From Luteolibacter flavescens (GTDB taxonomy: Bacteria > Verrucomicrobiota > Verrucomicrobiia > Verrucomicrobiales > Akkermansiaceae), in the NCBI RefSeq assembly GCF_025950085.1, contig NZ_JAPDDS010000006.1, positions 248,001 through 312,000 on the forward strand: a stretch of DNA of 64,000 bases, given 5' to 3'. The notes beneath the pieces are model-generated. The model was not told the DNA's origin and ran no database searches. It saw only the letters and a list, made by a program, of their open reading frames with translations. Both the position numbers and the translations under genes were made by a program. Of the stretch, positions 1-64,000 are shown piece by piece (the first letter of the stretch is position 1; every line of letters starts with the position of its first letter).

Positions 1-29
1 TTGCCCCTACATCTGTCCCTTACGCCTGC

Positions 30-617
30 ATGACTAAAACGACCTCTTCCCGCTTCCTTGCCGCAATGGCTTCGCTCTTCCTCGCCGCTTCGGCTTCCGG
101 CGCGACGATCGCGGGCTACGCTCCCACCACCGGCCTTACCTCGACCTATGCCCGCCATGGCATCTCCTTCACCACCGCGGATGACGGCACCGCGGACAAG
201 CTGGAGACCATCGCCTTCTTCAATGGTTCCACGGTCTCCGGCAACGGAATGCTCTACCTCTTCACGTCGGCTTATCTTGATGCGCCGATCAATATCGAAG
301 GTGATGTCGGCGCCATCGCGTCGGCGGCCTTCGTTGCCGGCGTGGGCTTCGACTTCTCCACGTCGAATATCACGCTGCTTCCCAATACCACCTACTTCGC
401 CTACTCGCGGGCAGGTTTCTATGTCTCCACCACCACCGGCAATGGCTATGCCGGAGGCGCACATTTCCAGGCTGGAAACAATTTTGATGCCTATGTCGGC
501 TCGACCGGTCGCGACGCTGCCTTCCTGGTGACGGGCACCGCGGTGCCGGAACCGGGCAGCCTCGCCCTGGTCGCCGGTGGCCTGCTCGCCGCAGCAGCGC
601 GCCGCCGCCGGAAGTGA
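30..617 (+). CDS. PEP-CTERM sorting domain-containing secreted protein
   Basis: A 195-residue exported protein. Residues 1 to about 24 form a signal peptide ending near ASASGA. The C-terminus carries a PEP-CTERM tag: VPEPGS, a short hydrophobic helix, then a basic RRRRK tail. In the known family this tag is recognised by an exosortase/archaeosortase system and directs surface or EPS-associated sorting. No exosortase is in the window, so the enzyme must be encoded elsewhere. The middle (about 25-170) is Gly/Thr/Ser/Ala-rich, predicted beta, with no catalytic motif I recognise, and fits the choice-of-anchor style of verrucomicrobial PEP-CTERM proteins. A strong terminator follows, so it is probably monocistronic. 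Any promoter lies mostly outside the window. Confidence 0.9.
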   Translation: MTKTTSSRFLAAMASLFLAASASGATIAGYAPTTGLTSTYARHGISFTTADDGTADKLETIAFFNGSTVSGNGMLYLFTSAYLDAPINIEGDVGAIASAAFVAGVGFDFSTSNITLLPNTTYFAYSRAGFYVSTTTGNGYAGGAHFQAGNNFDAYVGSTGRDAAFLVTGTAVPEPGSLALVAGGLLAAAARRRRK

Positions 618-634
618 GTTCCGCTTTACCCACG

Positions 635-668
635 GCAGGGAAAGGCACTCGCCTTTCCCTGCATTTTT
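635..668 (+). terminator. Rho-independent terminator after the PEP-CTERM gene
   Basis: A perfect 12-bp inverted repeat (GCAGGGAAAGGC / GCCTTTCCCTGC) with a 4-nt loop is followed by ATTTTT. It starts 17 bases after the stop codon of the PEP-CTERM gene. Confidence 0.9.
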
Positions 669-756
669 GCCCGGGTCTGAGGGGCATCGTCCCTGCTCGT
701 GCGTTCAAACCAGCTTGATGTCGGATTCCCTGAGAGGTTGCTTGGACAGGGAATAG

Positions 757-1023
757 ATGCTGACCGAAGAACAAGCGATGGAGGTGGCGTGGAGACTTGC
801 CGAATCAGCGGCGACGCATCTCCGTTTTCCTCTCCGTTCCGAGCCGACGAGGGTTTCCCTCGATGATCACTCCGGCGGTCACGAAGCTCTCGGGATCTCC
901 ACGAGTTTCTGGGCCTTCATTTTCCGGATGGAAGTGCCCGAGGGAAGCATGATTCACCCTGACTTCGTCCACATCGTGGTCGATCCTCTCACCGGCAATG
1001 CTGCCTTTCTCCCGCTCTTGTGA
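757..1023 (+). CDS. hypothetical small cytosolic protein (88 aa)
   Basis: An 88-residue protein without signal peptide or membrane segment. The ATG at 757 is preceded by a weak purine-rich stretch (AGGGAATAG). The N-terminus is helical (EEQAMEVAWRLAE) and the C-terminal part looks beta (FIFRMEVPEGS, FVHIVVDPLTG). I do not recognise the family. The final VDPLTGNAAFLPLL resembles the last strand of small sandwich domains found in verrucomicrobial immunity-like hypotheticals, but that is a loose impression. It stands alone, with a terminator upstream and a convergent gene downstream. Confidence 0.6.
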   Translation: MLTEEQAMEVAWRLAESAATHLRFPLRSEPTRVSLDDHSGGHEALGISTSFWAFIFRMEVPEGSMIHPDFVHIVVDPLTGNAAFLPLL

Positions 1024-1041
1024 TGGGTTCTTCCAAGATGC

Positions 1042-1063
1042 CGCCGCTGGTGATCGAGCGGCG
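1042..1063. terminator. possible hairpin between convergent genes
   Basis: A 7-bp stem (CGCCGCT / AGCGGCG) with an 8-nt loop sits in the 42-bp gap between two convergent genes. There is no U-tract on either strand, so terminator function is only suggested by position. Confidence 0.3.
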
Positions 1064-1065
1064 AA

Positions 1066-1626
1066 TCACGGTTTGCCCGTGATCCTCCGGTCAGTGTTTT
1101 TCTTGCAGGTGGGGCATACCCAAACGACATGCCTCAAGCTGGGGTCATCGTGAGCCCTGAAGTAACCGTCGTTCTTGTTGTTCTTGCTGTTGGATGGAAA
1201 GCCTGGCGCACCTACCGGAACTTCGACGGTTCTTGCCATAGACGCTTTGTGAGTGTCGCAGACGGATGAGTCATGGACCAACTTTTCACCTTCGTGGATC
1301 CTGATCGCGATAAAGCGGTGCGGGTGGTCGGGGTGTCCAATGGTGGAGCATTCCAAGAGATCAACATCATAGGAAGTGCCGCTTTTGAAGCTCGGGTTGT
1401 CGAGCTTGATGCTGGCATGGATCAGTTTGCCGCATTCCGGCTGTATTTGAAGCACCTCGGTTTTGGCGTCGTAGGAGAGATGGCCTCTCGTGCGGATCGG
1501 GGCTTCCCGGATCTTGTAGGAGCGGACATCGAATTCCTGACCCTGGCCGGAGGATGTTGTGGCGAAGCGGGTGCCGCTGCATGAACAAATTGCCAGAATG
1601 AAAAGGATCGCCGACGACCTTTTCAT
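1066..1626 (-). CDS. hypothetical lipoprotein-like secreted protein
   Basis: I chose the ATG at 1626 because the protein then begins MKRSSAILFILAICSCSG, a positively charged, hydrophobic export signal with a lipobox-like cysteine. The frame is open to 1758 but the extra residues look non-coding; an ATG at 1644 is also possible. The mature part (about 165 aa) is polar, with a basic Asn/Lys-rich stretch (SNSKNNKND) and a C-terminal CPTC pair preceded by another cysteine. That pair could bind metal or form disulfides. No family recognised. No good Shine-Dalgarno precedes either start. Confidence 0.6.
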   Translation of the reverse strand: MKRSSAILFILAICSCSGTRFATTSSGQGQEFDVRSYKIREAPIRTRGHLSYDAKTEVLQIQPECGKLIHASIKLDNPSFKSGTSYDVDLLECSTIGHPDHPHRFIAIRIHEGEKLVHDSSVCDTHKASMARTVEVPVGAPGFPSNSKNNKNDGYFRAHDDPSLRHVVWVCPTCKKNTDRRITGKP

Positions 1627-1826
1627 CAATACAGGAGGTCTCATGGCTATATGTTTATCGGGGGGGCTCGATGGAGAGATTCTCTCCGAGACAGCTAGTG
1701 GCAAGTCTCGACTGGTCACGACGGCAGGGACTCGAAATGGTTCCGATTCGTGCGGCATGAAGGGGGCGCCTGATCACGATAGAACTCTCGCCGACCGACA
1801 ATTGGCCCCAATATCCGTATTGCGTA

Positions 1827-2480
1827 TCAAGACTGCTTTTCGACTCGCGTCTTCGATTTGCGCGAAGCCGGTTTAGCCCTCTTCGAGCGCCGCCAGTCGC
1901 GAGCTATCTCCGCCTGCCGTTTCTTGAGATCTCCTGGCGCGCTAATCCCGAGCTTGTCCAAGAGTTCATTCTCAACGGGGGTCCGTTCATGATGCATGGG
2001 TTTTCCATCTAGAAAGACCTCTTCAGCAATCCTGATGAAGCTTTGGTTGTTTTCCCAAACGCACATTATCGGCAATGTGCGGAATTCGGTCTCAGTTGCG
2101 GGGCGTTCTTCGTCGTAGCCGAGCGTTACAATACCATTTAGCAAAGAGGTCAGGACAGGCGGGACCATGAAGTCGTCTGCTTCCAGTGGTAGGATGTCCA
2201 GCATCATTGACCCCGAGTGAGCGAGTGAGCGAACGTCGAAGCATCCCTGCCATAGCACTGGCGGGCCTGAAATTGCTTGCACAGTTGGCTTCTCCGAGCC
2301 GTGCCAATCCAGTAAAGCTCCCCAGAACGAAAATCGGCTCTTCCCGCTTTTCCGGCGGGGGGAATAAACCCGTCCGCAGGCGTAGCTGCCATCGCGAAGC
2401 GGAATGTCCCAGATCATCCCTCTGGCCAAAAAGGAATTGGACTTGGGAAGGAAGGGGAATGTCACATCGCCGGTAGGCAT
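1827..2480 (-). CDS. Imm26-like immunity domain protein
   Basis: A 217-residue soluble protein. Residues about 12-100 match the pattern I associate with the Imm26 immunity family: a hydrophobic strand, then WDIPLRDGSYACGRVYSP near the start, followed by a beta-rich region. Imm26 proteins are predicted immunity proteins of polymorphic toxin systems and also occur as orphan genes. The C-terminus (about 170-217) is a strongly basic tail rich in Lys and Arg, probably nucleic-acid binding or disordered. No cognate toxin is adjacent. The gene lies between a lipoprotein-like gene and a CDF transporter. The family call is by motif memory and is moderate. Confidence 0.6.
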   Translation of the reverse strand: MPTGDVTFPFLPKSNSFLARGMIWDIPLRDGSYACGRVYSPRRKSGKSRFSFWGALLDWHGSEKPTVQAISGPPVLWQGCFDVRSLAHSGSMMLDILPLEADDFMVPPVLTSLLNGIVTLGYDEERPATETEFRTLPIMCVWENNQSFIRIAEEVFLDGKPMHHERTPVENELLDKLGISAPGDLKKRQAEIARDWRRSKRAKPASRKSKTRVEKQS

Positions 2481-2598
2481 GGATTCATGAAATAAATAAC
2501 ATGGAAATGGTCAAGCAGACGGGTTTGGCATTTTGTTCTATTCCTCCGAGGTGAAGGAAAGAGAGATAATTGTAAGATGATGCGTTAATTTATCTTCC

Positions 2599-3519
2599 CT
2601 ACCTCAGCTCCCACGGCTCCTCCTGGTGTTCTGCGGAGCGGGGCTCGAGGTGGGAGATGACGCGGACGTCCTGGCCGATTTGTGCGGCGACTCGGCCTTC
2701 GAGTTCGGTGGCGATTTCGTGGGCGTCGCCGAGGTCGGTTTCGTCGGGGAAGACGAGGTGGAATTCAACCCAATGCGTGCGTCCGGAGTGGCGGTGGCGG
2801 AGATTGTGGTAGGAGAGGCCCCGGGTGGCGCAGTCGGCGTCGAGGATGTCGCGCAGTTCCTTTTCCACGGCCAGGTCGGCCTCGTCCATCAGCCCGCCGA
2901 AGCTCTCGCGCATCAGCCGCCAGCCGGTCCACAGGAGCTTGCTGCCGGCGAGGATCGCGCAGATGGGGTCCCACCAGCGCCAGCCAGTGAAGTACACCAG
3001 GCCGAGCGCGATGATCACCGCGCCGCTGGTCCATACGTCCGCGAGCACGTGCTCGCCATTCGCGCGCAGCACCTGGGAGTTGTGCTTCCTGCCCACGCGC
3101 AGCAGCGCCATGCCGAGCACCAGGTTCACCGCGGCGGCTCCGGCGGTGACGAGGATGCCGAGGCCCATGCTCTCGATCACGGAGCCGCTGATCGCCTGGC
3201 GGCCCGCATCGTAGAGGATGAGCAGCGCCGCCGCACTGATCATCGCGCCCTCGAACCCCGAGGAAATGAAGGCCACCTTGTCATGGCCGAAGTGATGCGT
3301 GTCGTCGGACGGCTTGTGCGCCAGCCGCAGTGCCCATGCGGCAAAGGCCACGGCGAGCAAGTGGGTCACGGACTCCGCGGCGTCTGAGTAAATCGCCGAG
3401 GATCCCGTCATGGCCGCCGCGATCGTCTTCGCGACGAGCAGCACCACCGCCACGGCGAGTGACAGGGTCATCATGCGGGATTGGTCTTCGGGCAGCCTTG
3501 GGGACAGCGTCGCGCTCAC
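2599..3519 (-). CDS. cation diffusion facilitator family transporter
   Basis: A 306-residue inner-membrane protein that exports divalent metals (Zn2+, Fe2+, Co2+ or Mn2+ in the family) by proton antiport. Visible hallmarks are YSDAAESVTHLLA in the second helix, followed by the acidic and His-rich THHFGHDKVAFISS loop, and HVLADVWTSGAVI in the fifth helix, giving the HxxxD/DxxxD pair of CDF site A. The last about 90 residues form the cytosolic ferredoxin-like domain (YHNLRHRHSGRTHWVEFHLV), which drives dimerisation. Length is normal. The gene is monocistronic and diverges from the NlpC-like gene. I cannot assign the metal from sequence. Confidence 0.93.
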   Translation of the reverse strand: MSATLSPRLPEDQSRMMTLSLAVAVVLLVAKTIAAAMTGSSAIYSDAAESVTHLLAVAFAAWALRLAHKPSDDTHHFGHDKVAFISSGFEGAMISAAALLILYDAGRQAISGSVIESMGLGILVTAGAAAVNLVLGMALLRVGRKHNSQVLRANGEHVLADVWTSGAVIIALGLVYFTGWRWWDPICAILAGSKLLWTGWRLMRESFGGLMDEADLAVEKELRDILDADCATRGLSYHNLRHRHSGRTHWVEFHLVFPDETDLGDAHEIATELEGRVAAQIGQDVRVISHLEPRSAEHQEEPWELR

Positions 3520-3612
3520 GGCGGAAAGCGTGGGATTTCCCGCGGCGCGTGCAACTTCATCGGAAATTCATTGGCCACTGGCCGCGTAACCGATTGAACT
3601 CAAACCCCCACG

Positions 3613-4389
3613 TTGAAGCGGTTTCTCCTAACAATCTTAGCCACGGCAGGAATTGTAAGCGCTGTCTGCTGGCATTTCCGCGATCGCCTGCCGGTCGCGT
3701 GGCAAACCGTGTCCGCGCCGCTCGTCACAAAACCGGCCCCTGACTCCGCCCGCTACGAGGAGCTGAAGGAAGAGGCGGAGCGCTGGCGGAAGGATCTCTC
3801 CTCGAAGTACGCCAAGGCTCGTACCAATGAGGAAAAGGACCGCGTGATCGCGGAGACCCGCAGCTTCCTGGAGACCCTGCTGCCGGAGATGATGCTGTGC
3901 TGGCTCGGCACCCCGTGGGACTTCAATGGCACGTCGGAGGTCCCGGGCGAGGGGAAGATCGCGTGCGGCTACTTCGTCTCCACGGTGCTGCGCGATGCGG
4001 GCTTCAAGCTGGACCGCTACAAGCTCGCCCGCCAGCCCTCGCAGAATATCATCCGCACCTTCCTCCCGGCGGACGCGATGACGCTGCGGGTGGGTGTCTC
4101 CTACGACACCTTCGCGGGGGAGCTGGCCATGGTGGAGCCCGGCGTGCGGATCATCGGCCTGGACAGCCATGTCGCCTTCCTCGTCACCCGGCCGGATGGC
4201 TTCCGCTTCATCCACTCCTCCGGCTCCGCGCCATGGTGTGTGGTGGACGAGGACCGCGAAGCGGCGGAAGTACTACGCCGCTCGAACTACCGAGTCCATG
4301 GCCTTCTCACCGGGGATCGCACCGTGCTGCTGCGCTGGCTGCGGGCGGAAAAAATCGCGGTGAAGGAATCCTCCACCGCGAGCAGCTAG
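3613..4389 (+). CDS. NlpC/P60-like Cys/His protein, membrane-anchored
   Basis: A 258-residue protein started by TTG at 3613. The start is supported by an N-terminal anchor (MKRFLLTILATAGIVSAVC). Residues 45-85 are a charged, probably coiled-coil helix. The rest resembles a papain-like NlpC/P60 fold: Cys118 in KIACGYFVSTVLRDAGF, His186 in GLDSHVAFLV, and a possible third polar residue at His201 in FIHSSG. The Cys at the start of a helix followed by a beta-strand His is the usual arrangement of the family, which cleaves peptidoglycan stem peptides or amides. The subclass is unclear and the substrate is not predictable. The protein would act at the periplasmic face. Confidence 0.65.
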   Translation: MKRFLLTILATAGIVSAVCWHFRDRLPVAWQTVSAPLVTKPAPDSARYEELKEEAERWRKDLSSKYAKARTNEEKDRVIAETRSFLETLLPEMMLCWLGTPWDFNGTSEVPGEGKIACGYFVSTVLRDAGFKLDRYKLARQPSQNIIRTFLPADAMTLRVGVSYDTFAGELAMVEPGVRIIGLDSHVAFLVTRPDGFRFIHSSGSAPWCVVDEDREAAEVLRRSNYRVHGLLTGDRTVLLRWLRAEKIAVKESSTASS

Positions 4390-4396
4390 GCGGCGC

Positions 4397-4417
4397 GCCG
4401 GTGATCGTCTCACCGGC
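4397..4417. terminator. hairpin between convergent genes
   Basis: A perfect 8-bp inverted repeat (GCCGGTGA / TCACCGGC) with a 5-nt loop lies between the convergent NlpC-like and TPR genes. There is no U-tract. Confidence 0.4.
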
Positions 4418-4439
4418 ACCCGCCAGATTGATAAGCGCC

Positions 4440-5336
4440 TCAGGCGACTCCGGCCACCGATCCGCCGTTAATCTCGGCTGCGATCTCGTCGGCACGGGTG
4501 AAGAGACCTTCCTCGCGCAGGAATGCGGAGTAGTTCTCGGCCACGGCCACGAGGTCTTCGGCGTATTCGATCCCCAGCGACTTGAAGCCGGCGATTGACT
4601 TCTCGAAGTGCCGCTGCGCCCACGCCTTGTCACCGGTGGCCAGCAGCGCCAGCGCGAGGTTGTTGTGGGATTGGGCGGTGTCGTGATGATTCTCGCCGAA
4701 GAGCTTGCGGCGTGCATCGAGCGCCATCAGGTGCATCTCGCGGGCCTGTTCGAAGTAGCCGGCCGATTGATAGAGCGCGCCGATATTGTTGGACACGGAG
4801 GCCGTCTCCTCGTTGTCGGGGCCCAGCTCCTTGTGAAGGATTTCCAAGGCACGCAGGAAGTGCGCCTCGGAGCCTTCCACGTCGCCGCCCGCCTTCTTCA
4901 GGTAGGCGATGTTGTTGGACATCGAGGCAATGTCGAGCAGCGCGGGTGGCTCGGATGCCTCGAAGTAGTGGATGGCCTGTTGCCAGAGTTCGGCGGCGCG
5001 CTCGCTGTTGCCGAGCTGGTCGTGCACCGCGCCGTAGCCGGCGTAGAGGCGGCCGATCTGTGAACTGCGGTCCGGGCGATTCTCAAGCTGCTCGATGGCC
5101 TGCTTGTAATCGTCCCGCGCTTCCTCGAGGAGGCCGAGCTGGCGATAGACGTCCGCGCGCACCTCGAGGGAGCTGGCGAACTCGTCGATGCTCTCCAGGT
5201 CGCTGCTGAGCATCTGCTGCGCCTTGAGGACTGCAGCGGTCGCGGCGTGGACTGCTTCGTCGAGGTCTCCCACGGCGACGAGTTCATCGACACGGCCGCG
5301 GAGGATTTGAATCAGGGTAGCTGTTGGTGAGTCCAT
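4440..5336 (-). CDS. tetratricopeptide repeat protein, kinesin-light-chain type
   Basis: A 298-residue soluble protein made almost entirely of TPR helices. At least six repeats of about 34-42 residues are visible, for example LLEEARDDYKQAIEQLE, NSERAAELWQQAIHYFE, DVEGSEAHFLRALEIL, YFEQAREMHLMALDAR and DKAWAQRHFEKSIAGF. The 42-residue spacing of the later repeats, with NNIGALY / NNLALAL signatures, is the kinesin-light-chain TPR_12 style. These domains are protein-interaction scaffolds. It is 9 bp downstream of recO on the same strand, so the two may be co-transcribed, but I see no functional link. Confidence 0.88.
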   Translation of the reverse strand: MDSPTATLIQILRGRVDELVAVGDLDEAVHAATAAVLKAQQMLSSDLESIDEFASSLEVRADVYRQLGLLEEARDDYKQAIEQLENRPDRSSQIGRLYAGYGAVHDQLGNSERAAELWQQAIHYFEASEPPALLDIASMSNNIAYLKKAGGDVEGSEAHFLRALEILHKELGPDNEETASVSNNIGALYQSAGYFEQAREMHLMALDARRKLFGENHHDTAQSHNNLALALLATGDKAWAQRHFEKSIAGFKSLGIEYAEDLVAVAENYSAFLREEGLFTRADEIAAEINGGSVAGVA

Positions 5337-5345
5337 GGCTTGTAT

Positions 5346-5924
5346 TTACTTTAAATCACCGGTTTCGGTTTCCGCAACGGGTATTTCTGCTGCGGGTGAA
5401 AGTCGTTCCATCAATTGGGCACGCTGCGGAGGGAGGCTGCCGAGCGTTTCGCGGAGCGCGCTGACCGCCTGCTTGCGTTCGCGCAGAATGCCCAGATTTC
5501 TCGCGAGTTCCTGCTCGAAATGCACCATTGCACGTATGGAAGGGCCGTTAGATGCGACATGATCGAGCCCTCTTCGCAGTAAATCGGCCAATTCCGGTTC
5601 CGGGTGGTCACGCTCGATCAGCAGCTCCAGCAGGCGGCACCAATAGCCTGACAAAAGCATTGCATTGTAATTACCGCGGATCGGCTCCCGCGTGGTGGCC
5701 ACCGCGACTTCCCGCAGGCCGTGCAGCTCTCCGGTGCGCGCCTTCGCCCAAGTGATCTCGGCGTCGAAAAACAGGTCCAGCTTCCCGGCGAACTGGCTTT
5801 TCGGGCTGCGCGCACCCTTCGCCACGGTCTTGATCAGCCCGTGCCCTGCCGTGAACCAATGTACGATCCAACTGGTGTCGGTCAGCTTGGTCAGACGGAT
5901 CAGGGTGCCGTGGCAGTGCTCCAT
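5346..5924 (-). CDS. recO: DNA repair protein RecO, short form
   Basis: RecO works with RecF/RecR to load RecA on SSB-coated single-stranded DNA. The N-terminal OB-fold is recognisable (GTLIRLTKLTDTSWIVHWFT, then GLIKTVAKGARSPKSQFAG, the typical KGARRxKS signature). The helical C-domain follows. At 192 residues it is shorter than the usual 230-270, and the Cys4 zinc-finger of many RecO proteins is absent: I see only an isolated Cys. The end is not an obvious frameshift. Assigned by the N-terminal signature and overall length. It is followed by the TPR gene. Confidence 0.85.
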   Translation of the reverse strand: MEHCHGTLIRLTKLTDTSWIVHWFTAGHGLIKTVAKGARSPKSQFAGKLDLFFDAEITWAKARTGELHGLREVAVATTREPIRGNYNAMLLSGYWCRLLELLIERDHPEPELADLLRRGLDHVASNGPSIRAMVHFEQELARNLGILRERKQAVSALRETLGSLPPQRAQLMERLSPAAEIPVAETETGDLK

Positions 5925-6037
5925 GTCGCTAGAGGATAACCCGGGAATCAGGCAGAGGTTTCATCATCGCAGGATCGGCGGAGGAATCGGCAGGATTCGT
6001 CCACCGCATGAATCGGTCTGAGGGGCCGGGGCGTGAT

Positions 6038-6763
6038 TTATTCGCATGGCGTCAGCACCCAGACGCCGTGGGGATTGTGGAAAAGGTCATCCGCCTCATG
6101 TCGCCCATCTTCTTCCAGCGTCAATCGGAAGCGAATCGATTCTTCGGACAGGCTGACGGTGTGGCCGGACTCCAAATGGGGATTTGAGACGATCTGATAG
6201 AGATTGAACTGGTTGATCAGGTGTGCCGCTTCCTCGGCATCGAAGTCCGTGGGAATGCTGCACTCGGGCAGTCCGAAGTGGTGCATGCCGCAGGAGTAGA
6301 AGTAGTCCTCGCCGCCGATCAGGGTGCAGGCGCTGCAATAGTGGTCGAATGCATTTCCGGAGAGCAGCTTGGACCACCTCTCCCACTCGTGGGCCACGCC
6401 GCAGGATTCCACCTTCACCGCGATGCCCCCGGCGCGGCGGACCACGTCGGTGAATTTCACGATGCGCTCCAGTTCCTCCGGGAGATCCATCGCGAAGTGA
6501 AGGTAGGCCACGCCTCCATGTGCGGAGATCGCCTCCAGCGTTTCATCGGAAATTTGTCCCTGCCCGGCCAGGTGGAAAGCCTGGGCCATGTCCGGATCGG
6601 CATCCGCATAGGTCAGCGGCACGTGATCCTCACCCGAAGGGTGGGCGAGCAGGCCTCCGGCGAAGATGAACTGGCCCGCAGGCTCGGTCGTGATGATGGC
6701 CTTCAGGAATTCCGAGCGATCGGCCCAGGGGCCCGGGATGCAGAGGATCATTTCTTGCTCCAT
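6038..6763 (-). CDS. DUF4261-like domain protein
   Basis: A 241-residue soluble protein without signal peptide. The N-terminus (EMILCIPGPWADRSEFLKAI) and the central AGGIAVKVESCGVAHEWERW block resemble the DUF4261 family, a domain of unknown function common in orphan, sometimes immunity-related, bacterial genes. An acidic stretch around residue 55 and several Cys residues (CSACTLIGGEDYFYSCG) are notable. Nothing identifies a catalytic site. It stands 26 bp upstream of the HD nuclease start-to-stop order on the minus strand only in the sense that it is transcribed after it. The family assignment is from memory of the motif. Confidence 0.6.
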   Translation of the reverse strand: MEQEMILCIPGPWADRSEFLKAIITTEPAGQFIFAGGLLAHPSGEDHVPLTYADADPDMAQAFHLAGQGQISDETLEAISAHGGVAYLHFAMDLPEELERIVKFTDVVRRAGGIAVKVESCGVAHEWERWSKLLSGNAFDHYCSACTLIGGEDYFYSCGMHHFGLPECSIPTDFDAEEAAHLINQFNLYQIVSNPHLESGHTVSLSEESIRFRLTLEEDGRHEADDLFHNPHGVWVLTPCE

Positions 6764-6789
6764 GGTGCGTGGTATCAGGGTGGGAAAGG

Positions 6790-7863
6790 TTAGAACAGGT
6801 CGGTCGCCGGCTCATTCTCCGCTGCGATCAGCGGAGGGGCATCGAAGGCGGGCAGCGGTGCGACGAGGTTCGCGGGCAGCGGGAATTGTTTCTCATAGAT
6901 GCCGACCGAGATCTCGTTCGCATTCGCATACGCATCCTTCATCATTTCCAGCTTCGCATCGAGATTGTCGATGTGGTGCAGCGCGATCGCTTCGGGCGTG
7001 CGCGGCAGGGCAGGGGAGCCGAATTGGTAGTCGCCGTGATGGCTGGCGATGAGGTGCAGCAGGTGCAGGCGCACGCTTTCGCTCGCGGGCTCCAGCGGCA
7101 GCCAGTCCTTGGCGACCGGGCTTTCCGCCACGTCGCGCCACAGCTTGTTCACCAGCTCTATGCCCAGCGGGATGTGGCCGAGCATCTCGCCGTGCAGCGT
7201 GTAGCCCTGCGCGAATCCCCGCTCGGGATACTGGTTTTCCCACAGCTTCCCGCAGTCGTGGAAGAGCACGCCGATGAGCAGCAGGTCGCGATTGAGCTGC
7301 GGGTAGGCGGAGGCGGCGAGGTCCGCCATGCGCATCATCTGCGCCACGTGCTCCACCAGTCCGCCGCGGCGGGCGTGGTGGTTTTTCCGGGCGGCGGCTG
7401 CCCGGCGAAATTTCGGGCCGAGATCGTCGATGAAGCGCTTCGCCAGCGCGTGCAGCCGCGGGTCCTTCACCCCGGCGGCGAAGGTCGTGATGGTCTCCCA
7501 ATCGCGGCGCTGCTTTTCCGCCGTCGCGGCGTCACCCGCGTAGAAGGCCTCGAGGTCCTCGCCGGTCAGGCGCTCCCACGAGATGTTCGCGCCATTCAGG
7601 CCGTACTGGTTCTGCGTCCACTCGGCATCCAGCCGCACCACGGTGCCGTCCGGCATGCCCTGCGCCGCCTCGAACATCGGCGCGTCCGACCAGGCATTCA
7701 GGTTGAAGCTGCCGGTGGCGTCCGCGAAGGTGATGACGAGGTAGGGCTTGCCCGCCTTCGTCTGCCGCTGGCTGCGTGACTGCAATTCGCAATCCACCGC
7801 GGCGGCGATGGGAGGCTGCTCGCCCGCTTGTTCCTTCAGTGCCGAGATCGTGAAAAATGTCAC
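6790..7863 (-). CDS. OB-fold/HD-domain 3'-5' exoribonuclease, YhaM-like
   Basis: A 357-residue cytosolic protein. Residues about 25-120 form an OB-fold tRNA/ssNA-binding domain (PYLVITFADATGSFNLNAW). Residues about 170-320 form an HD phosphohydrolase domain: HHARRGGLVEHVAQMM, then GVLFHDCGKLWE (the HD pair), then LHLIASHHGDYQFGSP and LHHIDNLDAKLEMM. This order is that of the YhaM family, a 3'-5' exoribonuclease that also acts on DNA. The length (about 314 in YhaM) is slightly longer because of an N-terminal Ala/Gln-rich segment and a C-terminal tail. Mn2+ is the expected cofactor. Confidence 0.85.
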   Translation of the reverse strand: MTFFTISALKEQAGEQPPIAAAVDCELQSRSQRQTKAGKPYLVITFADATGSFNLNAWSDAPMFEAAQGMPDGTVVRLDAEWTQNQYGLNGANISWERLTGEDLEAFYAGDAATAEKQRRDWETITTFAAGVKDPRLHALAKRFIDDLGPKFRRAAAARKNHHARRGGLVEHVAQMMRMADLAASAYPQLNRDLLLIGVLFHDCGKLWENQYPERGFAQGYTLHGEMLGHIPLGIELVNKLWRDVAESPVAKDWLPLEPASESVRLHLLHLIASHHGDYQFGSPALPRTPEAIALHHIDNLDAKLEMMKDAYANANEISVGIYEKQFPLPANLVAPLPAFDAPPLIAAENEPATDLF

Positions 7864-7907
7864 GTCGCGAGCATCGCCGTATCCCGGCGGGTGTCACGAA
7901 CGGAACC

Positions 7908-8309
7908 TCACGCGGCGATGCCCAGCGCGTCGCGCACGGAGTCCATGAAGACGCGATATTCGAAGGGCTTGCTCAGCACCGTCCGCGCGCCGAGCTGGCG
8001 GGCCAGCGGGAGAAAGTCGCCGCCGCCGGAGACGATGCCGCCGGACATCGCGATGATCTGGATACGGGGATCCACGGCACGCAGCTCGAGGATGGTCTGG
8101 ATGCCATCCTTGCCGGGCATGATCAGGTCGGTGAGGACGAGATCGAAGGCACCTTCGCGCACGTGCTTCACGGCCTCGGTGCCATTCCTGGCCATCTCGA
8201 CCTCGAAGCCTTCCGCCATCAACGCCTGTCGGAGAACTTCCCGGATCGCAGGCTCATCGTCCACAATCAGGATTCTTGCGGTTTCTTTGGCGGCCCCCGT
8301 AGTCGTCAT
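7908..8309 (-). CDS. single-domain response regulator (receiver only)
   Basis: I used the ATG at 8309, giving 133 residues beginning MTTTGAAKETARILIVDDEP. The open frame to 8438 has no coding character. It is a CheY-like receiver: acidic pair in VDDEP, phospho-acceptor Asp61 in LVLTDLIMPGKDG, and a Lys in SKPFEYRV. There is no output domain, so it would signal by protein contact or in a phosphorelay. It diverges from the hybrid kinase gene across 196 bp and may be its partner. Confidence 0.92.
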   Translation of the reverse strand: MTTTGAAKETARILIVDDEPAIREVLRQALMAEGFEVEMARNGTEAVKHVREGAFDLVLTDLIMPGKDGIQTILELRAVDPRIQIIAMSGGIVSGGGDFLPLARQLGARTVLSKPFEYRVFMDSVRDALGIAA

Positions 8310-8505
8310 CTTGGGTGAAGTATGGCCTGCGTTTGAAAGGGCGCTATCACGCCATCGCGGAGGACGATTCCGGGAGAAAGCTGTCAGGACGTCTTGTTTC
8401 GCGACGTTACTGGTCGCTTGATCGCCGGGGCGATCCATGATTTCTCAAGCGGGCAGTCGTCTTGCGTGACGAGGCAACCCAGTCGCCGCTGGTTTCTCCC
8501 CGAGA

Positions 8506-11037
8506 ATGGTGATGAACCGTACCCCAACCACGCCTCCGAAGGACACGGCGCGAGCCCGCGCGTGGAGAATCGTCGTGGGCTATTGGATCTTCGCCACGCT
8601 GTGGATCATCCTTTCGGACCGTGCGCTGGAGCCGCTGCTGCCGCACTCGGAGATGATCCTGCGGTGGAGTCTGGTGAAGGGCCTGCTCTTCGTCATGCTG
8701 ACCTCGGTGCTGCTCTGGTACCTGGTGCGCCGCACCTGCGAGGAGATCGAGGCCAGCTATCAATCGCTGGCCACAAGCGAAAGCGAGCAGCGCGAACTGG
8801 CGAACCAACTCGCCGAGGAGCGCTCGCGCCTCGTGGAGGCCCAGCGGGTCGCGGAGATGGGCTGGTGGGAGTCGGACCTGGTCACAGGTGTCATCGCGTG
8901 GTCTGAGGAAATGCACCGGATTTTCGAGACGGACCCGGCGACCTTTGTCCCGACCTTCGAGATCATCCTCAAGCAGACGCCGGAGGAGGAGAGGGCACGG
9001 GTGGAGGAGGGGTACAAGAATTCGGTGGAGGGCACCGGGCCGGACTCCCTGGTCCACCGGGCCCGCCTGCGCGACGGGCGCGTGAAGCACCTGGAGCTCC
9101 ACTGGAAGGTCTTCCGCGATGGCGCGGGCAAGCCGGTCCGGCTGCTCGGCACCTGTCGCGATGTCACCGCCGGGCGCGAGGCGGAGCAGGCACTGCGCGA
9201 CAGCGAGACGCGCTTCCGCGAGATGGCGGAGAATATTGGCGAGGTCTTCTACAGCTACGACATCGTCCAGGATCGCCTGCTCTACATGAGCCCGGCCTAC
9301 GAGACCGTGTGGGGCCGGCCCCTCGGCGACATCTACGCCGACACGAGGGCCTACATGCAGGACATCCTGCCGGAGGATCGCCCGATGATGGAGGAGGTCG
9401 CCCGCAAGCGCTTCGCCGGGGAGTCGGCGCAAGCGGACTTCCGCATCCGTCGGCCGGATGGCGAGATCCGCTGGCTGAGGGTCCAGTTTGCCCCCATCCC
9501 GGATGCCTCGGGAAAGGTCGGGCGGGTCGTCGGGACCATGCGCGACATCACCGCCTCGAAAATCGCGGAGACCCAGCTCGTCGAGCAGGCGGCGCTGATC
9601 GAAAAGGCGCGCGACGCGATCATCGTGCTCGGCCTCGATCACCAGGTCATCTACTGGAACCACGGTGCCAGCCTGCTCTACGGCTGGACCGCGGAGGAGG
9701 CGATGGGTCGCTCCGTCCGGGAGCTGCTTTATCAGAATGAGCAGGCATTCCTCGCGTCCACCCGCGCGGTGCTGGAGCAGGGCGAATGGTCCGGCGAGAT
9801 CGCACAATTCACCCGCGCGGGACAGGCGGTCACCGTGGACGGCCGCTGGACGCTGCTGCGCGATCCCGAGGGGAAGCCCCGCTCGATCCTCTCCATCAAT
9901 ACCGACATCACCGGGAGGAAGCAGCTCGAGCAGCAGTTCCTGCGGGCGCAGCGGATGGAGAGCATCGGCACGCTGGCCGGCGGCATCGCGCATGACCTGA
10001 ACAACGTGCTCGCCCCCGTCATCATGTCGGTGGACCTGCTGAAGCACCGCCTCGACGATGCCGCGGACCGCGAGATCCTGGAGATCGTGGGTGCCAGCGC
10101 GCGGCGCGGGGCAGACATGGTGCAGCAGATCCTTTCCTTCGCCCGCGGCATGGAGGGCCGCCGCGTGGAGGTGGATGTCGGGCGCGTGCTCCAGGAAGTC
10201 GTCCGCATCATCGGGGATACTTTCCCGAAGTCGATCCGCGTGGAGCTGGAGGCGCCCGCCGGGCTGCTGCGGGTGCATGCCGATCCCACACAGCTCCACC
10301 AGGTGCTGCTGAATCTCTGCGTGAATGCGCGCGACGCCATGCCGGATGGCGGGCTGCTGCGGCTGCGGGCCGTGAACGTGAACAACGACGAGCCACGCGT
10401 GAGGGTGGACGTGGAGGACACCGGCTCGGGCATCCCCGCGGGCCTGCTGGGCAGGATCTTCGACCCCTTTTTCACCAGCAAGGAGCCGGGGAAAGGCACT
10501 GGCCTCGGGCTCTCCACCGCGCTGGCGATCGTGCGCGGCCACGGCGGCACCTTGGAAGTCGCGAGCGAGCCGGGGGAAGGAACCACCTTCACGGTCTCTC
10601 TGCCGGCGCTCGGCCAGGTGGGCTCACGTCCCTCCATCACCGTGAGCCCCAGCCTGCCGCGCGGCCGTGGCGAGACGGTGCTGGTCGTGGATGACGAGGC
10701 ATCGATCCGCCACATCACCCGGCAGACGCTGGAGGCGTATGGCTACGAGATCCTGGATGCGGCGGACGGTGCGGAGGCGATCACGCTCTTCGTCTCGCGG
10801 CGCTTTGAGATCGACGTGGTCATTACGGACATGGCAATGCCGCGCGTCGATGGCCCGGCCCTGATCCGCGAACTGCGCCGCATCGACCCGACGGTGCCGG
10901 TGATCGGCGTCAGCGGCGTCACGTCCATGGCGTCCTTCGATGAAGGCGGCGAGCCGGTGAAATTCCTGCCAAAGCCCTACACGACCGCGGCCCTCCTGAC
11001 GGCCCTGCGCGATGTATTGGAAATGCAGGTGCGGTGA
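8506..11037 (+). CDS. hybrid PAS-PAS-PAS sensor histidine kinase with receiver
   Basis: An 843-residue inner-membrane kinase. Two membrane segments lie at about residues 18-38 and 60-78, then a helical linker and three PAS/PAC domains (about 105-225, 226-350, 355-470; PAC ends GTCRDVTAGREAEQAL, GTMRDITASKIAETQL, SINTDITGRKQLEQQF). The HisKA H-box is AGGIAHDLNNVLAPV with His496. The ATPase domain has GSGIPAGLLGRIFDPFF and GKGTGLGLSTAL. The C-terminal receiver has VVDDEAS and Asp775 in VVITDMAMPRVDG. The layout is that of phosphorelay starters. The N-terminal membrane region is short, so the periplasmic sensor is minimal and sensing is likely by the PAS domains. Confidence 0.95.
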   Translation: MVMNRTPTTPPKDTARARAWRIVVGYWIFATLWIILSDRALEPLLPHSEMILRWSLVKGLLFVMLTSVLLWYLVRRTCEEIEASYQSLATSESEQRELANQLAEERSRLVEAQRVAEMGWWESDLVTGVIAWSEEMHRIFETDPATFVPTFEIILKQTPEEERARVEEGYKNSVEGTGPDSLVHRARLRDGRVKHLELHWKVFRDGAGKPVRLLGTCRDVTAGREAEQALRDSETRFREMAENIGEVFYSYDIVQDRLLYMSPAYETVWGRPLGDIYADTRAYMQDILPEDRPMMEEVARKRFAGESAQADFRIRRPDGEIRWLRVQFAPIPDASGKVGRVVGTMRDITASKIAETQLVEQAALIEKARDAIIVLGLDHQVIYWNHGASLLYGWTAEEAMGRSVRELLYQNEQAFLASTRAVLEQGEWSGEIAQFTRAGQAVTVDGRWTLLRDPEGKPRSILSINTDITGRKQLEQQFLRAQRMESIGTLAGGIAHDLNNVLAPVIMSVDLLKHRLDDAADREILEIVGASARRGADMVQQILSFARGMEGRRVEVDVGRVLQEVVRIIGDTFPKSIRVELEAPAGLLRVHADPTQLHQVLLNLCVNARDAMPDGGLLRLRAVNVNNDEPRVRVDVEDTGSGIPAGLLGRIFDPFFTSKEPGKGTGLGLSTALAIVRGHGGTLEVASEPGEGTTFTVSLPALGQVGSRPSITVSPSLPRGRGETVLVVDDEASIRHITRQTLEAYGYEILDAADGAEAITLFVSRRFEIDVVITDMAMPRVDGPALIRELRRIDPTVPVIGVSGVTSMASFDEGGEPVKFLPKPYTTAALLTALRDVLEMQVR

Positions 11038-11041
11038 GAAG

Positions 11042-13051
11042 TCATTCCCACTCGCTCGCCATCTCCTTTATCTCTGCCGCCTGCCGTTCCCGTAATGCGT
11101 TCACATGGGTCTTGCTGGTCCATGGTGAGAAGAGCGGGTCCTTCGCCATCCAGTGGCGCTCCATGGCCATCGAGACAGGCACGGCGATGAGGAGCGTGGC
11201 AACGCCAGTCATCGCCCATGGCAGCGTGGCCCTCATCACCAGATTTGGCCGCAGGGATGCGAGGCGCGTCGAGAAGAGAGCCATGATGCCCTGCCACAGG
11301 AGCCACAGGATGCCACACGCGGCCATGCCTCCGGTCGCGATGAGATAGATCTTCTCCTCGTCTCCGCTGAGAGTGTCGAAGTAACGGAGGGCTCCTGCAG
11401 CGGGGATCGACAGGCCGGTCAGCGCCGCGACTCCCCAGCCGATCCACGCATGTGAAACGCCCAGGCCGATGACGCCGCCGCGCACTCCCCAACGCCATCG
11501 GGCGGTCTGGAGCAGCATCACCGCCGAAAGAATGAAGCCCGCGCTGGGCTGGATGATCCAGATCAAGGGTGACCACACCTCATCCATTCCTCGATCGGTC
11601 CAGCCGAGCGGAGTCATCCGGGTGATGCCCCCCCACCACAGCCACGGGAGGGCAAGCCCGAGTCCGACAATCCACAGGTGATCTTCCTTCTTCAAGAGCG
11701 GCATCAGCCCGCGGGCAAGCCGCTTCACTGCCACCGAACGACGGCATGTCTCAAGTCCGACCAATCCGGCGAAGACCAGGGCAAGGAATGAGATCGGTGC
11801 GAGAAGGACGCGGTGCATGAAGGCAAACTCCGCGAGCTTTGACGGGAGAGTTTCTTCTGGCGTGATGCTGGCAGGTATGCGCGCTGTGGAACGCAAACGA
11901 AACCCTATTGAGAATTCCATCTCCGGTGAGAGTGGGTCGTGGGACGAGGTTAGGCGCGACAGGATTGAGATGCGATGCTCCGCCTCTGCTATTTCATCCG
12001 TCATGACGAATCCATCAAGGCCCCACAGGATCGATCCCCCCATATCTTCCAACTGAGCGAGGATTCCGTCGTTGCTGAATTCACCAGCCTGCGGCGAGTC
12101 GATCACCCGCTCGGTAACGTGCTTCCACTTGTCGAAGAAATTCTTCAACCCGTCCATGTCGCCATCTGCGAGCAAAGCCTGGCAATGAGCTTCCGCCAAT
12201 GTTTCCAGAGCATCTGAATCGGATTTGAATGTCGGTCTCACCAATTCAGAGATCTCCAGCGCGATCATTTCTTCGGTGAGCGAGCGAGGAGAAGGGAAGG
12301 CGTCCATTTGTTGCCTCTGCAGACTGGTCGCATGGTCAACGTAAACAGGCTTTGCCGCAGCTTCGGAAAACAACTCCAGTGCTTTGTCGAAATCGGCTTT
12401 GGAACTAACCCGGATAGCTCCATTGTATAAGCGGGTATTGATGTCGCCGTGAGCCTTCGCCAACTGGGGAGTAATCCTCAGCAGAGGATAGAGAGCATTG
12501 TCCGGATCAAGACGGGCAACGTTTTCCCAGTCGATGTCGGCGGAGTGGTCCGTCCAATCCACCTGCCGGGTGACATGCTGCTGGAGCATAGCGAGGTCGC
12601 CGGGATCTCTCGCGAGAATGTCCGCGGTTTCCTCGGGCGATCCCGCCTTCGGATGAAGGCCGAGCGGCAGCGTGGGCGCGACCCTGCGCAGATGGTCGAC
12701 AACCAGTGCCGTTTTCCCGGGATCGTCTCCCACGGCATAGAGCTCGCGGGAACTCATCATGGTCACCTGTCTCAGGAGGAAGGTCTGCCATGCGAGGTGC
12801 AGGATCACCGCCGCCACGGCCCCGGTCAGCAACACCGCGCTGACGCTCAGCAGGGCGCGGCGCAAGCGCGGCTTCGGCGGCGGAGCCGAGGCCAGTGCTT
12901 CATTCGGCCCGGTGAGATCCAGCATTTCATACGGGATGCCGCCGTGCGTGGTGCGCGACATCAGCTCGCCTTTTGCCTCCTCCCGTTCTTCGGGAGAGGA
13001 GGCAAGGTGCCGCGTTGCCAGATCCAGAAACCGCTCCACGTCCGGGGTCAT
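11042..13051 (-). CDS. polytopic membrane protein, unknown function
   Basis: A 669-residue protein. Residues 1-65 are a soluble, charged helical segment; one membrane helix at about 68-92 (LLSVSAVLLTGAVAAVILHL). About 95-420 are probably outside the cytoplasm and largely helical, with the sequence ELFSEAAAKPVYV and IALEISELVRPTF. About 430-640 contain six hydrophobic helices. The topology suggests a membrane-bound sensor, but there is no known domain. The N-terminus starting with FLDLATRHLASSPEEREEAKGELMSR resembles the short helical segment at the start of HAAS-like membrane proteins (DUF1700-like). It ends 4 bp from the end of the convergent hybrid kinase gene. Confidence 0.75.
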   Translation of the reverse strand: MTPDVERFLDLATRHLASSPEEREEAKGELMSRTTHGGIPYEMLDLTGPNEALASAPPPKPRLRRALLSVSAVLLTGAVAAVILHLAWQTFLLRQVTMMSSRELYAVGDDPGKTALVVDHLRRVAPTLPLGLHPKAGSPEETADILARDPGDLAMLQQHVTRQVDWTDHSADIDWENVARLDPDNALYPLLRITPQLAKAHGDINTRLYNGAIRVSSKADFDKALELFSEAAAKPVYVDHATSLQRQQMDAFPSPRSLTEEMIALEISELVRPTFKSDSDALETLAEAHCQALLADGDMDGLKNFFDKWKHVTERVIDSPQAGEFSNDGILAQLEDMGGSILWGLDGFVMTDEIAEAEHRISILSRLTSSHDPLSPEMEFSIGFRLRSTARIPASITPEETLPSKLAEFAFMHRVLLAPISFLALVFAGLVGLETCRRSVAVKRLARGLMPLLKKEDHLWIVGLGLALPWLWWGGITRMTPLGWTDRGMDEVWSPLIWIIQPSAGFILSAVMLLQTARWRWGVRGGVIGLGVSHAWIGWGVAALTGLSIPAAGALRYFDTLSGDEEKIYLIATGGMAACGILWLLWQGIMALFSTRLASLRPNLVMRATLPWAMTGVATLLIAVPVSMAMERHWMAKDPLFSPWTSKTHVNALRERQAAEIKEMASEWE

Positions 13052-13103
13052 GGACGGCGGTTCTAGCAGAAGATAATTCGGCGCAAAGGATTTCCCGGAA
13101 GCG

Positions 13104-13613
13104 TCAACCTATCTCCCAGGGCTCCGCCATCTGCGGTTCATCGGCGGGAGTTTTTACGCGTGCTTCTTCCAGATGCTTCTCGATGCACGCGAGGATCGTG
13201 TCGAAGTCGGACGTCTTGCTGACGAAGGGCAGGCCGCCGGTCTGGGTCTCGCCATCGGGCGTCTCCGGGTTCTCCTCGACCAGCGCGGTGAGCATCAGCA
13301 CCGGGATATTCTTCAGGTCGGGATCGGCGCGGAATTGCGCGACCACGTCACCGCCGTCCATGCCGGGCATGACGACGTCGATGACGCACAGGTCGGGCAT
13401 GAAGTTCTTCGCGGTGGTCAGCGCGAGGGAGGAGTCGTTGATGTCGTGGACATCGAAGTTGCCGACTTCCTCGAGGTTCGCACGCAGCAGGGCGGTGAAG
13501 TCGGCTTCATCGTCGATGATCAGGATTCGGGGCGTTTCCATGGCAGTGGTGGTATTTGGCAAGTTAGTGGAAGTTGGGAAATTCGCGAGGTCTTCTCGCA
13601 GGAGGGATGCCAT
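13104..13613 (-). CDS. response regulator receiver protein
   Basis: A receiver-only protein downstream of the PAS kinase at 9 bp, on the same strand. The frame begins at 13613, but an ATG at 13541 gives METPRILIIDDEAD and a more normal receiver length; the upstream 24 residues look like a poor coding segment. Phospho-acceptor Asp55 (short start) lies in LCVIDVVMPGMDG. There is an acidic insertion EENPETPDGETQTGGLPFV before the conserved VSKTSD lysine, which is unusual. It has no output domain and is most likely the partner of the adjacent kinase. Confidence 0.9.
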   Translation of the reverse strand: MASLLREDLANFPTSTNLPNTTTAMETPRILIIDDEADFTALLRANLEEVGNFDVHDINDSSLALTTAKNFMPDLCVIDVVMPGMDGGDVVAQFRADPDLKNIPVLMLTALVEENPETPDGETQTGGLPFVSKTSDFDTILACIEKHLEEARVKTPADEPQMAEPWEIG

Positions 13614-13622
13614 TTTCGTTCG

Positions 13623-15869
13623 TCAGGTCTTCAGGGTGATGGATGCCCTGACGCCGCCGCCGGGCAGGTTTTCCAGCTCCAGCATGCCATTGTGGAGTTC
13701 CACGATCTTCCGGCACACGGCGAGTCCCAGGCCGGTGCCCTGGCCCGTGGCCTTCGTCGTGAAGAAGGGGTCGAAGATCTTCGACATGTTTGCCTCGTCG
13801 ATGCCGGAGCCGCTGTCATCCACCTCGATCCGCACCACCCGGTCGCCCTCGCGCAGGTGCCCGGCGGTGCGGACGCCCACGTCGCGGCGCACCCCGCTCA
13901 GTGCGCGGGAGAAGGCCCGTACCGTCAGCGTGCCTCCGTCCGGCATGGCATGCATCGCATTGATCATGAGATTGACCATCACCTGCTCCATCTTCGTCGC
14001 ATCCACGCTCACGCGCGGCAGGGCGGGCTGGATCTCGGTCTCCAGCTTCACCTTCGCCTGCCTCAGCGGATACTCCACCAGCGCGAGCGAGTCGCCGATG
14101 ACCTCGGAGATATCCTTTGGCTCCACGGAGAGCTTCCGCGCCGACGAGTAGTCCACCAGGCCCTTCACGATCTTCTTCGCGCGGTCGATCCCGCGCTTCA
14201 TTCGCTCGATGGTCTCCTGCGCCTGCGTGTCCTCCGCGGGGATGCGGCGCGCGAGCAGCTCGATGCCCATGCCGATCATCGCGAGCGGGTTCTTCACCTC
14301 GTGCGCGACGCCCGCCGCGAGGCGACCCACCGACTCCATTTTCTCCGCCTGGATCAATTGTTCCTGCGCGCGCTTCAGGTCCTCGTTCGCCTTCACCAGA
14401 TCCTGGTTCAGCACATGCATCGCCTGCTCGGCGGCCTTGCGGTCGGTGATGTCCGTGGAGATCGCGCCGATCGACTGGATCTGCCCGTTCAGGTCGCGCA
14501 GGGGGAATTTCACCGCCACGTAGGTGCGCGGCTCGTTGTCCACGTACAGCTCCTCGTCCATCTGGAGCGCCTCGCCGCCTTCCGCGATGAGGATGTCGTG
14601 CTTGCGGAATTTATCGGCGGCGGATTTGTCCGCGATGAGCTGGTGGTCCGTGAAGCCCAGCACGTCCTTGCGCGCCAGGCCGAAGAGATCCTCGAAGCCG
14701 CGGTTCACCATCAGGTAGCGGCCCTCCAGGTCCTTCATCGAGATGACGGCCGGGCTGTTGTCGATGATGGCCTGCATCCGCTGCTCGGCCTGGATCACCT
14801 CCAGTTGCGCGCGGCGTTGCTCGGTCACGTCGCGGTCCATGCCGACGAAACCCCAGATCTGGCCTTCCGCGTCGAAGAGCGGCACCTTCGTCGTGACGAA
14901 GTGATGGACGTCGCCGGGCTTCCACTCCAGGTCCCACTCGCGGTTGATCACGCCGAGCCGGTTCTCGATGATGCTCTGGTCCTCGGCCTCGCCTTCCTTC
15001 ACGATGGTTTCCGGGAAGTAGTGCGCCGGGGTCTTGCCGATCATCTCCTCCGGAGAAGAGGCACCGACCCACTCGGCCATCGCGCGGTTCACCACCAGGT
15101 ACTGGCGCTGCAGGTCGCGGGCGAAGATCTTGTCGGGGAAGGCGTCAATGAGGGAGCGCAGCAGGTAGCGCTCGCGCTCCAGCTCCTGCTTCGCATTCAC
15201 CAGCTCGCTCACGTCGCTGGACATGCCGAAGGTGCCGATGATGTTTCCCTCGCGGTCGCGGAAGGGCATCTTGTTCGTCAGCACCCAGCCGACCGATCCG
15301 TCGGGGAAGACCTCGTGCTCGACCAGGCCGTTGACCGGCACGCCGGTATTGATGATGCGCAGCTCGTCCGCGCGCGCATCGTCGGCGTGCTCGCGGTCGA
15401 AGAGGTCGTGGTCGTTCTTCCCGATCAGGTCGCGCGGGTGGCCCTTCCTCACGTAGGTCGCCATGCTCTGGTTCACGCGGAGGAAGCGGGATTCGCGGTC
15501 CTTGAAATAGATGTTGGCCGGCACGTTCGCCATCAGCATCTCGAAGTAGTGGTCGAGCTGCCGGTGCTGCTCGCGCATCTGGACGAGCTCGTCCTCCAGC
15601 CGCCGGTTGATCTCCGCAAGCCGGTCGGACGCGCTCGTGGCCTCAGGGATGGTGCGCAGCCGCCCGATCAGCAGGCCGGTGGCGAGCAGGATCACGGCGC
15701 TCGCCGCGACCCGGGTGATCAGGTCGCTCTCCTCGATCACCAGCCACGACGTGCCGAGCAGGATGAAGATCCCCGCAAGGATGACCAGTGCGCCGGAGCG
15801 GCGCATGGGCACGGGGGGAGGATCGCTTTTCACCACTAACAGCTTCGCACGCAACCGGCCCGAGTGCAA
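13623..15869 (-). CDS. PAS-PAS-PAS sensor histidine kinase
   Basis: A 748-residue membrane kinase. The N-terminus has two hydrophobic helices (about 27-44 and 52-68), then a coiled linker (RLAEINRRLEDELVQMREQH) and three PAS/PAC units: about 105-225, 228-350 and 355-475. The HisKA H-box is LAAGVAHEVKNPLAMIG with His523. The ATPase domain has N-box VMVNLMINAMHAMPDGG, DSGSGIDEANMSKIFDPFF and GQGTGLGLAV. There is no receiver, unlike its neighbour 2.6 kb away. Together with the 13104-13613 receiver it makes an operon-encoded pair. The three PAS domains each begin with a similar NVPANIYFKD / DAFPDKIFARD / NSPAVISMKD opening, suggesting internal duplication. Confidence 0.95.
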   Translation of the reverse strand: MHSGRLRAKLLVVKSDPPPVPMRRSGALVILAGIFILLGTSWLVIEESDLITRVAASAVILLATGLLIGRLRTIPEATSASDRLAEINRRLEDELVQMREQHRQLDHYFEMLMANVPANIYFKDRESRFLRVNQSMATYVRKGHPRDLIGKNDHDLFDREHADDARADELRIINTGVPVNGLVEHEVFPDGSVGWVLTNKMPFRDREGNIIGTFGMSSDVSELVNAKQELERERYLLRSLIDAFPDKIFARDLQRQYLVVNRAMAEWVGASSPEEMIGKTPAHYFPETIVKEGEAEDQSIIENRLGVINREWDLEWKPGDVHHFVTTKVPLFDAEGQIWGFVGMDRDVTEQRRAQLEVIQAEQRMQAIIDNSPAVISMKDLEGRYLMVNRGFEDLFGLARKDVLGFTDHQLIADKSAADKFRKHDILIAEGGEALQMDEELYVDNEPRTYVAVKFPLRDLNGQIQSIGAISTDITDRKAAEQAMHVLNQDLVKANEDLKRAQEQLIQAEKMESVGRLAAGVAHEVKNPLAMIGMGIELLARRIPAEDTQAQETIERMKRGIDRAKKIVKGLVDYSSARKLSVEPKDISEVIGDSLALVEYPLRQAKVKLETEIQPALPRVSVDATKMEQVMVNLMINAMHAMPDGGTLTVRAFSRALSGVRRDVGVRTAGHLREGDRVVRIEVDDSGSGIDEANMSKIFDPFFTTKATGQGTGLGLAVCRKIVELHNGMLELENLPGGGVRASITLKT

Positions 15870-15902
15870 ATGGCATGGTGAGGGATCGTGAGAAATACCG
15901 CC

Positions 15903-17387
15903 TCAGCGCGCCTCCGGCAGAAGCAGGATTCGCTTGATCTCCTCGATCGCCTGCGAGTGGTGGAATGACCCGTGACCGGCAGGCACCTCGAAGGATGACT
16001 CCGCTCCCGGCAGGCTGGAGCTGGACGGCGCGACGAAGAGATCGCGCGAGCCGGTGATGACGTGACCGGCGGTGCCCTTCACCAGCGGCAGGCGGTCGAA
16101 GATTTCCATGGACCGCTGCTTCGGCGAGAGCGCGATGAGGCTGGTGACCTTGCCGCGCGTGAGTGATTCGTAGTCGGGCTGGAGCATGCCCGGGTTCTTC
16201 TTCTCGATGCCGCGGAAGAAATCCTGGAAGCGGTCGTCCTGTGCCACGAAGCGCTGGCCGAAGCGGCCCAGCCACGAGTTCGCCCAGTTGCTCCCGCGGA
16301 AGGGGACGGAGCAGAAGATGACGCGGTCCACGTGAGTACGAGGTTTCCAGTAGAAGGCCTCGTCCAGCGTGCGTCGCTCGTCGTGGGTGAGGTCGAGCGA
16401 GGACAGCGGGCGGGTGAAGACGGCATCCCAGAAGGCATCACGGGGATCGACGGCCAGCGACTTCGCGAGCAGGCCGCCATTGCTGTGCGCGATCACCACG
16501 CTGCGCCGCATCGCGGGATCGTCGCCCTCGGGATCGAGGTGCTTTCTCAGCTCGTCGAGCTGCCCGCGCATGATGCGGGCCGAGTAGAGCGCCGGGGCAT
16601 TGGTCGGGTAGAGGTAGTGCCACACCTGGTAGCGGCTGCGGATGGCGGGGTCCGCCCACAGCTCATTGGTCAGCTCGGCCCAGGCGAGCGGCGTGGAAAA
16701 GAGGCCGTGGATGCAGATGACCGGCGTGCGCTTCGGATCGTACTCCTCCACGAGCGCGAAGCCGGACTCGCGCAGCGACTTCTTGCGGATCACCGCGGTG
16801 ATGCCCGACTGCGCGAGCGGCCGCGTGTGCTCCAGCATCGCCGTCCATGGCACGGTGAAGTCGCCAGCGAGCGTCTGCCGCTTGCCGGCGAGCATGATGC
16901 TCTCGGTCTTCAGCCGGTCGTGGAGGCGGATCTCGATTTCGCGCGCGCCCTTCCTCACCGCGACCGCGGTCACGGCACGCGTGATGGCCTCCGGCGGGTA
17001 CCAGCGCTCTATGGCTTGCCGGTGGCGATTCTCGCGATAGCCGGTGAGCGGGATGCCGATGCCATCCACCTGATGGTGCGCCAGCCCCGTCACCTTGTAG
17101 CGGGAGGCAGGCTCCAGCCGGTCGAAGTAGTCCGCCGCATAGATGCCTTCTCCGCCCTGGTGAAAGCGGACCGTGTAGCCATCGACCGTGCTTTCTCCTC
17201 GCGGCGCGCCTGCCAGCCACTCGCCCAGCGCGCGCTTCGCCGCGGCGTCCTGCGCTCCCTCCAGCGCCCGGTGCAGGTCGGTTGGCGAGACGGCGGCGCG
17301 GCGTTGCTTCTCGGCAATGCGCTCAAGCCTCGCCGGGGCACAGGCGGCCACGGCGAGGGCGATCAGGACGGCGGGGAGGAGGCGCAT
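15903..17387 (-). CDS. lipoprotein alpha/beta hydrolase
   Basis: A 494-residue exported protein. Signal sequence MRLLPAVLIALAVAACAPA contains a lipobox (VAAC), so the mature protein is probably a lipid-anchored outer-membrane or periplasmic lipoprotein. The catalytic half has VICIHGLFSTPLAWAELTNEL (oxyanion region) and the nucleophile elbow VVIAHSNGGLLAKSLA, with the Ser in AHSNGG; GHGSFHHSQAIEEI near the end gives the catalytic His (H in GHG). This is the esterase/lipase fold; substrate unknown. The N-terminal about 190 residues carry no recognised domain. It has a short hairpin on its 5' side (17406-17431), between it and wrbA. Confidence 0.85.
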   Translation of the reverse strand: MRLLPAVLIALAVAACAPARLERIAEKQRRAAVSPTDLHRALEGAQDAAAKRALGEWLAGAPRGESTVDGYTVRFHQGGEGIYAADYFDRLEPASRYKVTGLAHHQVDGIGIPLTGYRENRHRQAIERWYPPEAITRAVTAVAVRKGAREIEIRLHDRLKTESIMLAGKRQTLAGDFTVPWTAMLEHTRPLAQSGITAVIRKKSLRESGFALVEEYDPKRTPVICIHGLFSTPLAWAELTNELWADPAIRSRYQVWHYLYPTNAPALYSARIMRGQLDELRKHLDPEGDDPAMRRSVVIAHSNGGLLAKSLAVDPRDAFWDAVFTRPLSSLDLTHDERRTLDEAFYWKPRTHVDRVIFCSVPFRGSNWANSWLGRFGQRFVAQDDRFQDFFRGIEKKNPGMLQPDYESLTRGKVTSLIALSPKQRSMEIFDRLPLVKGTAGHVITGSRDLFVAPSSSSLPGAESSFEVPAGHGSFHHSQAIEEIKRILLLPEAR

Positions 17388-17405
17388 GCCGGTGGTGGAT
17401 GAAGT

Positions 17406-17431
17406 GTCCCGTCGACTTGTGTCGACGGGAC
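17406..17431. terminator. perfect hairpin between hydrolase and wrbA genes
   Basis: An 11-bp perfect inverted repeat (GTCCCGTCGAC / GTCGACGGGAC) with a TTGT loop lies just 3' of the wrbA-like gene. There is no U-tract, so it could be a terminator, mRNA stabiliser, or palindromic repeat element. Confidence 0.5.
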
Positions 17432-17442
17432 CTCGGCACTCC

Positions 17443-18042
17443 TCAGGCCTTCAGCTTCGCAGCGATGCCGGCGACGTGCTTGCCCTGGAAGCGGGCGAGC
17501 GAGAGCTCCTTCTCGCTCGGCTGGCGCGAGCCATCGGCACCGGCGATGGTAGCCGCGCCGTAGGGGCTGCCACCGCGGACCTCGCTGATGTCGGTCAGCT
17601 CCGGTGCGGCATAGGGCAGGCCCACATAGACCATGCCGTGGTGGAGCAGGGTGGGGATGAAGGTGAGGATGGTGGACTCGTTACCGCCGCCGGTGCCGGT
17701 GCTGGCGAAGACGCTGCCGACCTTGCCGACGAGCGCGCCTTCCATCCACAGCTTGCCGGTCTGGTCGAGGAAGTTCCGCATCTGCGCGGCCATGTTGCCG
17801 AAGCGGGTGGGCGTGCCGAAGATGATCGCGTCGTATTGACCCAGCTCCTTCGGGTCGGCGACGGGTGCGGCCTGGTCGAGCTTAGCGCCATAGGCGGCGG
17901 CGACTTCCGGCGGCATGGTTTCCGGGACGCGCTTGAGGGTGACTTCCACGCCATCCACGGTGCGCGCGCCTTCGGCGACGGCGTTTGCCATGGTTTCGAT
18001 GTGGCCGTAGGTGGAGTAGTAGAGGACGAGGAGCTTGGTCAT
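17443..18042 (-). CDS. wrbA: NAD(P)H:quinone oxidoreductase, WrbA type
   Basis: A 199-residue flavodoxin-like enzyme that reduces quinones two electrons at a time, protecting against oxidative stress. The start at 18042 gives [21 protein letters not shown], the FMN phosphate-binding loop. Later features include [20 protein letters not shown] and the [10 protein letters not shown] loop. Both match the WrbA family. The open frame to 18219 upstream is non-coding. It is transcribed away from the GxGYxYP gene across 218 bp. Confidence 0.92.
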
Positions 18043-18260
18043 GACGGTATTGATTTTGGGATAACGGGAAGCAGCGTGACAGAAATCCGCGGGCGCGGGA
18101 AATAGCCTCTCGGAAGCCTCAGCATGCGGGAAACGCATGGCCCCGTCCGCATGTCTGATTCTTTTGTGGAACGGAGTCCACCAGTGAAACAATCTCGCCG
18201 GGCAAGACGTAGCGGGCATTCCCCCGGCTCATTGGACAACGCCAGCCATTCATCTCCAAC

Positions 18261-20345
18261 ATGCGAAAGATCGGACTACTGATGGGAAGCCTGGCGCTGC
18301 TGCCGGGAGCGGGACATGCGCAGGCCAGCCGCTACGCGCCCTATCCGGCGGCGCAGCAGCCGTCCGAGGGCCTGTCGTGGCCGAAGGGTCAGGCGCTGCC
18401 GATCTTCGCGGCTCCGGCGGAGAAGCTGGACACCATCGTGGTGCAGGCTTTGTCGAAGGACGAGCAGATCACTTTTTCCGCCCTTCAGGGTCAGGTGAAT
18501 CGCAAGCAGCCGCGCATCCTCCTGCTCGACGAGCGCTCGGGAGAAGGCCGGGACACCTGGCCGAAGACCCTGAAACTCGGCATGGCCGAGCCCCTGCCGC
18601 GCGAGGCGAAGTGGGACCTGGTGAAAAAGTATGCGGGCGAGGTGACGGGCGTCGTCCTCTACGATCCCTCGAAGAACCCGCATTTCCGCAATCTCGCCGG
18701 GACCGCCGCGGGCATCCAGCGTGCCCTGCCGGTGACGCGGGAGGTGATGGCCGACATGAAGGCGGCGGGCATCGATCTGAAGGTGGTGGAGGATCTGACC
18801 GGCCTCGACCTGCCATCGCCGATGGAGCTCTACGCCCACATGCACAAGCACTACTGGCCGAAGTGCGACCGGCGCGTGATCGTGAATGCGAAGCCGCACG
18901 ACCAGCGCGGCGGTGGCGACTACCACCACACGCGCGACATCGCGGCGGCGACCGGTGCCGCGGTGGTGTGGCTGGACACGCAGAATGACAAGCAGCGCGA
19001 CGTGCTGCGGACCTTCTTCCGCGACATGAAGGCGGGGGACGGCATCGCGCTGGGCTGGTATTCCACGGAGCGCACGGGCATCCCGCTCGCGACGGAATTC
19101 GGCATCGGCACCTTGCCCGCGGACTTCTTCGTCAGCGGCAGCGTCTATGCCGGTACGGACCCGCGCATCACGGTGCCGCCGGTGCCGAGGATGCCCGCGC
19201 TTGAGAACAAGGTGTACATCTCCGTTTTCATCAGCGACGGCGACAATATCCAGTACGTGCAGCACGCGATGCGGCAGGCCTGGGACGGCTCGTCGGAGGT
19301 GCGCGGGAAGGTGCCGCTGAATTGGACCATCGCGCCCGGCCTGGTGGACATCGCGCCGGGGATGCTGAATTACTACTATGCCCATGCGACTTCGCAGGAC
19401 TGCTTCGTCACCGGTCCCTCCGGCATGGGCTACCTGATGCCAGTGAATACCCTCACCGAGCCCGGCGCGCCCATCGGGCCGAAGCTCACCGAGCCCGCCC
19501 GCATGGATGGATACTCGCGGATGACGGAGACCTATCTCCAGCGCTCCGGCCTGCGCGTGGCGACCATCTGGGACGACATGACGCCGATGCAGCGCGCATC
19601 GTACGAAAAGCACTGCCGCAATCTCTACGGCGCGACCGTGCAGAACTTCAAGGATGTGCCGGAGGTCGCGGGCGGCGTGCAAAACGGGCGGCTGCGCTTT
19701 GACAAGCTGGTCATCCCCTACGCCGGGTCGAACGAGCACATGCACGGCACCATGGTGGAGAGGATCCGCGAGTGGGACGGGAAGTCGCCGCTCTTCCTCA
19801 GCTACCAGGTCGAGGCGTGGAAGATGCGCCCGGAGCGCGTGCTCGCGCTGCAGGAACAGCTCGAGCGCGAGTATCCGGGCAAGATCAGCCTCGTCCGGGC
19901 GGACCACTACTTCAACCTGATGAACCAGGCGGAAGGCGTGCCCTACAATCTCTGCCTCGCGCCGGAGACCGTTGTGAAAGCGGGCGCGGGTGACGCCGCG
20001 CTGGCCATGGACGGCTCGCCCTCCACGCACTGGTCCACCGCGGAGAAGGACAAGCGCTGGCTCGGCTTCGACTTCGGCGCGCCGAAGGAAGTCCGCCGCT
20101 ACGTGATCCGGCACGCGGGTGACGGCGGTGCGGAGGAAAGCCGGAATTCCCGCGCTTTCACGATCCAGTCCAGCATGGACGGGAAGTCATGGAAACAGGT
20201 CCACAAGGTGACAGGCAACCTCCACAATGTCACCGACATCGACCTGTCTCCGGTGAAGGCCCGCTATTTCAAGGTCACCATCGACGACGCCGGAGCCGAC
20301 AGCACCGCGCGCATCGCCGAAGTGGAGATTTTCGGAATAAATTGA
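18261..20345 (+). CDS. GxGYxYP-family secreted protein with C-terminal discoidin domain
   Basis: A 694-residue exported protein. A signal peptide spans residues 1-21 (cleavage near GHAQA). The central region (about 150-550) resembles the GxGYxYP family, which is seen as putative glycoside hydrolase: YISVFISDGDNIQYVQHAM near residue 321 and LNYYYAHATSQDCFVTGPSG. The C-terminal about 125 residues are a discoidin/F5-8C-type carbohydrate-binding module (AMDGSPSTHWSTAE, FTIQSSMDGKSWKQV, ARYFKVTIDDAG). This fits extracellular polysaccharide binding or hydrolysis. The catalytic residues of this family are not assigned, so the activity is inferred. Monocistronic with the giant TPR gene 81 bp downstream. 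Confidence 0.85.
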   Translation: MRKIGLLMGSLALLPGAGHAQASRYAPYPAAQQPSEGLSWPKGQALPIFAAPAEKLDTIVVQALSKDEQITFSALQGQVNRKQPRILLLDERSGEGRDTWPKTLKLGMAEPLPREAKWDLVKKYAGEVTGVVLYDPSKNPHFRNLAGTAAGIQRALPVTREVMADMKAAGIDLKVVEDLTGLDLPSPMELYAHMHKHYWPKCDRRVIVNAKPHDQRGGGDYHHTRDIAAATGAAVVWLDTQNDKQRDVLRTFFRDMKAGDGIALGWYSTERTGIPLATEFGIGTLPADFFVSGSVYAGTDPRITVPPVPRMPALENKVYISVFISDGDNIQYVQHAMRQAWDGSSEVRGKVPLNWTIAPGLVDIAPGMLNYYYAHATSQDCFVTGPSGMGYLMPVNTLTEPGAPIGPKLTEPARMDGYSRMTETYLQRSGLRVATIWDDMTPMQRASYEKHCRNLYGATVQNFKDVPEVAGGVQNGRLRFDKLVIPYAGSNEHMHGTMVERIREWDGKSPLFLSYQVEAWKMRPERVLALQEQLEREYPGKISLVRADHYFNLMNQAEGVPYNLCLAPETVVKAGAGDAALAMDGSPSTHWSTAEKDKRWLGFDFGAPKEVRRYVIRHAGDGGAEESRNSRAFTIQSSMDGKSWKQVHKVTGNLHNVTDIDLSPVKARYFKVTIDDAGADSTARIAEVEIFGIN

Positions 20346-20426
20346 GGTCGTTTCCGCGAGGAGAATCCCGGTTTCTTTACAAGAAATTCACGTGTGGCGG
20401 TCGCCCGCAGCACGTATGGAGATGGC

Positions 20427-23400
20427 ATGACTCGCGCGTGGTTTCTCTTGTTCTGTGGAATGCTGCCGGTGACTGCCGGTGAAATGCCGGGCAGGGCGGC
20501 GGGATATCATGAGGCGCTGCGCAAGCGTCCGGAGAGCGAGGCACTCTTCCAGAGATTCCGCGATGCGTGGCTGGAGGAGAAGCCTGCGGCGGAGCTGGAG
20601 GCCGAGTTGCTTGAACGCGCGGAGGCAGGGGAGGCGGGCGCGTGGGCGATCCTCGGTCGCGAGTGGCTGGCTGCCGGGAAGGAAGAAGAGGCGCTGTCCG
20701 CCTTCGGAAAGGCGATCGCCGCCGAGCCCACGGCGGCGTGGCTCAGGCTGGCTCGCGCGAAGTTGCTGGTGGCCAAGAAGGACTTCGCCGCCGCCGAGAA
20801 GGACGCCCTCGCCGTGCCGCCGCGCGACAAGCAGATGCCCGAGGCGCTGAAGCTGGCCGGCCTCGCCTGCCTGCGTGCCGACCGCGTGGACGAGGCGCTG
20901 GCCCATTGGAAGAAGGCGGTGGATTCCGCACCCGGGGACAAGGGACTGCTGGAGGATCTGACCGAGCTGACCCGCCGCGAGGGCCGCTACGACCTGGCTC
21001 TCGACTACTGCGCGAAGTGGCAGGATGCCACCGACGATGCCTACGTGAAGGCGATGGCCACGCTGAAGAAGGCCGAGCTCCTGCTTTCGTCGGGCCGCCT
21101 TGATGAGTCGGTGGCCGAGCTTGGCAACGTGCTGGCGAAGTCGGGCGACGGCTCATGGCTGGAGCGCGAGGCGCTGGCCCGGGCGGAGCAGTCCTACCAG
21201 CGGCGTGGCGATACGCTCGGCTGGGTGACTCAGATCACCACATGGGCAGGGGTGCATCCGGCCCGGCTGAATCTCCGCCGCGCGCAGGCCCAGGCACTCG
21301 CATTGGCGGGCCGCACGGGCGAGGCGCTGACGGTGCTGGATGAAGTTTTGAAGCGCTCGCCCGGCGACCGCGATGCGCGCTGGCAGCGCGTCTCCCTGCT
21401 GGAGCGGGACATGCAGGTGCAGCAGGCCTATGACGAGTGCGCGCTCATTTCCGCCGAGGAGAAGTCGGAGGAAGGCGGCCTGCGGCTGGCCGATCTCGCC
21501 TTCCGCCTGGACAAGAAGGACGAGGTGAAGAAGGCGCTCGATGGCGTGATCGCCGCTGCGGATCCCGCCAGGAAGGTGGGCCTCGCCGGTCTCTATGCCC
21601 GCTACGGGCTCCCCGCGGAGTCGGAGAAGCAATGGCGCGCCGCGGCCACCGGCGAGTCGGGCGGTCAGGCGCTGCGTGAACTCGCGAAGCACCTGCGCTC
21701 CACCCGCCGTGAGAAGGATGCTCTCGACGTCTGGCGGGAGATCGGTCGCCGGGATTCGTCGCAGGACCGCATCGACGCTGCCCATGCCCTCGCCGGTGCA
21801 GGGGAAAAGGACGCGGCGCGTACGCTGCTGGAGGAGGTGCGCGAGCGCTTCTCCGGCGAGACGAATTTCCAGACCGCACGCGCCGACATTGCGATGATGC
21901 AGGACCGCCATGACGAGGCGCGGGCGATCTATCGCGAGCTGGCATCGGGTGCCACGAGGCCGGATGAATTGCAGGTCGCCGTGAATGGATGGCTGCGCGC
22001 CGTGGAGCGCCATCGGGAAGATGCGCTGAAGGATCTGGCGGAGACCACGGGCGACCGTTGCCTGCGGGCGGCCCTCGTTGCGGAGTCGGGCAAGCCGCTT
22101 CCGGCGCTCGTTCCGGGGGATGCCCTGGAGCGAGAGATGCGGCTGAGGCTTCTCCGCGAGCATTCGAAGTGGCCGGAGCTGGTCGCGATGCTGGAGGCAT
22201 CCGGCGGGACCAGCCCTGCCTACCATGCCGAGCTTCTGGACGCGAAGTCGGCGGCGGGCGATCAGGCTGGCGCGCTGGCAGTGGCACGTGCCTGGCGCGA
22301 GCGCAGCCCGGACATGCCGGGACCCTGGATGAAGGAAGCCAGCCTGCTGGCGGCTGCCGGAAATGTGGAGGATGGCGTGGCATTGCTGAGGCGAGCGGCC
22401 GCGCGTTTCGACGCCGACGAGGATGTCGCCCGCGCATTGTTCTCTTTGCTGGCCCGTGACGCCGATGGCTCCGGAGCGCTCGAGCTCGCGTGGCAGTTCC
22501 ACGACAAGTCGGACGATCCCGCCATCCGGTCCGGCTGGCTCAGGGAGATCATCCGCCTCTCGATGGATGGCGACCGCCTCTCCGACCTGAAGGCCCGCTT
22601 GGAAGAGCGGGTGCGCCGTGATCCCGCGTCGCCCGGTCCGCTGGTGGCGCTCGCGGACCTGGCCGGTGCCTCCGGTGAGCGCGAGCAGGAGCTGGAGATG
22701 CTGGTGAAAGCGGTGGCCGGTTCGCCGCGGGATGTGGCACTCGTTTCGCGACTGGCGCGACTGGAGGAGAAGCATGGCCGCCGCGACCGCGCTCTGGCGC
22801 GCTACGAGGAGCTGGTGAGGCTCGTGCCCGGCATGGAGTCGGCCCGGCAGCATGCCCTGGCGAAGCTGCGGTGCGGCGACATCCGCGGCGGCATGCGCGA
22901 CCTGAAGGCGCTGCTCGTCGGTGATGCACTCGATCTGCGCGAGCTGGAGCAGAGCGTCCTCACCACGGCCCTGCGCGGCTACATCGGGGAAGCGATTGCG
23001 CTGCTCGAATCGCTGGACCCGGCGATCCTCGACGCCCGCGCCCACTTCATCATGGGGATGCTGCTGGAGGCGGACGGCCGCGAGGCCGAGGCGCTGGATC
23101 ACTTCGTGAAGGTAATGGCGGAGCCGCCCGACCCGGCCGAAAGCCAGTATCCCGAGGGGATCGGCCTCGGGGTGATCGAATACCTGCAGCACATCCGGCT
23201 GCAGCGGAGGTCAGGTGTGGACCTTCTGCGCAGTGTCGCGATCCCTAGCTCCCTGGCGGAGGCCAAGCGCCAATTGCCGGCCCGGATGATCCGGCTCGCG
23301 ATGGTCTGCGAAGAAGGTGCCTGGGAGAAGATCGGAGCCGTGATTCCCGGCCTGCGATCCAGCTCTGTCGAGGACTGGCGGCAGGTCGATGCGGTGATCG

Positions 23401-26400
23401 TGGAAAGCGGCTACAGGCTCAATTTCGATGCGTTGGCGTTCCTGGATCGCTTCCCTGCCAATCCCCTCGGGGCGGAGCTGCTGTTGAACGGCCAACAGAT
23501 TCGCACGTTGAAGCCCGCGCAGATCGATTCCCTGCTCCAGCGCCAGCCACCCGTGCCGGCGAATCTCGGCCTCTTCCTCCGCCTGCAAAAGGGAAGCTAC
23601 GATGACGCGACGCTGGCATGGCTGGAGCAGCTTGATGCCGCGACATGGGGAGAGCCATTTGCCGGGGCTCAGCTTCTGACCGCGTCGCAAGCACTCATGA
23701 CGAACTTGGAAGGCGCGGAAGAGGTGGATCGTGCCGAAGTGGTGAAGCTGGACCGGATGATCTCCCTGCTGGACAAGGCGGAGCGCGGTCAGGAGCCGGA
23801 CCTCGTCATGCAGCGCCATGTCCTGCGCGCACGGCATGCGATCTTCGAGGGACGCGAGGATGACTTCCTCGCAAGCCTGCAACTTTCGCTGGGCGGAAAT
23901 CAGGTCGTGGAGGACGTCGTCATGGGTGCCAATCTCGTCGGGATCGGCCCCGCATTGGCCCGATGGGAAAAGGCGAAAGGCCGGGCCGCCGTTGATTCGC
24001 TGATCGCCCGGATCCAGTCGCCGGTCTTGAGATGCCTCGCGTGGGAGGGCATGGGTCGCGATGGGCTTCGCCAGAAGATCGACAAGGAGCTGGCTGCCCT
24101 GCCCGCGGACGCACCGTCCGGTCAGAAAAGCGGTCTGATCCGGTTGAAGCTCAGGCACTGGGATCGCAAGGCGGACCCGGCGGGGCTGGAGCGCGAGCTG
24201 CGCAAGATCAGCGCGGATGACTCGGAGCCCCGGCTGGCTCTCGAGGCCCTGTCCATGCTGCTCCAGCACGGGCAGGTGCAGGGAAGGATGAGGGAACCCA
24301 CTCCCGAGGAGATGCAGCGCGCCGGAGTGCTGATGAAGCGAGTCCCGTCCCATAACCTCCCCCGGGGTCCAGTCATCAACTCGCAGGTGGGCAGGCAGAG
24401 GGGCTTCATGCGTGCAGTGCCGGTGTCGCAGGCCACCGGTCGCTGGGGTGCGCCGTCTCATCTGGCGTCCTTCATTTCCGGCCCGGCGATCCAAAGCAGC
24501 CAGATCAACCGGATCTCCAGCATGGGGGACAAGGAGGCCGCCATCCGTGAGGCGACGGACTTGCTCTGGGAGGCCGCGCTGGGCGCGATGACGGGGGCGG
24601 CAACCGTGGACCAATTGATCCAGCCCTTTGGAAAGGCTGGCATCCTCAATCGCGCCATCGAGCGGATGACCCTGCCGGAGGATGCCGGGCTCACGCGCCG
24701 CATGGCCCTGCTCGATCTCCTGGACGCAGTGAAGAACGAGGAGCGCGCACTCGCCATCGTCACGGATCTCCGGAAACGGCGGCCCTGGGAGACACGGTGG
24801 TCCGCCGAGCTGGCGATGCGCACATCGGACCGGGCCGAAGCCTTCCGCGAGCTGGACGAGATTTCATCCCGCCCGGATTTCTGGACGGAGGTTCGTGACG
24901 TCATCTCCGACAAGCGGAGCCGGGAAAACTTGAGCCGGTTCACCTTGCTCGCGGATTGGGCGGAGCGACCGGGTGTGGATCTTTCCTGGTCGGGTCAGGC
25001 CGTCGTGGCCCTGGCTGAGAATCTCTCGCGAAGCGGCGGAGACACCGTTCTCCGCAAGGAGCTCTATGATCGCTTTTGCAAGCTCGCGCTCACTCATCCG
25101 AAGAGCGCGGAGGCTGCCTTCCGGTCGATGTATTCCACGAGGAATGCCAGCGAGCCCGCCGTGGTGGAGGACGCCGCCCGACGGGCTCTGCTAAGCGGCG
25201 CCTACGCCGTGAATTTCGGCAGCCCGGATCTCATGCAGAGGATGCAGAATGCTCCTGCCTCGATCGAGCTGCTCGTGCAGGCGGCGGGTGAGAGGGGAGA
25301 CGACGCGGTCTTCCCGCCTGCATTCATGGAAAGCCTGAAGGCCGTGGATCCGGAGATGGCCGGGTGGCTCGCCACCTTTCTGTCTACGAAGCGTGCGACC
25401 GACTTCCCCGGCTTGTTCGATAACGGGGGCGACACCTACCGGGAGAACGATGTCCCCTTCGCCAAGCACGGGGCGGAGATGATGCGGGCCGCCCGGCTGC
25501 CCGGTCGCGACAAGCTGCTGGAGAAGATGTTCCGCGAGAAGAAAGTCCACTCGGTGTCCAGGGCCCTGAGCCTCGTGATTCGGCAGAGCCTGATGGACGC
25601 CGACAAGGACAAGTCCATCGACAAGCAGATCCTGACATGGCTGGAATACGCCGCAGGGCCGCGCAAGGGCTGGGATCTCTCGGGCGAGGACAGGACCCTC
25701 CCCATGGCCGCCACGGCGATCCTCGGTGCGGCGGCCACCCTGGACAGCGCGACCTATGTGTCGGTGCTCAAGCTGTTCGCCTCCTGGAAGCTCCAGCTCT
25801 CCTCCAGCAATCCTGCGAATGATCTGGCGCGGCTTTGGCAGGCGGAATTGGCCGGGCCGGCCAAGGAAAAGTGGGAGCTGCTGCCTGGCACCGGCTTGCG
25901 CGATGCCCTGCAGCTCGGGCAATGGCAGACCATCACATTGCCGGGTGAATCCGAGCCGCGGCTGCGATTCTCCTGGATCTTCGCGGATGCCGTCCACCGC
26001 GTCCCCCGGCAAACGGCTCAACAGGTGGACGAAGCCGCTCGCGTGATGAATGACGAGGATGCGTCGTTCACCGAGGTGATCCGGGTCATGCGCTTTTCCC
26101 AGGATCGCGAGTTGTCGAAGAAGGCGGTGAAGCTGGCCGCCCCGGAGCTGGCGAAGCTCCCGGCGGAAGTTCGCGAGGGTGTCTTGCGGAGGCTGACCGT
26201 GGGCCTCAGCGAGAGGGATCTGAGGGACCTGCCGAAACAGGCCACCGAGATGCTCGGCAAGCGTCTGGATGAAGATCGTGAGAAGCGCGTGAGAGCCGTC
26301 CGCCAGAGCTTTGACCAGATGAAGGCGACGGGACAGGCTCCGAAGAACGGAGTGGACGTCGGGCAATTGGTCGGGCCAATCGCGGCAGATGACAAGAAGC

Positions 26401-28592
26401 TCGCCGCGGAAATCATCGCCTTCTGGCGCTCCGCGAAAGGGAAAGGAGACGCCAGCAAGGAATTCAGTTCATTCATGTCCGGCTACCTGCAGTATGGCGG
26501 TCGCGATCCCGATGCGCTCTTCGACAGTCTCATGGTGGCGGAAGAGCTGTGGGGCGCTCCCATCCCTCCTGCCGAGGCCACCCATGAAGATCCTTTCCTG
26601 CGGGTATGGTCCCAGTTCTCGGGCGGGCCGGGCATCAGTCCCGATACGTGGGGCCGGATCGCGAAGCTCTCGGCGCGCATGCAATTGAGAGTGCTGCTGC
26701 CGGTGCGCCGCAATTTCCATCTGGCACGGCGTCAGGATGAGGAGTGGATCACGGCTTCTACGAAAGCCGCCGATGCCAGCCCGCTGACCCGGCATACGCT
26801 CGGCTGGCTGCTCGATATCGAGACACTGAACCGCGACTCGAAGAGCCGCAGCAGCGGTCTCCACGCGGTCGGCCTGGTAGAGGCGATGAAAGCCGCCGGT
26901 GCCACGCCCGATGAGCTGGCGATGATCGTGGAGGACATCTTCAGGAAGCTCTCCCGGATGGACAATGCTGCGGAGATCATGAAGCAGACACCCCAGTGGC
27001 TCGCCGGGCTGAAGGTGCTGCCGGAGACCTCCGGGGATGAGATGGCCAATGGCGTGCTGGAGCTATGGAGCTCCGTCCAGTATCCGCGGAGAAATCCCGC
27101 CGCAAACGCCCCCGGGGCGACCCCGCCGCCTCCCGTGCATCCCGCCGAGACGGCAGCGGTGCTCCGCTTCGTGCTGGCAAAGCTTCACCAGGGGAAATTC
27201 AAACGCATCTTTCCCCCGGCTCAGGTGAGTTCGCTGCTGATCGCCCTGGATGATGACGAGCTCATCACCCGCTGGGGCGCGGCGTCGCGGATGGGACTCG
27301 CGGGTGATACCGACCTGATGCTGCATCTCCTGCGCAAGGACCGGGTGAAGGAAGCGATCTCCCTGCTGCCGGGTGAGGGAGCGAGCATGCGCCCCCACTA
27401 CTCCTCCACCCGCAGATTCTCGACCGAGACAGAGGGGCTGATCGGCAAGCTCGCCGCGCTGGATTCCAAGGAGGCCTTCCAACTGAGGGTGATCCTGTCC
27501 GGCATCCTCGATGACCAGGATGACCGGAAGCCATCCGTGCTCCGCGAGCAGCGGCTGGAGAAGCTTGCCGAGGAGTATGAAAAGCGGCGCACCACCTTCT
27601 CCGCCCGGGATCGCATGATGCTGTGTCAGAATCTCGACCTGATCCAGAAGGCGGTCGGGGAGCACGTGCCAGCGCTCGACGAGTTCGCCGGCGAGCAGGT
27701 GACGCGGGCCTTCCAAGGCGCCTTCGCGGCCCGGGATGCGGGGAATCCGGCGCGGGAGGAGGGCGCGATGTCTTGGAGCTTTGCCCTCGCCGTGGCGCAG
27801 TCGCGTCTGCACGCCGGAGATGCATCGGGGATCGAGTCCTTTGCAAAGGCGATCCGCGAGGCACCCCGGGATGGCCGGTCCGATGCCTATGTCCAGCCGA
27901 TGGTGATCCATGCCAGCCACGGCTTCTGGGCCATGGCGAATCGTCTCGATGCCATCATACCCGCGGAGCTTGCCACGGTCATGCGCACGGTGGCCGCCGC
28001 TGCCGCCACCTATAGCGATCCCGTGATTCGCGCCGAGGCCGCCTTGCTGGTCCACCTCGCTTCCCCTGACGAGGCCTCGTTGAAGGCGGGCCTGGATGCC
28101 TGCAAGCTCGCGAACATGACGCCGCAGCAGATCGTGGACGCGTCCCGCATGCGGCGTGGCATGGAGCCTCGCTCCTTGCCGATGCTGCGCGTCGGCGTGC
28201 TGCATCCGCGTTCCAAGGAGCTGAAGCCCCTGGTGGACCGCTCCCGGTCTCCCATGCTTCACAGCGGGCTCATCCTGCTGCTGCTGGATGACCCGAAGGT
28301 GAGGGCCCGCATGGAGCCGGAGACATTCCTCGAGATGACCCGCTTCACGCCCGGCACATCCGCGAAGAGCCACCAGGGGATCGAGAAATACATCGCCGAA
28401 CGCGGGGATGACTTCGACGCCGAGCAGAAGGTCCGGCTGGAACAACTGCAGGCCCGGATCAAGGAACCGGGCGGCAAGCTCGATATGGAAGCCCGCAAGC
28501 AACTGATGGAACTCCAGCGGGAGGAAATGAGGAGGAGCCAGGAGGACATGCGCCGCCGGGCAATGGAAGGACTGCCGGGGATGGATCGGTGA
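20427..28592 (+). CDS. giant secreted TPR-repeat protein (2721 aa)
   Basis: The ATG at 20427 gives a signal peptide (MTRAWFLLFCGMLPVTAGEM) with GGAG upstream at good spacing, better than the GTG at 20394. Residues about 35-1000 are serial TPR-type helix pairs (AWAILGREWLAAGKEEEALSAF and KDFAAAEKDALAVP are typical). The remaining about 1700 residues are helical, Arg/Glu/Lys-rich and without a known domain. The end has a charged helix (RKQLMELQREEMRRSQEDMRR). The frame runs without interruption for 8.2 kb, with strong GC-rich coding bias. This is one of the longest genes of its type; likely periplasmic or surface scaffold. Function unknown. Confidence 0.9.
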   Translation: MTRAWFLLFCGMLPVTAGEMPGRAAGYHEALRKRPESEALFQRFRDAWLEEKPAAELEAELLERAEAGEAGAWAILGREWLAAGKEEEALSAFGKAIAAEPTAAWLRLARAKLLVAKKDFAAAEKDALAVPPRDKQMPEALKLAGLACLRADRVDEALAHWKKAVDSAPGDKGLLEDLTELTRREGRYDLALDYCAKWQDATDDAYVKAMATLKKAELLLSSGRLDESVAELGNVLAKSGDGSWLEREALARAEQSYQRRGDTLGWVTQITTWAGVHPARLNLRRAQAQALALAGRTGEALTVLDEVLKRSPGDRDARWQRVSLLERDMQVQQAYDECALISAEEKSEEGGLRLADLAFRLDKKDEVKKALDGVIAAADPARKVGLAGLYARYGLPAESEKQWRAAATGESGGQALRELAKHLRSTRREKDALDVWREIGRRDSSQDRIDAAHALAGAGEKDAARTLLEEVRERFSGETNFQTARADIAMMQDRHDEARAIYRELASGATRPDELQVAVNGWLRAVERHREDALKDLAETTGDRCLRAALVAESGKPLPALVPGDALEREMRLRLLREHSKWPELVAMLEASGGTSPAYHAELLDAKSAAGDQAGALAVARAWRERSPDMPGPWMKEASLLAAAGNVEDGVALLRRAAARFDADEDVARALFSLLARDADGSGALELAWQFHDKSDDPAIRSGWLREIIRLSMDGDRLSDLKARLEERVRRDPASPGPLVALADLAGASGEREQELEMLVKAVAGSPRDVALVSRLARLEEKHGRRDRALARYEELVRLVPGMESARQHALAKLRCGDIRGGMRDLKALLVGDALDLRELEQSVLTTALRGYIGEAIALLESLDPAILDARAHFIMGMLLEADGREAEALDHFVKVMAEPPDPAESQYPEGIGLGVIEYLQHIRLQRRSGVDLLRSVAIPSSLAEAKRQLPARMIRLAMVCEEGAWEKIGAVIPGLRSSSVEDWRQVDAVIVESGYRLNFDALAFLDRFPANPLGAELLLNGQQIRTLKPAQIDSLLQRQPPVPANLGLFLRLQKGSYDDATLAWLEQLDAATWGEPFAGAQLLTASQALMTNLEGAEEVDRAEVVKLDRMISLLDKAERGQEPDLVMQRHVLRARHAIFEGREDDFLASLQLSLGGNQVVEDVVMGANLVGIGPALARWEKAKGRAAVDSLIARIQSPVLRCLAWEGMGRDGLRQKIDKELAALPADAPSGQKSGLIRLKLRHWDRKADPAGLERELRKISADDSEPRLALEALSMLLQHGQVQGRMREPTPEEMQRAGVLMKRVPSHNLPRGPVINSQVGRQRGFMRAVPVSQATGRWGAPSHLASFISGPAIQSSQINRISSMGDKEAAIREATDLLWEAALGAMTGAATVDQLIQPFGKAGILNRAIERMTLPEDAGLTRRMALLDLLDAVKNEERALAIVTDLRKRRPWETRWSAELAMRTSDRAEAFRELDEISSRPDFWTEVRDVISDKRSRENLSRFTLLADWAERPGVDLSWSGQAVVALAENLSRSGGDTVLRKELYDRFCKLALTHPKSAEAAFRSMYSTRNASEPAVVEDAARRALLSGAYAVNFGSPDLMQRMQNAPASIELLVQAAGERGDDAVFPPAFMESLKAVDPEMAGWLATFLSTKRATDFPGLFDNGGDTYRENDVPFAKHGAEMMRAARLPGRDKLLEKMFREKKVHSVSRALSLVIRQSLMDADKDKSIDKQILTWLEYAAGPRKGWDLSGEDRTLPMAATAILGAAATLDSATYVSVLKLFASWKLQLSSSNPANDLARLWQAELAGPAKEKWELLPGTGLRDALQLGQWQTITLPGESEPRLRFSWIFADAVHRVPRQTAQQVDEAARVMNDEDASFTEVIRVMRFSQDRELSKKAVKLAAPELAKLPAEVREGVLRRLTVGLSERDLRDLPKQATEMLGKRLDEDREKRVRAVRQSFDQMKATGQAPKNGVDVGQLVGPIAADDKKLAAEIIAFWRSAKGKGDASKEFSSFMSGYLQYGGRDPDALFDSLMVAEELWGAPIPPAEATHEDPFLRVWSQFSGGPGISPDTWGRIAKLSARMQLRVLLPVRRNFHLARRQDEEWITASTKAADASPLTRHTLGWLLDIETLNRDSKSRSSGLHAVGLVEAMKAAGATPDELAMIVEDIFRKLSRMDNAAEIMKQTPQWLAGLKVLPETSGDEMANGVLELWSSVQYPRRNPAANAPGATPPPPVHPAETAAVLRFVLAKLHQGKFKRIFPPAQVSSLLIALDDDELITRWGAASRMGLAGDTDLMLHLLRKDRVKEAISLLPGEGASMRPHYSSTRRFSTETEGLIGKLAALDSKEAFQLRVILSGILDDQDDRKPSVLREQRLEKLAEEYEKRRTTFSARDRMMLCQNLDLIQKAVGEHVPALDEFAGEQVTRAFQGAFAARDAGNPAREEGAMSWSFALAVAQSRLHAGDASGIESFAKAIREAPRDGRSDAYVQPMVIHASHGFWAMANRLDAIIPAELATVMRTVAAAAATYSDPVIRAEAALLVHLASPDEASLKAGLDACKLANMTPQQIVDASRMRRGMEPRSLPMLRVGVLHPRSKELKPLVDRSRSPMLHSGLILLLLDDPKVRARMEPETFLEMTRFTPGTSAKSHQGIEKYIAERGDDFDAEQKVRLEQLQARIKEPGGKLDMEARKQLMELQREEMRRSQEDMRRRAMEGLPGMDR

Positions 28593-28611
28593 TCCCGCCA
28601 CGCGGCCACCC

Positions 28612-29526
28612 TCACACGTGCGGAGGACCGGCATGGGCCGGCTCCTCCGGCGGCAGGCGTTTCCGCAGCCGGTGGACGATCAGCGGGTGCAGCAGGTTTG
28701 CCAGCAGGATGGTCGCCATGCCCGCGTAGAAGAGCGGGTGGAGCCCCTTGTGCTCGCCGAAGAAAAGCGCCGCCGCGATGATCCCGTAGAGCGGCTCGAA
28801 ATTGAACGCCAGATTCATCGTGTAGGCGCTCAGGTGCCGCAGCAGCGTGATGTGAAAGCCGTGGGCGAAGATCGTGCACACCCACGCGAGCAGCAGCAGC
28901 CACAGCCAGTCATACCCCTGCCAGGCGAAGAGCGACACGCCGCCGCTGGTGAAGGGGAAGAGCACCAGGCCCGCTGTGAAGGCACCGACCATTTCCCACG
29001 CGACCATCGTCGTCGGGTCGCTGCCGCCCGTGACGAAGCGGCGGTTCAGCACCGGGAAGACGGAGGCGAGGAAGGCGCTGATCAGCGCCACGCCGAGCCC
29101 GAGCAAGTGCTCCCGCCCGACGAAGCCCGCGACCAGCCCGATGCCCGCCACCACCAGCAGCCCCAGCAGCACCTCGAATGGGCGCACCCGCCGCTTCTCC
29201 AGGAAGGGCTCGGTGAATGCCGTGAAGAGCGAGATGGTCGCCATGCCCGCCAGGCAGACCGAGATATTCGACAGCTTGATCGCGCCGAAGAAGCAGATCC
29301 AGTGCAGCCCCACGATGAAGCCGATGCCGAGGAAGGCGAGCGCCGCCCGCCTGCCCGGCCACAGTGGCCGCCGCCGCACCAGCCCCACCCAAGCCGCCGC
29401 CCCCACCGCCGCAAAGAGCGTCCGCCAGATCACCAGCGTCGCCGCTGGCAACGAAATCAGCTCCCCCAGGATCGCCGTGGTCGCAAGCAGCAGGACAAGC
29501 AGGTGGAGCTGGAGGTAGTGTTTCAC
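28612..29526 (-). CDS. EamA/DMT-family drug-metabolite transporter
   Basis: A 304-residue inner-membrane protein with ten predicted hydrophobic helices in two repeats of five, the EamA (formerly DUF6) layout. Examples are LLVLLLATTAILGELISLPA and FIVGLHWICFFGAIKLSNIS in the first repeat and FAHGFHITLLRHLSAYTMN in the second. Such transporters export metabolites or amino acids; the substrate is not predictable here. It converges on the giant TPR gene with only 19 bp between the stops, and its promoter side faces the AT-rich NACHT gene region. Confidence 0.9.
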   Translation of the reverse strand: MKHYLQLHLLVLLLATTAILGELISLPAATLVIWRTLFAAVGAAAWVGLVRRRPLWPGRRAALAFLGIGFIVGLHWICFFGAIKLSNISVCLAGMATISLFTAFTEPFLEKRRVRPFEVLLGLLVVAGIGLVAGFVGREHLLGLGVALISAFLASVFPVLNRRFVTGGSDPTTMVAWEMVGAFTAGLVLFPFTSGGVSLFAWQGYDWLWLLLLAWVCTIFAHGFHITLLRHLSAYTMNLAFNFEPLYGIIAAALFFGEHKGLHPLFYAGMATILLANLLHPLIVHRLRKRLPPEEPAHAGPPHV

Positions 29527-29599
29527 TGGTGCGGGGCACCGAGGCTTGAACGCAGGAGGACGAAAGGCCAGCTTATGCTTGAGAGGTAGAACTGCTAGT

Positions 29600-29621
29600 C
29601 CGAATCGACGAGTCCGTTCGG
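29600..29621. other. short hairpin in the region upstream of the NACHT gene
   Basis: CCGAA (29600-29604) and TTCGG (29617-29621) form a 5-bp stem, and GAGTCCG occurs twice nearby (29610-29616 and 29621-29627). This is in the 297-bp gap between the EamA transporter and the NACHT gene. It may mark an old junction, but the evidence is weak. Confidence 0.2.
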
Positions 29622-29695
29622 AGTCCGTAATTTGGGAACAGCGCGAAATGATTTACTAGTCGAAATGCTATCTTTGGAAAAGCTTCATCGAAAGC

Positions 29696-29723
29696 TTGCC
29701 GTGTGGCTCATACCTCTTAACAT
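29696..29723 (+). promoter_or_regulatory. putative sigma70-like promoter of the NACHT gene
   Basis: TTGCCG (29696-29701) and TAACAT (29718-29723) are separated by 16 bp and lie 101 bp before the ATG at 29824. They match -35 and -10 hexamers only partly. A hairpin (CCTCCC / GGGAGG, 29740-29761) lies between this site and the start codon and could affect leader structure. Confidence 0.3.
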
Positions 29724-29739
29724 CTGATTAACAGGGTCG

Positions 29740-29761
29740 CCTCCCTCGGTTGTCCGGGAGG
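29740..29761 (+). other. leader hairpin upstream of the NACHT start
   Basis: A 6-bp stem CCTCCC / GGGAGG with a 10-nt loop sits 63 bp before the ATG. There is no adjacent U-tract. It could be part of the 5' untranslated region of the NACHT gene or a junction remnant. Confidence 0.25.
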
Positions 29762-29823
29762 TGCCGGGATGCCCTTCTTACGTCTGCTTCAACCTCTTTC
29801 GAGAAAATTTGCTAAAAAAATAC

Positions 29824-32800
29824 ATGATGAAAAATCCCTTGCCCATACGACTCTTGGGACGATCAAGCAATGAAAGCGGTGATTTGTTCACACGGTTGGT
29901 GAGAGATCTATTCTTTAGCTTAGGATATGACAATTTACAGCTTGATGTTGCGACTTCCGGGCGAGAGGTGGATCTTCAGGGTAATCATCGCTTTGAAAAT
30001 AGGCGTTTTGCAGCGGAATGCAAAGCCCATGCTAATGTTATTGGTGGAGGGGATTTGAACAAGTTTCTGGGCGTGCTTACACGCGAGCGTACAAGGCACG
30101 CACCGCTATCTGTTGCTGGTTATTTTGTCTCGTTGAGCGGATTCACTGGTTCTGGTATTAAACAAGAAGAGGATAGTGGTAACGAGGGTCTGATTTTATT
30201 CGATGGATCTAAGGTGGTTGACGAACTTCAGCGGGCTCGAGTGATTGTTCAGAAAGAATCTGCAACAGAATTTGCAGGCCGTTGTGTTGCGGCGAATGGG
30301 CTGCGTGGCGTGCAATTTGAGAAGGCTGAGGTAGTCTGCTATTCGGCAGGGTATTTGTGGGCTGTCTATTATTCTCGTGGAAAAAATTTAAGCCATTTTG
30401 TTTTTATTCATGCGGATGGAACTCCCCTTGCTAAATCAGTGGCCGCATCGGTGATTGATGCCGATAAAAATAGCGGTGGAATTATGTGTTCTCTATCTTA
30501 TGTGGCTCCTCCGGAGGAATTGGATCTGAGTGATTTGCGTGAAGATGCCTTCAATCAGTATAAAAAATGGCTTGGAGAGGAGTGTGGTTATATTCAGTTG
30601 GATGGTTTGCCTGCAGATAGTGACTTGAGTGCTACAAAACTTCGGCTCGAAAGGCTTTTCGTTCCACTGAGAGCGACTTATAAGAAGCAAGCCGCTGATC
30701 GAAATAAGATAGGGTTGTTTAGTGTTGGTCTAAGTGGTATTTTTGTTGATGATGTTCCTGTTGATGAAGATGAAATTGATAAATACGAAGAGGTTGATGA
30801 GTTGGACTTTATTGATGATGAGGTTGAGTCGGGTGTAGTGGTTGAGCCAATTGGGGATTTACTGTCGAGGGAGTCGCATGTGGCTGTGTTGGCCAGTCCA
30901 GGAGGTGGTAAGAGCACGCTTGTAAAGAGGCTGGCAACGGCATACTCATTTCCGGATCGTAGACTTGAAGTTGCAGATGGGTTGCCTGAACGTGATTGGT
31001 TGCCGCTTTATCTGCGGTGTCGTGATCTGAGGGATAGGTCTAACCGTCCCGTTCTGGAATTATTGCATGGGATCTCTGCATTCGCCAACATGAAGGACGA
31101 CATGGCGAAGTGCTTTCGAGATGGGGTGAGTGATGCATTACGAGCGGGGAAGGTTCTTTTGTTGGTAGACGGACTCGATGAAATTTCCGAGGAAGGGTCC
31201 CGACGGGCCTTTGCGCAAAATTTACGAACGTTTGTTGCAATGTTTCCTGGCGTGATGCTTGTAGTCACTTCAAGAGTTGCCGGGTTCCGAGATATTGCTG
31301 GGGTAATCGCTGGAACATGCCAGCAGATCACGCTCGCGCCATTGGACGGCGAAGATGTGAGGCGGCTTTGTGTAAGTTGGCATTCTGAAGTAGTTGCTGA
31401 TACGGAACATGTGCGTCGGGAGGCTTCGGAGCTTGCGGATGTTATATGGGGTAATCGGCATATTCGAAGTTTGGTCGAAAACCCCCTTCTTCTAACAACG
31501 TTGCTGGTTGTTAAGCGTTCAAATGGTGAGATTCCTCCATCTCGGGCAGAACTTTACTCCGAAGCGGTTCGGGTGCTGGTGAGGACTTGGAACGTTGAGG
31601 GATATGCTCCCCTTGATGAGCGGGAAACTCTCGCGAGGCTGTCTTACGTTGCTTGTGCTATGATGCAGAGAGGTATTCAGCTTATTGGAAATGTTGCTCT
31701 TATTGGTCTGTTGAATGATGCAGCGAGAGAGATGGAGCCGGAACTGCAGTTCGCCAAGGTTTCGCCGAGTGAGTTCATTCAGCGAATTGAGTATAGAAGT
31801 AGCCTGCTCATGCAGACGGGTTATCAGCGCCTGGAAGGGGAGTTGCAACCCGTATACGAATTTAGGCACTTGACGTTTCAGGAATATCTAGCGGCAAAAG
31901 GCTTTGTCTCTGAGCAGTATCCCGGTCGTAATGATGAGGCACCTCTAGTCGAGGTCTTGTCACCTCATTTGGAAGATGAGCGCTGGCAAGAGGTGATTCC
32001 TCTTGCCTCGGTTCTAGCCGGACGAAAAGCTGAAGCCGTTATAAGAAGGATTTTGAGGGAATGCTCCTCTGAAGAGGCGGGTCAAGAGGCGGAGATTAGA
32101 AGTCGACCGAAGGCGTCTGTGAAATTACTTGGGCAATGCATCCTTGAGGAGGTTACTCTTACTCCGGGGGCTCTGAGGGCTGCATTGGTAGAGATATCGC
32201 TGAAGCTTGGGAGGGGCAGGCCATCTCTAGTTTTGGAGTCGATATTTAACGGTAAATTCGGGGGTGCGCTAAAAGCTACGGTTCAAGAGTGCTATTTTTC
32301 GATGGGTGATAACTGGACGTATTTTGAGTCTGCCCTTAGTGAGATATTTCGATTTGAGATCAAGAGGTCTAGGTCTGAGTTGCTGGACCGTGAATTTGTC
32401 GGAGATCTTGTCGGTGATTTGATTGCAGGTAACAGAGAGGTTAAGGTTCGCTGTGCTTTGCTTTTGATGCAGACCGCATTTGAATGTCGAGAAAGCGAGG
32501 CGAAGACGGCTGAAGTATTAACGCCTTTCGCTCAGGATATTCTTGGAGGTCTCCTAGAGATGCTCCATTCCGGGGACCTGCCGAGTGCCCAATCCGCCTC
32601 GTGGTCGCTCGCTTGGCTTGGCCACAGCGGAATCTGGCCTGCGCCGACGTCGTTAGAATTGATTCAAAGGCTGTTTCACATCTGGCGCCATGAAAGCGCG
32701 ACTGAGCTTGTCAGGAAAGCTGCATGGGCTTTCTATAGTCAGCCTCTTTTTCCAAGGGATTCTATTGCTGACGAGTTTTGGGGCGCGTGTGATCCATGGC

Positions 32801-33021
32801 ATGAACGTCAATGGGATGAATCAGCACAGGGAGCTAGGTGTGTGGCAGCGATAACACTTGGTTGGTACCGTCGATCACCTTGGAGTGACGAAAAGTTGGT
32901 GGAAATGATTGTGCAATCCCAAGCTCATGGAAGTCTGCTTCCGAAGAATATTCGTTATATGCTTTCTTCGCTTGGTGAGGCTGGGAATCGGGTTGTTAAA
33001 AGTTGGGATAAGAAAAAATGA
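29824..33021 (+). CDS. bacterial NLR-like protein: Mrr-like nuclease - NACHT - helical C-terminus
   Basis: A 1065-residue protein; start at ATG 29824, as the earlier frame is not coding-like. Residues 10-105 look like an Mrr-type PD-(D/E)xK nuclease: Glu17 in the first helix, GREVDL with Asp50, and AECKA with Glu65 and Lys67. About 105-300 is unassigned. An acidic linker follows (about 309-338, Asp/Glu-rich). The NACHT ATPase begins near 350: Walker A ASPGGGKST with Lys363, Walker B VLLLVDGLDEIS (444-455), TSRVAGF, and FRHLTFQEYLAAKGF near 680. The last about 330 residues are helical. In characterised bNACHT/Avs proteins the NACHT module oligomerises on sensing phage and activates the N-terminal effector. 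DNA is visibly AT-rich compared with neighbours, indicating transfer. Confidence 0.92.
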   Translation: MMKNPLPIRLLGRSSNESGDLFTRLVRDLFFSLGYDNLQLDVATSGREVDLQGNHRFENRRFAAECKAHANVIGGGDLNKFLGVLTRERTRHAPLSVAGYFVSLSGFTGSGIKQEEDSGNEGLILFDGSKVVDELQRARVIVQKESATEFAGRCVAANGLRGVQFEKAEVVCYSAGYLWAVYYSRGKNLSHFVFIHADGTPLAKSVAASVIDADKNSGGIMCSLSYVAPPEELDLSDLREDAFNQYKKWLGEECGYIQLDGLPADSDLSATKLRLERLFVPLRATYKKQAADRNKIGLFSVGLSGIFVDDVPVDEDEIDKYEEVDELDFIDDEVESGVVVEPIGDLLSRESHVAVLASPGGGKSTLVKRLATAYSFPDRRLEVADGLPERDWLPLYLRCRDLRDRSNRPVLELLHGISAFANMKDDMAKCFRDGVSDALRAGKVLLLVDGLDEISEEGSRRAFAQNLRTFVAMFPGVMLVVTSRVAGFRDIAGVIAGTCQQITLAPLDGEDVRRLCVSWHSEVVADTEHVRREASELADVIWGNRHIRSLVENPLLLTTLLVVKRSNGEIPPSRAELYSEAVRVLVRTWNVEGYAPLDERETLARLSYVACAMMQRGIQLIGNVALIGLLNDAAREMEPELQFAKVSPSEFIQRIEYRSSLLMQTGYQRLEGELQPVYEFRHLTFQEYLAAKGFVSEQYPGRNDEAPLVEVLSPHLEDERWQEVIPLASVLAGRKAEAVIRRILRECSSEEAGQEAEIRSRPKASVKLLGQCILEEVTLTPGALRAALVEISLKLGRGRPSLVLESIFNGKFGGALKATVQECYFSMGDNWTYFESALSEIFRFEIKRSRSELLDREFVGDLVGDLIAGNREVKVRCALLLMQTAFECRESEAKTAEVLTPFAQDILGGLLEMLHSGDLPSAQSASWSLAWLGHSGIWPAPTSLELIQRLFHIWRHESATELVRKAAWAFYSQPLFPRDSIADEFWGACDPWHERQWDESAQGARCVAAITLGWYRRSPWSDEKLVEMIVQSQAHGSLLPKNIRYMLSSLGEAGNRVVKSWDKKK

Positions 33022-33095
33022 ATTTTATTTATTGAGGATTAATTTGTTAGTGATGGGCGATAGAATCCTTCGGTTGATGCCGTGTTTGGTGGACT

Positions 33096-33134
33096 AAAAA
33101 AGACAGGAAGGCAGGAATTAATCTGCCTTTCCTG
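33096..33134 (-). terminator. intrinsic terminator of lysA, between convergent genes
   Basis: CAGGAAGGCAG (33104-33114) pairs with CTGCCTTTCCTG (33123-33134), an 11-bp stem with one bulged T and an 8-nt loop. Read on the minus strand it is followed by TCTTTTTT, so it can terminate lysA transcription. On the plus strand the same hairpin also lies after the NACHT gene but without a strong U-tract. Confidence 0.8.
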
Positions 33135-33163
33135 CCTTTGAGTTTCGCTCGTTTCGTTGTCGA

Positions 33164-34450
33164 TCAGCCTTCCCCCGCGATGATATCCTCAAGCGTCTGG
33201 CGCTTGCGGATGACGCGGGCGCTGTCGCCGTCGACGAGGATCTCGGCGGGCATGGGGCGGGAGTTGTAGTTCGAGGCCATGGCGAAGCCGTAGGCTCCGG
33301 CGCTGAGCAGGGCGACGGTCTCGCCGGGCTGGAAGTCCGGGAGCTCGCGGTCCTGGCAGAAGAAGTCGCCGCTTTCGCAGATGGGGCCGACGACGTCCAC
33401 CTTGCGGGTTTCGCCGGTGGGCTCCTTGAGCGGGGCGATCTCGTGGTGGCCTTCGTAGAGGGCGGGGCGGATGAGGTCATTCATGCCGGCGTCCACGACC
33501 TTGAAGGTCTTCGCCTTGCCGCGCTTCTCGTAGAGGCACTTGGTGAGCAGCACGCCGGCATTCCCCACGATGAGGCGGCCGGGCTCGAGCAGGATCTTCA
33601 GGCCGAGATTCTCCAGGCGCGGGACGAGGGCCTCGCCGTACTGGGCGATGGTCAGCGGGCGCTCGCCCTCCGGCTTGCCCTCCCACCAGCCGGTGTCGCC
33701 GGAGTCCAGCGAGCCGTGATAGACGATGCCGATGCCGCCGCCGATGGACCAGAACTCGATGCCGTGGGTGACCTTCAGGTGGGTGGCCAGCGGGGCGACC
33801 TTTTCCACGGCCTCGATGAAGGGCTGGATGGAGGTGAGCTGCGAGCCGATGTGCATCTGCAGGCCGCGGAGCTTCACGTGCGCCAGCTCCTTCGCGGCGC
33901 GGGCGTAGAGGTCGCTGATGGCATCGAAGTCGACGCCGAACTTGTTCTCGGACTTGCCGGTGGAGATGTACTTGTGGGTCTTCGCGTCCACGTTCGGATT
34001 CACGCGCACGGCGGCCGGGGCGATGACGCCGAGGTCGGCGGCCACTTCATTCAGGTAGCGCAGCTCTTCCTCGCTCTCGACATTGAAGGAGTAGATGCCC
34101 TGCTGGAGCGCGTACTCGATCTCCGCGCGGGTCTTGCCCACGCCGGCGAAGGTGCACTTGGCCGGGTCGCCGCCCGCCTTGATCACGCGGAAAAGCTCGC
34201 CGCCGGAGACGATGTCAAAGCCGGCGTGCTCGTCCACGAGCAGCTTCAGCACGGAGAGATTCGAGTTTGCCTTTACGGCGTAGGCCACCTCGTGGTCGAT
34301 CGCGCCGAGCGCGGCATCGAGCCTGCGGTAGTGGTCGCGGATCGTGTTTGCGGAGTAGACGTAGAGCGGGGTGCCGTGCTCGTCGGCGAGGGTCTGGAGA
34401 TTGACATCCTCGCAGTGGAGCGAGCCATGGCGGTAGGCGAATCCGTGCAT
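33164..34450 (-). CDS. lysA: diaminopimelate decarboxylase
   Basis: A 428-residue PLP enzyme catalysing the last step of lysine synthesis, meso-diaminopimelate to lysine. Residues include the PLP-linked Lys60 (AYAVKANSN), the SGGELFRVIKAGGDP turn, LHMHIGSQL-like (LRGLQMHIGSQLTSI) segment, and the C-terminal CESGDFFCQDRELP motif that gives the catalytic Cys from the partner subunit. Length is normal. Its terminator lies at 33096-33134. The promoter region is shared with the divergent secretin-like operon across 215 bp. Confidence 0.95.
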   Translation of the reverse strand: MHGFAYRHGSLHCEDVNLQTLADEHGTPLYVYSANTIRDHYRRLDAALGAIDHEVAYAVKANSNLSVLKLLVDEHAGFDIVSGGELFRVIKAGGDPAKCTFAGVGKTRAEIEYALQQGIYSFNVESEEELRYLNEVAADLGVIAPAAVRVNPNVDAKTHKYISTGKSENKFGVDFDAISDLYARAAKELAHVKLRGLQMHIGSQLTSIQPFIEAVEKVAPLATHLKVTHGIEFWSIGGGIGIVYHGSLDSGDTGWWEGKPEGERPLTIAQYGEALVPRLENLGLKILLEPGRLIVGNAGVLLTKCLYEKRGKAKTFKVVDAGMNDLIRPALYEGHHEIAPLKEPTGETRKVDVVGPICESGDFFCQDRELPDFQPGETVALLSAGAYGFAMASNYNSRPMPAEILVDGDSARVIRKRQTLEDIIAGEG

Positions 34451-34665
34451 GGGCGGCCTGTAAACGCTCCCGGCCCCGCGGGCAAGGACGGCGTGCGTGC
34501 ACTGGCGGGCCGGGAAAAATGCCCCGGCGGCCCCCCGTCAGGCGGGGGCGACGCGGGTTCCCCGGAAATCGCGGGCGAAACCTGCTGAAACGCATATGTG
34601 GCTCATTTATTCAGATGAACCTTGGCGCTTGACCATCCGACGACAGATCTCCTGAGATCCGGACC

Positions 34666-35439
34666 ATGCTATCTCCCTCCTTTCGATGTGTGCTGGCCGG
34701 TGCGTGGATGATTTTGACCCCGGGCGCAGTGTTCGCCCAAGAGGCGACGCCGGAATTCGATCCGCTCGGTGAAAACGTGGATCTGCCCCGGCAGGTGCGG
34801 GTGCAGGCGGAATTCATCGAGGTCTCGCACGAGACGCTGACGAAGCTGCTGCTGAAGCCCCGCGAGGGCGCGGACGACAGCGCTCTCCGCCAGGACCTGG
34901 CGAAGCTGACCGAGGAGGGAAAGGCGACCGTGGTGGAGACGATGCTGTGTATCGCCCGCAGCGGGGAGAAGGCCCTGACCGAGTCGATCAAGGAATTCAT
35001 CTACCCGACGGAGTACGAGCCCGCGGAGATTCCGAACGAGATCCACACGACGGAGAGCGGCGAGAAGGTGAAGACCGATGGCAAGGATCACGCCACCGGC
35101 CCCACGCCGACTTCCTTCGAGGCGCGCAATCTGGGCTCGACCTTGGAGATCGAGCCGACGCTCTCGGGGAACGGGAAGATCATCGACCTGCGGATCGCGC
35201 CGGAGATCGTCTATCACGTGGGGAATGAGACGTGGGCGGAGTGGAAGGGGAAGTACGGCGATGCCTCCGTCCGCATGCCTACGATGTACACACTGCGTTT
35301 CACGACCGCGGCGACCTTGATGGACGGGCAGCCCCTCTTCGTCGCGGCGCTGTCGCCGAAGGGCGAGGATGGCTTCCCGGACTTCAAGCGGAAGCTGATG
35401 GTCTTCATCCGCTGCGATGTGCTCACCGTGGGCCGCTGA
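34666..35439 (+). CDS. secretin-core protein, paralog 1 of 4
   Basis: A 257-residue exported protein (signal peptide about 1-24, ending VFAQE). It is the most divergent of four tandem paralogs. Conserved blocks are VRVQAEFIEVSHETLTKLL, KATVVETMLCIARSGEKAL, FIYPTEYEPAEIP, then GSTLEIEPTLSGNGKIIDLRI and a last strand VFIRCDVLTV. This order (EV-strand, the alternation of vET and PTEYEP strands, GTTLEIEPT, then a closing strand) is that of the secretin C-domain (type II/III secretion and pilus outer-membrane pores), here without N0-N3 domains and too short for a pore by itself. Secretin relation is inferred by pattern; see the finding. Confidence 0.8.
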   Translation: MLSPSFRCVLAGAWMILTPGAVFAQEATPEFDPLGENVDLPRQVRVQAEFIEVSHETLTKLLLKPREGADDSALRQDLAKLTEEGKATVVETMLCIARSGEKALTESIKEFIYPTEYEPAEIPNEIHTTESGEKVKTDGKDHATGPTPTSFEARNLGSTLEIEPTLSGNGKIIDLRIAPEIVYHVGNETWAEWKGKYGDASVRMPTMYTLRFTTAATLMDGQPLFVAALSPKGEDGFPDFKRKLMVFIRCDVLTVGR

Positions 35440-35451
35440 CCGCCGCCGGCC

Positions 35452-36156
35452 ATGAAGAGGATGCTATTCATGACCCTGCTCGCGCTGCCGGCGATGGCCG
35501 TGGCGCATCAGGAAGCGCCGCGCCAGTTGCGCGTGATGGTGCAGGTCATCGAGGTGCCGCATGCGGTGCTGACGAAGTGGAACAGCGCGGGCATCGTGAA
35601 AGGTGCGGATCTTCACGAAAGCGCTGTGAAGCTGGTGGAGACTGGCGAGGCGCAGATTGTGGAGACGAGCGTGGTGATCGCCCGGACGGGTGAGAAAGCG
35701 CTGGTGGAGACGATCGGGGAGCGGATTTATCCGACGGAGTATGAGCCTCCCGAGCTTCCCACCAACGTCGGAATCACTCCCGTGGATCCGGCTTTTAAGC
35801 TCCCCGATTTCACTCTGGCTCATCGGATGACTTCCTCATGGGAGACCCGTGATACGGGCTCCTCGATGGAAGTGGCGCCGCTGATCGATGAGGGGGAAAC
35901 GTATTACCTGAACCTCCGTTTCAATATGGTTGATCTCCCGGCTTTGACCCTGTGGTCGGAGTTTGTCGATGAACTTGGAGACGCCTCGGTCCGGATGCCT
36001 GAGTTTGAGACGAGGAGATGGACCGGCGCGCTCACGTTGGCCCCCGGCGTCTTCGAGCTATGCACCGTCTTCACCCCGAAGCCCGCGGCGGTGCCTGCCG
36101 CCACGACCCGGCAGATGGTCTTCGCCCGATGCGAGGTGCTGTCGTGGGACAAGTGA
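35452..36156 (+). CDS. secretin-core protein, paralog 2 of 4
   Basis: A 234-residue exported protein (signal peptide MKRMLFMTLLALPAMAVA). Blocks: LRVMVQVIEVPHAVLTKWN, AQIVETSVVIARTGEKALV, ERIYPTEYEPPELP, the GSSMEVAPL strand, and a C-terminus ending FTPKPAAVPAATTRQMVFA. It lies 12 bp after paralog 1 and 9 bp before paralog 3. Paralogs 2, 3 and 4 share a nearly identical stretch near their 3' ends, so part of the array was copied or converted recently. Same inferred secretin-core function. Confidence 0.8.
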   Translation: MKRMLFMTLLALPAMAVAHQEAPRQLRVMVQVIEVPHAVLTKWNSAGIVKGADLHESAVKLVETGEAQIVETSVVIARTGEKALVETIGERIYPTEYEPPELPTNVGITPVDPAFKLPDFTLAHRMTSSWETRDTGSSMEVAPLIDEGETYYLNLRFNMVDLPALTLWSEFVDELGDASVRMPEFETRRWTGALTLAPGVFELCTVFTPKPAAVPAATTRQMVFARCEVLSWDK

Positions 36157-36165
36157 CCGATTGCG

Positions 36166-36864
36166 ATGATGAAGCGCGCCGCTGTCCTCTCCCTGCTGGC
36201 CCTCGCGACAAGCGCGATGGCCGGGCAGACCCGTGTGACCGTGCAAGTCATCGAGGTGCCACATGCGGAGCTGACGAAGTGGATGTCCTCCGGAAAAGCA
36301 AGCGGTGAAGAGCTTCACGAGCGAGCGATGAAGCTGGCGTCGTCCGGTGCGGCGGAGATCGTGGACACGAATGTGGTCCTCGCCCGGAGTGGGGAGAAGG
36401 CTTTGGTGGAATCGATCGCCGAGGTTATTTTTCCTACCGAGTATGAGGGGTCGGACATGGCTGCTCCTGCAAAGGAGCCTTTGGTCTTCGATCCCAATGC
36501 TCCATTTTCTCCCAGACCTTGGCCGAACTTGTTTGCCAATGCGTTCGAGACCCGGAACGCGGGGACGACGATTGAAATCGAAGCGACACTCTCGGAGAGC
36601 GGGAAACACGTCGATCTAAGGCTCTCCTTTGAGATGGTGGATCAGGACTCTCTGATGACGTGGACGGAGTATCGTGACCAATGGGGCGAGGCCTCGATCA
36701 AACGGCCCATTTTCGAAACGAAACGCCTGACGGGTGCGCTGACTCTGGTGTCCGGGAAATTCGAGCTCTTCAACATCTTCACTCCGAAGCCCGCGGCGAT
36801 GCCTGCCGCCACGACGCGGCAGATGGTCTTCGTGCGATGTGAGGTGCTGCCACTGGCCAAGTAA
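36166..36864 (+). CDS. secretin-core protein, paralog 3 of 4
   Basis: A 232-residue exported protein (MMKRAAVLSLLALATSAMA, then QTRVTVQVIEVPHAELTKW). Blocks: AAEIVDTNVVLARSGEKALV, AEVIFPTEYEGSDM, FETRNAGTTIEIEATLSES, KRPIFETKRLTGALTLVSG, and FTPKPAAMPAATTRQMVFV. Nine bp separate it from paralog 4. It is closest to paralog 4, especially in the KRPIFETKRL and FELFNIFTPKPAA blocks. Confidence 0.8.
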   Translation: MMKRAAVLSLLALATSAMAGQTRVTVQVIEVPHAELTKWMSSGKASGEELHERAMKLASSGAAEIVDTNVVLARSGEKALVESIAEVIFPTEYEGSDMAAPAKEPLVFDPNAPFSPRPWPNLFANAFETRNAGTTIEIEATLSESGKHVDLRLSFEMVDQDSLMTWTEYRDQWGEASIKRPIFETKRLTGALTLVSGKFELFNIFTPKPAAMPAATTRQMVFVRCEVLPLAK

Positions 36865-36873
36865 CCGATTGTC

Positions 36874-37563
36874 ATGACGAAACGTGCTGCTTTCCTTTTC
36901 ATGCTGGCCCTCGCGACAAGCGCGGTGGCCCAGCATGTTCGCGTGATGCTCCAGGTCATCGAGGTGCCGCATGCCGAACTGACGAAGTGGACGACTGCGG
37001 ATAAAGCAGGCGGTCAGGAGCTTCATGAGCGGGCGATGACGCTTGTCTCGTCCGGAGGTGCTGAGATCGTGGAGACGAGTGTCGTCATCTGCCGCAGTGG
37101 AGAAAGGGCTTTCGTTGAATCGATTGCCGAGATGATCTATCCCACGGAGTATGAACCCTCCAGCATGGGAGGCTCGATGGTGCCCCTTGACTCCAAACTA
37201 GTGATACCTGTTCCCCTGAGGCCGACCGACTGTGTGTCGTTCGAGACCAGGAACGCCGGGACGACCTTGGAAATCGAGCCGACCATCGGGGGTGGCGGCA
37301 AAATTGTGGACCTGAGGTTGGCCTTCGAGTCCGTAAGTCGTGAATCGCTGGTGACCTGGACGGAGTTCCGTGACCAATGGGGCGACGCTTCGATCAAGCG
37401 GCCCATCTTCGAGACCAAGCGCCTGTCGAGCGCGCTGACGTTGCTGGCCGGGAAATTCGAGCTCTTCAACATCTTCACCCCGAAGCCCGCGGCAGTGCCT
37501 GCGGCGACGACCCGCCAGCTCGTCTTCGTGAAGGCGGACGTATTACCCCATCCGAACGAATGA
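36874..37563 (+). CDS. secretin-core protein, paralog 4 of 4
   Basis: A 229-residue exported protein. After a signal peptide (MTKRAAFLFMLALATSAVA), residues follow: VRVMLQVIEVPHAELTKW, AEIVETSVVICRSGERAFV, EMIYPTEYEPSSM, FETRNAGTTLEIEPTIGGG and KIVDLRLAFESVS, then the PIFETKRLSSALTLLAGK block and TTRQLVFVKADVL. The stop codon TGA overlaps the ATG of the VIT protein (ATGA), so translation is coupled. This is the copy in which the resemblance to secretin consensus strands is clearest. Confidence 0.8.
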   Translation: MTKRAAFLFMLALATSAVAQHVRVMLQVIEVPHAELTKWTTADKAGGQELHERAMTLVSSGGAEIVETSVVICRSGERAFVESIAEMIYPTEYEPSSMGGSMVPLDSKLVIPVPLRPTDCVSFETRNAGTTLEIEPTIGGGGKIVDLRLAFESVSRESLVTWTEFRDQWGDASIKRPIFETKRLSSALTLLAGKFELFNIFTPKPAAVPAATTRQLVFVKADVLPHPNE

Positions 37564-40500
37564 AGCGTATCCTTGGTATCCTGTGTTGTTGGTTCTCGGC
37601 GTGCCTCGTCCTGCAGGCGCAGATACAGGGGCCTCGGATGACGGTGGCGGGGACGCAGACGATCCTCGAGATCGAGGAGGCGGCGGTGGACATCCGGGTG
37701 ACGGGCGGTGTGGCGCGGACGGAGATGGAGCTGGTCTTCCGCAATGATACCGACCGCATGGTGGAGGGGGAATTCACGCTGCCACTGCCCGAGGGGGCGA
37801 CCGTCTCCAGCTATGCGCTGGAGGTGAATGGCGCGCTGCGCGAGGCCGTGGCCGTGGAGAAGGAGCGGGCGAGCCGCGCCTACGAGACGATCAAGCGCCA
37901 GATGATCGATCCCGGCATCGTCGAGCGCCAGGCGGGAAATGTCTATCGTACGCGCGTCTTCCCCGTACCGGCGAAGGGCACGAAGCGCCTGCGGATCGGC
38001 TACGTGGAGAACCTGCCGCGAGGGGCGGACAGCTATCGCTACCGCGTGCCGCTGAGATTCGCAGGGCTGCTGAAGGAATTCCGCGCCGGGGTCGCCGTCG
38101 CTGATGATGCGGGGCTGAAGCTGACCGGCACCACGCCCGTTTCCTTCGTCGCGGATGGAAAGGGGAAGCGGCTGGCCAAGGCGAGTGCCGTGAGGCTGGA
38201 CGGGGAGATGGAGATCACGGTGCCATTTTCCGCCGGACCGGAGCTGCTGGTGGAGGGGAAGGATGATCCCGTCTTCCTGCTCGGCGATGTCTTCCCGGAT
38301 CTGCCGGACGAGGCCCGGGTGCCCGCCCATGCGGTCAGTCTTTTCTGGGATGCCTCCGAGTCCTGCGCCCGGCGTGATCCCGTGGCGATGTTCCGGTTGC
38401 TCGACCAGTGGTTCCTCGCGCAGGGAGAGGTGAAGGTCGCGGTGAAGCTGCTGCGGAATGACGTCGAGGACGCGGGCGTCCATGAGGTCCGCGGCGGGGA
38501 CTGGAGTGCGATCCGCAGGCTGCTGGAGTCCGTGGACTACGATGGCGCGTCCTCGCTGGCCGGCATAGAGAGCGGCGACTCGGATCTGGTGCTCTACTGC
38601 GGTGATGGCGAGGTGACCTGGGGCGGCGCGACGACAGGCCTGCTCAAGTCACCGCTGCTGGTGCTGCACCGCGGGGCGGGGCCGCTGGCCCCGGCGCTTG
38701 CCGAGCGGGCCGAGGCCACCGGCGGTGCGGTGGTGAATGCGGATGCCGAAGACACGGCCACCGCCCTGCGGAAGCTGCGGATGCTCCCGCTCCGCGTGAC
38801 CGGCGTCTCGGGGAATGGCGTGAAGGATTTCCAAGTCGCGGCGGGCGACATGACTCCGGGCGCGCCGGTGCGGATCAGCGGCCGGCTGACCACCTCGGCC
38901 AGCATTCTGGAGATCTCCTACGGCGTGGGAAAAGAGACGCGTGTGCGGCGTCAGATGGCGGTGCCCGTCGCGCTTCCCGACGAGGGCCTGCTGCGGCGCT
39001 TGTGGGCACAGGGCGTGCTGGCGGAGTTGGAAAAAGGGGGCGACCGCTCCGCGATCATCGATCACTGCCGGAAGCACGGGTTGGTCAGCGACGAGACCTC
39101 GCTGATCGTGCTGGAGCGATTCCAGGATCACATCACCTACGAGATCCCGCCGCCGGAGCCGGATCTGAAGGAGCGCTATGACCTCGAGCTTGCCAAGCGA
39201 CGGGGGGCGGAGGTGCGCAGTCTCATCTTCGAGTGGAAGGCGCGGGTGGCCTGGCATCGGCAGTCATTCCCGTGGCGGGAGGTGGGGCTGCTCCCGCGCA
39301 TCCGCCGGATCGGGATCTGGAAGGACTCGGTGGGGAAGGTCTTCCAAGCGGACGAGATCGACGCGGCCTCCTTTGCTACGGTGACGGGCTGGCGGGATCG
39401 TGCGCTGGCACTCATCGAGCGGAAGGATGCGCTGACCGATGCCGCGGCCTACCGGGAGTGGGTCGGGCAGGTCGATGCGCTCTTCGAGGAGGGCAAGGGG
39501 ATTCCCAAAACACCGGTGGCGCCGCCTGCCGCGGGCAAGCCGCTGGTCGTCTCCGTGCGCGGCCTGGTCGTCCGGCCCGGCCAGGTGAAGTCCGCGGGCA
39601 AGCTGACGCTGCTTGACTCAGTGGCCCAGGCGGGCGGTCCGTTGTGGGATGGTGGCATGCTCGGTCGGGTGGCCCTCTACCGGAACAGCGGGAAGACCGT
39701 TTACAATACCTACAGCAAGCGCTTCGAGGACATCGAGCTGCGACCCGGCGACATGGTGGTGGTGGAGGGCGATCCGTATGCCTACGGCGGCTCTGATGAC
39801 CCCTTTTTCGACGCCCCGGCGCACGATCCGGCAGCGGATGATCCTGTGGTGGAGGAGCCGGGTGACTTGGCTGGGGAAAGTTTGAGCACCCTGGGGAGTG
39901 GATCGGGTGATCCCTTCGGCGCTGGCAATTCTTCCGGAGGCTCGCCCGTCGTGATGATGCCGGCCCATCCGTCCGACGGGGGCATGGCGGACCTCGCGGC
40001 ATTCGAGGAAAAGCTCAAGGCAGGGGCCGACCCGTATCGGGCCTACCTGGAAGCGAAGGACGGGAAGCAACGCGTCCCCATGTTTTACAGCGAGGCGGCG
40101 CGCCGGTTGTTTGCCGCGGGGCATGAGGCACTGGCGCTGCGGGTGATCTCGACCTTGTCCGAGCGCGACCGCGGTCGGGCGGCGGCGTTCTGGCTGATGG
40201 AGTTCGGCCAGCCTGAGGCTGCCGCCCGCCTGTTGCGAGAGCTGCCGGAGATGGAGCGCTCCCTGCCGGTGGGGTATGCCCTTGCTGAGACAGCCGCCAG
40301 CGAGCGTGAGGCCGCCAACTGTTTCGGAGGGGTGGTGGGAGTGAACAATTTGTTGAGTGGATCGGTCATCGCGCTGACCGACCTCAATCGACTCGATGAC
40401 GGAGGGATACCGGAGTTCGAGGGGAATCTGACCTGTGACCTGCGCATCGTCGTCCAGTCCGAGTTCCCCGGGATCGTGCCCGAACTGCAGGTGCTGCACC

Positions 40501-40778
40501 CGGGCGGGAAGCTGGAGAGCACGTGGGCGCCGAGCCCGATCGGCGGACGTTTGACCTCGGGTCCCGGTATCGCCGAGTTCGCGATCCGCCGGGCCGTGCC
40601 GGGCAGATACCAGGTGAGGGTGCTGTCCGAGAATGGCACCACCTATCGCATCGCGATTTACAAGGACTGGGGCCGGGACTCGCAGAAGACGGAGCGGATC
40701 ACGAAGTGGGTGGGCCCGGGGGAGCAGGAAGTCGTGAGCGATCTGGAATTCGAATTCCGGCCCGCTTCGGAAAAGTGA
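37560..40778 (+). CDS. VIT-vWA-SLBB protein with DUF2135-like C-terminus
   Basis: A 1072-residue exported protein with ATGA overlap to the preceding gene. Signal peptide about 1-21. A VIT domain (about 25-150) has TEMELVFRNDTDRMVEGEF and YRTRVFPVPAKGTKRLRIGY. A vWA-like region follows with MIDAS residues Asp264, Ser266, Ser268 in LFWDASES. About 660-745 is an SLBB (soluble-ligand-binding beta-grasp) domain: VVSVRGLVVRPGQVKSAGK, DIELRPGDMVVVEGDPY. The last about 250 residues resemble the DUF2135-like tail of some VIT proteins. VIT plus SLBB in one chain is unusual, and SLBB domains otherwise occur in polysaccharide export proteins near outer-membrane pores. Confidence 0.85.
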   Translation: MKRILGILCCWFSACLVLQAQIQGPRMTVAGTQTILEIEEAAVDIRVTGGVARTEMELVFRNDTDRMVEGEFTLPLPEGATVSSYALEVNGALREAVAVEKERASRAYETIKRQMIDPGIVERQAGNVYRTRVFPVPAKGTKRLRIGYVENLPRGADSYRYRVPLRFAGLLKEFRAGVAVADDAGLKLTGTTPVSFVADGKGKRLAKASAVRLDGEMEITVPFSAGPELLVEGKDDPVFLLGDVFPDLPDEARVPAHAVSLFWDASESCARRDPVAMFRLLDQWFLAQGEVKVAVKLLRNDVEDAGVHEVRGGDWSAIRRLLESVDYDGASSLAGIESGDSDLVLYCGDGEVTWGGATTGLLKSPLLVLHRGAGPLAPALAERAEATGGAVVNADAEDTATALRKLRMLPLRVTGVSGNGVKDFQVAAGDMTPGAPVRISGRLTTSASILEISYGVGKETRVRRQMAVPVALPDEGLLRRLWAQGVLAELEKGGDRSAIIDHCRKHGLVSDETSLIVLERFQDHITYEIPPPEPDLKERYDLELAKRRGAEVRSLIFEWKARVAWHRQSFPWREVGLLPRIRRIGIWKDSVGKVFQADEIDAASFATVTGWRDRALALIERKDALTDAAAYREWVGQVDALFEEGKGIPKTPVAPPAAGKPLVVSVRGLVVRPGQVKSAGKLTLLDSVAQAGGPLWDGGMLGRVALYRNSGKTVYNTYSKRFEDIELRPGDMVVVEGDPYAYGGSDDPFFDAPAHDPAADDPVVEEPGDLAGESLSTLGSGSGDPFGAGNSSGGSPVVMMPAHPSDGGMADLAAFEEKLKAGADPYRAYLEAKDGKQRVPMFYSEAARRLFAAGHEALALRVISTLSERDRGRAAAFWLMEFGQPEAAARLLRELPEMERSLPVGYALAETAASEREAANCFGGVVGVNNLLSGSVIALTDLNRLDDGGIPEFEGNLTCDLRIVVQSEFPGIVPELQVLHPGGKLESTWAPSPIGGRLTSGPGIAEFAIRRAVPGRYQVRVLSENGTTYRIAIYKDWGRDSQKTERITKWVGPGEQEVVSDLEFEFRPASEK

Positions 40779-40828
40779 GCGCGCGTTTCCCGGCTTGGAA
40801 TGCGGCGGTTTCCGGCTATCGGTGGGGG

Positions 40829-42115
40829 ATGAAGCGGTTCCTCGCGTCGCTGCTGCTGGCGGGTGTCTCCCTGGAGACCTCGTCCGCGGTGCCAAATTCC
40901 ATCCTCGGCCCCATCGCGGCGGCGGAGAGCCCGCTGAACGGGCAGGACCTGACCGAGCAGCTATTCGCCACTGCGCTGTGGGATGGCTCCGGGAAGCTGC
41001 CGGGCGAGTGGAATGGCGAGGGGCAGATCGCGACCGCGACCATCTCCCACCTGCGCGCCCGGCCAAAGCTCTTCGGCCGCGAGGTGATCCTGCTCCGCTC
41101 CGTGAAGCGCGAGGGCAAGCTGGAGTCGCTGGAGGCGACCTTTGTCGATGCGGGCTCGTATTTCGGCTACTTCGACGAGGAGCTGCCGGAGGGCCTGAGC
41201 CGCCGGGAGACGCGCAAGGAGGTGGCATCCCGGCTGGCCGAGAAGCAGGCCGAATTCTCGAAAATCTACCTCGAAGCCCATACCGACCTGCGCACCGCGA
41301 TTTCCGCGGCCTGCGGCGGCACCAAGCCGGATGAGGCGAAGATCGGCCGCACCCGCGGGCTGAAGACCCCCGTGGAAGAGTGGCAAAAGAACGGCAAACA
41401 CGTCCGCCTGCTGGCCGCAAACAACCGCCTGCTGCGCGTGAGCATCGCCGCGAAGGAGTCCGACCAATGGCTGGACCCGGCCGTCGCCGCCCTGCCCGAG
41501 CGCGAGCAGCTCGCGAAGCTCGCCGCCAGCGTGGCGCGCGATGCGGATGGCACGGTGCGCCTGCCCGACCTGCAGCCCATCCCTCAGGGGTATCGCCCGT
41601 ATTGCGGGCTGAATAGCCTCGCGATGGCCGCCCGGCACTTCGGCCTGCACCTCGACGAGGACTGGCTGGCCGTCGCCGCGGGCTTCCAGAATACGGGCCG
41701 CGCGGACGGGGCGAATCTGGTGAAAGTCTATCACTCGGTGGCTTCCGAGGCCGGGCTGGGGCTGGATCGCACCACGAAGCTCGACCCCTCCGCCGTGGCG
41801 CGGGCGATTTCCCAAGGCATGCCGGTCATCGTGTGGCGGCGTTTTTCGCACGAGCGGAACCAGCTCCATACCCGCTTCATGAGGCAGGTCGCGCGCGATG
41901 AGTCGGCGACGCTCCCGAATCCCGCGGACGCCGCCGAGCGCGCCTCCTGGCCGGGCGACTCCGCCCCGCTGCACGCCTCCGTGGTGGTCGGCTACAATCC
42001 CGAGCGGAAAGAAGTGCTCTTCCTGGAAAGCTGGACCGGCCGCGACAAGCCGCGCCGCATGCGCGTGGAGGAATTGGCCGCGACGACCTACCTGTGCTTC
42101 GTCTTCAAGCCCTGA
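40829..42115 (+). CDS. C39-like cysteine peptidase, secreted
   Basis: The ATG at 40829 gives a signal peptide (MKRFLASLLLAGVSLETSSA) and 428 residues. The C-terminal domain is a C39-like peptidase: Cys259 in GYRPYCGLNSLAMAARHFG (nucleophile in CGLNS, as in GYxQxxCG of the family), His382 in LHASVVVGYNPERKEVLFL, followed by ESWTGRD, which supplies the third catalytic position. The N-terminal about 240 residues are unassigned. C39-like enzymes process leader peptides or act as bacteriocin/maturation proteases, so this may process proteins in the same locus. Confidence 0.8.
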   Translation: MKRFLASLLLAGVSLETSSAVPNSILGPIAAAESPLNGQDLTEQLFATALWDGSGKLPGEWNGEGQIATATISHLRARPKLFGREVILLRSVKREGKLESLEATFVDAGSYFGYFDEELPEGLSRRETRKEVASRLAEKQAEFSKIYLEAHTDLRTAISAACGGTKPDEAKIGRTRGLKTPVEEWQKNGKHVRLLAANNRLLRVSIAAKESDQWLDPAVAALPEREQLAKLAASVARDADGTVRLPDLQPIPQGYRPYCGLNSLAMAARHFGLHLDEDWLAVAAGFQNTGRADGANLVKVYHSVASEAGLGLDRTTKLDPSAVARAISQGMPVIVWRRFSHERNQLHTRFMRQVARDESATLPNPADAAERASWPGDSAPLHASVVVGYNPERKEVLFLESWTGRDKPRRMRVEELAATTYLCFVFKP

Positions 42116-42165
42116 CGGGTCGCTCCGCCGCGGTGGATTGCGTGCTTTCGAGCTTGGCTCAGGGG

Positions 42166-42675
42166 GTGGATTCATTAAAAGGCCCCGCCGTGCCATCCCG
42201 GAAAACCAATGAAATCGGCCCATGGGTCGCGCTCGTCCTGCGGGTCGCGCTGGGTGTGTTTTTCGCCTACAGCGGGTGGCAAAAGGTCTTTGGCACCGGG
42301 CTTGATGAATTCACCCGCGCGGTGGGGAATTACAAGATGCTCTACCCGCCGTGGGACGCGGTGCTCGCCTACACCATCCCCTGGGTGGAGATGGTGGTCG
42401 GTGCCTGCCTCATCCTCGGCCTGTGGAAGCGCGGCGCTCTGGTGGTGCTCGCCGGACTGGTGGCCACCTTCGCCATCGGCGTCGGCCATGCGTGGAGCAA
42501 GGGGCTGAATATCGCCTGCGGTTGCCACGGGAATCCGGACGGCACGCCGATGGACTACACGATGAAGTTCGTGGAATTCGGCGGCTACTGGCTGGCCATC
42601 GGCCTCGTCTGGTGGCTCGGCCGGAAGACCAGCGGCCACGTCTTCGGCGGGACGAAAATGAAGCTGCCGGGCTGA
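42166..42675 (+). CDS. DoxX/MauE-family membrane protein
   Basis: A roughly 169-residue inner-membrane protein with four predicted helices (LVLRVALGVFFAYSGWQKVF, TIPWVEMVVGACLILGLW, LVVLAGLVATFAIGVGHAW, FGGYWLAIGLVWWLG). The Cys-Gly-Cys (NIACGCHGNPDG) suggests the MauE/methylamine-utilisation or redox-associated DoxX type, which partners with thiol chemistry. The start is uncertain: GTG at 42166 avoids overlap with the preceding gene, but a GTG at 42094 in the same frame is also open. Confidence 0.82.
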   Translation: MDSLKGPAVPSRKTNEIGPWVALVLRVALGVFFAYSGWQKVFGTGLDEFTRAVGNYKMLYPPWDAVLAYTIPWVEMVVGACLILGLWKRGALVVLAGLVATFAIGVGHAWSKGLNIACGCHGNPDGTPMDYTMKFVEFGGYWLAIGLVWWLGRKTSGHVFGGTKMKLPG

Positions 42676-42678
42676 GCC

Positions 42679-42813
42679 ATGGCCACACGGGACTTCTCCT
42701 GGCATCCTGGCCGCAGGGGGCGCTACGCCTTCCTGCTGTTACCGGTGATCATCGGGGTGGCGGTCCACGATGCCCCGCACCGCTTCTCTTCGAAGAAGGC
42801 ACCGTGGGGCTGA
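42679..42813 (+). CDS. possible small membrane protein (44 aa)
   Basis: An ATG 3 bp after the DoxX-like stop starts a 44-codon frame ending TGA at 42811-42813. The protein has one hydrophobic segment (YAFLLLPVIIGVAV) after a basic N-terminus (HPGRRGR) and ends with polar residues. No Shine-Dalgarno is obvious. The tight spacing and membrane-like segment are the only support. Confidence 0.35.
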   Translation: MATRDFSWHPGRRGRYAFLLLPVIIGVAVHDAPHRFSSKKAPWG

Positions 42814-42870
42814 AATCAGGCGTCGTTTCGGGATTGAAATCCGAAGCGCGACCGCCATTATGAAAGCGCG

Positions 42871-43359
42871 ATGGAAGCGTTCCCATGGCATCCCGTTCAG
42901 AAGCGCCGACAGGTCTTTCTCGCGGCGTTTGCCGTCCTCTGCATCGCTGGCTGGTGGCTGACGCCGGGAGATATGGAGCGACAGCTTGCCCTGTGGGCGC
43001 TGGTGATTCCTGCACTCGGAACGGTCAATGCGGTGGCGGAGGTCGATGCCGATGGATTGAGGCTGGTGCGGCGGTGGCGTGTCTTTGGCGTCATTCCTTT
43101 GTTTCGGAGGGAGTTTCCTCTGGGTGATTTCCGGGCGGTGACCCTGCGAGGAATTCGCGACCCGCAACCCGGCGATCCGGTCTATCTGGTGCTCACCCGC
43201 AAGGATGGACGATTCATGAAAATCACCTGTTTCTCCGGGTCAGCGCTCCGGGATGGGTCCGCGGAGGCGGCGGTGGAACGGCTTGCGCGTGCCGCTGGTC
43301 TGCCGGTGGCGGACTACCCGGCGTCGGGCTATACGATCCCGATCTGCACGAGGGGATAA
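42871..43359 (+). CDS. hypothetical two-helix membrane protein, PH-like
   Basis: A 162-residue protein with two adjacent hydrophobic stretches near the N-terminus (VFLAAFAVLCIAGWWL and LALWALVIPALGTVNAVA), then a soluble part (about 60-162). The soluble part is beta-rich (GLRLVRRWRVFGVIPLF, VYLVLTRKDGRFMKI) and looks like the PH-like domain of YcxB/YdbS-type membrane proteins (two helices plus bPH). No specific family was recognised. It is 195 bp downstream of the DoxX-like gene. Confidence 0.6.
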   Translation: MEAFPWHPVQKRRQVFLAAFAVLCIAGWWLTPGDMERQLALWALVIPALGTVNAVAEVDADGLRLVRRWRVFGVIPLFRREFPLGDFRAVTLRGIRDPQPGDPVYLVLTRKDGRFMKITCFSGSALRDGSAEAAVERLARAAGLPVADYPASGYTIPICTRG

Positions 43360-43417
43360 GGCAAGGATGCCGCGGGTCGGGTGTTGCGGGTTCGCTCCGC
43401 GGTGCTACAACCGCGCC

Positions 43418-44197
43418 ATGCGCTACCGCGAACGTTTGCAGGCGAGGATTGCGGCGACCGGCTCCCGCCTTTGTGTGGGCCTCGACCCCCGGCCCGGTGA
43501 GGGCGGCATCGAGGCGGTCCCGGATTTCCTCAAGCGGGTCGTCGATGAAACCTGGCAGCACGCCGCGGCCTTCAAGCCGAACATGGCCTACTTCGAGGCG
43601 ATGGGCCTGCGAGGCATCGAGATCCTGGAAAAAATGCTCGGCGACATGCCGTCCGAGGTGCCGGTGATCCTGGACGCGAAGCGCAGCGACATCGGCGAGA
43701 CGCAGAAGTACTATGCCCATAGTTACTTCGCCCACTGGAAGGTGGATGCCGTGACGCTGAATCCTTTCCTCGGCTATGACTCCATCGAGCCCTTCCTCGC
43801 CTGGGAAGGGAAGGGGATCTACCTGCTGGCGGTGACGTCGAATGCCGGGTCGGCGGATTTCCAGCAGCAGACGCTGGCGGACGGCCGCTCGGTCTTCGAG
43901 TTGGTAACTGCACTGGGTGAGCGTGCGAAAGGCCTGCCCACCGACGTCGGCTACGTGGTCGGCCTGACGAATGCCGCCGGGGTGCTGGCCAAGATCCCGG
44001 ACGCGCCGCTGCTCGTGCCCGGCCTGGGAGCACAGGGTGGCGACCTCGCCGCGCTGGCCGCGGCCGCCCGCACCGCGCCGGACGTGATCAATGTGTCCCG
44101 CGGCATCCTTTATGCTGACGATGGCAGCAGCTACGGCGAGCGTGCCAGATCGTGGGCGGCGAGAATTTCGCAGGCCTACGAAGAACCGGTCGCGTGA
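43418..44197 (+). CDS. pyrF: orotidine 5'-phosphate decarboxylase, type 2
   Basis: A 259-residue enzyme converting OMP to UMP in de novo pyrimidine synthesis. The ATG at 43418 gives MRYRERLQARIAATGSRLCV and GLDPRPGEGG. The catalytic motif is LDAKRSDIGETQKYYAHSY with Lys88 and the following Asp of the DxKxxDIG signature. The later VPGLGAQGGDLAAL is the phosphate-binding loop. Length and spacing are those of the type 2 (long) class. The frame extends upstream to 43253 but only as a shadow. Confidence 0.95.
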   Translation: MRYRERLQARIAATGSRLCVGLDPRPGEGGIEAVPDFLKRVVDETWQHAAAFKPNMAYFEAMGLRGIEILEKMLGDMPSEVPVILDAKRSDIGETQKYYAHSYFAHWKVDAVTLNPFLGYDSIEPFLAWEGKGIYLLAVTSNAGSADFQQQTLADGRSVFELVTALGERAKGLPTDVGYVVGLTNAAGVLAKIPDAPLLVPGLGAQGGDLAALAAAARTAPDVINVSRGILYADDGSSYGERARSWAARISQAYEEPVA

Positions 44198-44226
44198 ACG
44201 CGTAGCAGGGCTAACGTGTAACCCTG

Positions 44227-45153
44227 ATGCCGAGGAACGAACATCCGAAGACCGGTCAAGTGACCGCCCACTACTCCGGCCTGCTGCCGCAGAAGGGCTG
44301 GCCGGGGCGGAATTACAAGTTCTTCCGGCATCGCATCGTGCCCGGCATGTTTTCGAAGCGCGGGGGCCTGGCGCAGGACCCCGTGCTGACCGTCCCCGAA
44401 AACGGCAGTGTGCGGGTGACGTGGGTCGGGCATGCCTCCTTCCTCCTGCAATTCGCCGATCACTCGGTGATGATCGACCCGAACTGGGCGCGCTGGCATG
44501 GCTTCGTGAAGCGCCTGCGCGAGCCCGGCCTGCCGCTGAAGTCGATCCCTGAGCTGGACCTGGTGGCCGTGAGCCATGCGCACTTCGACCATCTTCACAA
44601 GCCAAGCCTGAAGGCGCTGAAATCCCGCGGCGGCATCATTGTCCCGCGCGGCAGCGGCAGCCTGGTGAAACGCCTCGGCTTCCCCGCCGTGCATGAGGTG
44701 AAGGTGTGGGACCATTTCGAGTTTAACAGCCTGAATGTGATCCACACGCCTAGCCACCACTGGGGTGCACGTTACCTGCACGACATCCATCGCGACTACG
44801 GCGGCTACCTCATCGAGTCCGGTGGCAAGAGCGTGTTCCACTGCGGCGACAGCGCGTGGTTCGACGGCTTTGCCGAGATCGGTCGCCGTCTGCCGAATAT
44901 CGACGTCGCGCTGATGCCCATCGGTGCCTACGACGCGCCGAGCGGACGCGACGTGCACCTGAATCCGGAGGAGGCCGTGCGCGCCTTCGCCGAGATCGGC
45001 GCGAAGGTCATGATCCCGATGCACTACGGCACTTTCCCGCTCGGCAATGAACCGCTCGGCGAACCCGTCGAGCGTCTGCTGATGGAGGCCGACCGCCTCG
45101 GCATCAGCGAGAAGATCCTCATTCCCGAGGAAGGCGTCGGCATCGAATGGTGA
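44227..45153 (+). CDS. MBL-fold metal-dependent hydrolase, NAPE-PLD/UlaG-like
   Basis: A 308-residue cytosolic metallo-beta-lactamase-fold enzyme. VTWVGHASFLLQF is the early strand seen in UlaG/NAPE-PLD-like members. The metal site is SHAHFDHLH, with His117, His119, Asp121 and His122; HTPSHHWGARY, FHCGDSAWF and MHYGTFPLG add the remaining ligands. Two zinc ions are expected. Related proteins hydrolyse phosphodiesters or lactones; the substrate here cannot be called. Starts 29 bp after pyrF and likely forms an operon with it. Confidence 0.9.
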   Translation: MPRNEHPKTGQVTAHYSGLLPQKGWPGRNYKFFRHRIVPGMFSKRGGLAQDPVLTVPENGSVRVTWVGHASFLLQFADHSVMIDPNWARWHGFVKRLREPGLPLKSIPELDLVAVSHAHFDHLHKPSLKALKSRGGIIVPRGSGSLVKRLGFPAVHEVKVWDHFEFNSLNVIHTPSHHWGARYLHDIHRDYGGYLIESGGKSVFHCGDSAWFDGFAEIGRRLPNIDVALMPIGAYDAPSGRDVHLNPEEAVRAFAEIGAKVMIPMHYGTFPLGNEPLGEPVERLLMEADRLGISEKILIPEEGVGIEW

Positions 45154-45168
45154 GCGGCTTGATCGCCC

Positions 45169-46596
45169 TCACTGCACCGGTGCCATCAGCCGAGCGGCGC
45201 GGCAGGCGAGGCGGAAGCCGAAGGATCTCTCGGTGAATTCCTCCACCTTCACCTCGCGGGATTGGGAGAAGTCCAGCTCAAGCATGTGCGCCACCTCGTC
45301 GGCAAAGGCGGGGTCGGGCGAGAGCGCGGAAATCTCGAAGTTCAGGCGGAAGGAGCGGTTGTCGAGATTCGCCGTGCCCACGCACGCGAGCTGGTCGCTC
45401 AGCACCACCTTCTGGTGGAGGAAGCCGCGCGTGTAGCGGAAGAGCTTGATGCCGCAGGCGATGGCCGGCTCGAAGTAGGTGAAGGCGGATAGCCACACCA
45501 GCAGGTGATCCGGTTTCTCCGGGATCAGGATGCGCACGTCTACCCCCCGGATGGCGGCGGTCTGCAGGGCGGTCATCACGCCATCGTCCGGGACGAAGTA
45601 GGGCGAGGCGATCCACAGCCGCTCGCGCGCGGTATTCGCCATCTCCGCCACCACGAGCTGCCACGAGTCCACCGGATCGGCGGGGCCGGTGGGGATCACC
45701 GCGGCCATCTGGTCGGCGCTCTCGGCCTGGCCGGACCAATCCAGGTCCGGCACCTCGTCCGCGGCCCAGTTCCAGTCTTCCAGGAAGACGAGCTGGATGG
45801 CCTGCACCGAGGGCCCTTTCAGCTTCAGATGGGTATCGCGCCACGCGCCGAAGCGCTGGTCGCGGCCGAGGTACTCGTCACCGACATTGATGCCGCCGAT
45901 GAAGGCCTCCTTGCCGTCCACCACCACGATCTTGCGGTGATTGCGGAAATTGAGCTGCACGCGCGACACCCAGTGACGGTTGCTGCCAAAGGATGCGTGG
46001 AAGATCCCGGCGGCCTCCATCTCCTTCAGGTAGGAGCGGGAGAGCTTGTTCGACCCGATTTCGTCGTAGAGGAAATAGACTTTCACTCCCGCCTTTGCCC
46101 GGTCGATGAGTGCCTGCTGGAAGCGCTGTCCGACGCGGTCGTTCTTCACGATGAAGAAGTTCACGAGCAGGTATTTCTCGGCGGACGCGATGGCCTCGAA
46201 CATTGCCTCGAAGGTCTCCTCGCCGTCGATCAGCAGGGTCAATTCATTGCCCCGTGTGAAGGGCAGGCCGCCGAGGAATTCCGCCGCTCGACCGAAGGCA
46301 TCGTCGGGCTTGATCTCGTAGTGGCGCAGCCGCCGGTGCATGTCATCGGCCACTTTCCGCAGCGCGGCATCCTCGCCGCGGCGGGCCCTCACGTAGCCGG
46401 AAAAACGGGACTTCCCCGTGAAGTAATACATCGGAACGGCGAGCCACGGTGCGGCCAGCAGCGAGACGATCCACGCGATGGTCCCCTGCGAGGTCCGCAC
46501 GTGCATGAGCGCGTGGATGACGAGCAGGAAGCCGACGATGTGGAAGATGAGAAGGGCCCCAGCGAGGACGGCGGCGAAGAGTTCCTGGTGGGGCAT
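45169..46596 (-). CDS. cls: cardiolipin synthase
   Basis: A 475-residue phospholipase-D-superfamily enzyme of the inner membrane. Two N-terminal hydrophobic segments (LFAAVLAGALLIFHIVGFLL, IAWIVSLLAAPWLAVPMYYF) are typical of bacterial Cls. Two HKD motifs are present: HRKIVVVDGKEAFIGGINVGD (His220) and HQKVVLSDQLACVGTANLDN (His394). It condenses two phosphatidylglycerols (or PG with PE) to cardiolipin. Length is normal. It converges on the MBL-fold gene and diverges from the cysteine desulfurase gene. Confidence 0.95.
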   Translation of the reverse strand: MPHQELFAAVLAGALLIFHIVGFLLVIHALMHVRTSQGTIAWIVSLLAAPWLAVPMYYFTGKSRFSGYVRARRGEDAALRKVADDMHRRLRHYEIKPDDAFGRAAEFLGGLPFTRGNELTLLIDGEETFEAMFEAIASAEKYLLVNFFIVKNDRVGQRFQQALIDRAKAGVKVYFLYDEIGSNKLSRSYLKEMEAAGIFHASFGSNRHWVSRVQLNFRNHRKIVVVDGKEAFIGGINVGDEYLGRDQRFGAWRDTHLKLKGPSVQAIQLVFLEDWNWAADEVPDLDWSGQAESADQMAAVIPTGPADPVDSWQLVVAEMANTARERLWIASPYFVPDDGVMTALQTAAIRGVDVRILIPEKPDHLLVWLSAFTYFEPAIACGIKLFRYTRGFLHQKVVLSDQLACVGTANLDNRSFRLNFEISALSPDPAFADEVAHMLELDFSQSREVKVEEFTERSFGFRLACRAARLMAPVQ

Positions 46597-46740
46597 CGGC
46601 CGAATCTAACCGCTTTTGCCTGTCGGCCAAGCGATGGTTCTCTCGCGGGGTTATTTTGGCAGCGGGTGATGTTCCCGGGAATATCTTCCACGGGTGACGA
46701 GGCCGTTGCAGGAGCCGGGTCCGGCGGCTAGCATCGGCCC

Positions 46741-47922
46741 GTGATCTACCTCGATGCCAATGCCACCACGCCGCTCCTGCCGGAAGTGCTCGACGCGATG
46801 CTGCCGTGGCTGAAGGAGGGCTTTCATAACCCGAATGCCAGCTACCAAGGGGCGAAGGAGGCACGCAAGGCGATCGAGGAGGCACGCGGGAAAGTCGCGG
46901 CTCTGATCGGCGCGCAGCCGGACGAGATCGTCTTCACCGGCGGCGGCACCGAGAGCACGAATGCCGCGCTCAAGTGGTTGGCCCGGCTCATCGGCAGGAA
47001 GTCCGGCCGCGTGATCACCAGCGCCATCGAGCACAGCGCGGTGCTGAAGCCCTGCGAGACCTTCGCCGACGTGGGATACGCACTCACGCGGGTGGGAGTC
47101 GATGGTGGCGGCCGGCTTTTGATGGAGGATTTCGAGGCGGCGTGCGATACCGCGAAGGAGGGCGGGGGATTCGCGTCCATCATGTGGGCGAACAACGAGA
47201 CCGGCGTGATCCAGCCGGTGGAGGAAGCATGCGCGATGGCCCGGGAGCGCGGCCTCGCCTTCCACACGGATGCCATCCAGACCGTCGGCAAGATCCCCGT
47301 GGATGTCCGCGAGGTGCCGGTGGACTACCTCTCGCTCTCCGCGCACAAGTTCCACGGGCCGAAGGGCGTGGGCGCGCTCTACATCCGCAGCGGTGCCCGC
47401 TTCGAGCCGCTGCTCCGCGGAGGCGGCCAGGAAAAGGATCGCCGCAGCGGCACGGAAAATACTGCGGGCATCGTAGGTCTGGGCAAGGCGGCGGAACTCG
47501 CCATGGAGAGGCTTTCGAAGAAGGAGACTCCCGCGTCGCTGAGGAATGCCTTCGAGGCAAAGGTCGTCGGCGAGGTGAGCGGGGTTTCGGTGAATGGCGA
47601 ACTCCTCCACCGCCTGCCGGGCACCAGCCATCTATCCTTCACCGGCTGCGAGGCGGCGGGCCTCCTGATCCTGCTGGATGACCTCGGCGTCGCGTGCTCG
47701 GCGGGCTCCGCCTGCATGACGGGCAAGCAGCAGCCATCGCATGTCCAGAAGGCGATGGGCTTCTCCGACGCGAAGGCGAAGAGCAGCCTGCGCTTCGGCT
47801 TCTCCTGCCTGACCACGATGGAAGAGGCGATGGCCGCGGCGGAGTCGGTGAAGAGGGCGGTGGAAAAACTGCGGCGCGTCCAAGGCGGCAGCACGGGGCC
47901 GGTGATGGTGTATTCCCCGTGA
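46741..47922 (+). CDS. cysteine desulfurase (NifS/IscS family)
   Basis: A 393-residue PLP enzyme that takes sulfur from cysteine for Fe-S, thiamine or tRNA thiolation. The start is GTG at 46741 ([16 protein letters not shown]). The PLP-linked Lys203 is in [10 protein letters not shown] and the catalytic Cys325 in [10 protein letters not shown], which is the class I (IscS/NifS) loop. [11 protein letters not shown] precedes the His that stacks on PLP. No IscU or Fe-S regulator is adjacent, so the sulfur acceptor is unknown. It is followed by the thioredoxin-domain protein after 43 bp, a frequent neighbourhood. Confidence 0.95.
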
Positions 47923-47965
47923 CGTTCTTCCGTGCCATCCGGCCATTTCGTGGTTTGCTCCCGGC

Positions 47966-49987
<2,022 letters not shown>

Positions 49988-49990
49988 GAT

Positions 49991-51412
49991 TCACTCTTCC
50001 TCCACGCGGAAGAAGAGCTTGTCCTCAGCGATGAAATTGAACTCCACGGTGGTGGTGTCGGCACCATCCGCACCGCTGATCCCTCCGAGCATCTGCGTGC
50101 TCCAGTCGGTGAGTTCCGCGGAGGACGTGACGCGGTAGTTGTCATTCTCACGCGAGCGGAAGGTCAGGCTCACCCGGCTGTTCACGAAGTCGAAGGCGCT
50201 CGCCGTGATGGCCAGCGGCATCAGCGGCTGGAGCGATGTGCCCGGCAGCGGGATGGTCTGGAGCGGCTGCTTCCGGTTGATCGGTGTCGGGAAGTCGTAT
50301 GCCGTCATGTTCTCGATCAAGGTCCAGGTATTGCCGTCGGGACTGCCCTCCAGCGTCCAGCGGACCGGGTCGCGATCCGTGTAGTCATTGCCCGTGGTGA
50401 AGCGATAGCCGTCGAAGGTGGTCGCCGCGCCGAAGTCGAAGACGAGGCCGTTCTTCGAGTAGTCGAGCCACTTCGTGCTTGGGTCGTTGTCGAGCAGGTT
50501 CTCCGGGCCTTCCCATTCCGAGGGATCGGGGTCGATGGCCGTGGCGGACGCGACCGTCAGCCGGGTGGTGCCGAGGAAGAAATCGAAGTCGCAGATCTGG
50601 ATGCTGTTCGCGGTCGAGGTGTCGCGCAGCTTCACCGGCGTGAAGCGCACGTAGCGTGCGGATGCGGACCCGCCTGCCACGGTGCGGATGGTCACGCTCT
50701 GGGTGGCCTCCTCCTCTCCCTGCACGGCCGTCAGCGTGTAGGTCGTGTCCGAGTTCGCCGCAGGGGTCACGTTGAAGCTGCCCGATCCCGCGACCGCTCC
50801 GGGCGTGGGGTCGATGGTGAGGGTGGTCGCATTGAGCACCTCCCAGGAGAGATTCGTCGAGGCTCCGTTGATCAGCACCGCATCGGCGGCGCGGAAGAAA
50901 TACAGCTCCAGATTCGTGAAGGGCGGCACGTGGATATTTGCGGAGTAGGTCTCCCGATGGTACGGCACGGGGTAGTTCGTGCGCTCGTCGATGAGGGTCC
51001 AGGTGTCGCCGTCGTTGCTGCCCTCCAGTGTCCACGTCACGGGGTCGCGGTCCTCGGCATCGCCTGCGGTGCCGAGGCGGTACTGGTCGATGGTCACCAC
51101 TTCCGGGAACTCGAAGACCAGCGCGCCTTTGTTGAAGTCGAGCCACTTGGAGCCGAGGTCGCCGTCCTTGACGTTATCGACGCCTTCGTTGCCCGGATTG
51201 TCACCGTCAGGGTTGGTCACGGTGGCGGTCGTCATGTCGAGCGCCTGGCCGAGGAAGCGGAATTCGAATTCCGCAAGCTGCACGCTGTCGGCGTTGTCGC
51301 CGCCACGCAGGCCGACCGGAGTGAAGCGGAAATGCGAGTAACTCGCTTCCCCCGCTTGCGCTGAGGTTAATAGCAATAAGGCGAGGGCGGGGATATGGTA
51401 TGGGGTTTTCAT
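49991..51412 (-). CDS. secreted protein with two discoidin-like repeats
   Basis: A 473-residue exported protein using the ATG at 51412 (MKTPYHIPALALLLLTSAQA, signal peptide); a shadow start upstream is not needed. Residues about 20-150 and 245-390 are two related repeats (for example RFTPVGLRGGDNADSVQLAE / RFTPVKLRDTSTANSIQICD), each ending in a WTLEGSNDGDTWTLIDE / WTLEGSPDGNTWTLIEN block. These look like F5/8 type C (discoidin) folds that bind carbohydrate. Between them is a Ser/Thr-rich beta domain (SFNVTPAANSDTTYTLTAV). The C-terminus resembles a fibronectin-like tail. It is probably extracellular and cell-surface or polysaccharide-binding. Confidence 0.75.
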   Translation of the reverse strand: MKTPYHIPALALLLLTSAQAGEASYSHFRFTPVGLRGGDNADSVQLAEFEFRFLGQALDMTTATVTNPDGDNPGNEGVDNVKDGDLGSKWLDFNKGALVFEFPEVVTIDQYRLGTAGDAEDRDPVTWTLEGSNDGDTWTLIDERTNYPVPYHRETYSANIHVPPFTNLELYFFRAADAVLINGASTNLSWEVLNATTLTIDPTPGAVAGSGSFNVTPAANSDTTYTLTAVQGEEEATQSVTIRTVAGGSASARYVRFTPVKLRDTSTANSIQICDFDFFLGTTRLTVASATAIDPDPSEWEGPENLLDNDPSTKWLDYSKNGLVFDFGAATTFDGYRFTTGNDYTDRDPVRWTLEGSPDGNTWTLIENMTAYDFPTPINRKQPLQTIPLPGTSLQPLMPLAITASAFDFVNSRVSLTFRSRENDNYRVTSSAELTDWSTQMLGGISGADGADTTTVEFNFIAEDKLFFRVEEE

Positions 51413-51547
51413 GAGTGTGAATGAAAACAATCCCGCGTGCGTTATCAGAACCGTTTCGTGATGTCAGCCCTCTTTGGGATGACCGGGCCTTTCGGTGGGT
51501 TGAATCCCGATTGAATGCGGATAAGGTCGCCTGCGTCTGAGAAAACG

Positions 51548-51844
51548 ATGAAAGCACTCTGCATCCTCTTGGCCTTTGTTTCTCTGTCGGTTGTGGCTCC
51601 CGCTGCCAATCTGGCATTCAAGAATGACACCGGCTCCGCACAGCGGGTGGTGGTGTATCAGGATGGAAAAGTCGCGGGATACGTGGACCGTCTGAAACCG
51701 GGTAAAACATTTCTGGTGAAAGTAAAGGATACCGGAAACAGGCCGGTGGTTTGTCTTAAAGTGGCGGGTAAGGATGAATATCTTTTCCTCCCGCTGAAGA
51801 CGAAGGCCTACAAGCTGTCCTGGTTGAGGAACCTGCTCTGGTAA
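51548..51844 (+). CDS. small secreted hypothetical protein
   Basis: A 98-residue exported protein; ATG at 51548 gives MKALCILLAFVSLSVVAPA as signal peptide. The mature part (about 79 aa) is beta-rich and basic (VVVYQDGKVAGYVDRLKPGK, KVAGKDEYLFLPLKTKAYKL) with one Cys. No family recognised. It faces the divergent discoidin-like gene across 135 bp, and may share a promoter region with it. Confidence 0.7.
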   Translation: MKALCILLAFVSLSVVAPAANLAFKNDTGSAQRVVVYQDGKVAGYVDRLKPGKTFLVKVKDTGNRPVVCLKVAGKDEYLFLPLKTKAYKLSWLRNLLW

Positions 51845-51915
51845 GCCTCCGGGGACGTGTCTGCGGTCCGAGTTTTTGCTGTCCGGCGGGTGACTTCCGG
51901 GCATGAAATCGGTCC

Positions 51916-54597
51916 ATGCCGGAGCGCGTCTTTTTGGGCTGGCACAGGCCCCTGCTTGGATTGCTGACAGAGTGGCTTTTGTCCAGGCGCGACGAGCTTC
52001 CGGCGATGCTCGTCGTGGTGCCCACCGCGCAGGCGGGGCGCTTGCTGCGCGAGTCGCTGGCCGAGGCGGCGGGTGGATTGCTCGCGCCAAAGGTGGTGAC
52101 GCCCGGTCACTTCCTCCGCACGGAGCACGCCGCGCCGGAGTCCGTAGAGCAGATGGCGTGGATCGAGGTGATGGAGTCCGTCCGCGATTGGACGCCCTAC
52201 GCCGCGGCCTTCCCCCTGCCGCCGGGCGAGGGGGAGCCGCCGGGCTGGGCGATGGGGCTGGGCAAGGCGCTCGCGGGGATCCGTGCGAGCCTGCAGGAAA
52301 ATGCGCTCACGATTTCCGAGGCCTCGCACCGCATGGGGAAGACCGTGGAGGGCGAGCGCTGGGAAGCGCTGTCCGCGCTGGAATACAAGGTGGAGCAGCA
52401 GTTGGCCCGCTGGGGATATGAGAGCCGCAGCCGCATGCTGGCGCGTGGCACCCGGGTCGAGCCGGAGCGGCGCATCGTGCTCGCGGGCGTGCCGGACTTT
52501 CCCGCTGCCGCAGTCCGGCATTTCGCGGAGGCAGTCGTGCTCATCGGTGCGCCCGAGGAAATGTCGTCGGATTTCGATGACTACGGCAGGCCTGGTCCGG
52601 ACTGGACCGATACACTGCTCGCATGGCCGCAGCCCGGCAGCGTCACTCTCACCGCCGACCCGCGCCAGCAGGCAGCCGAGGCGATGCAAGTCGTGGCCGC
52701 GGCGGGCACGCCGTCCCATGATCTGGCGCTCGGCTCCGCCGACGAGGCGACCGCGGGCGAGCTGGTGCGCTCCTTCGGACGTGGCGGCTGGGTCCTGCAT
52801 GATCCTTCGAATCTGCGGCCCGCTCCCTTGAAAGCGTGGCTGGCTGCATGGCGGCAGTTCGTTTCCCGGCCCGACGCAGGCTCGGCGGTCGATCTCCTGG
52901 GCTTCGCCGAAACCAGTGCGCTCACCGGTGGCAAGCGCGCCCAGCGGGTGATGGCCCTGTCCGCTGCCCGCGACCAATGGCTCGCCCGCGACCGGGACGA
53001 CCTGCAGCGCATCGCGGCCCTGAACCCGCGGAATCTGGAGTCGATCCAGCTCGCCATCGATACCCTCGAGTCCCTGATGCGGTACCGGTCGATCTTCCTC
53101 CGCGACGGGGTGCATGCAGGCCTCCGCCGCCTGCTGGACCGCGTGGACCCGGAAGGGCGGCAGAGCGATCCCATCCTCGAGTGGTCCCATGCCACCGCTC
53201 CCCTCGCCAACGAGATCCGCCGCGATGCGGGATTCTGGATCGACCTGCTCTGCGCGTCCCTGCCCGACGTTCCAACGCCAGCACCGGAAGACCGGGTGCT
53301 GGATGTCCAGGGCTGGCTGGAGCTTTTCCATGCGCCCGGGCAGCACCTGGTCATCTGCGGGATGAATGAGGGCCAGATCCCGGGGCGCGCGAGCACGGAT
53401 GCCTGGCTGCCGGAAGGCACGCGGAAGCACCTGGGCCTCTCGCACGATGCCGGCCGCCACGCACGCGATGCCTACCTGCTGATGGCGATGACCGAGGCTC
53501 GTCGGGCAGAGGGCCGAGTCGATCTGCTGCTGACGAAGACGGGGGCTGACGGCGGCGTGCTGCTGCCCTCCCGGCTCCTGCTCGCCGCGGATGAGAAGGA
53601 GCTTCCCGTGCGAGTGAAGCAGGTTTTCAGGGAAGTGGAGCCTCCTGATTCCTCGCTCGCATGGACGCTGGATGAGGCATGGAAGTGGCAGCCGCCGGCG
53701 GTGGAGAAGGAGCTGCGGATCAGCGTCACGACCTTCGCCGACTACCTCGCGTGCCCGTTCCGCTTTTATCTTAAATACGTGGCCGGCATGAGCGAGCCGG
53801 AGCCCGAGCGGGTCGAGTGGAACCAGCGCGACTTCGGCAACGTGGCCCACATCGTCGTGGAGCACTGGGCGGTGGACGAGCAGGCAAAGGATTTCGCGGA
53901 AGCCGGGAAGATCGAGAAGTGGGTCCACGATGAACTGGACCGCGTGATCGCGGAGCGCTTCGGGGCGAAGGTGCCTCTGGCCGTGCGCATCCAGCGCGAA
54001 TCGCTGCGGCAGCGGCTCTCGTGGTTTTCCCGCATCCAGGCGGAGGAGTGGAACCGCGGATGGAGGATCGAGGAGATCGAGAAGAAATTCGAGCTGGAGA
54101 TCGAGGGCGCTACCATCGTCGGGCGCGTCGATCGCATCGAGCGGAACATCGACGGACGACGCCGCGTGCTCGACTACAAGACGGGAACTACTGCGGGCGT
54201 CGTAGAAAGCTCGCACCGCACGGGCATGAACGCGAACACCCGCCTGCCCGCGCACCTGCAGGATGTGCCGGAGATCCTCTGCACCGGGGCGGACGGGAAG
54301 CCGAAGCGCTGGAAGAATCTCCAGGTGGCACTCTATTCCGCGGCGCTGGGAGGGGTGGACGAGCTCGGCTACTTCCAGCTCGGGGCGACGGAGGGCGATG
54401 TGAAGCTCTCGCTCTGGGACGGCTTCTCCATCGCCGACCGCGAGTCGGCGATGGCCTGCGCCGGCTGGGTGGTCCGGCAGGTGAAGGACAAGGTTTTCTG
54501 GCCGCCGGCGGAGAAGGTGGACTTCGACGATTTCAAGATCCTCGCCCTCGGCCGCAGCCTGGATGAGACCGTCGCGATGAGGGGAGGTGCCGCATGA
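51916..54597 (+). CDS. addB: AddB-like nuclease subunit of a double-strand-break repair complex
   Basis: An 893-residue protein. The N-terminus is an inactive-like helicase-type region (VVPTAQAGRLLRESLAEA). The C-terminus is a RecB-type PD-(D/E)xK nuclease: FADYLACPFRFYLKYVAGM, FGNVAHIVVEHWA, IVGRVDRIERNIDGRRRVLD and LDYKTGTT with Asp753 and Lys755. AddB proteins of Bacillus type carry four Fe-S cysteines; here only the first (Cys613, ACPFRF) is present and the C-terminal CxxC set is absent. It ends ATGA with addA. The pair unwinds and resects DNA ends for RecA. Confidence 0.85.
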   Translation: MPERVFLGWHRPLLGLLTEWLLSRRDELPAMLVVVPTAQAGRLLRESLAEAAGGLLAPKVVTPGHFLRTEHAAPESVEQMAWIEVMESVRDWTPYAAAFPLPPGEGEPPGWAMGLGKALAGIRASLQENALTISEASHRMGKTVEGERWEALSALEYKVEQQLARWGYESRSRMLARGTRVEPERRIVLAGVPDFPAAAVRHFAEAVVLIGAPEEMSSDFDDYGRPGPDWTDTLLAWPQPGSVTLTADPRQQAAEAMQVVAAAGTPSHDLALGSADEATAGELVRSFGRGGWVLHDPSNLRPAPLKAWLAAWRQFVSRPDAGSAVDLLGFAETSALTGGKRAQRVMALSAARDQWLARDRDDLQRIAALNPRNLESIQLAIDTLESLMRYRSIFLRDGVHAGLRRLLDRVDPEGRQSDPILEWSHATAPLANEIRRDAGFWIDLLCASLPDVPTPAPEDRVLDVQGWLELFHAPGQHLVICGMNEGQIPGRASTDAWLPEGTRKHLGLSHDAGRHARDAYLLMAMTEARRAEGRVDLLLTKTGADGGVLLPSRLLLAADEKELPVRVKQVFREVEPPDSSLAWTLDEAWKWQPPAVEKELRISVTTFADYLACPFRFYLKYVAGMSEPEPERVEWNQRDFGNVAHIVVEHWAVDEQAKDFAEAGKIEKWVHDELDRVIAERFGAKVPLAVRIQRESLRQRLSWFSRIQAEEWNRGWRIEEIEKKFELEIEGATIVGRVDRIERNIDGRRRVLDYKTGTTAGVVESSHRTGMNANTRLPAHLQDVPEILCTGADGKPKRWKNLQVALYSAALGGVDELGYFQLGATEGDVKLSLWDGFSIADRESAMACAGWVVRQVKDKVFWPPAEKVDFDDFKILALGRSLDETVAMRGGAA

Positions 54598-57500
54598 GCC
54601 TGCCGCCCGTGCTCTCGAAGAACCTGATGATCCTCGCGTCGGCGGGATCGGGGAAGACCTTCCAGCTCGGCAACCGGGTCATCGGCCTGGTGGGGTCGCG
54701 CGATGTGGATCCGGCCCGGATCGTCGCGCTCACTTTCACGCGGAAGGCGGCAGGGGAGTTCGCGGACTCCGTGCTGTCGAAGCTCGCCATGTGCGCGCTG
54801 GACCCGGGTGAAGAAGAGAAGCTGGGCCAGCAGATCGGGGCTCCCTTTCCTGCGGCGCGGACATTGGCGCGGATCGTCCGCGCGCTGCCGACCTTCCAGC
54901 TCGGCACGATGGACGGCTTCTTCGCTCGGATAGTACGAGGGTTCCAGTACGAACTCGGCCTCACCGGCGGCACCTTCGAGCTGATCGAGGGGCCGAAGCT
55001 CGAGGCCGCGATGTCCGACATGCTGGCGGAGATCCTCGGTGCCGCGCTGGAGCGCGAGGGCGCGGAGGATTTCCTGAATGCCTTCCGCCGCGCGACGATG
55101 GGCAAGGAAGGAACGGGCGTGCTGAAGGACGTGGAGCGCTTCCTCGGCCAGTGGCATGGCCTGTGGAAGGCGGGCATTCCGCTCGGCGGCTGGGGCGCGC
55201 CGGCGCTCTTCGGCAGCTTGCCCGAGGTCACCGAGTGGGAGAAGCAGAAGCACGAACTCGCGAGGAAGCTAGATGCGGCCTGCACGTCCATCGCGTGGAC
55301 GGAAAAGCGCCAGCCGGAAAAGATGAGGCAGCTCTCCGCGAGCTTCATCGAGCACACCGTGGGCAGCGGGAGAATCGCCACCGATTTCTTCAAGGCCTGC
55401 GCCGAGGTGGTGGCCAGCGGTGCCTCGCCGATGAAGCTGCGGCATTACAAGGAATTCGATGTCGGCGGCGCGGCCGAGCGCGTCCTGACCGAAGCGGTCA
55501 CGCTGCTGGCCGGATGCGAGCTGGCGGCTGCGATCGCACGCACCCGGGCGGTGGCGGAGCTGGTGGCCAGCCTTGATGCGGAGTGCGAGCGGAGGCTGCG
55601 GAGGAAGGGTCTGTTAGGTTTCGATGACGTGAAGGTTCTGATGGGCCGCTGGACGCAGGACGAGGATGCGCGCCTGCGCCGCGAGGCTGTCGATTTCCGC
55701 CTCGATGCCCGCTACGACCACTGGCTGCTGGATGAATTCCAGGACACGAGCCGTGCGGAGTGGGCGGGAATGGTTCCGTTGCTGGATGAAGCGGCCACGC
55801 GGGACGATGGGACGCTCTTTGTCGTCGGCGACCGCAAGCAGGCGATCTACGGATGGCGCGGCGGCGATGTGAGCCTCTTCGACGAAGTGGAGCATCGCTA
55901 CGGCGGCGGCCTTGCGATTGGCACCATGCCGGACTCATGGCGGAGCTGCCCCGCGGTGCTCGATCTGGTGAATGCCGTGTGTGGCGACGCGGCGACGATC
56001 GGTGATCTTTTCGGCGCGGAGATGGCGCGGCGCTGGCAGTGGGAAGAGCACGTTTCCGCCAGGCCGGGAGTGACCGGCGAGGCCCGGGTGGAAGTGGTCC
56101 CAAAGGACGACCGCGACGCTCGCCTGGTCGAGCTGCTGCGCGAGATCGGCATCGGTGAGAAGAATCTCACCTGCGGCGTGCTGGTGCGGACGAATGACCA
56201 AGTGCGGGCCGCCGCGGCACTGCTGCGCGAGCATGGCTTCGACGTCATCGAGGAAGGTCGCCGTCAGCCGGTGGCGGACAATGCCCCGGGCGTCGCGCTC
56301 TTCCATCTGATCCGCTGGCTGGCCGATCCGAATGATGCCTTCGCGAAAGGCGTGGTCGCCATGTCGCCGCTGGATGCGATCCTGAAGTCGCGCCACGGCG
56401 AGCATTGGCAGGCGGCGTGGGAGGGGCTGCTGAAGGAAGCGCGCACGCATGGCTTTGCCCCGATGGTGGAGCACTTGGTCGAGCCTTTATGGGAAGCGAT
56501 GTCCGAGTTTTCCCGCAGGCGTGCGGGTGATGTGATCGGAGCGCTGGCGGAGTTCGATGCGACGGGTGCCGCCACCCCGCGCGAGGCTGCGCGGTGGATC
56601 AATGATCTGGAGATCGCCCAGAGTCCCGGCGCCGCCGCGGTGCAGGTGCTGACCATTCACAAGTCAAAGGGGCTGGGCTTCGATGTCGTGGTGCTGCCGG
56701 AGATCGAGGACAGCCAGGTGCCGAATCATGGCGACTTCAATATCGCCCGCGGCAGCAGCGGTGGCGCACCGTGGCTGATGGCTCCGCCCGCGTCATGGGT
56801 GCGAACGCTTTTCCCCGCGATCTCGCACTCGGAAGATCAGTGGGCGGATGACCAGCGCTATGAGGCGATGTGCGTGCTCTACGTGGCGCTCACGCGTGCG
56901 AAGCGCGGGCTCTACGTCCTGCTGCCCGAGGTGCCGAAGTCCCGCAAGGAGTCCCACGATTGGCAATCGCTGGCCAACTGGGTGGCCCGTTCGGCGGGAG
57001 ATGACTTCCAATCCGGCGATCCCGGATGGTGGCACGGCGTGCCGGACCGGCAGCCTGTGATGAAGCCCGCGAGCCCTGCTCTGGCCGGTGCCACGCCGAG
57101 GCGCGCGCGTGTCGCGGCATCGGGAGCGAAGGATGGACTCCTCGTTGTCGGATCCTCCATGGGGCGCGCATTCGGGCGCGACGTTCACCTTGCCTTCGAG
57201 GCTGTCGGTTGGCTCGACGATGGTGCACCGCGTCTCCCATCCGGAGATGCGGGGGCGATGGTGCGAGAGCTTCTCGCGGATCCGGGTATCAGCAGGCTCT
57301 TCCAACGCGGCGGACGGAATGTCCGGCTCTTCCGCGAGCAAGCGGTCGAGGGCATCGTCGATGGAAAGTGGCTCAGTGGCGTGGTCGATCGGCTACACCT
57401 CATCCACGATGACGATGGAAAGCCGGCAGCTTTGGAGCTGATCGATTTCAAGACCGACTCGGTCGAGCAGCCAGAGCAATTGGTCGAGCGCCATGCCGGT

Positions 57501-57605
57501 CAGATGGCAGCCTACCGCGAAGTGCTCTCAAAGGCCTACGACGACCTGCCCGTGACATGCATGCTTCTCTCCACGAAGCTCCGCGCGGTGGTGATCATCG
57601 AGTGA
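54594..57605 (+). CDS. addA: AddA-like UvrD helicase-nuclease
   Basis: A 1003-residue superfamily 1 helicase overlapping addB by 4 bp. Motif I is ILASAGSGKTFQLG with Lys21; Ia ALTFTRKAAGEF; II LLDEFQDTSR; III GDRKQAIYGWRGGDVSL; V VLTIHKSKGLGFDVVVLPE; VI YVALTRAKRGLYVL. The C-terminal RecB-family nuclease has SGVVDRLHLI and LIDFKTDSV with Asp951 and Lys953, then RHAGQMAAYREVL. This is the AddA layout: ATP-driven unwinding and strand degradation. Coupled translation with AddB supports a complex. Relative to RecBCD there is no separate RecD. Confidence 0.9.
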   Translation: MSLPPVLSKNLMILASAGSGKTFQLGNRVIGLVGSRDVDPARIVALTFTRKAAGEFADSVLSKLAMCALDPGEEEKLGQQIGAPFPAARTLARIVRALPTFQLGTMDGFFARIVRGFQYELGLTGGTFELIEGPKLEAAMSDMLAEILGAALEREGAEDFLNAFRRATMGKEGTGVLKDVERFLGQWHGLWKAGIPLGGWGAPALFGSLPEVTEWEKQKHELARKLDAACTSIAWTEKRQPEKMRQLSASFIEHTVGSGRIATDFFKACAEVVASGASPMKLRHYKEFDVGGAAERVLTEAVTLLAGCELAAAIARTRAVAELVASLDAECERRLRRKGLLGFDDVKVLMGRWTQDEDARLRREAVDFRLDARYDHWLLDEFQDTSRAEWAGMVPLLDEAATRDDGTLFVVGDRKQAIYGWRGGDVSLFDEVEHRYGGGLAIGTMPDSWRSCPAVLDLVNAVCGDAATIGDLFGAEMARRWQWEEHVSARPGVTGEARVEVVPKDDRDARLVELLREIGIGEKNLTCGVLVRTNDQVRAAAALLREHGFDVIEEGRRQPVADNAPGVALFHLIRWLADPNDAFAKGVVAMSPLDAILKSRHGEHWQAAWEGLLKEARTHGFAPMVEHLVEPLWEAMSEFSRRRAGDVIGALAEFDATGAATPREAARWINDLEIAQSPGAAAVQVLTIHKSKGLGFDVVVLPEIEDSQVPNHGDFNIARGSSGGAPWLMAPPASWVRTLFPAISHSEDQWADDQRYEAMCVLYVALTRAKRGLYVLLPEVPKSRKESHDWQSLANWVARSAGDDFQSGDPGWWHGVPDRQPVMKPASPALAGATPRRARVAASGAKDGLLVVGSSMGRAFGRDVHLAFEAVGWLDDGAPRLPSGDAGAMVRELLADPGISRLFQRGGRNVRLFREQAVEGIVDGKWLSGVVDRLHLIHDDDGKPAALELIDFKTDSVEQPEQLVERHAGQMAAYREVLSKAYDDLPVTCMLLSTKLRAVVIIE

Positions 57606-57613
57606 GTCCCATG

Positions 57614-57648
57614 AAAAACGCCCGCCCCGGTGAGACCGGAGCGGGCGT
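57614..57648 (-). terminator. intrinsic terminator of the hibernation factor gene
   Basis: A hairpin ACGCCCGC...GCGGGCGT (57618-57648), continued by CCGGT/ACCGG inside, is preceded by AAAAA on the plus strand, i.e. a U-tract on the minus strand. It lies between convergent addA and hpf, and terminates hpf; it may also act on addA. Confidence 0.8.
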
Positions 57649-57672
57649 GGGATGAATGGGGGGCGTCAATGA

Positions 57673-58260
57673 TCACTCATTGATGTCGATCGCACCGTAC
57701 TCGCCGTCCTTCCGGCGATACAGGATGGTGAGGCATCCGCGGCGCGCGCTCTTGTAGAGGACGAAGGGGCGGTCCGACAGTTCCAGCTCCATTACGGCAT
57801 CCTCCTTGTACATCGTCTTCAGGCGATACTTCTCGGGATGCACGAGGAATGGCTCGGGATCGGTCTCGGCTTCTTCCGGGTGGTCGATGATTTCCTCGCG
57901 GAAATAGCGCTCGTCGAGGTGCCGGATCGAGTCGTTCCGGTGCGGGCGCTTCTTCTTCATCAGCCGCGTCTTGTGCTTCCGCATGCGACGTGCGATCTTG
58001 TCGATAGTCTCGTCGATGGCGGCGTACATGTCCTGCCCTTCCGTGTGAGCCTCGATCGTGATGTGATTGGCGCAAAATAGGATGATTTCCGCGATGTGGC
58101 GGTTTTTCTGCACGTCGAGAATGGCCTTCGCTTCAATGATGCGCGGATAGTCGAGGTGGAGCCCCTCGATCTTCTTGTGGGCGTAATCGCGCAGCGAATC
58201 GGTCACGGATTCATGACGGACGGTAACCGTAATGGGCAGGTTCACGTTTGCTGTTTGCAT
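57673..58260 (-). CDS. hpf: ribosome hibernation promoting factor, long form
   Basis: A 195-residue protein of the long HPF/RaiA class, which binds the 30S subunit and dimerises ribosomes into 100S particles in stationary phase. The N-terminal domain (about 1-105) has TVTVRHESVTDSLRDYAHKK and EGQDMYAAIDETIDKIARR; the C-terminal domain (about 135-195) has RFLVHPEKYRLKTMYKEDA-type sequence and FVLYKSARRGCLTILYRRKDG, the dimerisation fold. A good Shine-Dalgarno (CAGGAGA, 58268-58274) supports the ATG at 58260. It has its own terminator. Confidence 0.93.
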   Translation of the reverse strand: MQTANVNLPITVTVRHESVTDSLRDYAHKKIEGLHLDYPRIIEAKAILDVQKNRHIAEIILFCANHITIEAHTEGQDMYAAIDETIDKIARRMRKHKTRLMKKKRPHRNDSIRHLDERYFREEIIDHPEEAETDPEPFLVHPEKYRLKTMYKEDAVMELELSDRPFVLYKSARRGCLTILYRRKDGEYGAIDINE

Positions 58261-58267
58261 GGTCTGG

Positions 58268-58274
58268 TCTCCTG
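58268..58274 (-). promoter_or_regulatory. strong ribosome binding site of hpf
   Basis: CAGGAGA on the minus strand, 7 nt before the ATG. Most genes in this window lack such a clear site, so this fixes the hpf start. Confidence 0.75.
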
Positions 58275-58446
58275 TTTGTTGGTGGGTGAAAGGACGGCAG
58301 TTTCATCCGCCCTATCCACCTAGCAGGTTGGACCATGTCTGGCGATTTTGCCACCCACTTCTTGTGGAAAACGCGGCATCGTTTGCATGCGGCATCCCTC
58401 CCGGCATGTGCGAGATTCCCGTCGCTGACGCGGATTTCACTGAGGA

Positions 58447-59100
58447 TCAGTCGCCAGCGATGGCGGTGTCCAGATCCGTCACTTTTTCCACCACCGCCCC
58501 AGCCCCGGCTTCGAGGAGAGCAACCGCGTCATGATAGCCCCAGCCGACCATGATGGCCGGGATGCCTGCCGCGCGGGCCGTATCGAGGTCCACGGTGGAG
58601 TCGCCGATGAAGCGGCAAAGCTCCGGAGCCATGTCCCAATGGCGGGCGATCTGGAGCGCTGCATCCGGGTGTGGCTTGCGCGGCGTGTCCGCCCGCTGGC
58701 CGAGGACGAGATCGAAGGAAACGCCGGGGAAAACCCGTTGTACGATTTCGACAGTGAAGGGATGCGGCTTGTTGGAAAGAATCGCCATCCGGTGGCCCGT
58801 TGCTGCGAGCCGGTCGAGGCACTCCGGGATGCCGTCATAGGGCATGGTGCCGTCCGGCCACGTGAGCGCGTAGTCATCCTTGAAAGCGCACTCGACGGCC
58901 AAGATGTCCTCGTCCGCCGCGCCCTCCGGCGTGGCGCGGCGCGCGAGCTCATATGAGCCATTGCCGATGAAGCGCCGCACGTCGGCCACCGTGTGGATGG
59001 GGTGGCCGCAGCGCTCCAGCGCACGATTCAGCGAAGCGGCGATGCCGGGGAGGGAATCGATCAGGGTTCCATCGAGGTCGAAGATCAGGCCGGGCTTCAT
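58447..59100 (-). CDS. HAD-family hydrolase, phosphoglycolate-phosphatase-like
   Basis: A 217-residue haloacid-dehalogenase-superfamily phosphatase. Motif I LIFDLDGTLIDSLPGIAASL gives the nucleophile Asp and the general acid Asp. Motif II is the ILSNKPHPF block, and motif III/IV the RKPHPDAAL and GDSTVDLDTARAAG blocks. The helical cap between I and II is type C1. It resembles Gph, which removes 2-phosphoglycolate, but PPase or PSPase substrates cannot be excluded. It is transcribed after rtcA with a palindromic repeat element in between. Confidence 0.85.
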   Translation of the reverse strand: MKPGLIFDLDGTLIDSLPGIAASLNRALERCGHPIHTVADVRRFIGNGSYELARRATPEGAADEDILAVECAFKDDYALTWPDGTMPYDGIPECLDRLAATGHRMAILSNKPHPFTVEIVQRVFPGVSFDLVLGQRADTPRKPHPDAALQIARHWDMAPELCRFIGDSTVDLDTARAAGIPAIMVGWGYHDAVALLEAGAGAVVEKVTDLDTAIAGD

Positions 59101-59112
59101 CGCGCGCGGATG

Positions 59113-59221
59113 AAAGTGGCTGCGGCATCCTGCCGCAAGCCTTCATCAGCCATGGCCGCCCGTCCCTGTCCTTGTTTCCCGGGACAGGGATAGGCATGCG
59201 GTAAGATGCCGCTGCCACTTT
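59113..59221. repeat. palindromic repeat element, copy 1 (between rtcA and the phosphatase gene)
   Basis: Two 30-bp arms in inverted orientation (59113-59142 and 59192-59221) match at 26 of 30 positions. Each arm starts AAAGTGGC and contains a GGCATCYTGCC-like hairpin. The centre has a second inverted repeat, TCCCTGTCC / GGACAGGGA (59163-59171 and 59182-59190). The element fills almost the whole gap and ends right at the rtcA stop codon. Confidence 0.85.
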
Positions 59222-60238
59222 TCAGGCAGCCCCTACCTCGATCAACTTCGTGCCCCGACCACCATCGGAGACGTGGAATTTCACCGGCAGGAATTTCTCG
59301 ATCACCGCGATATTCGTCGGCACATGCGAGTCCGGCGACATCGCGAGGATGCGGCCTTCCCCGGCGAGCGCCATGGGCAGGAGCAATTGGTCCGCGAGGT
59401 GCCGTCCGACCGGAGCGCCGCAACCGATGAAGTCCAGCATCAGCTTCGCCGCACGATGTCCCACCTTCTCCGCGGAGACGCCATGCTCACCGATGGCGCT
59501 GGTCATTTCGCGGATGCCGGTGAATTCACTCTCGACGTGGCAGGAAACCCCGGCACCCGGCCCGGGCTCGCAATTCTCCACGGCGGCATCCTTGCAGGGA
59601 AACGACTCCAGCGCGGCATCGAGCATCCGCCCGGCGATGGATAGCGGCAGGTGCCGTGTGATCACGCGGATGCGCGTGCCGGTCGGCTCGCCACGGGCTG
59701 TTAGATCCATAGGCGCGAGCTTCCCGCAGGGGTGGATGGTGGTCGTGATTGCGCCTCCTCCGGCCGGGGCAAATCCCACGCTCTCCAGGGACAACTCCGC
59801 TCTCGCGCCGGCTCTGGCGATGGCGGGCAGGAAGACGCGGTCGAGGAAATCGAAAGGCGGGGCCATGGGATTGTGCGTGCCGCCCTCCAGCCGCAGGGTG
59901 CTCGGTCCGTCCGCATGGAGGAGCGCGGGCAGCAGCGTCTGGAAGAGCAGCGAGGTGCTTCCCGCGGTGCCGATGGCGAATTGGTACGATCCTTCTCGTA
60001 CTTTCCCCGCGCGGAAGACCAGCTCGGTCGAGCGGATCTCCGCACCGTCCGCGGTGCCGCCGGAGATTTCGCAGGCGGCCTTCACGCACGTCAGGTGCTG
60101 GCGCATCAGTCCCGGCTTCTGGCGCTTGCCGCGGATATTCGTCATGCGGAATGGCTGGCCGGTCACCATCGCCAGCGAGAGCGCGGTACGCAGCATCTGC
60201 CCGCCACCGGCGGAGCCATCGAGTTGGAGGGGTTTCAT
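59222..60238 (-). CDS. rtcA: RNA 3'-terminal phosphate cyclase
   Basis: A 338-residue enzyme converting RNA 3'-phosphate to 2',3'-cyclic phosphate via an RtcA-AMP intermediate. The start at 60238 gives MKPLQLDGSAGGGQMLRTAL, the family's N-terminal signature. RGKRQKPGLMRQHLTCVKAA and HLADQLLLPMALAGEGR follow. The nucleotidylated His305 is in SPDSHVPTNIAVIEKFLPV. Length matches the usual about 340. The extra frame up to 60394 is repeat-derived. It lies 152 bp downstream of rtcB; no RtcR regulator is in the window. Confidence 0.95.
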   Translation of the reverse strand: MKPLQLDGSAGGGQMLRTALSLAMVTGQPFRMTNIRGKRQKPGLMRQHLTCVKAACEISGGTADGAEIRSTELVFRAGKVREGSYQFAIGTAGSTSLLFQTLLPALLHADGPSTLRLEGGTHNPMAPPFDFLDRVFLPAIARAGARAELSLESVGFAPAGGGAITTTIHPCGKLAPMDLTARGEPTGTRIRVITRHLPLSIAGRMLDAALESFPCKDAAVENCEPGPGAGVSCHVESEFTGIREMTSAIGEHGVSAEKVGHRAAKLMLDFIGCGAPVGRHLADQLLLPMALAGEGRILAMSPDSHVPTNIAVIEKFLPVKFHVSDGGRGTKLIEVGAA

Positions 60239-60265
60239 GTCAGGGGAAAAGTGGCTAGGCTGAAA

Positions 60266-60386
60266 AGTAGCTGGGGCATCTTGCCCCAGTCCGTTCCGGG
60301 GGCGTCTCGCCCCCGGAATTCTGCATGCTTGAGAGAAGGAGGCGAGACGCCTCCTCAACGGACTGGGGCGGGACGCCCCAGCCACT
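60266..60386. repeat. palindromic repeat element, copy 2 (between rtcB and rtcA)
   Basis: Arms 60266-60295 and 60357-60386 are inverted and match at 26 of 30 positions (AGTRGCTGGGGCRTCYYGCC core). Inside are two more hairpins: CCGGGGGCG-TCT-CGCCCCCGG (60296-60316) and AGGAGGCG-AGA-CGCCTCCT (60337-60355). The arms share AGTGGCTGSGGCATCYTGCC with copy 1. It begins 27 bp upstream of the rtcA start and ends 4 bp before the rtcB stop boundary. Confidence 0.85.
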
Positions 60387-60390
60387 CGCT

Positions 60391-61863
60391 TCAATCGTCG
60401 GCAGCGGCCTCGTCCTTGATCACGAAGCGGGCCTGCAGCTTTGCCACCGTCTCGGCGAGTCCGGCGGACTCGACGCTACGCAGCACCTCGGGGAAGTCCT
60501 TGTAGGCATCGGGTGCCTCGTCGATCGGATACTTCCGGCAGTTCGAGAGGATGTCGTGCTTGTCGAAGTCGGAGTCCACGGCCCGCTGGTCCAGCGTGCG
60601 CGCCGCGTGCTTGCGGCCCATGCGCCGGCCTGCGCCGTGGTTCACGGACCATGCGGTCTTCTCGGCACCGGCCTTTGCGACCATGACCACCGAGCCGTCG
60701 CGCGGATTTCCTGGCAGCAGGATCGGGTGGCCGGTCTTTGCAAAGGGCGTCCCCGCGAGCGAGAAGTGTCCGCCCGGGATGGCCCGGGTCGCGCCCTTGC
60801 GGTGGACCCATGACTTCTGGCCGTCGACGATTTCCTCCCGTGCGATATTGTGCGAGATGAAATAGACGAGCTGTCCCTTCGCCCCGGGCAGCACTTCCTG
60901 GAAGGCCTCGAGGACGAGGGCATTGATCAAGAGGTGATTCACCGTCGCGAAGTTCGCGCCGAGAGCCATGTCGTCGAGATACGCATCCGCCTCGGGGGTC
61001 CCGAGCGGGGCGTAAACGAGCTGCTTGTCCCCGGCCGGGAAGGGCGTGCTCCAGGTGCGGAACTTCTTCTCCAAGTCCCGGAATTGTCCCTGCGCGAGCA
61101 GGTTCCCGAAGCCGCGCGATCCGCAGTGGCTGAGGAATGACACGTGGCCATCCTTCAGGCCGAAGCCGTCCGCGGTCGGCCGCTGTCCGGTCACCCGCGT
61201 GATCTCGCACTCGCCGAAATGGTTTCCACCACCGTAGGATCCGAGCTGGCCGATCTTGTCGGCGAAGTTCCGGATGCGTCCCTCCGCGAGGATGAAATCG
61301 AGGCGAGTATGAAGGGCATCGTAGGTCCCGTCATGGCCGTGGTGAGTGGAGTCCTCGCAGCGGAGCGCCCACTCCGGAGGGATCCCGAGTGCCTGGCACA
61401 CGCGTGCGGTCGCGCCCTCGGTCACCGCGGGGATGCCGGTGAGCTCGTCCACGTGGCGACCCTTCTTCACGGACCGCTGGCCGCGGCCCGCGCCGGTCGG
61501 CGTGCGCTCGACGATGGCATTGATCAGGGCGCGCCGGGTCGCCTTGTCCGCGATCGCATCCTCGGGGATATCGAGCTGGAGCAGCGACATGGAGCACTTG
61601 ATATCCACGCCCACCGGGCCCGGATAGATGTGGGTCGGCGAGACCATCACGCAACCGACCGGTGCACCGTAGCCGGCGTGGCCGTCGGGATTCAGGATCA
61701 CATCGGTGACGCCCGGTGCCATGCGCGAATTCACCGCCTGGTCCAGACAGATCTGGTCAAAGGAATCGCGGATCGCTTCGGTGCCGACCACCGTGATCGG
61801 CTTGCCTTTGTCACCGGGGAGCGGGATGAAGCCGAGGGCTTCGTCGGTCTTGTGGATGGTCAT
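60391..61863 (-). CDS. rtcB: RNA-splicing ligase RtcB
   Basis: A 490-residue GTP-dependent RNA ligase that joins 2',3'-cyclic-phosphate and 5'-OH ends in tRNA or RNA repair. Metal-site motifs include GVDIKCSMSLL, RCEDSTHHGHDG, GQLGSYGGGNHFGECEI and FLSHCGSRGFGN. The guanylylated His409 is in VNHGAGRRMGRKHA. The length is typical of the longer bacterial RtcBs. The N-terminus (MTIHKTDEALGF) is like that of the adjacent upstream protein (MTIPKTDGATDV). No archease gene is in the window. Confidence 0.95.
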   Translation of the reverse strand: MTIHKTDEALGFIPLPGDKGKPITVVGTEAIRDSFDQICLDQAVNSRMAPGVTDVILNPDGHAGYGAPVGCVMVSPTHIYPGPVGVDIKCSMSLLQLDIPEDAIADKATRRALINAIVERTPTGAGRGQRSVKKGRHVDELTGIPAVTEGATARVCQALGIPPEWALRCEDSTHHGHDGTYDALHTRLDFILAEGRIRNFADKIGQLGSYGGGNHFGECEITRVTGQRPTADGFGLKDGHVSFLSHCGSRGFGNLLAQGQFRDLEKKFRTWSTPFPAGDKQLVYAPLGTPEADAYLDDMALGANFATVNHLLINALVLEAFQEVLPGAKGQLVYFISHNIAREEIVDGQKSWVHRKGATRAIPGGHFSLAGTPFAKTGHPILLPGNPRDGSVVMVAKAGAEKTAWSVNHGAGRRMGRKHAARTLDQRAVDSDFDKHDILSNCRKYPIDEAPDAYKDFPEVLRSVESAGLAETVAKLQARFVIKDEAAADD

Positions 61864-61867
61864 GGTG

Positions 61868-62224
61868 TTAGGAAAAGAGGATATGAAGCAGCCGGTAGAG
61901 GCCGAACAGTGCGAGCAGCGGAATCAGAATGAAGAACAGAGATACCAATGCGAAAACTATCAGTCTCTCCCGAAAGGGGGTGTTCGATGCAGGTGAGGGT
62001 GTTGATTCGGAGATCTTTAGCTGGGTCAAGTTGACCTGGTCTCGGGTGATCCGAAGCGAGTCAGAACTTCCAGCCAGCAACTGGTCGATGGATTGTTGAA
62101 GTAATGCGAATCCCTCCTGGTTTCCGATGATCCCGTCTTCACCTTCCACTTCATCAAGAGCCAGCCACGGAGAAGGGGACGGGAGACTGACGTCTGTCGC
62201 TCCGTCGGTCTTGGGAATGGTCAT
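61868..62224 (-). CDS. small membrane protein upstream of RtcB
   Basis: A 118-residue protein. The ATG overlaps the stop of the preceding gene (ATGA), and its stop is 4 bp before the rtcB start, so the three genes are co-transcribed. The N-terminus MTIPKTDGATDV resembles that of RtcB (MTIHKTDEALGF). The soluble part (about 20-90) has an acidic segment (LALDEVEGEDGIIGN) and a helix (LLQQSIDQLLAG). One hydrophobic helix at about 93-116 (ALVSLFFILIPLLALFGL) anchors the C-terminus in the membrane. Tail-anchored layout; unknown function, possibly membrane recruitment of the operon products. Confidence 0.75.
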   Translation of the reverse strand: MTIPKTDGATDVSLPSPSPWLALDEVEGEDGIIGNQEGFALLQQSIDQLLAGSSDSLRITRDQVNLTQLKISESTPSPASNTPFRERLIVFALVSLFFILIPLLALFGLYRLLHILFS

Positions 62225-63000
62225 GGGATGGATGGAAAGGGAAAGGGGTGGGGGAGCCAGTCGGCCCAGCCATTGGCCAGTGCTTTTTCAGCGTCGTCCC
62301 GATAGGAGTCGCCCAGGGCGACGAACTTCAGGTAGGCAGCGACAGCTTGGTGTTGTTGTTTGTTGAGGAGGAGAAATGCGTGTTCGTAGTAGCCGGTGGA
62401 GCGGGGGCCATCGTCGAGTCCATAGAGCAGCATGTCCGAGTGGGAGAAGTCCGCGTATTCTGACTCGGCCCAGAGCTGGAGCGAGGATCTCATGAAGGCG
62501 GGCAGGTGGAACCGGATTGACCAAGGATCGAGGAATACAAGGCTGGTCCCGAGTTTCTCGATCTTCTCCTGTGGTATGTCCTGCCAGTGGACTTCGGGGT
62601 CCTTTTTTGCAGCCGCATTGAACACCTCCTCGGTGGACCAGTCGTCTATCGCTTCCCGCTGGTGGATCGTGGTCCCTCCGTCGAGCTTCACCTTGCGGAA
62701 TGCGGCTTCGATCAAATCGAGAATCCGCAGCCGTGAGTCTTCAAACGAGATCCATTCGTCAGGCCTTGCCTCCGACTCGAGCGGGGCGCGAACGAGATCC
62801 AGATGCTCCGGTTCGCATGCTCCGAATGTCGCAAAGTTTCGCTGGCCGATGGCGAGCGAGACCTTGTTAGAGCCATTCCAGTAGGAGTCGCCAGGTGCAT
62901 CTTCCCAGAAGCATACCGGGCATAGCTGCATCGTTCCACTAGCAGGAATCGCGTAAGTGCGATTGCCGCAGCATGGGCATGGATGGAGAAGGTTGTTCAC
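62221..63000 (-). CDS. CPCC zinc-ribbon plus DUF6714-like protein, copy A
   Basis: A 259-residue soluble protein starting at GTG (63000). Residues 1-35 hold a Cys-rich CPCC-type ribbon (HPCPCCGNRTYAIPASGTMQ, then LCPVCFWEDAPGD), expected to bind one zinc. The remaining region (about 80-190) resembles DUF6714: RILDLIEAAFRKVKLDGGTT, IDDWSTEEVF and SLVFLDPWSIRFHLPAFM. The rest is helical. It is a paralog of the 63126-63905 protein and its stop overlaps the next gene (ATGA). Function unknown; the CPCC domain is seen in orphan and immunity-like genes. Confidence 0.8.
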   Translation of the reverse strand: MNNLLHPCPCCGNRTYAIPASGTMQLCPVCFWEDAPGDSYWNGSNKVSLAIGQRNFATFGACEPEHLDLVRAPLESEARPDEWISFEDSRLRILDLIEAAFRKVKLDGGTTIHQREAIDDWSTEEVFNAAAKKDPEVHWQDIPQEKIEKLGTSLVFLDPWSIRFHLPAFMRSSLQLWAESEYADFSHSDMLLYGLDDGPRSTGYYEHAFLLLNKQQHQAVAAYLKFVALGDSYRDDAEKALANGWADWLPHPFPFPSIP

Positions 63001-63036
63001 GGGTTTCGGGTTTGAGAGGGGTCGTCATGACAAGGG
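62998..63036 (-). repeat. duplicated 5' leader, copy A
   Basis: The 39 nt from the GTG start into the leader (62998-63036) match 63903-63941 at 35 of 39 positions. The same short sequence is thus found at the start of both CPCC-DUF6714 genes, marking a tandem duplication that included the leader. Confidence 0.75.
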
Positions 63037-63125
63037 GCTCGGTGACAAGACGTTGGTGAAAATTCCTGCTTTGCCAACAGGCCTACCCGCCGGGCGTGGC
63101 CGGATCTGAACCGGCGGTCAAGTGT

Positions 63126-63905
63126 TCAGGGTATTGCCTGTTTCAGGTAATGCGGAACGTAAGCGTCCCATCCTCTCCTCAATCCTTTCCGAGCACAGCT
63201 AGCTTGCGAATCCTCTGCGAAAATCGCGATGAGTCGGAGAAATGCGGCAGTCGCCTCCTTCTGTTCGCGCTCTAGGATCGCGATTGATTCCCGTCGGTAG
63301 CTACATTCGGGACCTCCATCCAGTGACCAGAGAATCCCATCGATTTCGGCGTGTCCGATGTCAGGAAAGGCGGTTGAAAGAGCGTGCCTCATGAAGGCTG
63401 GCAGATAGAACCGGTAACCAAGTTTATCGAGGAAAGCCAACGACCCATGGAATTCGGACAACTTGCCGGAGGGGATGTCTTGCCAGCGGGTTTCGGGATC
63501 CTTGTTCTCGGCCTTTTTCATGGCTTCCTCCTTTATCGGCCACCCTCCATCGACGAGATCCATTTGGTGGAGCGTGGTTCCACCCTCGCGGGATACGTTG
63601 TGAAATGCCCGTTCGATGGAAGCGATGACCTTTTCACGGAGCGTATCGAATGACATCCACTGAGGAGAACGGGCTTCTTCGGGAGATGGTGCCCGGGTTT
63701 GGCCTTCGAAGCGGGCTTCGCATGCTCCATGGATCAGATAGTGCCGCTGAGCCTGAACCAGTGAAACCTCGTTGGATCCATTGTATGGGGACTCGCCAGG
63801 CGCATCTTCCCAGAAGCACACCGGGCAGAGCTGCATCGTTCCATTCGCAGGAAGCGCGTAGGTGCGATGGCCGCAGCAAGGGCATGGATGGAGTAGGTCG
63901 GACAC
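63126..63905 (-). CDS. CPCC zinc-ribbon plus DUF6714-like protein, copy B
   Basis: A 259-residue paralog of the 62221-63000 protein, same length, also starting with GTG (63905). It has HPCPCCGHRTYALPANGTMQ and LCPVCFWEDAPGE at the N-terminus, then VSLVQAQRHYLIHGACEARF, the IERAFHNVSREGGTTLHQMD block and SLAFLDKLGYRFYLPAFM. The two are clearly alignable across their lengths but have drifted. There are 125 bp between them. Its upstream 95 bases reach the window end. Confidence 0.8.
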   Translation of the reverse strand: MSDLLHPCPCCGHRTYALPANGTMQLCPVCFWEDAPGESPYNGSNEVSLVQAQRHYLIHGACEARFEGQTRAPSPEEARSPQWMSFDTLREKVIASIERAFHNVSREGGTTLHQMDLVDGGWPIKEEAMKKAENKDPETRWQDIPSGKLSEFHGSLAFLDKLGYRFYLPAFMRHALSTAFPDIGHAEIDGILWSLDGGPECSYRRESIAILEREQKEATAAFLRLIAIFAEDSQASCARKGLRRGWDAYVPHYLKQAIP

Positions 63906-63941
63906 GGGTTTCGGATTTGAGAGGGATCATCGTGACAAGGG
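63903..63941 (-). repeat. duplicated 5' leader, copy B
   Basis: Partner of 62998-63036 with 35 of 39 identical positions, beginning at the GTG start of the upstream CPCC-DUF6714 gene. Confidence 0.75.
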
Positions 63942-64000
63942 AGCGAAGACATTTGCTAGCGCGTCTGATTCCGCCACGGGCCCGGAGGCCCGGCGGGATT

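Follow-up and report, generated by a model that had tools for sequence, protein, structure and literature searches.

We analysed a 64,000-nucleotide stretch of the Luteolibacter flavescens genome (the window) in which a single AT-rich gene separates an EamA transporter gene from lysA, and asked what this gene encodes and whether it is of foreign origin. The initial annotation had read it as a mobile defence gene joining an Mrr-like nuclease to a NACHT ATPase, a bacterial NLR. Sequence comparison supports this reading, through a Mrr_cat match in the gene product (P0001) and the absence of the gene from the same place in congeners. P0001 is probably a horizontally acquired, single-gene bNACHT-type STAND anti-phage receptor with a putative DNA-cutting effector.

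Locus and Base Composition

The entire gap between the EamA and lysA ORFs (29527–33163) is occupied by the P0001 gene alone. This single-gene cargo (29824–33021, plus strand; ORF call and 38-member family alignment) runs uninterrupted from an ATG at 29824 to a stop codon at 33019–33021, confirming one intact gene of 1065 residues. The slot is bordered on the left by the EamA gene (28612–29526, minus strand) and on the right by lysA (33164–34450, minus strand), both names being those of the initial annotation. A consensus scan placed a terminator-like hairpin downstream of lysA (33108–33129, minus strand), with 4 sites observed against 3.7 expected from shuffles. A similar inverted repeat was seen by eye 3' of lysA in the congener L130. 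No direct or inverted repeats of at least 14 nt paired the two borders, a search that shorter duplications escape. A tRNA-Ser called by ARAGORN (31938–32032) was rejected as a false positive inside the CDS, and no Rfam family matched at E ≤ 1 within 29000–34000.

The P0001 CDS has a GC content of 0.484, against a mean of 0.639 (sd 0.038, minimum 0.548) for the 38 other window ORFs of at least 150 aa, which are longest-ORF calls and include some that are not real genes. The gene is thus AT-richer than all of its neighbors, as had been claimed. The codon adaptation check proposed with that claim agreed: counted from its earliest start at 29761, the ORF shows a GC3 of 0.436 and a window-based CAI of 0.336, both below the minima of the other ORFs (0.595 and 0.454). 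Phage records gave no match to P0001 at 1e-5. Among plasmid records, 72 matched in protein mode, none across more than 80% of the query; the first 332 residues matched 2, both weakly, and the gene had no match in DNA mode. Horizontal acquisition forms part of the receptor reading and shares its high joint probability.

The lysA–EamA Gap in Congeners

Comparison of the junction across 15 congeners with full-length lysA bore out the predicted empty site. None of the 15 carries the Mrr-NACHT gene next to lysA, and in 8 of them EamA directly adjoins lysA. One congener carries a ThsB-like TIR gene between lysA and EamA, and one has BREX genes (PglX/PglZ) beside lysA; in the latter the 18 kb that were read held no EamA, leaving the slot visible from the lysA side only. 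The TIR and BREX genes support the slot reading, with defence genes adjoining lysA in only these 2 of the 15 congeners. The cargo in L128, L131, and L133 appears ordinary, mostly as judged by eye.

Domain Organization of P0001

The N-terminus of P0001 matches Pfam Mrr_cat at residues 18–133 (29875–30222, plus strand; E 1.3e-6, 28.9 bits, cut-off 21). D50, E65, and K67 are invariant in 38 of 38 aligned Mrr-NACHT proteins, consistent with the predicted PD-(D/E)xK domain and its D-ExK signature; the match to residue 133 extends the nuclease past the roughly 105 residues first assigned to it. The nuclease profile found no match among PDB sequences at E ≤ 0.1. Profile comparison placed an unnamed linker domain at residues 134–240 (30223–30543, plus strand), which among the loci retrieved occurs only in Mrr-bearing ones or in a single copy truncated at a contig edge. 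Its profile gave two matches only to PDB sequences, with E values of 0.51 and 0.84. The pre-NACHT linker that follows (residues 241–345; 30544–30858, plus strand) is common to SIR2-NACHT and other relatives. It holds the anticipated acidic stretch (309–338): the most acidic 30-mer of P0001 begins at residue 309 and contains 16 D/E.

The NACHT NTPase spans residues 354–522 (30883–31389, plus strand; PF05729, E 2.4e-10, 40.9 bits, cut-off 26.7), with Walker A PGGGKST at 359–365 and Walker B LLLVDGLDE at 445–453. K363 of the P-loop and D449, D452, and E453 of Walker B are invariant in 38/38 proteins and agree with the initial description of an intact NACHT with Lys363 and VDGLDE. In the family alignment, the post-NACHT region (residues 526–740; 31399–32043, plus strand) contains H682 within EFRHLTFQEYLAA, likewise invariant (38/38). 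H682 may be the counterpart of bNACHT25 H506 and by that analogy may help hold the off state (PMC12169576).

The remaining residues, 741–1065 (32044–33018, plus strand), are the fastest-diverging part of the protein. Mean identity to P0001 in the family alignment falls to 22% here, against 50% for the nuclease, 51% for NACHT, and 52% for the post-NACHT region. The initial annotation had seen no recognisable repeats in this region; its family profile, in fact, matches ARM/HEAT solenoid chains, although repeat profiles may score on composition and most chains appeared without a single stretch passing alone. Fast divergence together with this resemblance makes the ARM/HEAT-like C-terminus a plausible candidate sensor.

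Relatives and Effector Exchange

Of 203 relatives, the search retained the best 80, and counts over these loci are no census. The 84 relative loci (L042, L045–L127) comprise 37 Mrr relatives, which with P0001 form the 38-member alignment, 32 others aligned separately, and 15 omitted because they were broken, truncated, shorter, or distant (L054, L057, L064, L065, L073, L083, L085, L088, L092, L098, L105, L106, L110, L116, and L127). L051, in the 38-member alignment, lacks about 20 N-terminal residues. Mrr_cat and NACHT are both present in all 38 members (Pfam), which span many bacterial phyla and, going by record titles, archaea (ANME-1, Methanosarcinales, and Bathyarchaeota). A neighbor scan covered 29 of the 37 Mrr relatives with at most 2 ORFs per side, excluded ORFs of at least 1500 aa, and, having no control, supports no claim of defence-island enrichment.

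Among the 32 aligned relatives without Mrr, 17 carry SIR2_2 and 6 carry Metallophos. The SIR2- and metallophosphatase-armed NACHT proteins are homologous to P0001 from about residue 241 onward. In the SIR2-NACHT protein WP_173993517.1 (Agrobacterium plasmid pAt2788a, L042), 30% identical over residues 243–1029, a SIR2_2 domain stands where P0001 has residues 1–240. Judged from these alignments, the nuclease and the unnamed linker domain (residues 1–240) appear to be exchanged together as a single unit. More tentatively, residues 134–240 could be a regulatory clamp that restrains the Mrr nuclease until NACHT assembly. Nuclease and clamp would be swapped as one cartridge, in bacteria and archaea, on a shared NACHT-ARM/HEAT chassis whose other effectors are SIR2 and metallophosphatase; we consider this combined proposal possible rather than probable. 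If true, it would describe a new regulatory domain belonging to the nuclease and not to the receptor.

Comparison with Known Systems

Avs proteins have TPR sensors and a larger size. Avs1–Avs4 (AVAST) are described as antiviral STAND receptors whose nucleases cut the genomes of both phage and host, and are reported to detect terminase, portal, or Ksap1 (PMC12931631). PADLOC matched P0001 only with mad8 (E 0.0016) and PDC-S02 (E 0.067); no Avs model was among these 2 families or the 6 matching the 38 members.

P0001 has the central NACHT module and N-terminal effector (Mrr_cat) of bNACHT proteins. The clade 6 proteins bNACHT25/32 likewise join an N-terminal PD-(D/E)XK DNase to a central NACHT, and their essential Asp, D48, sits at a position similar to that of D50 in P0001; D48A abolishes defence and DNA degradation (PMC12169576). 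bNACHT25/32 carry NCH1 according to the same paper, whereas P0001, compared with bNACHT25 by description only, has no NCH1 (PF22728) match at E ≤ 1. None of the 38 members, which matched 12 Pfam families at E ≤ 0.001, matched NCH1 at that threshold, in a search that had no positive control. Searches for NCH2 across 194 genomes and for NCH1 in the own genome gave no match, with controls likewise silent, and so show no absence; NA-iREase1 had no match in the own genome and matched 5 of 14 controls. Clade 14 (SNaCT, with no readily discernible effector) was rejected on account of the Mrr_cat effector of P0001. EruA (NCBIfam NF058535) was also rejected: P0001 scored 34.8 bits against a curated cut-off of 1000, with the best stretch at profile positions 55–208 of 1318. 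All 38 members matched this model below E 0.001, as expected for a common NACHT region, and the literature search found no phage-defence EruA paper.

The Mrr_cat-STAND proteins of P4-like satellites described in PMC9122126 resemble P0001 in domain make-up, with a Mrr_cat effector, a STAND NTPase, and repeats at the C-terminus. In this P4-satellite hotspot, TIR, SIR2, and nuclease effectors replace one another. The metallophosphatase-NACHT system DS-8 shares a NACHT receptor with an N-terminal enzyme, differs in its effector, and requires both parts for phage defence (PMC13092281); 6 of the 32 relatives without Mrr likewise carry Metallophos. The suggestion that P0001 may be a new variant therefore holds in one respect: neither Pfam, PADLOC, nor NCBIfam assigns P0001 to a named family specific to it. 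It fails in another, with nuclease-NACHT (PMC12169576) and Mrr_cat-STAND (PMC9122126) proteins in print. P0001 adds a member to this published kind of receptor (bNACHT25/32 and the P4-like-satellite proteins) and no new mechanism.

Proposed Mechanism and Alternatives

We propose that the ARM/HEAT-like C-terminus would sense either a protein of the phage or a change that the phage brings about in the host. The ADP-held NACHT, kept off in part by the post-NACHT region with H682, would then swap nucleotide and oligomerise. Clustering of the N-termini would activate the Mrr-type PD-(D/E)xK domain, and cutting of DNA (phage and probably host) would halt phage spread at the loss of the infected cell. 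For P0001 itself, sensing, oligomerisation, nuclease activity, and abortive infection are inferred. This explanation is favored because Mrr_cat and NACHT score over their cut-offs with catalytic, P-loop, Walker B, and H682 residues invariant, the C-terminus diverges fastest and resembles ARM/HEAT chains, and the same chassis is linked to SIR2_2 or Metallophos in Mrr-less relatives. The low GC, the absence beside lysA in all 15 congeners, the defence genes beside lysA in two of them, and the bNACHT25/32 precedent (PMC12169576) argue in the same direction.

P0001 might instead be an Mrr enzyme resembling type IV restriction systems, under the control of its NACHT ATPase and acting directly on plasmids or foreign or modified DNA without phage-triggered suicide. 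Mrr_cat is a restriction-endonuclease domain, the PADLOC mREase_IV model is matched by 3 of 38 members (best 6.4e-6), and the nuclease profile also matches Mrr-type frames, 182–355 aa long, from ten further genomes within the phylum. We nevertheless consider this unlikely. SIR2 and metallophosphatase effectors sit on the same NACHT chassis, so nuclease-bound DNA is an improbable trigger, and the 11 stand-alone Mrr frames (L136–L146) all lack the linker profile. Less likely still, P0001 could be a STAND regulator with no role in defence, or an acquired gene that is inactive and decaying. Stops or frameshifts break the Mrr-NACHT copies in 8 of 84 relative loci (L054, L057, L073, L088, L092, L098, L105, and L106), some perhaps through draft-genome assembly errors, but P0001 is open across 1065 codons and keeps all checked family-invariant residues.

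P0001 belongs to a family in which one receptor chassis bears different effector enzymes, present in several bacterial phyla and in archaea-titled records. Within the genus, the lysA–EamA gap is a place to seek more defence genes.

A Nuclease-NACHT Gene between EamA and lysA

Between the genes that the initial annotation named EamA and lysA, both on the minus strand, lies a gap at window positions 29527-33163. Its sole gene (29824-33021, plus strand) encodes the 1065-aa Mrr-NACHT protein P0001. Pfam placed Mrr_cat at residues 18-133 and NACHT at residues 354-522, both above curated cut-offs, which bears out the proposed fusion of a nuclease to a NACHT ATPase. No PDB sequence matched P0001 at E ≤ 1. 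The gene was also described as AT-richer than its neighbors, and this held: its GC is 0.484, and its GC, GC3 and CAI fall below those of each of the 38 further ORFs in the window that are 150 aa or longer. A tRNA-Ser(gga) called by ARAGORN at 31938-32032 lies within coding sequence without Rfam support and was rejected as a false positive.

The lysA-EamA Slot in the Genus

Full-length lysA was found in 15 of 17 congeners, and none of these 15 carries a Mrr-NACHT gene beside it, in agreement with the reading of the gene as an island at this junction. EamA adjoins lysA in eight, with 2-162 bp between aligned ends, and four have other genes in between (loci L128, L130, L131, and L133). EamA was not found within the 14-18.5 kb read in the remaining three (L129, L132, and L134); in L129, lysA is directly followed by a gene homologous to the 2732-aa ORF of the window.

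The slot of congener G293 (L130:1493-3656, gap GC 0.515) holds a low-GC pair that may be an undescribed two-gene defense system: a TIR protein (ThsB model, 2e-39) and an adjoining 271-aa protein matched by neither Pfam nor PADLOC. Congener G296 has a BREX-like cluster near lysA (L132:1675-17559), with PglX and PglZ matched in PADLOC and two low-GC genes (0.46 and 0.47) at the lysA end; since EamA was not seen there, this locus shows the lysA side of the slot only. Three L128 cargo proteins scanned with Pfam gave no match, nor did the one of them compared with PADLOC, and the remaining cargo of L128, L131, and L133 was judged ordinary by eye. In congener G288, a stretch about 1.2 kb past the end of lysA (L128:16192-16350) matches LysA residues 374-425 at 47% identity and may be the remnant of an earlier event. 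Elsewhere in the window, four consecutive ORFs at 34666-37563 (257, 234, 232, and 229 aa) look like paralogues by eye.

Family Distribution and Conservation

A pattern search of genome_contigs with P0001 alone returned no relatives. A two-row alignment of P0001 with L042, a SIR2-NACHT protein of Agrobacterium plasmid pAt2788a (WP_173993517.1), yielded 203 relatives, of which the best 80 were taken, plus three in viral_contigs. Among 83 loci and L042, 37 open Mrr-NACHT proteins were obtained with 30-51% identity to P0001; for the more distant ones, local matches end short of the query's end. By record title, hosts include Planctomycetota, Chlorobiota, Acidobacteriota, Pseudomonadota, Thermodesulfobacteriota, Myxococcota, Bacteroidota, Actinomycetota, Bacillota, and others, as well as the archaea ANME-1, Methanosarcinales, and Bathyarchaeota, but many records are short contigs of metagenome bins, and individual host names, archaeal ones too, may be wrong. 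One member lies on a viral contig (L125). Gene GC was lower than that of the flanks in 22 of 29 relatives and higher in five (rounded values, uncorrected for kinship).

Within the phylum, P0001 matched 8 of 288 genomes, its own included, and the other seven matched solely inside residues 322-742. Of 276 genomes, 11 matched the nuclease profile, and those other than the own genome have frames of 182-355 aa, which leave no room for a NACHT fusion. The own genome holds a second NACHT match (G000:C8:254949-255344, 30.5 bits, above the Pfam cut-off) in a 571-aa frame.

Every one of the 38 members keeps D50, E65, K67, G360, G362, K363, D449, D452, E453, and H682. By region, the mean identity to P0001 is 50% over residues 1-133, 36% over 134-240, 38% over 241-345, 51% over 346-525, 52% over 526-740, and 22% over 741-1065. 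Such conservation of the working parts alongside a rapidly changing C-terminus is expected of a receptor whose sensor diversifies.

The C-terminus had been described as lacking recognizable TPR or LRR repeats; compared as a family profile, it resembles other known repeats. The 741-1065 profile matched 106 PDB sequences at E ≤ 0.1. A synthetic fusion protein scored best (1.3e-9), then Vac8 (2.1e-9) and engineered repeats, with numerous importins alpha following among the best 60; for most of these 60, no single stretch passes alone. The full-length profile matched seven PDB sequences at E ≤ 0.01, mostly ARM proteins (best 1.9e-4). From these profile matches, we call residues 741-1065 ARM/HEAT-like.

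Effector Exchange on a Common Chassis

P0001 and L042 are homologous from residue 243 to 1029 (30% identity). The 32 relatives without Mrr gave matches to SIR2_2 (17), Metallophos (6), TIR_2 (6), and wHTH-HSP90_Na-assoc (7), counted per family. A quick tree built from 70 NACHT regions (SH-aLRT only, midpoint root) puts 17 rows, L042 included, on one branch with support 100; 16 of the 17 have an LHxHG motif. The sole N-terminus examined from this branch, that of an Enterobacter mori SIR2-NACHT protein (L089:5071-5994), matches solved structures of FAM118B (E 1.5e-22), USG protein (7.2e-8), and ThsA (1.7e-5). The Mrr label requires 3 changes on the tree, where shuffles gave 23.3; L108, a long-branched lokiarchaeal row that has no Mrr, sits among Mrr rows.

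The 134-245 profile, covering the unnamed linker, occurs in 51 frames of 147 loci, a count that includes the window gene repeatedly (L001, L006, and L135), and in 48 of these frames the nuclease profile is present too. The remaining three are L085, at a contig end, and L098 and L106, where the nuclease occupies a separate frame just upstream. A linker in proteins that lack NACHT would escape this count, since the loci were collected by NACHT motif or because they were relatives. In another 28 frames, the 241-345 and NACHT profiles occur but neither the nuclease nor the 134-245 profile does; one of these frames, in L092, is a fragment of a broken Mrr copy. Of the 17 loci on the SIR2 branch, 15 have the C-terminal profile, as do 4 of the 6 with a metallophosphatase-like motif. 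By the L042 homology, the relatives' effectors, and the distribution of profiles over frames, residues 1-240 behave as one effector unit and residue 241 onward as the chassis.

Among 109 neighboring proteins (up to two nearest ORFs per side, 29 relatives), there was no recurrent partner gene, the commonest Pfam family reaching 3 of 109 at E ≤ 1e-10; therefore, Mrr-NACHT, if functional, probably works as a single gene. Among the best 25 of 98 PADLOC families in these neighbors, counted without a control set, AriA appeared twice and AbiEi, GajB, and others once each; no conclusion was based on these counts.

Novelty and Proposed Mechanism

P0001 had no PADLOC match at E ≤ 0.001. Three PDC-S02 models match 8, 5, and 2 of the 38 members and PDC-S60 matches 3 (best 6.6e-8); among the 32 non-Mrr relatives, PDC-S60 matches 6 (best 1.2e-30) and HEAT-ARM_XIII 8. 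Through these scattered matches, the PADLOC candidate list touches the Mrr-NACHT neighborhood without naming the family. The variant had been proposed as possibly new. In favor of this, none of Pfam, PADLOC 2.0.0, and NCBIfam 20.0 assigned P0001 to a family of its own; against it, nuclease-NACHT and Mrr_cat-STAND proteins are already in print, so P0001 is a further case of a described type. The published bNACHT25/32 combine a PD-(D/E)XK DNase, NACHT, and NCH1 (PMC12169576), and some STAND proteins with C-terminal repeats have the TIR effector swapped for SIR2 or Mrr_cat (PMC9122126). The paper listings and passages searched yielded no account of the Mrr-NACHT family, linker, or slot; the family may be one of the clades of Kibby et al. 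2023.

In the bNACHT25/32 work, D48A abolished defense and DNA degradation, H506L was stimulus-independent, and sensing was indirect and required DnaJ (PMC12169576). Whereas the sequence features of P0001 are read directly, we infer its defense function by analogy: the C-terminus would sense infection, the NACHT would act as a switch, and the protein would then cut DNA.
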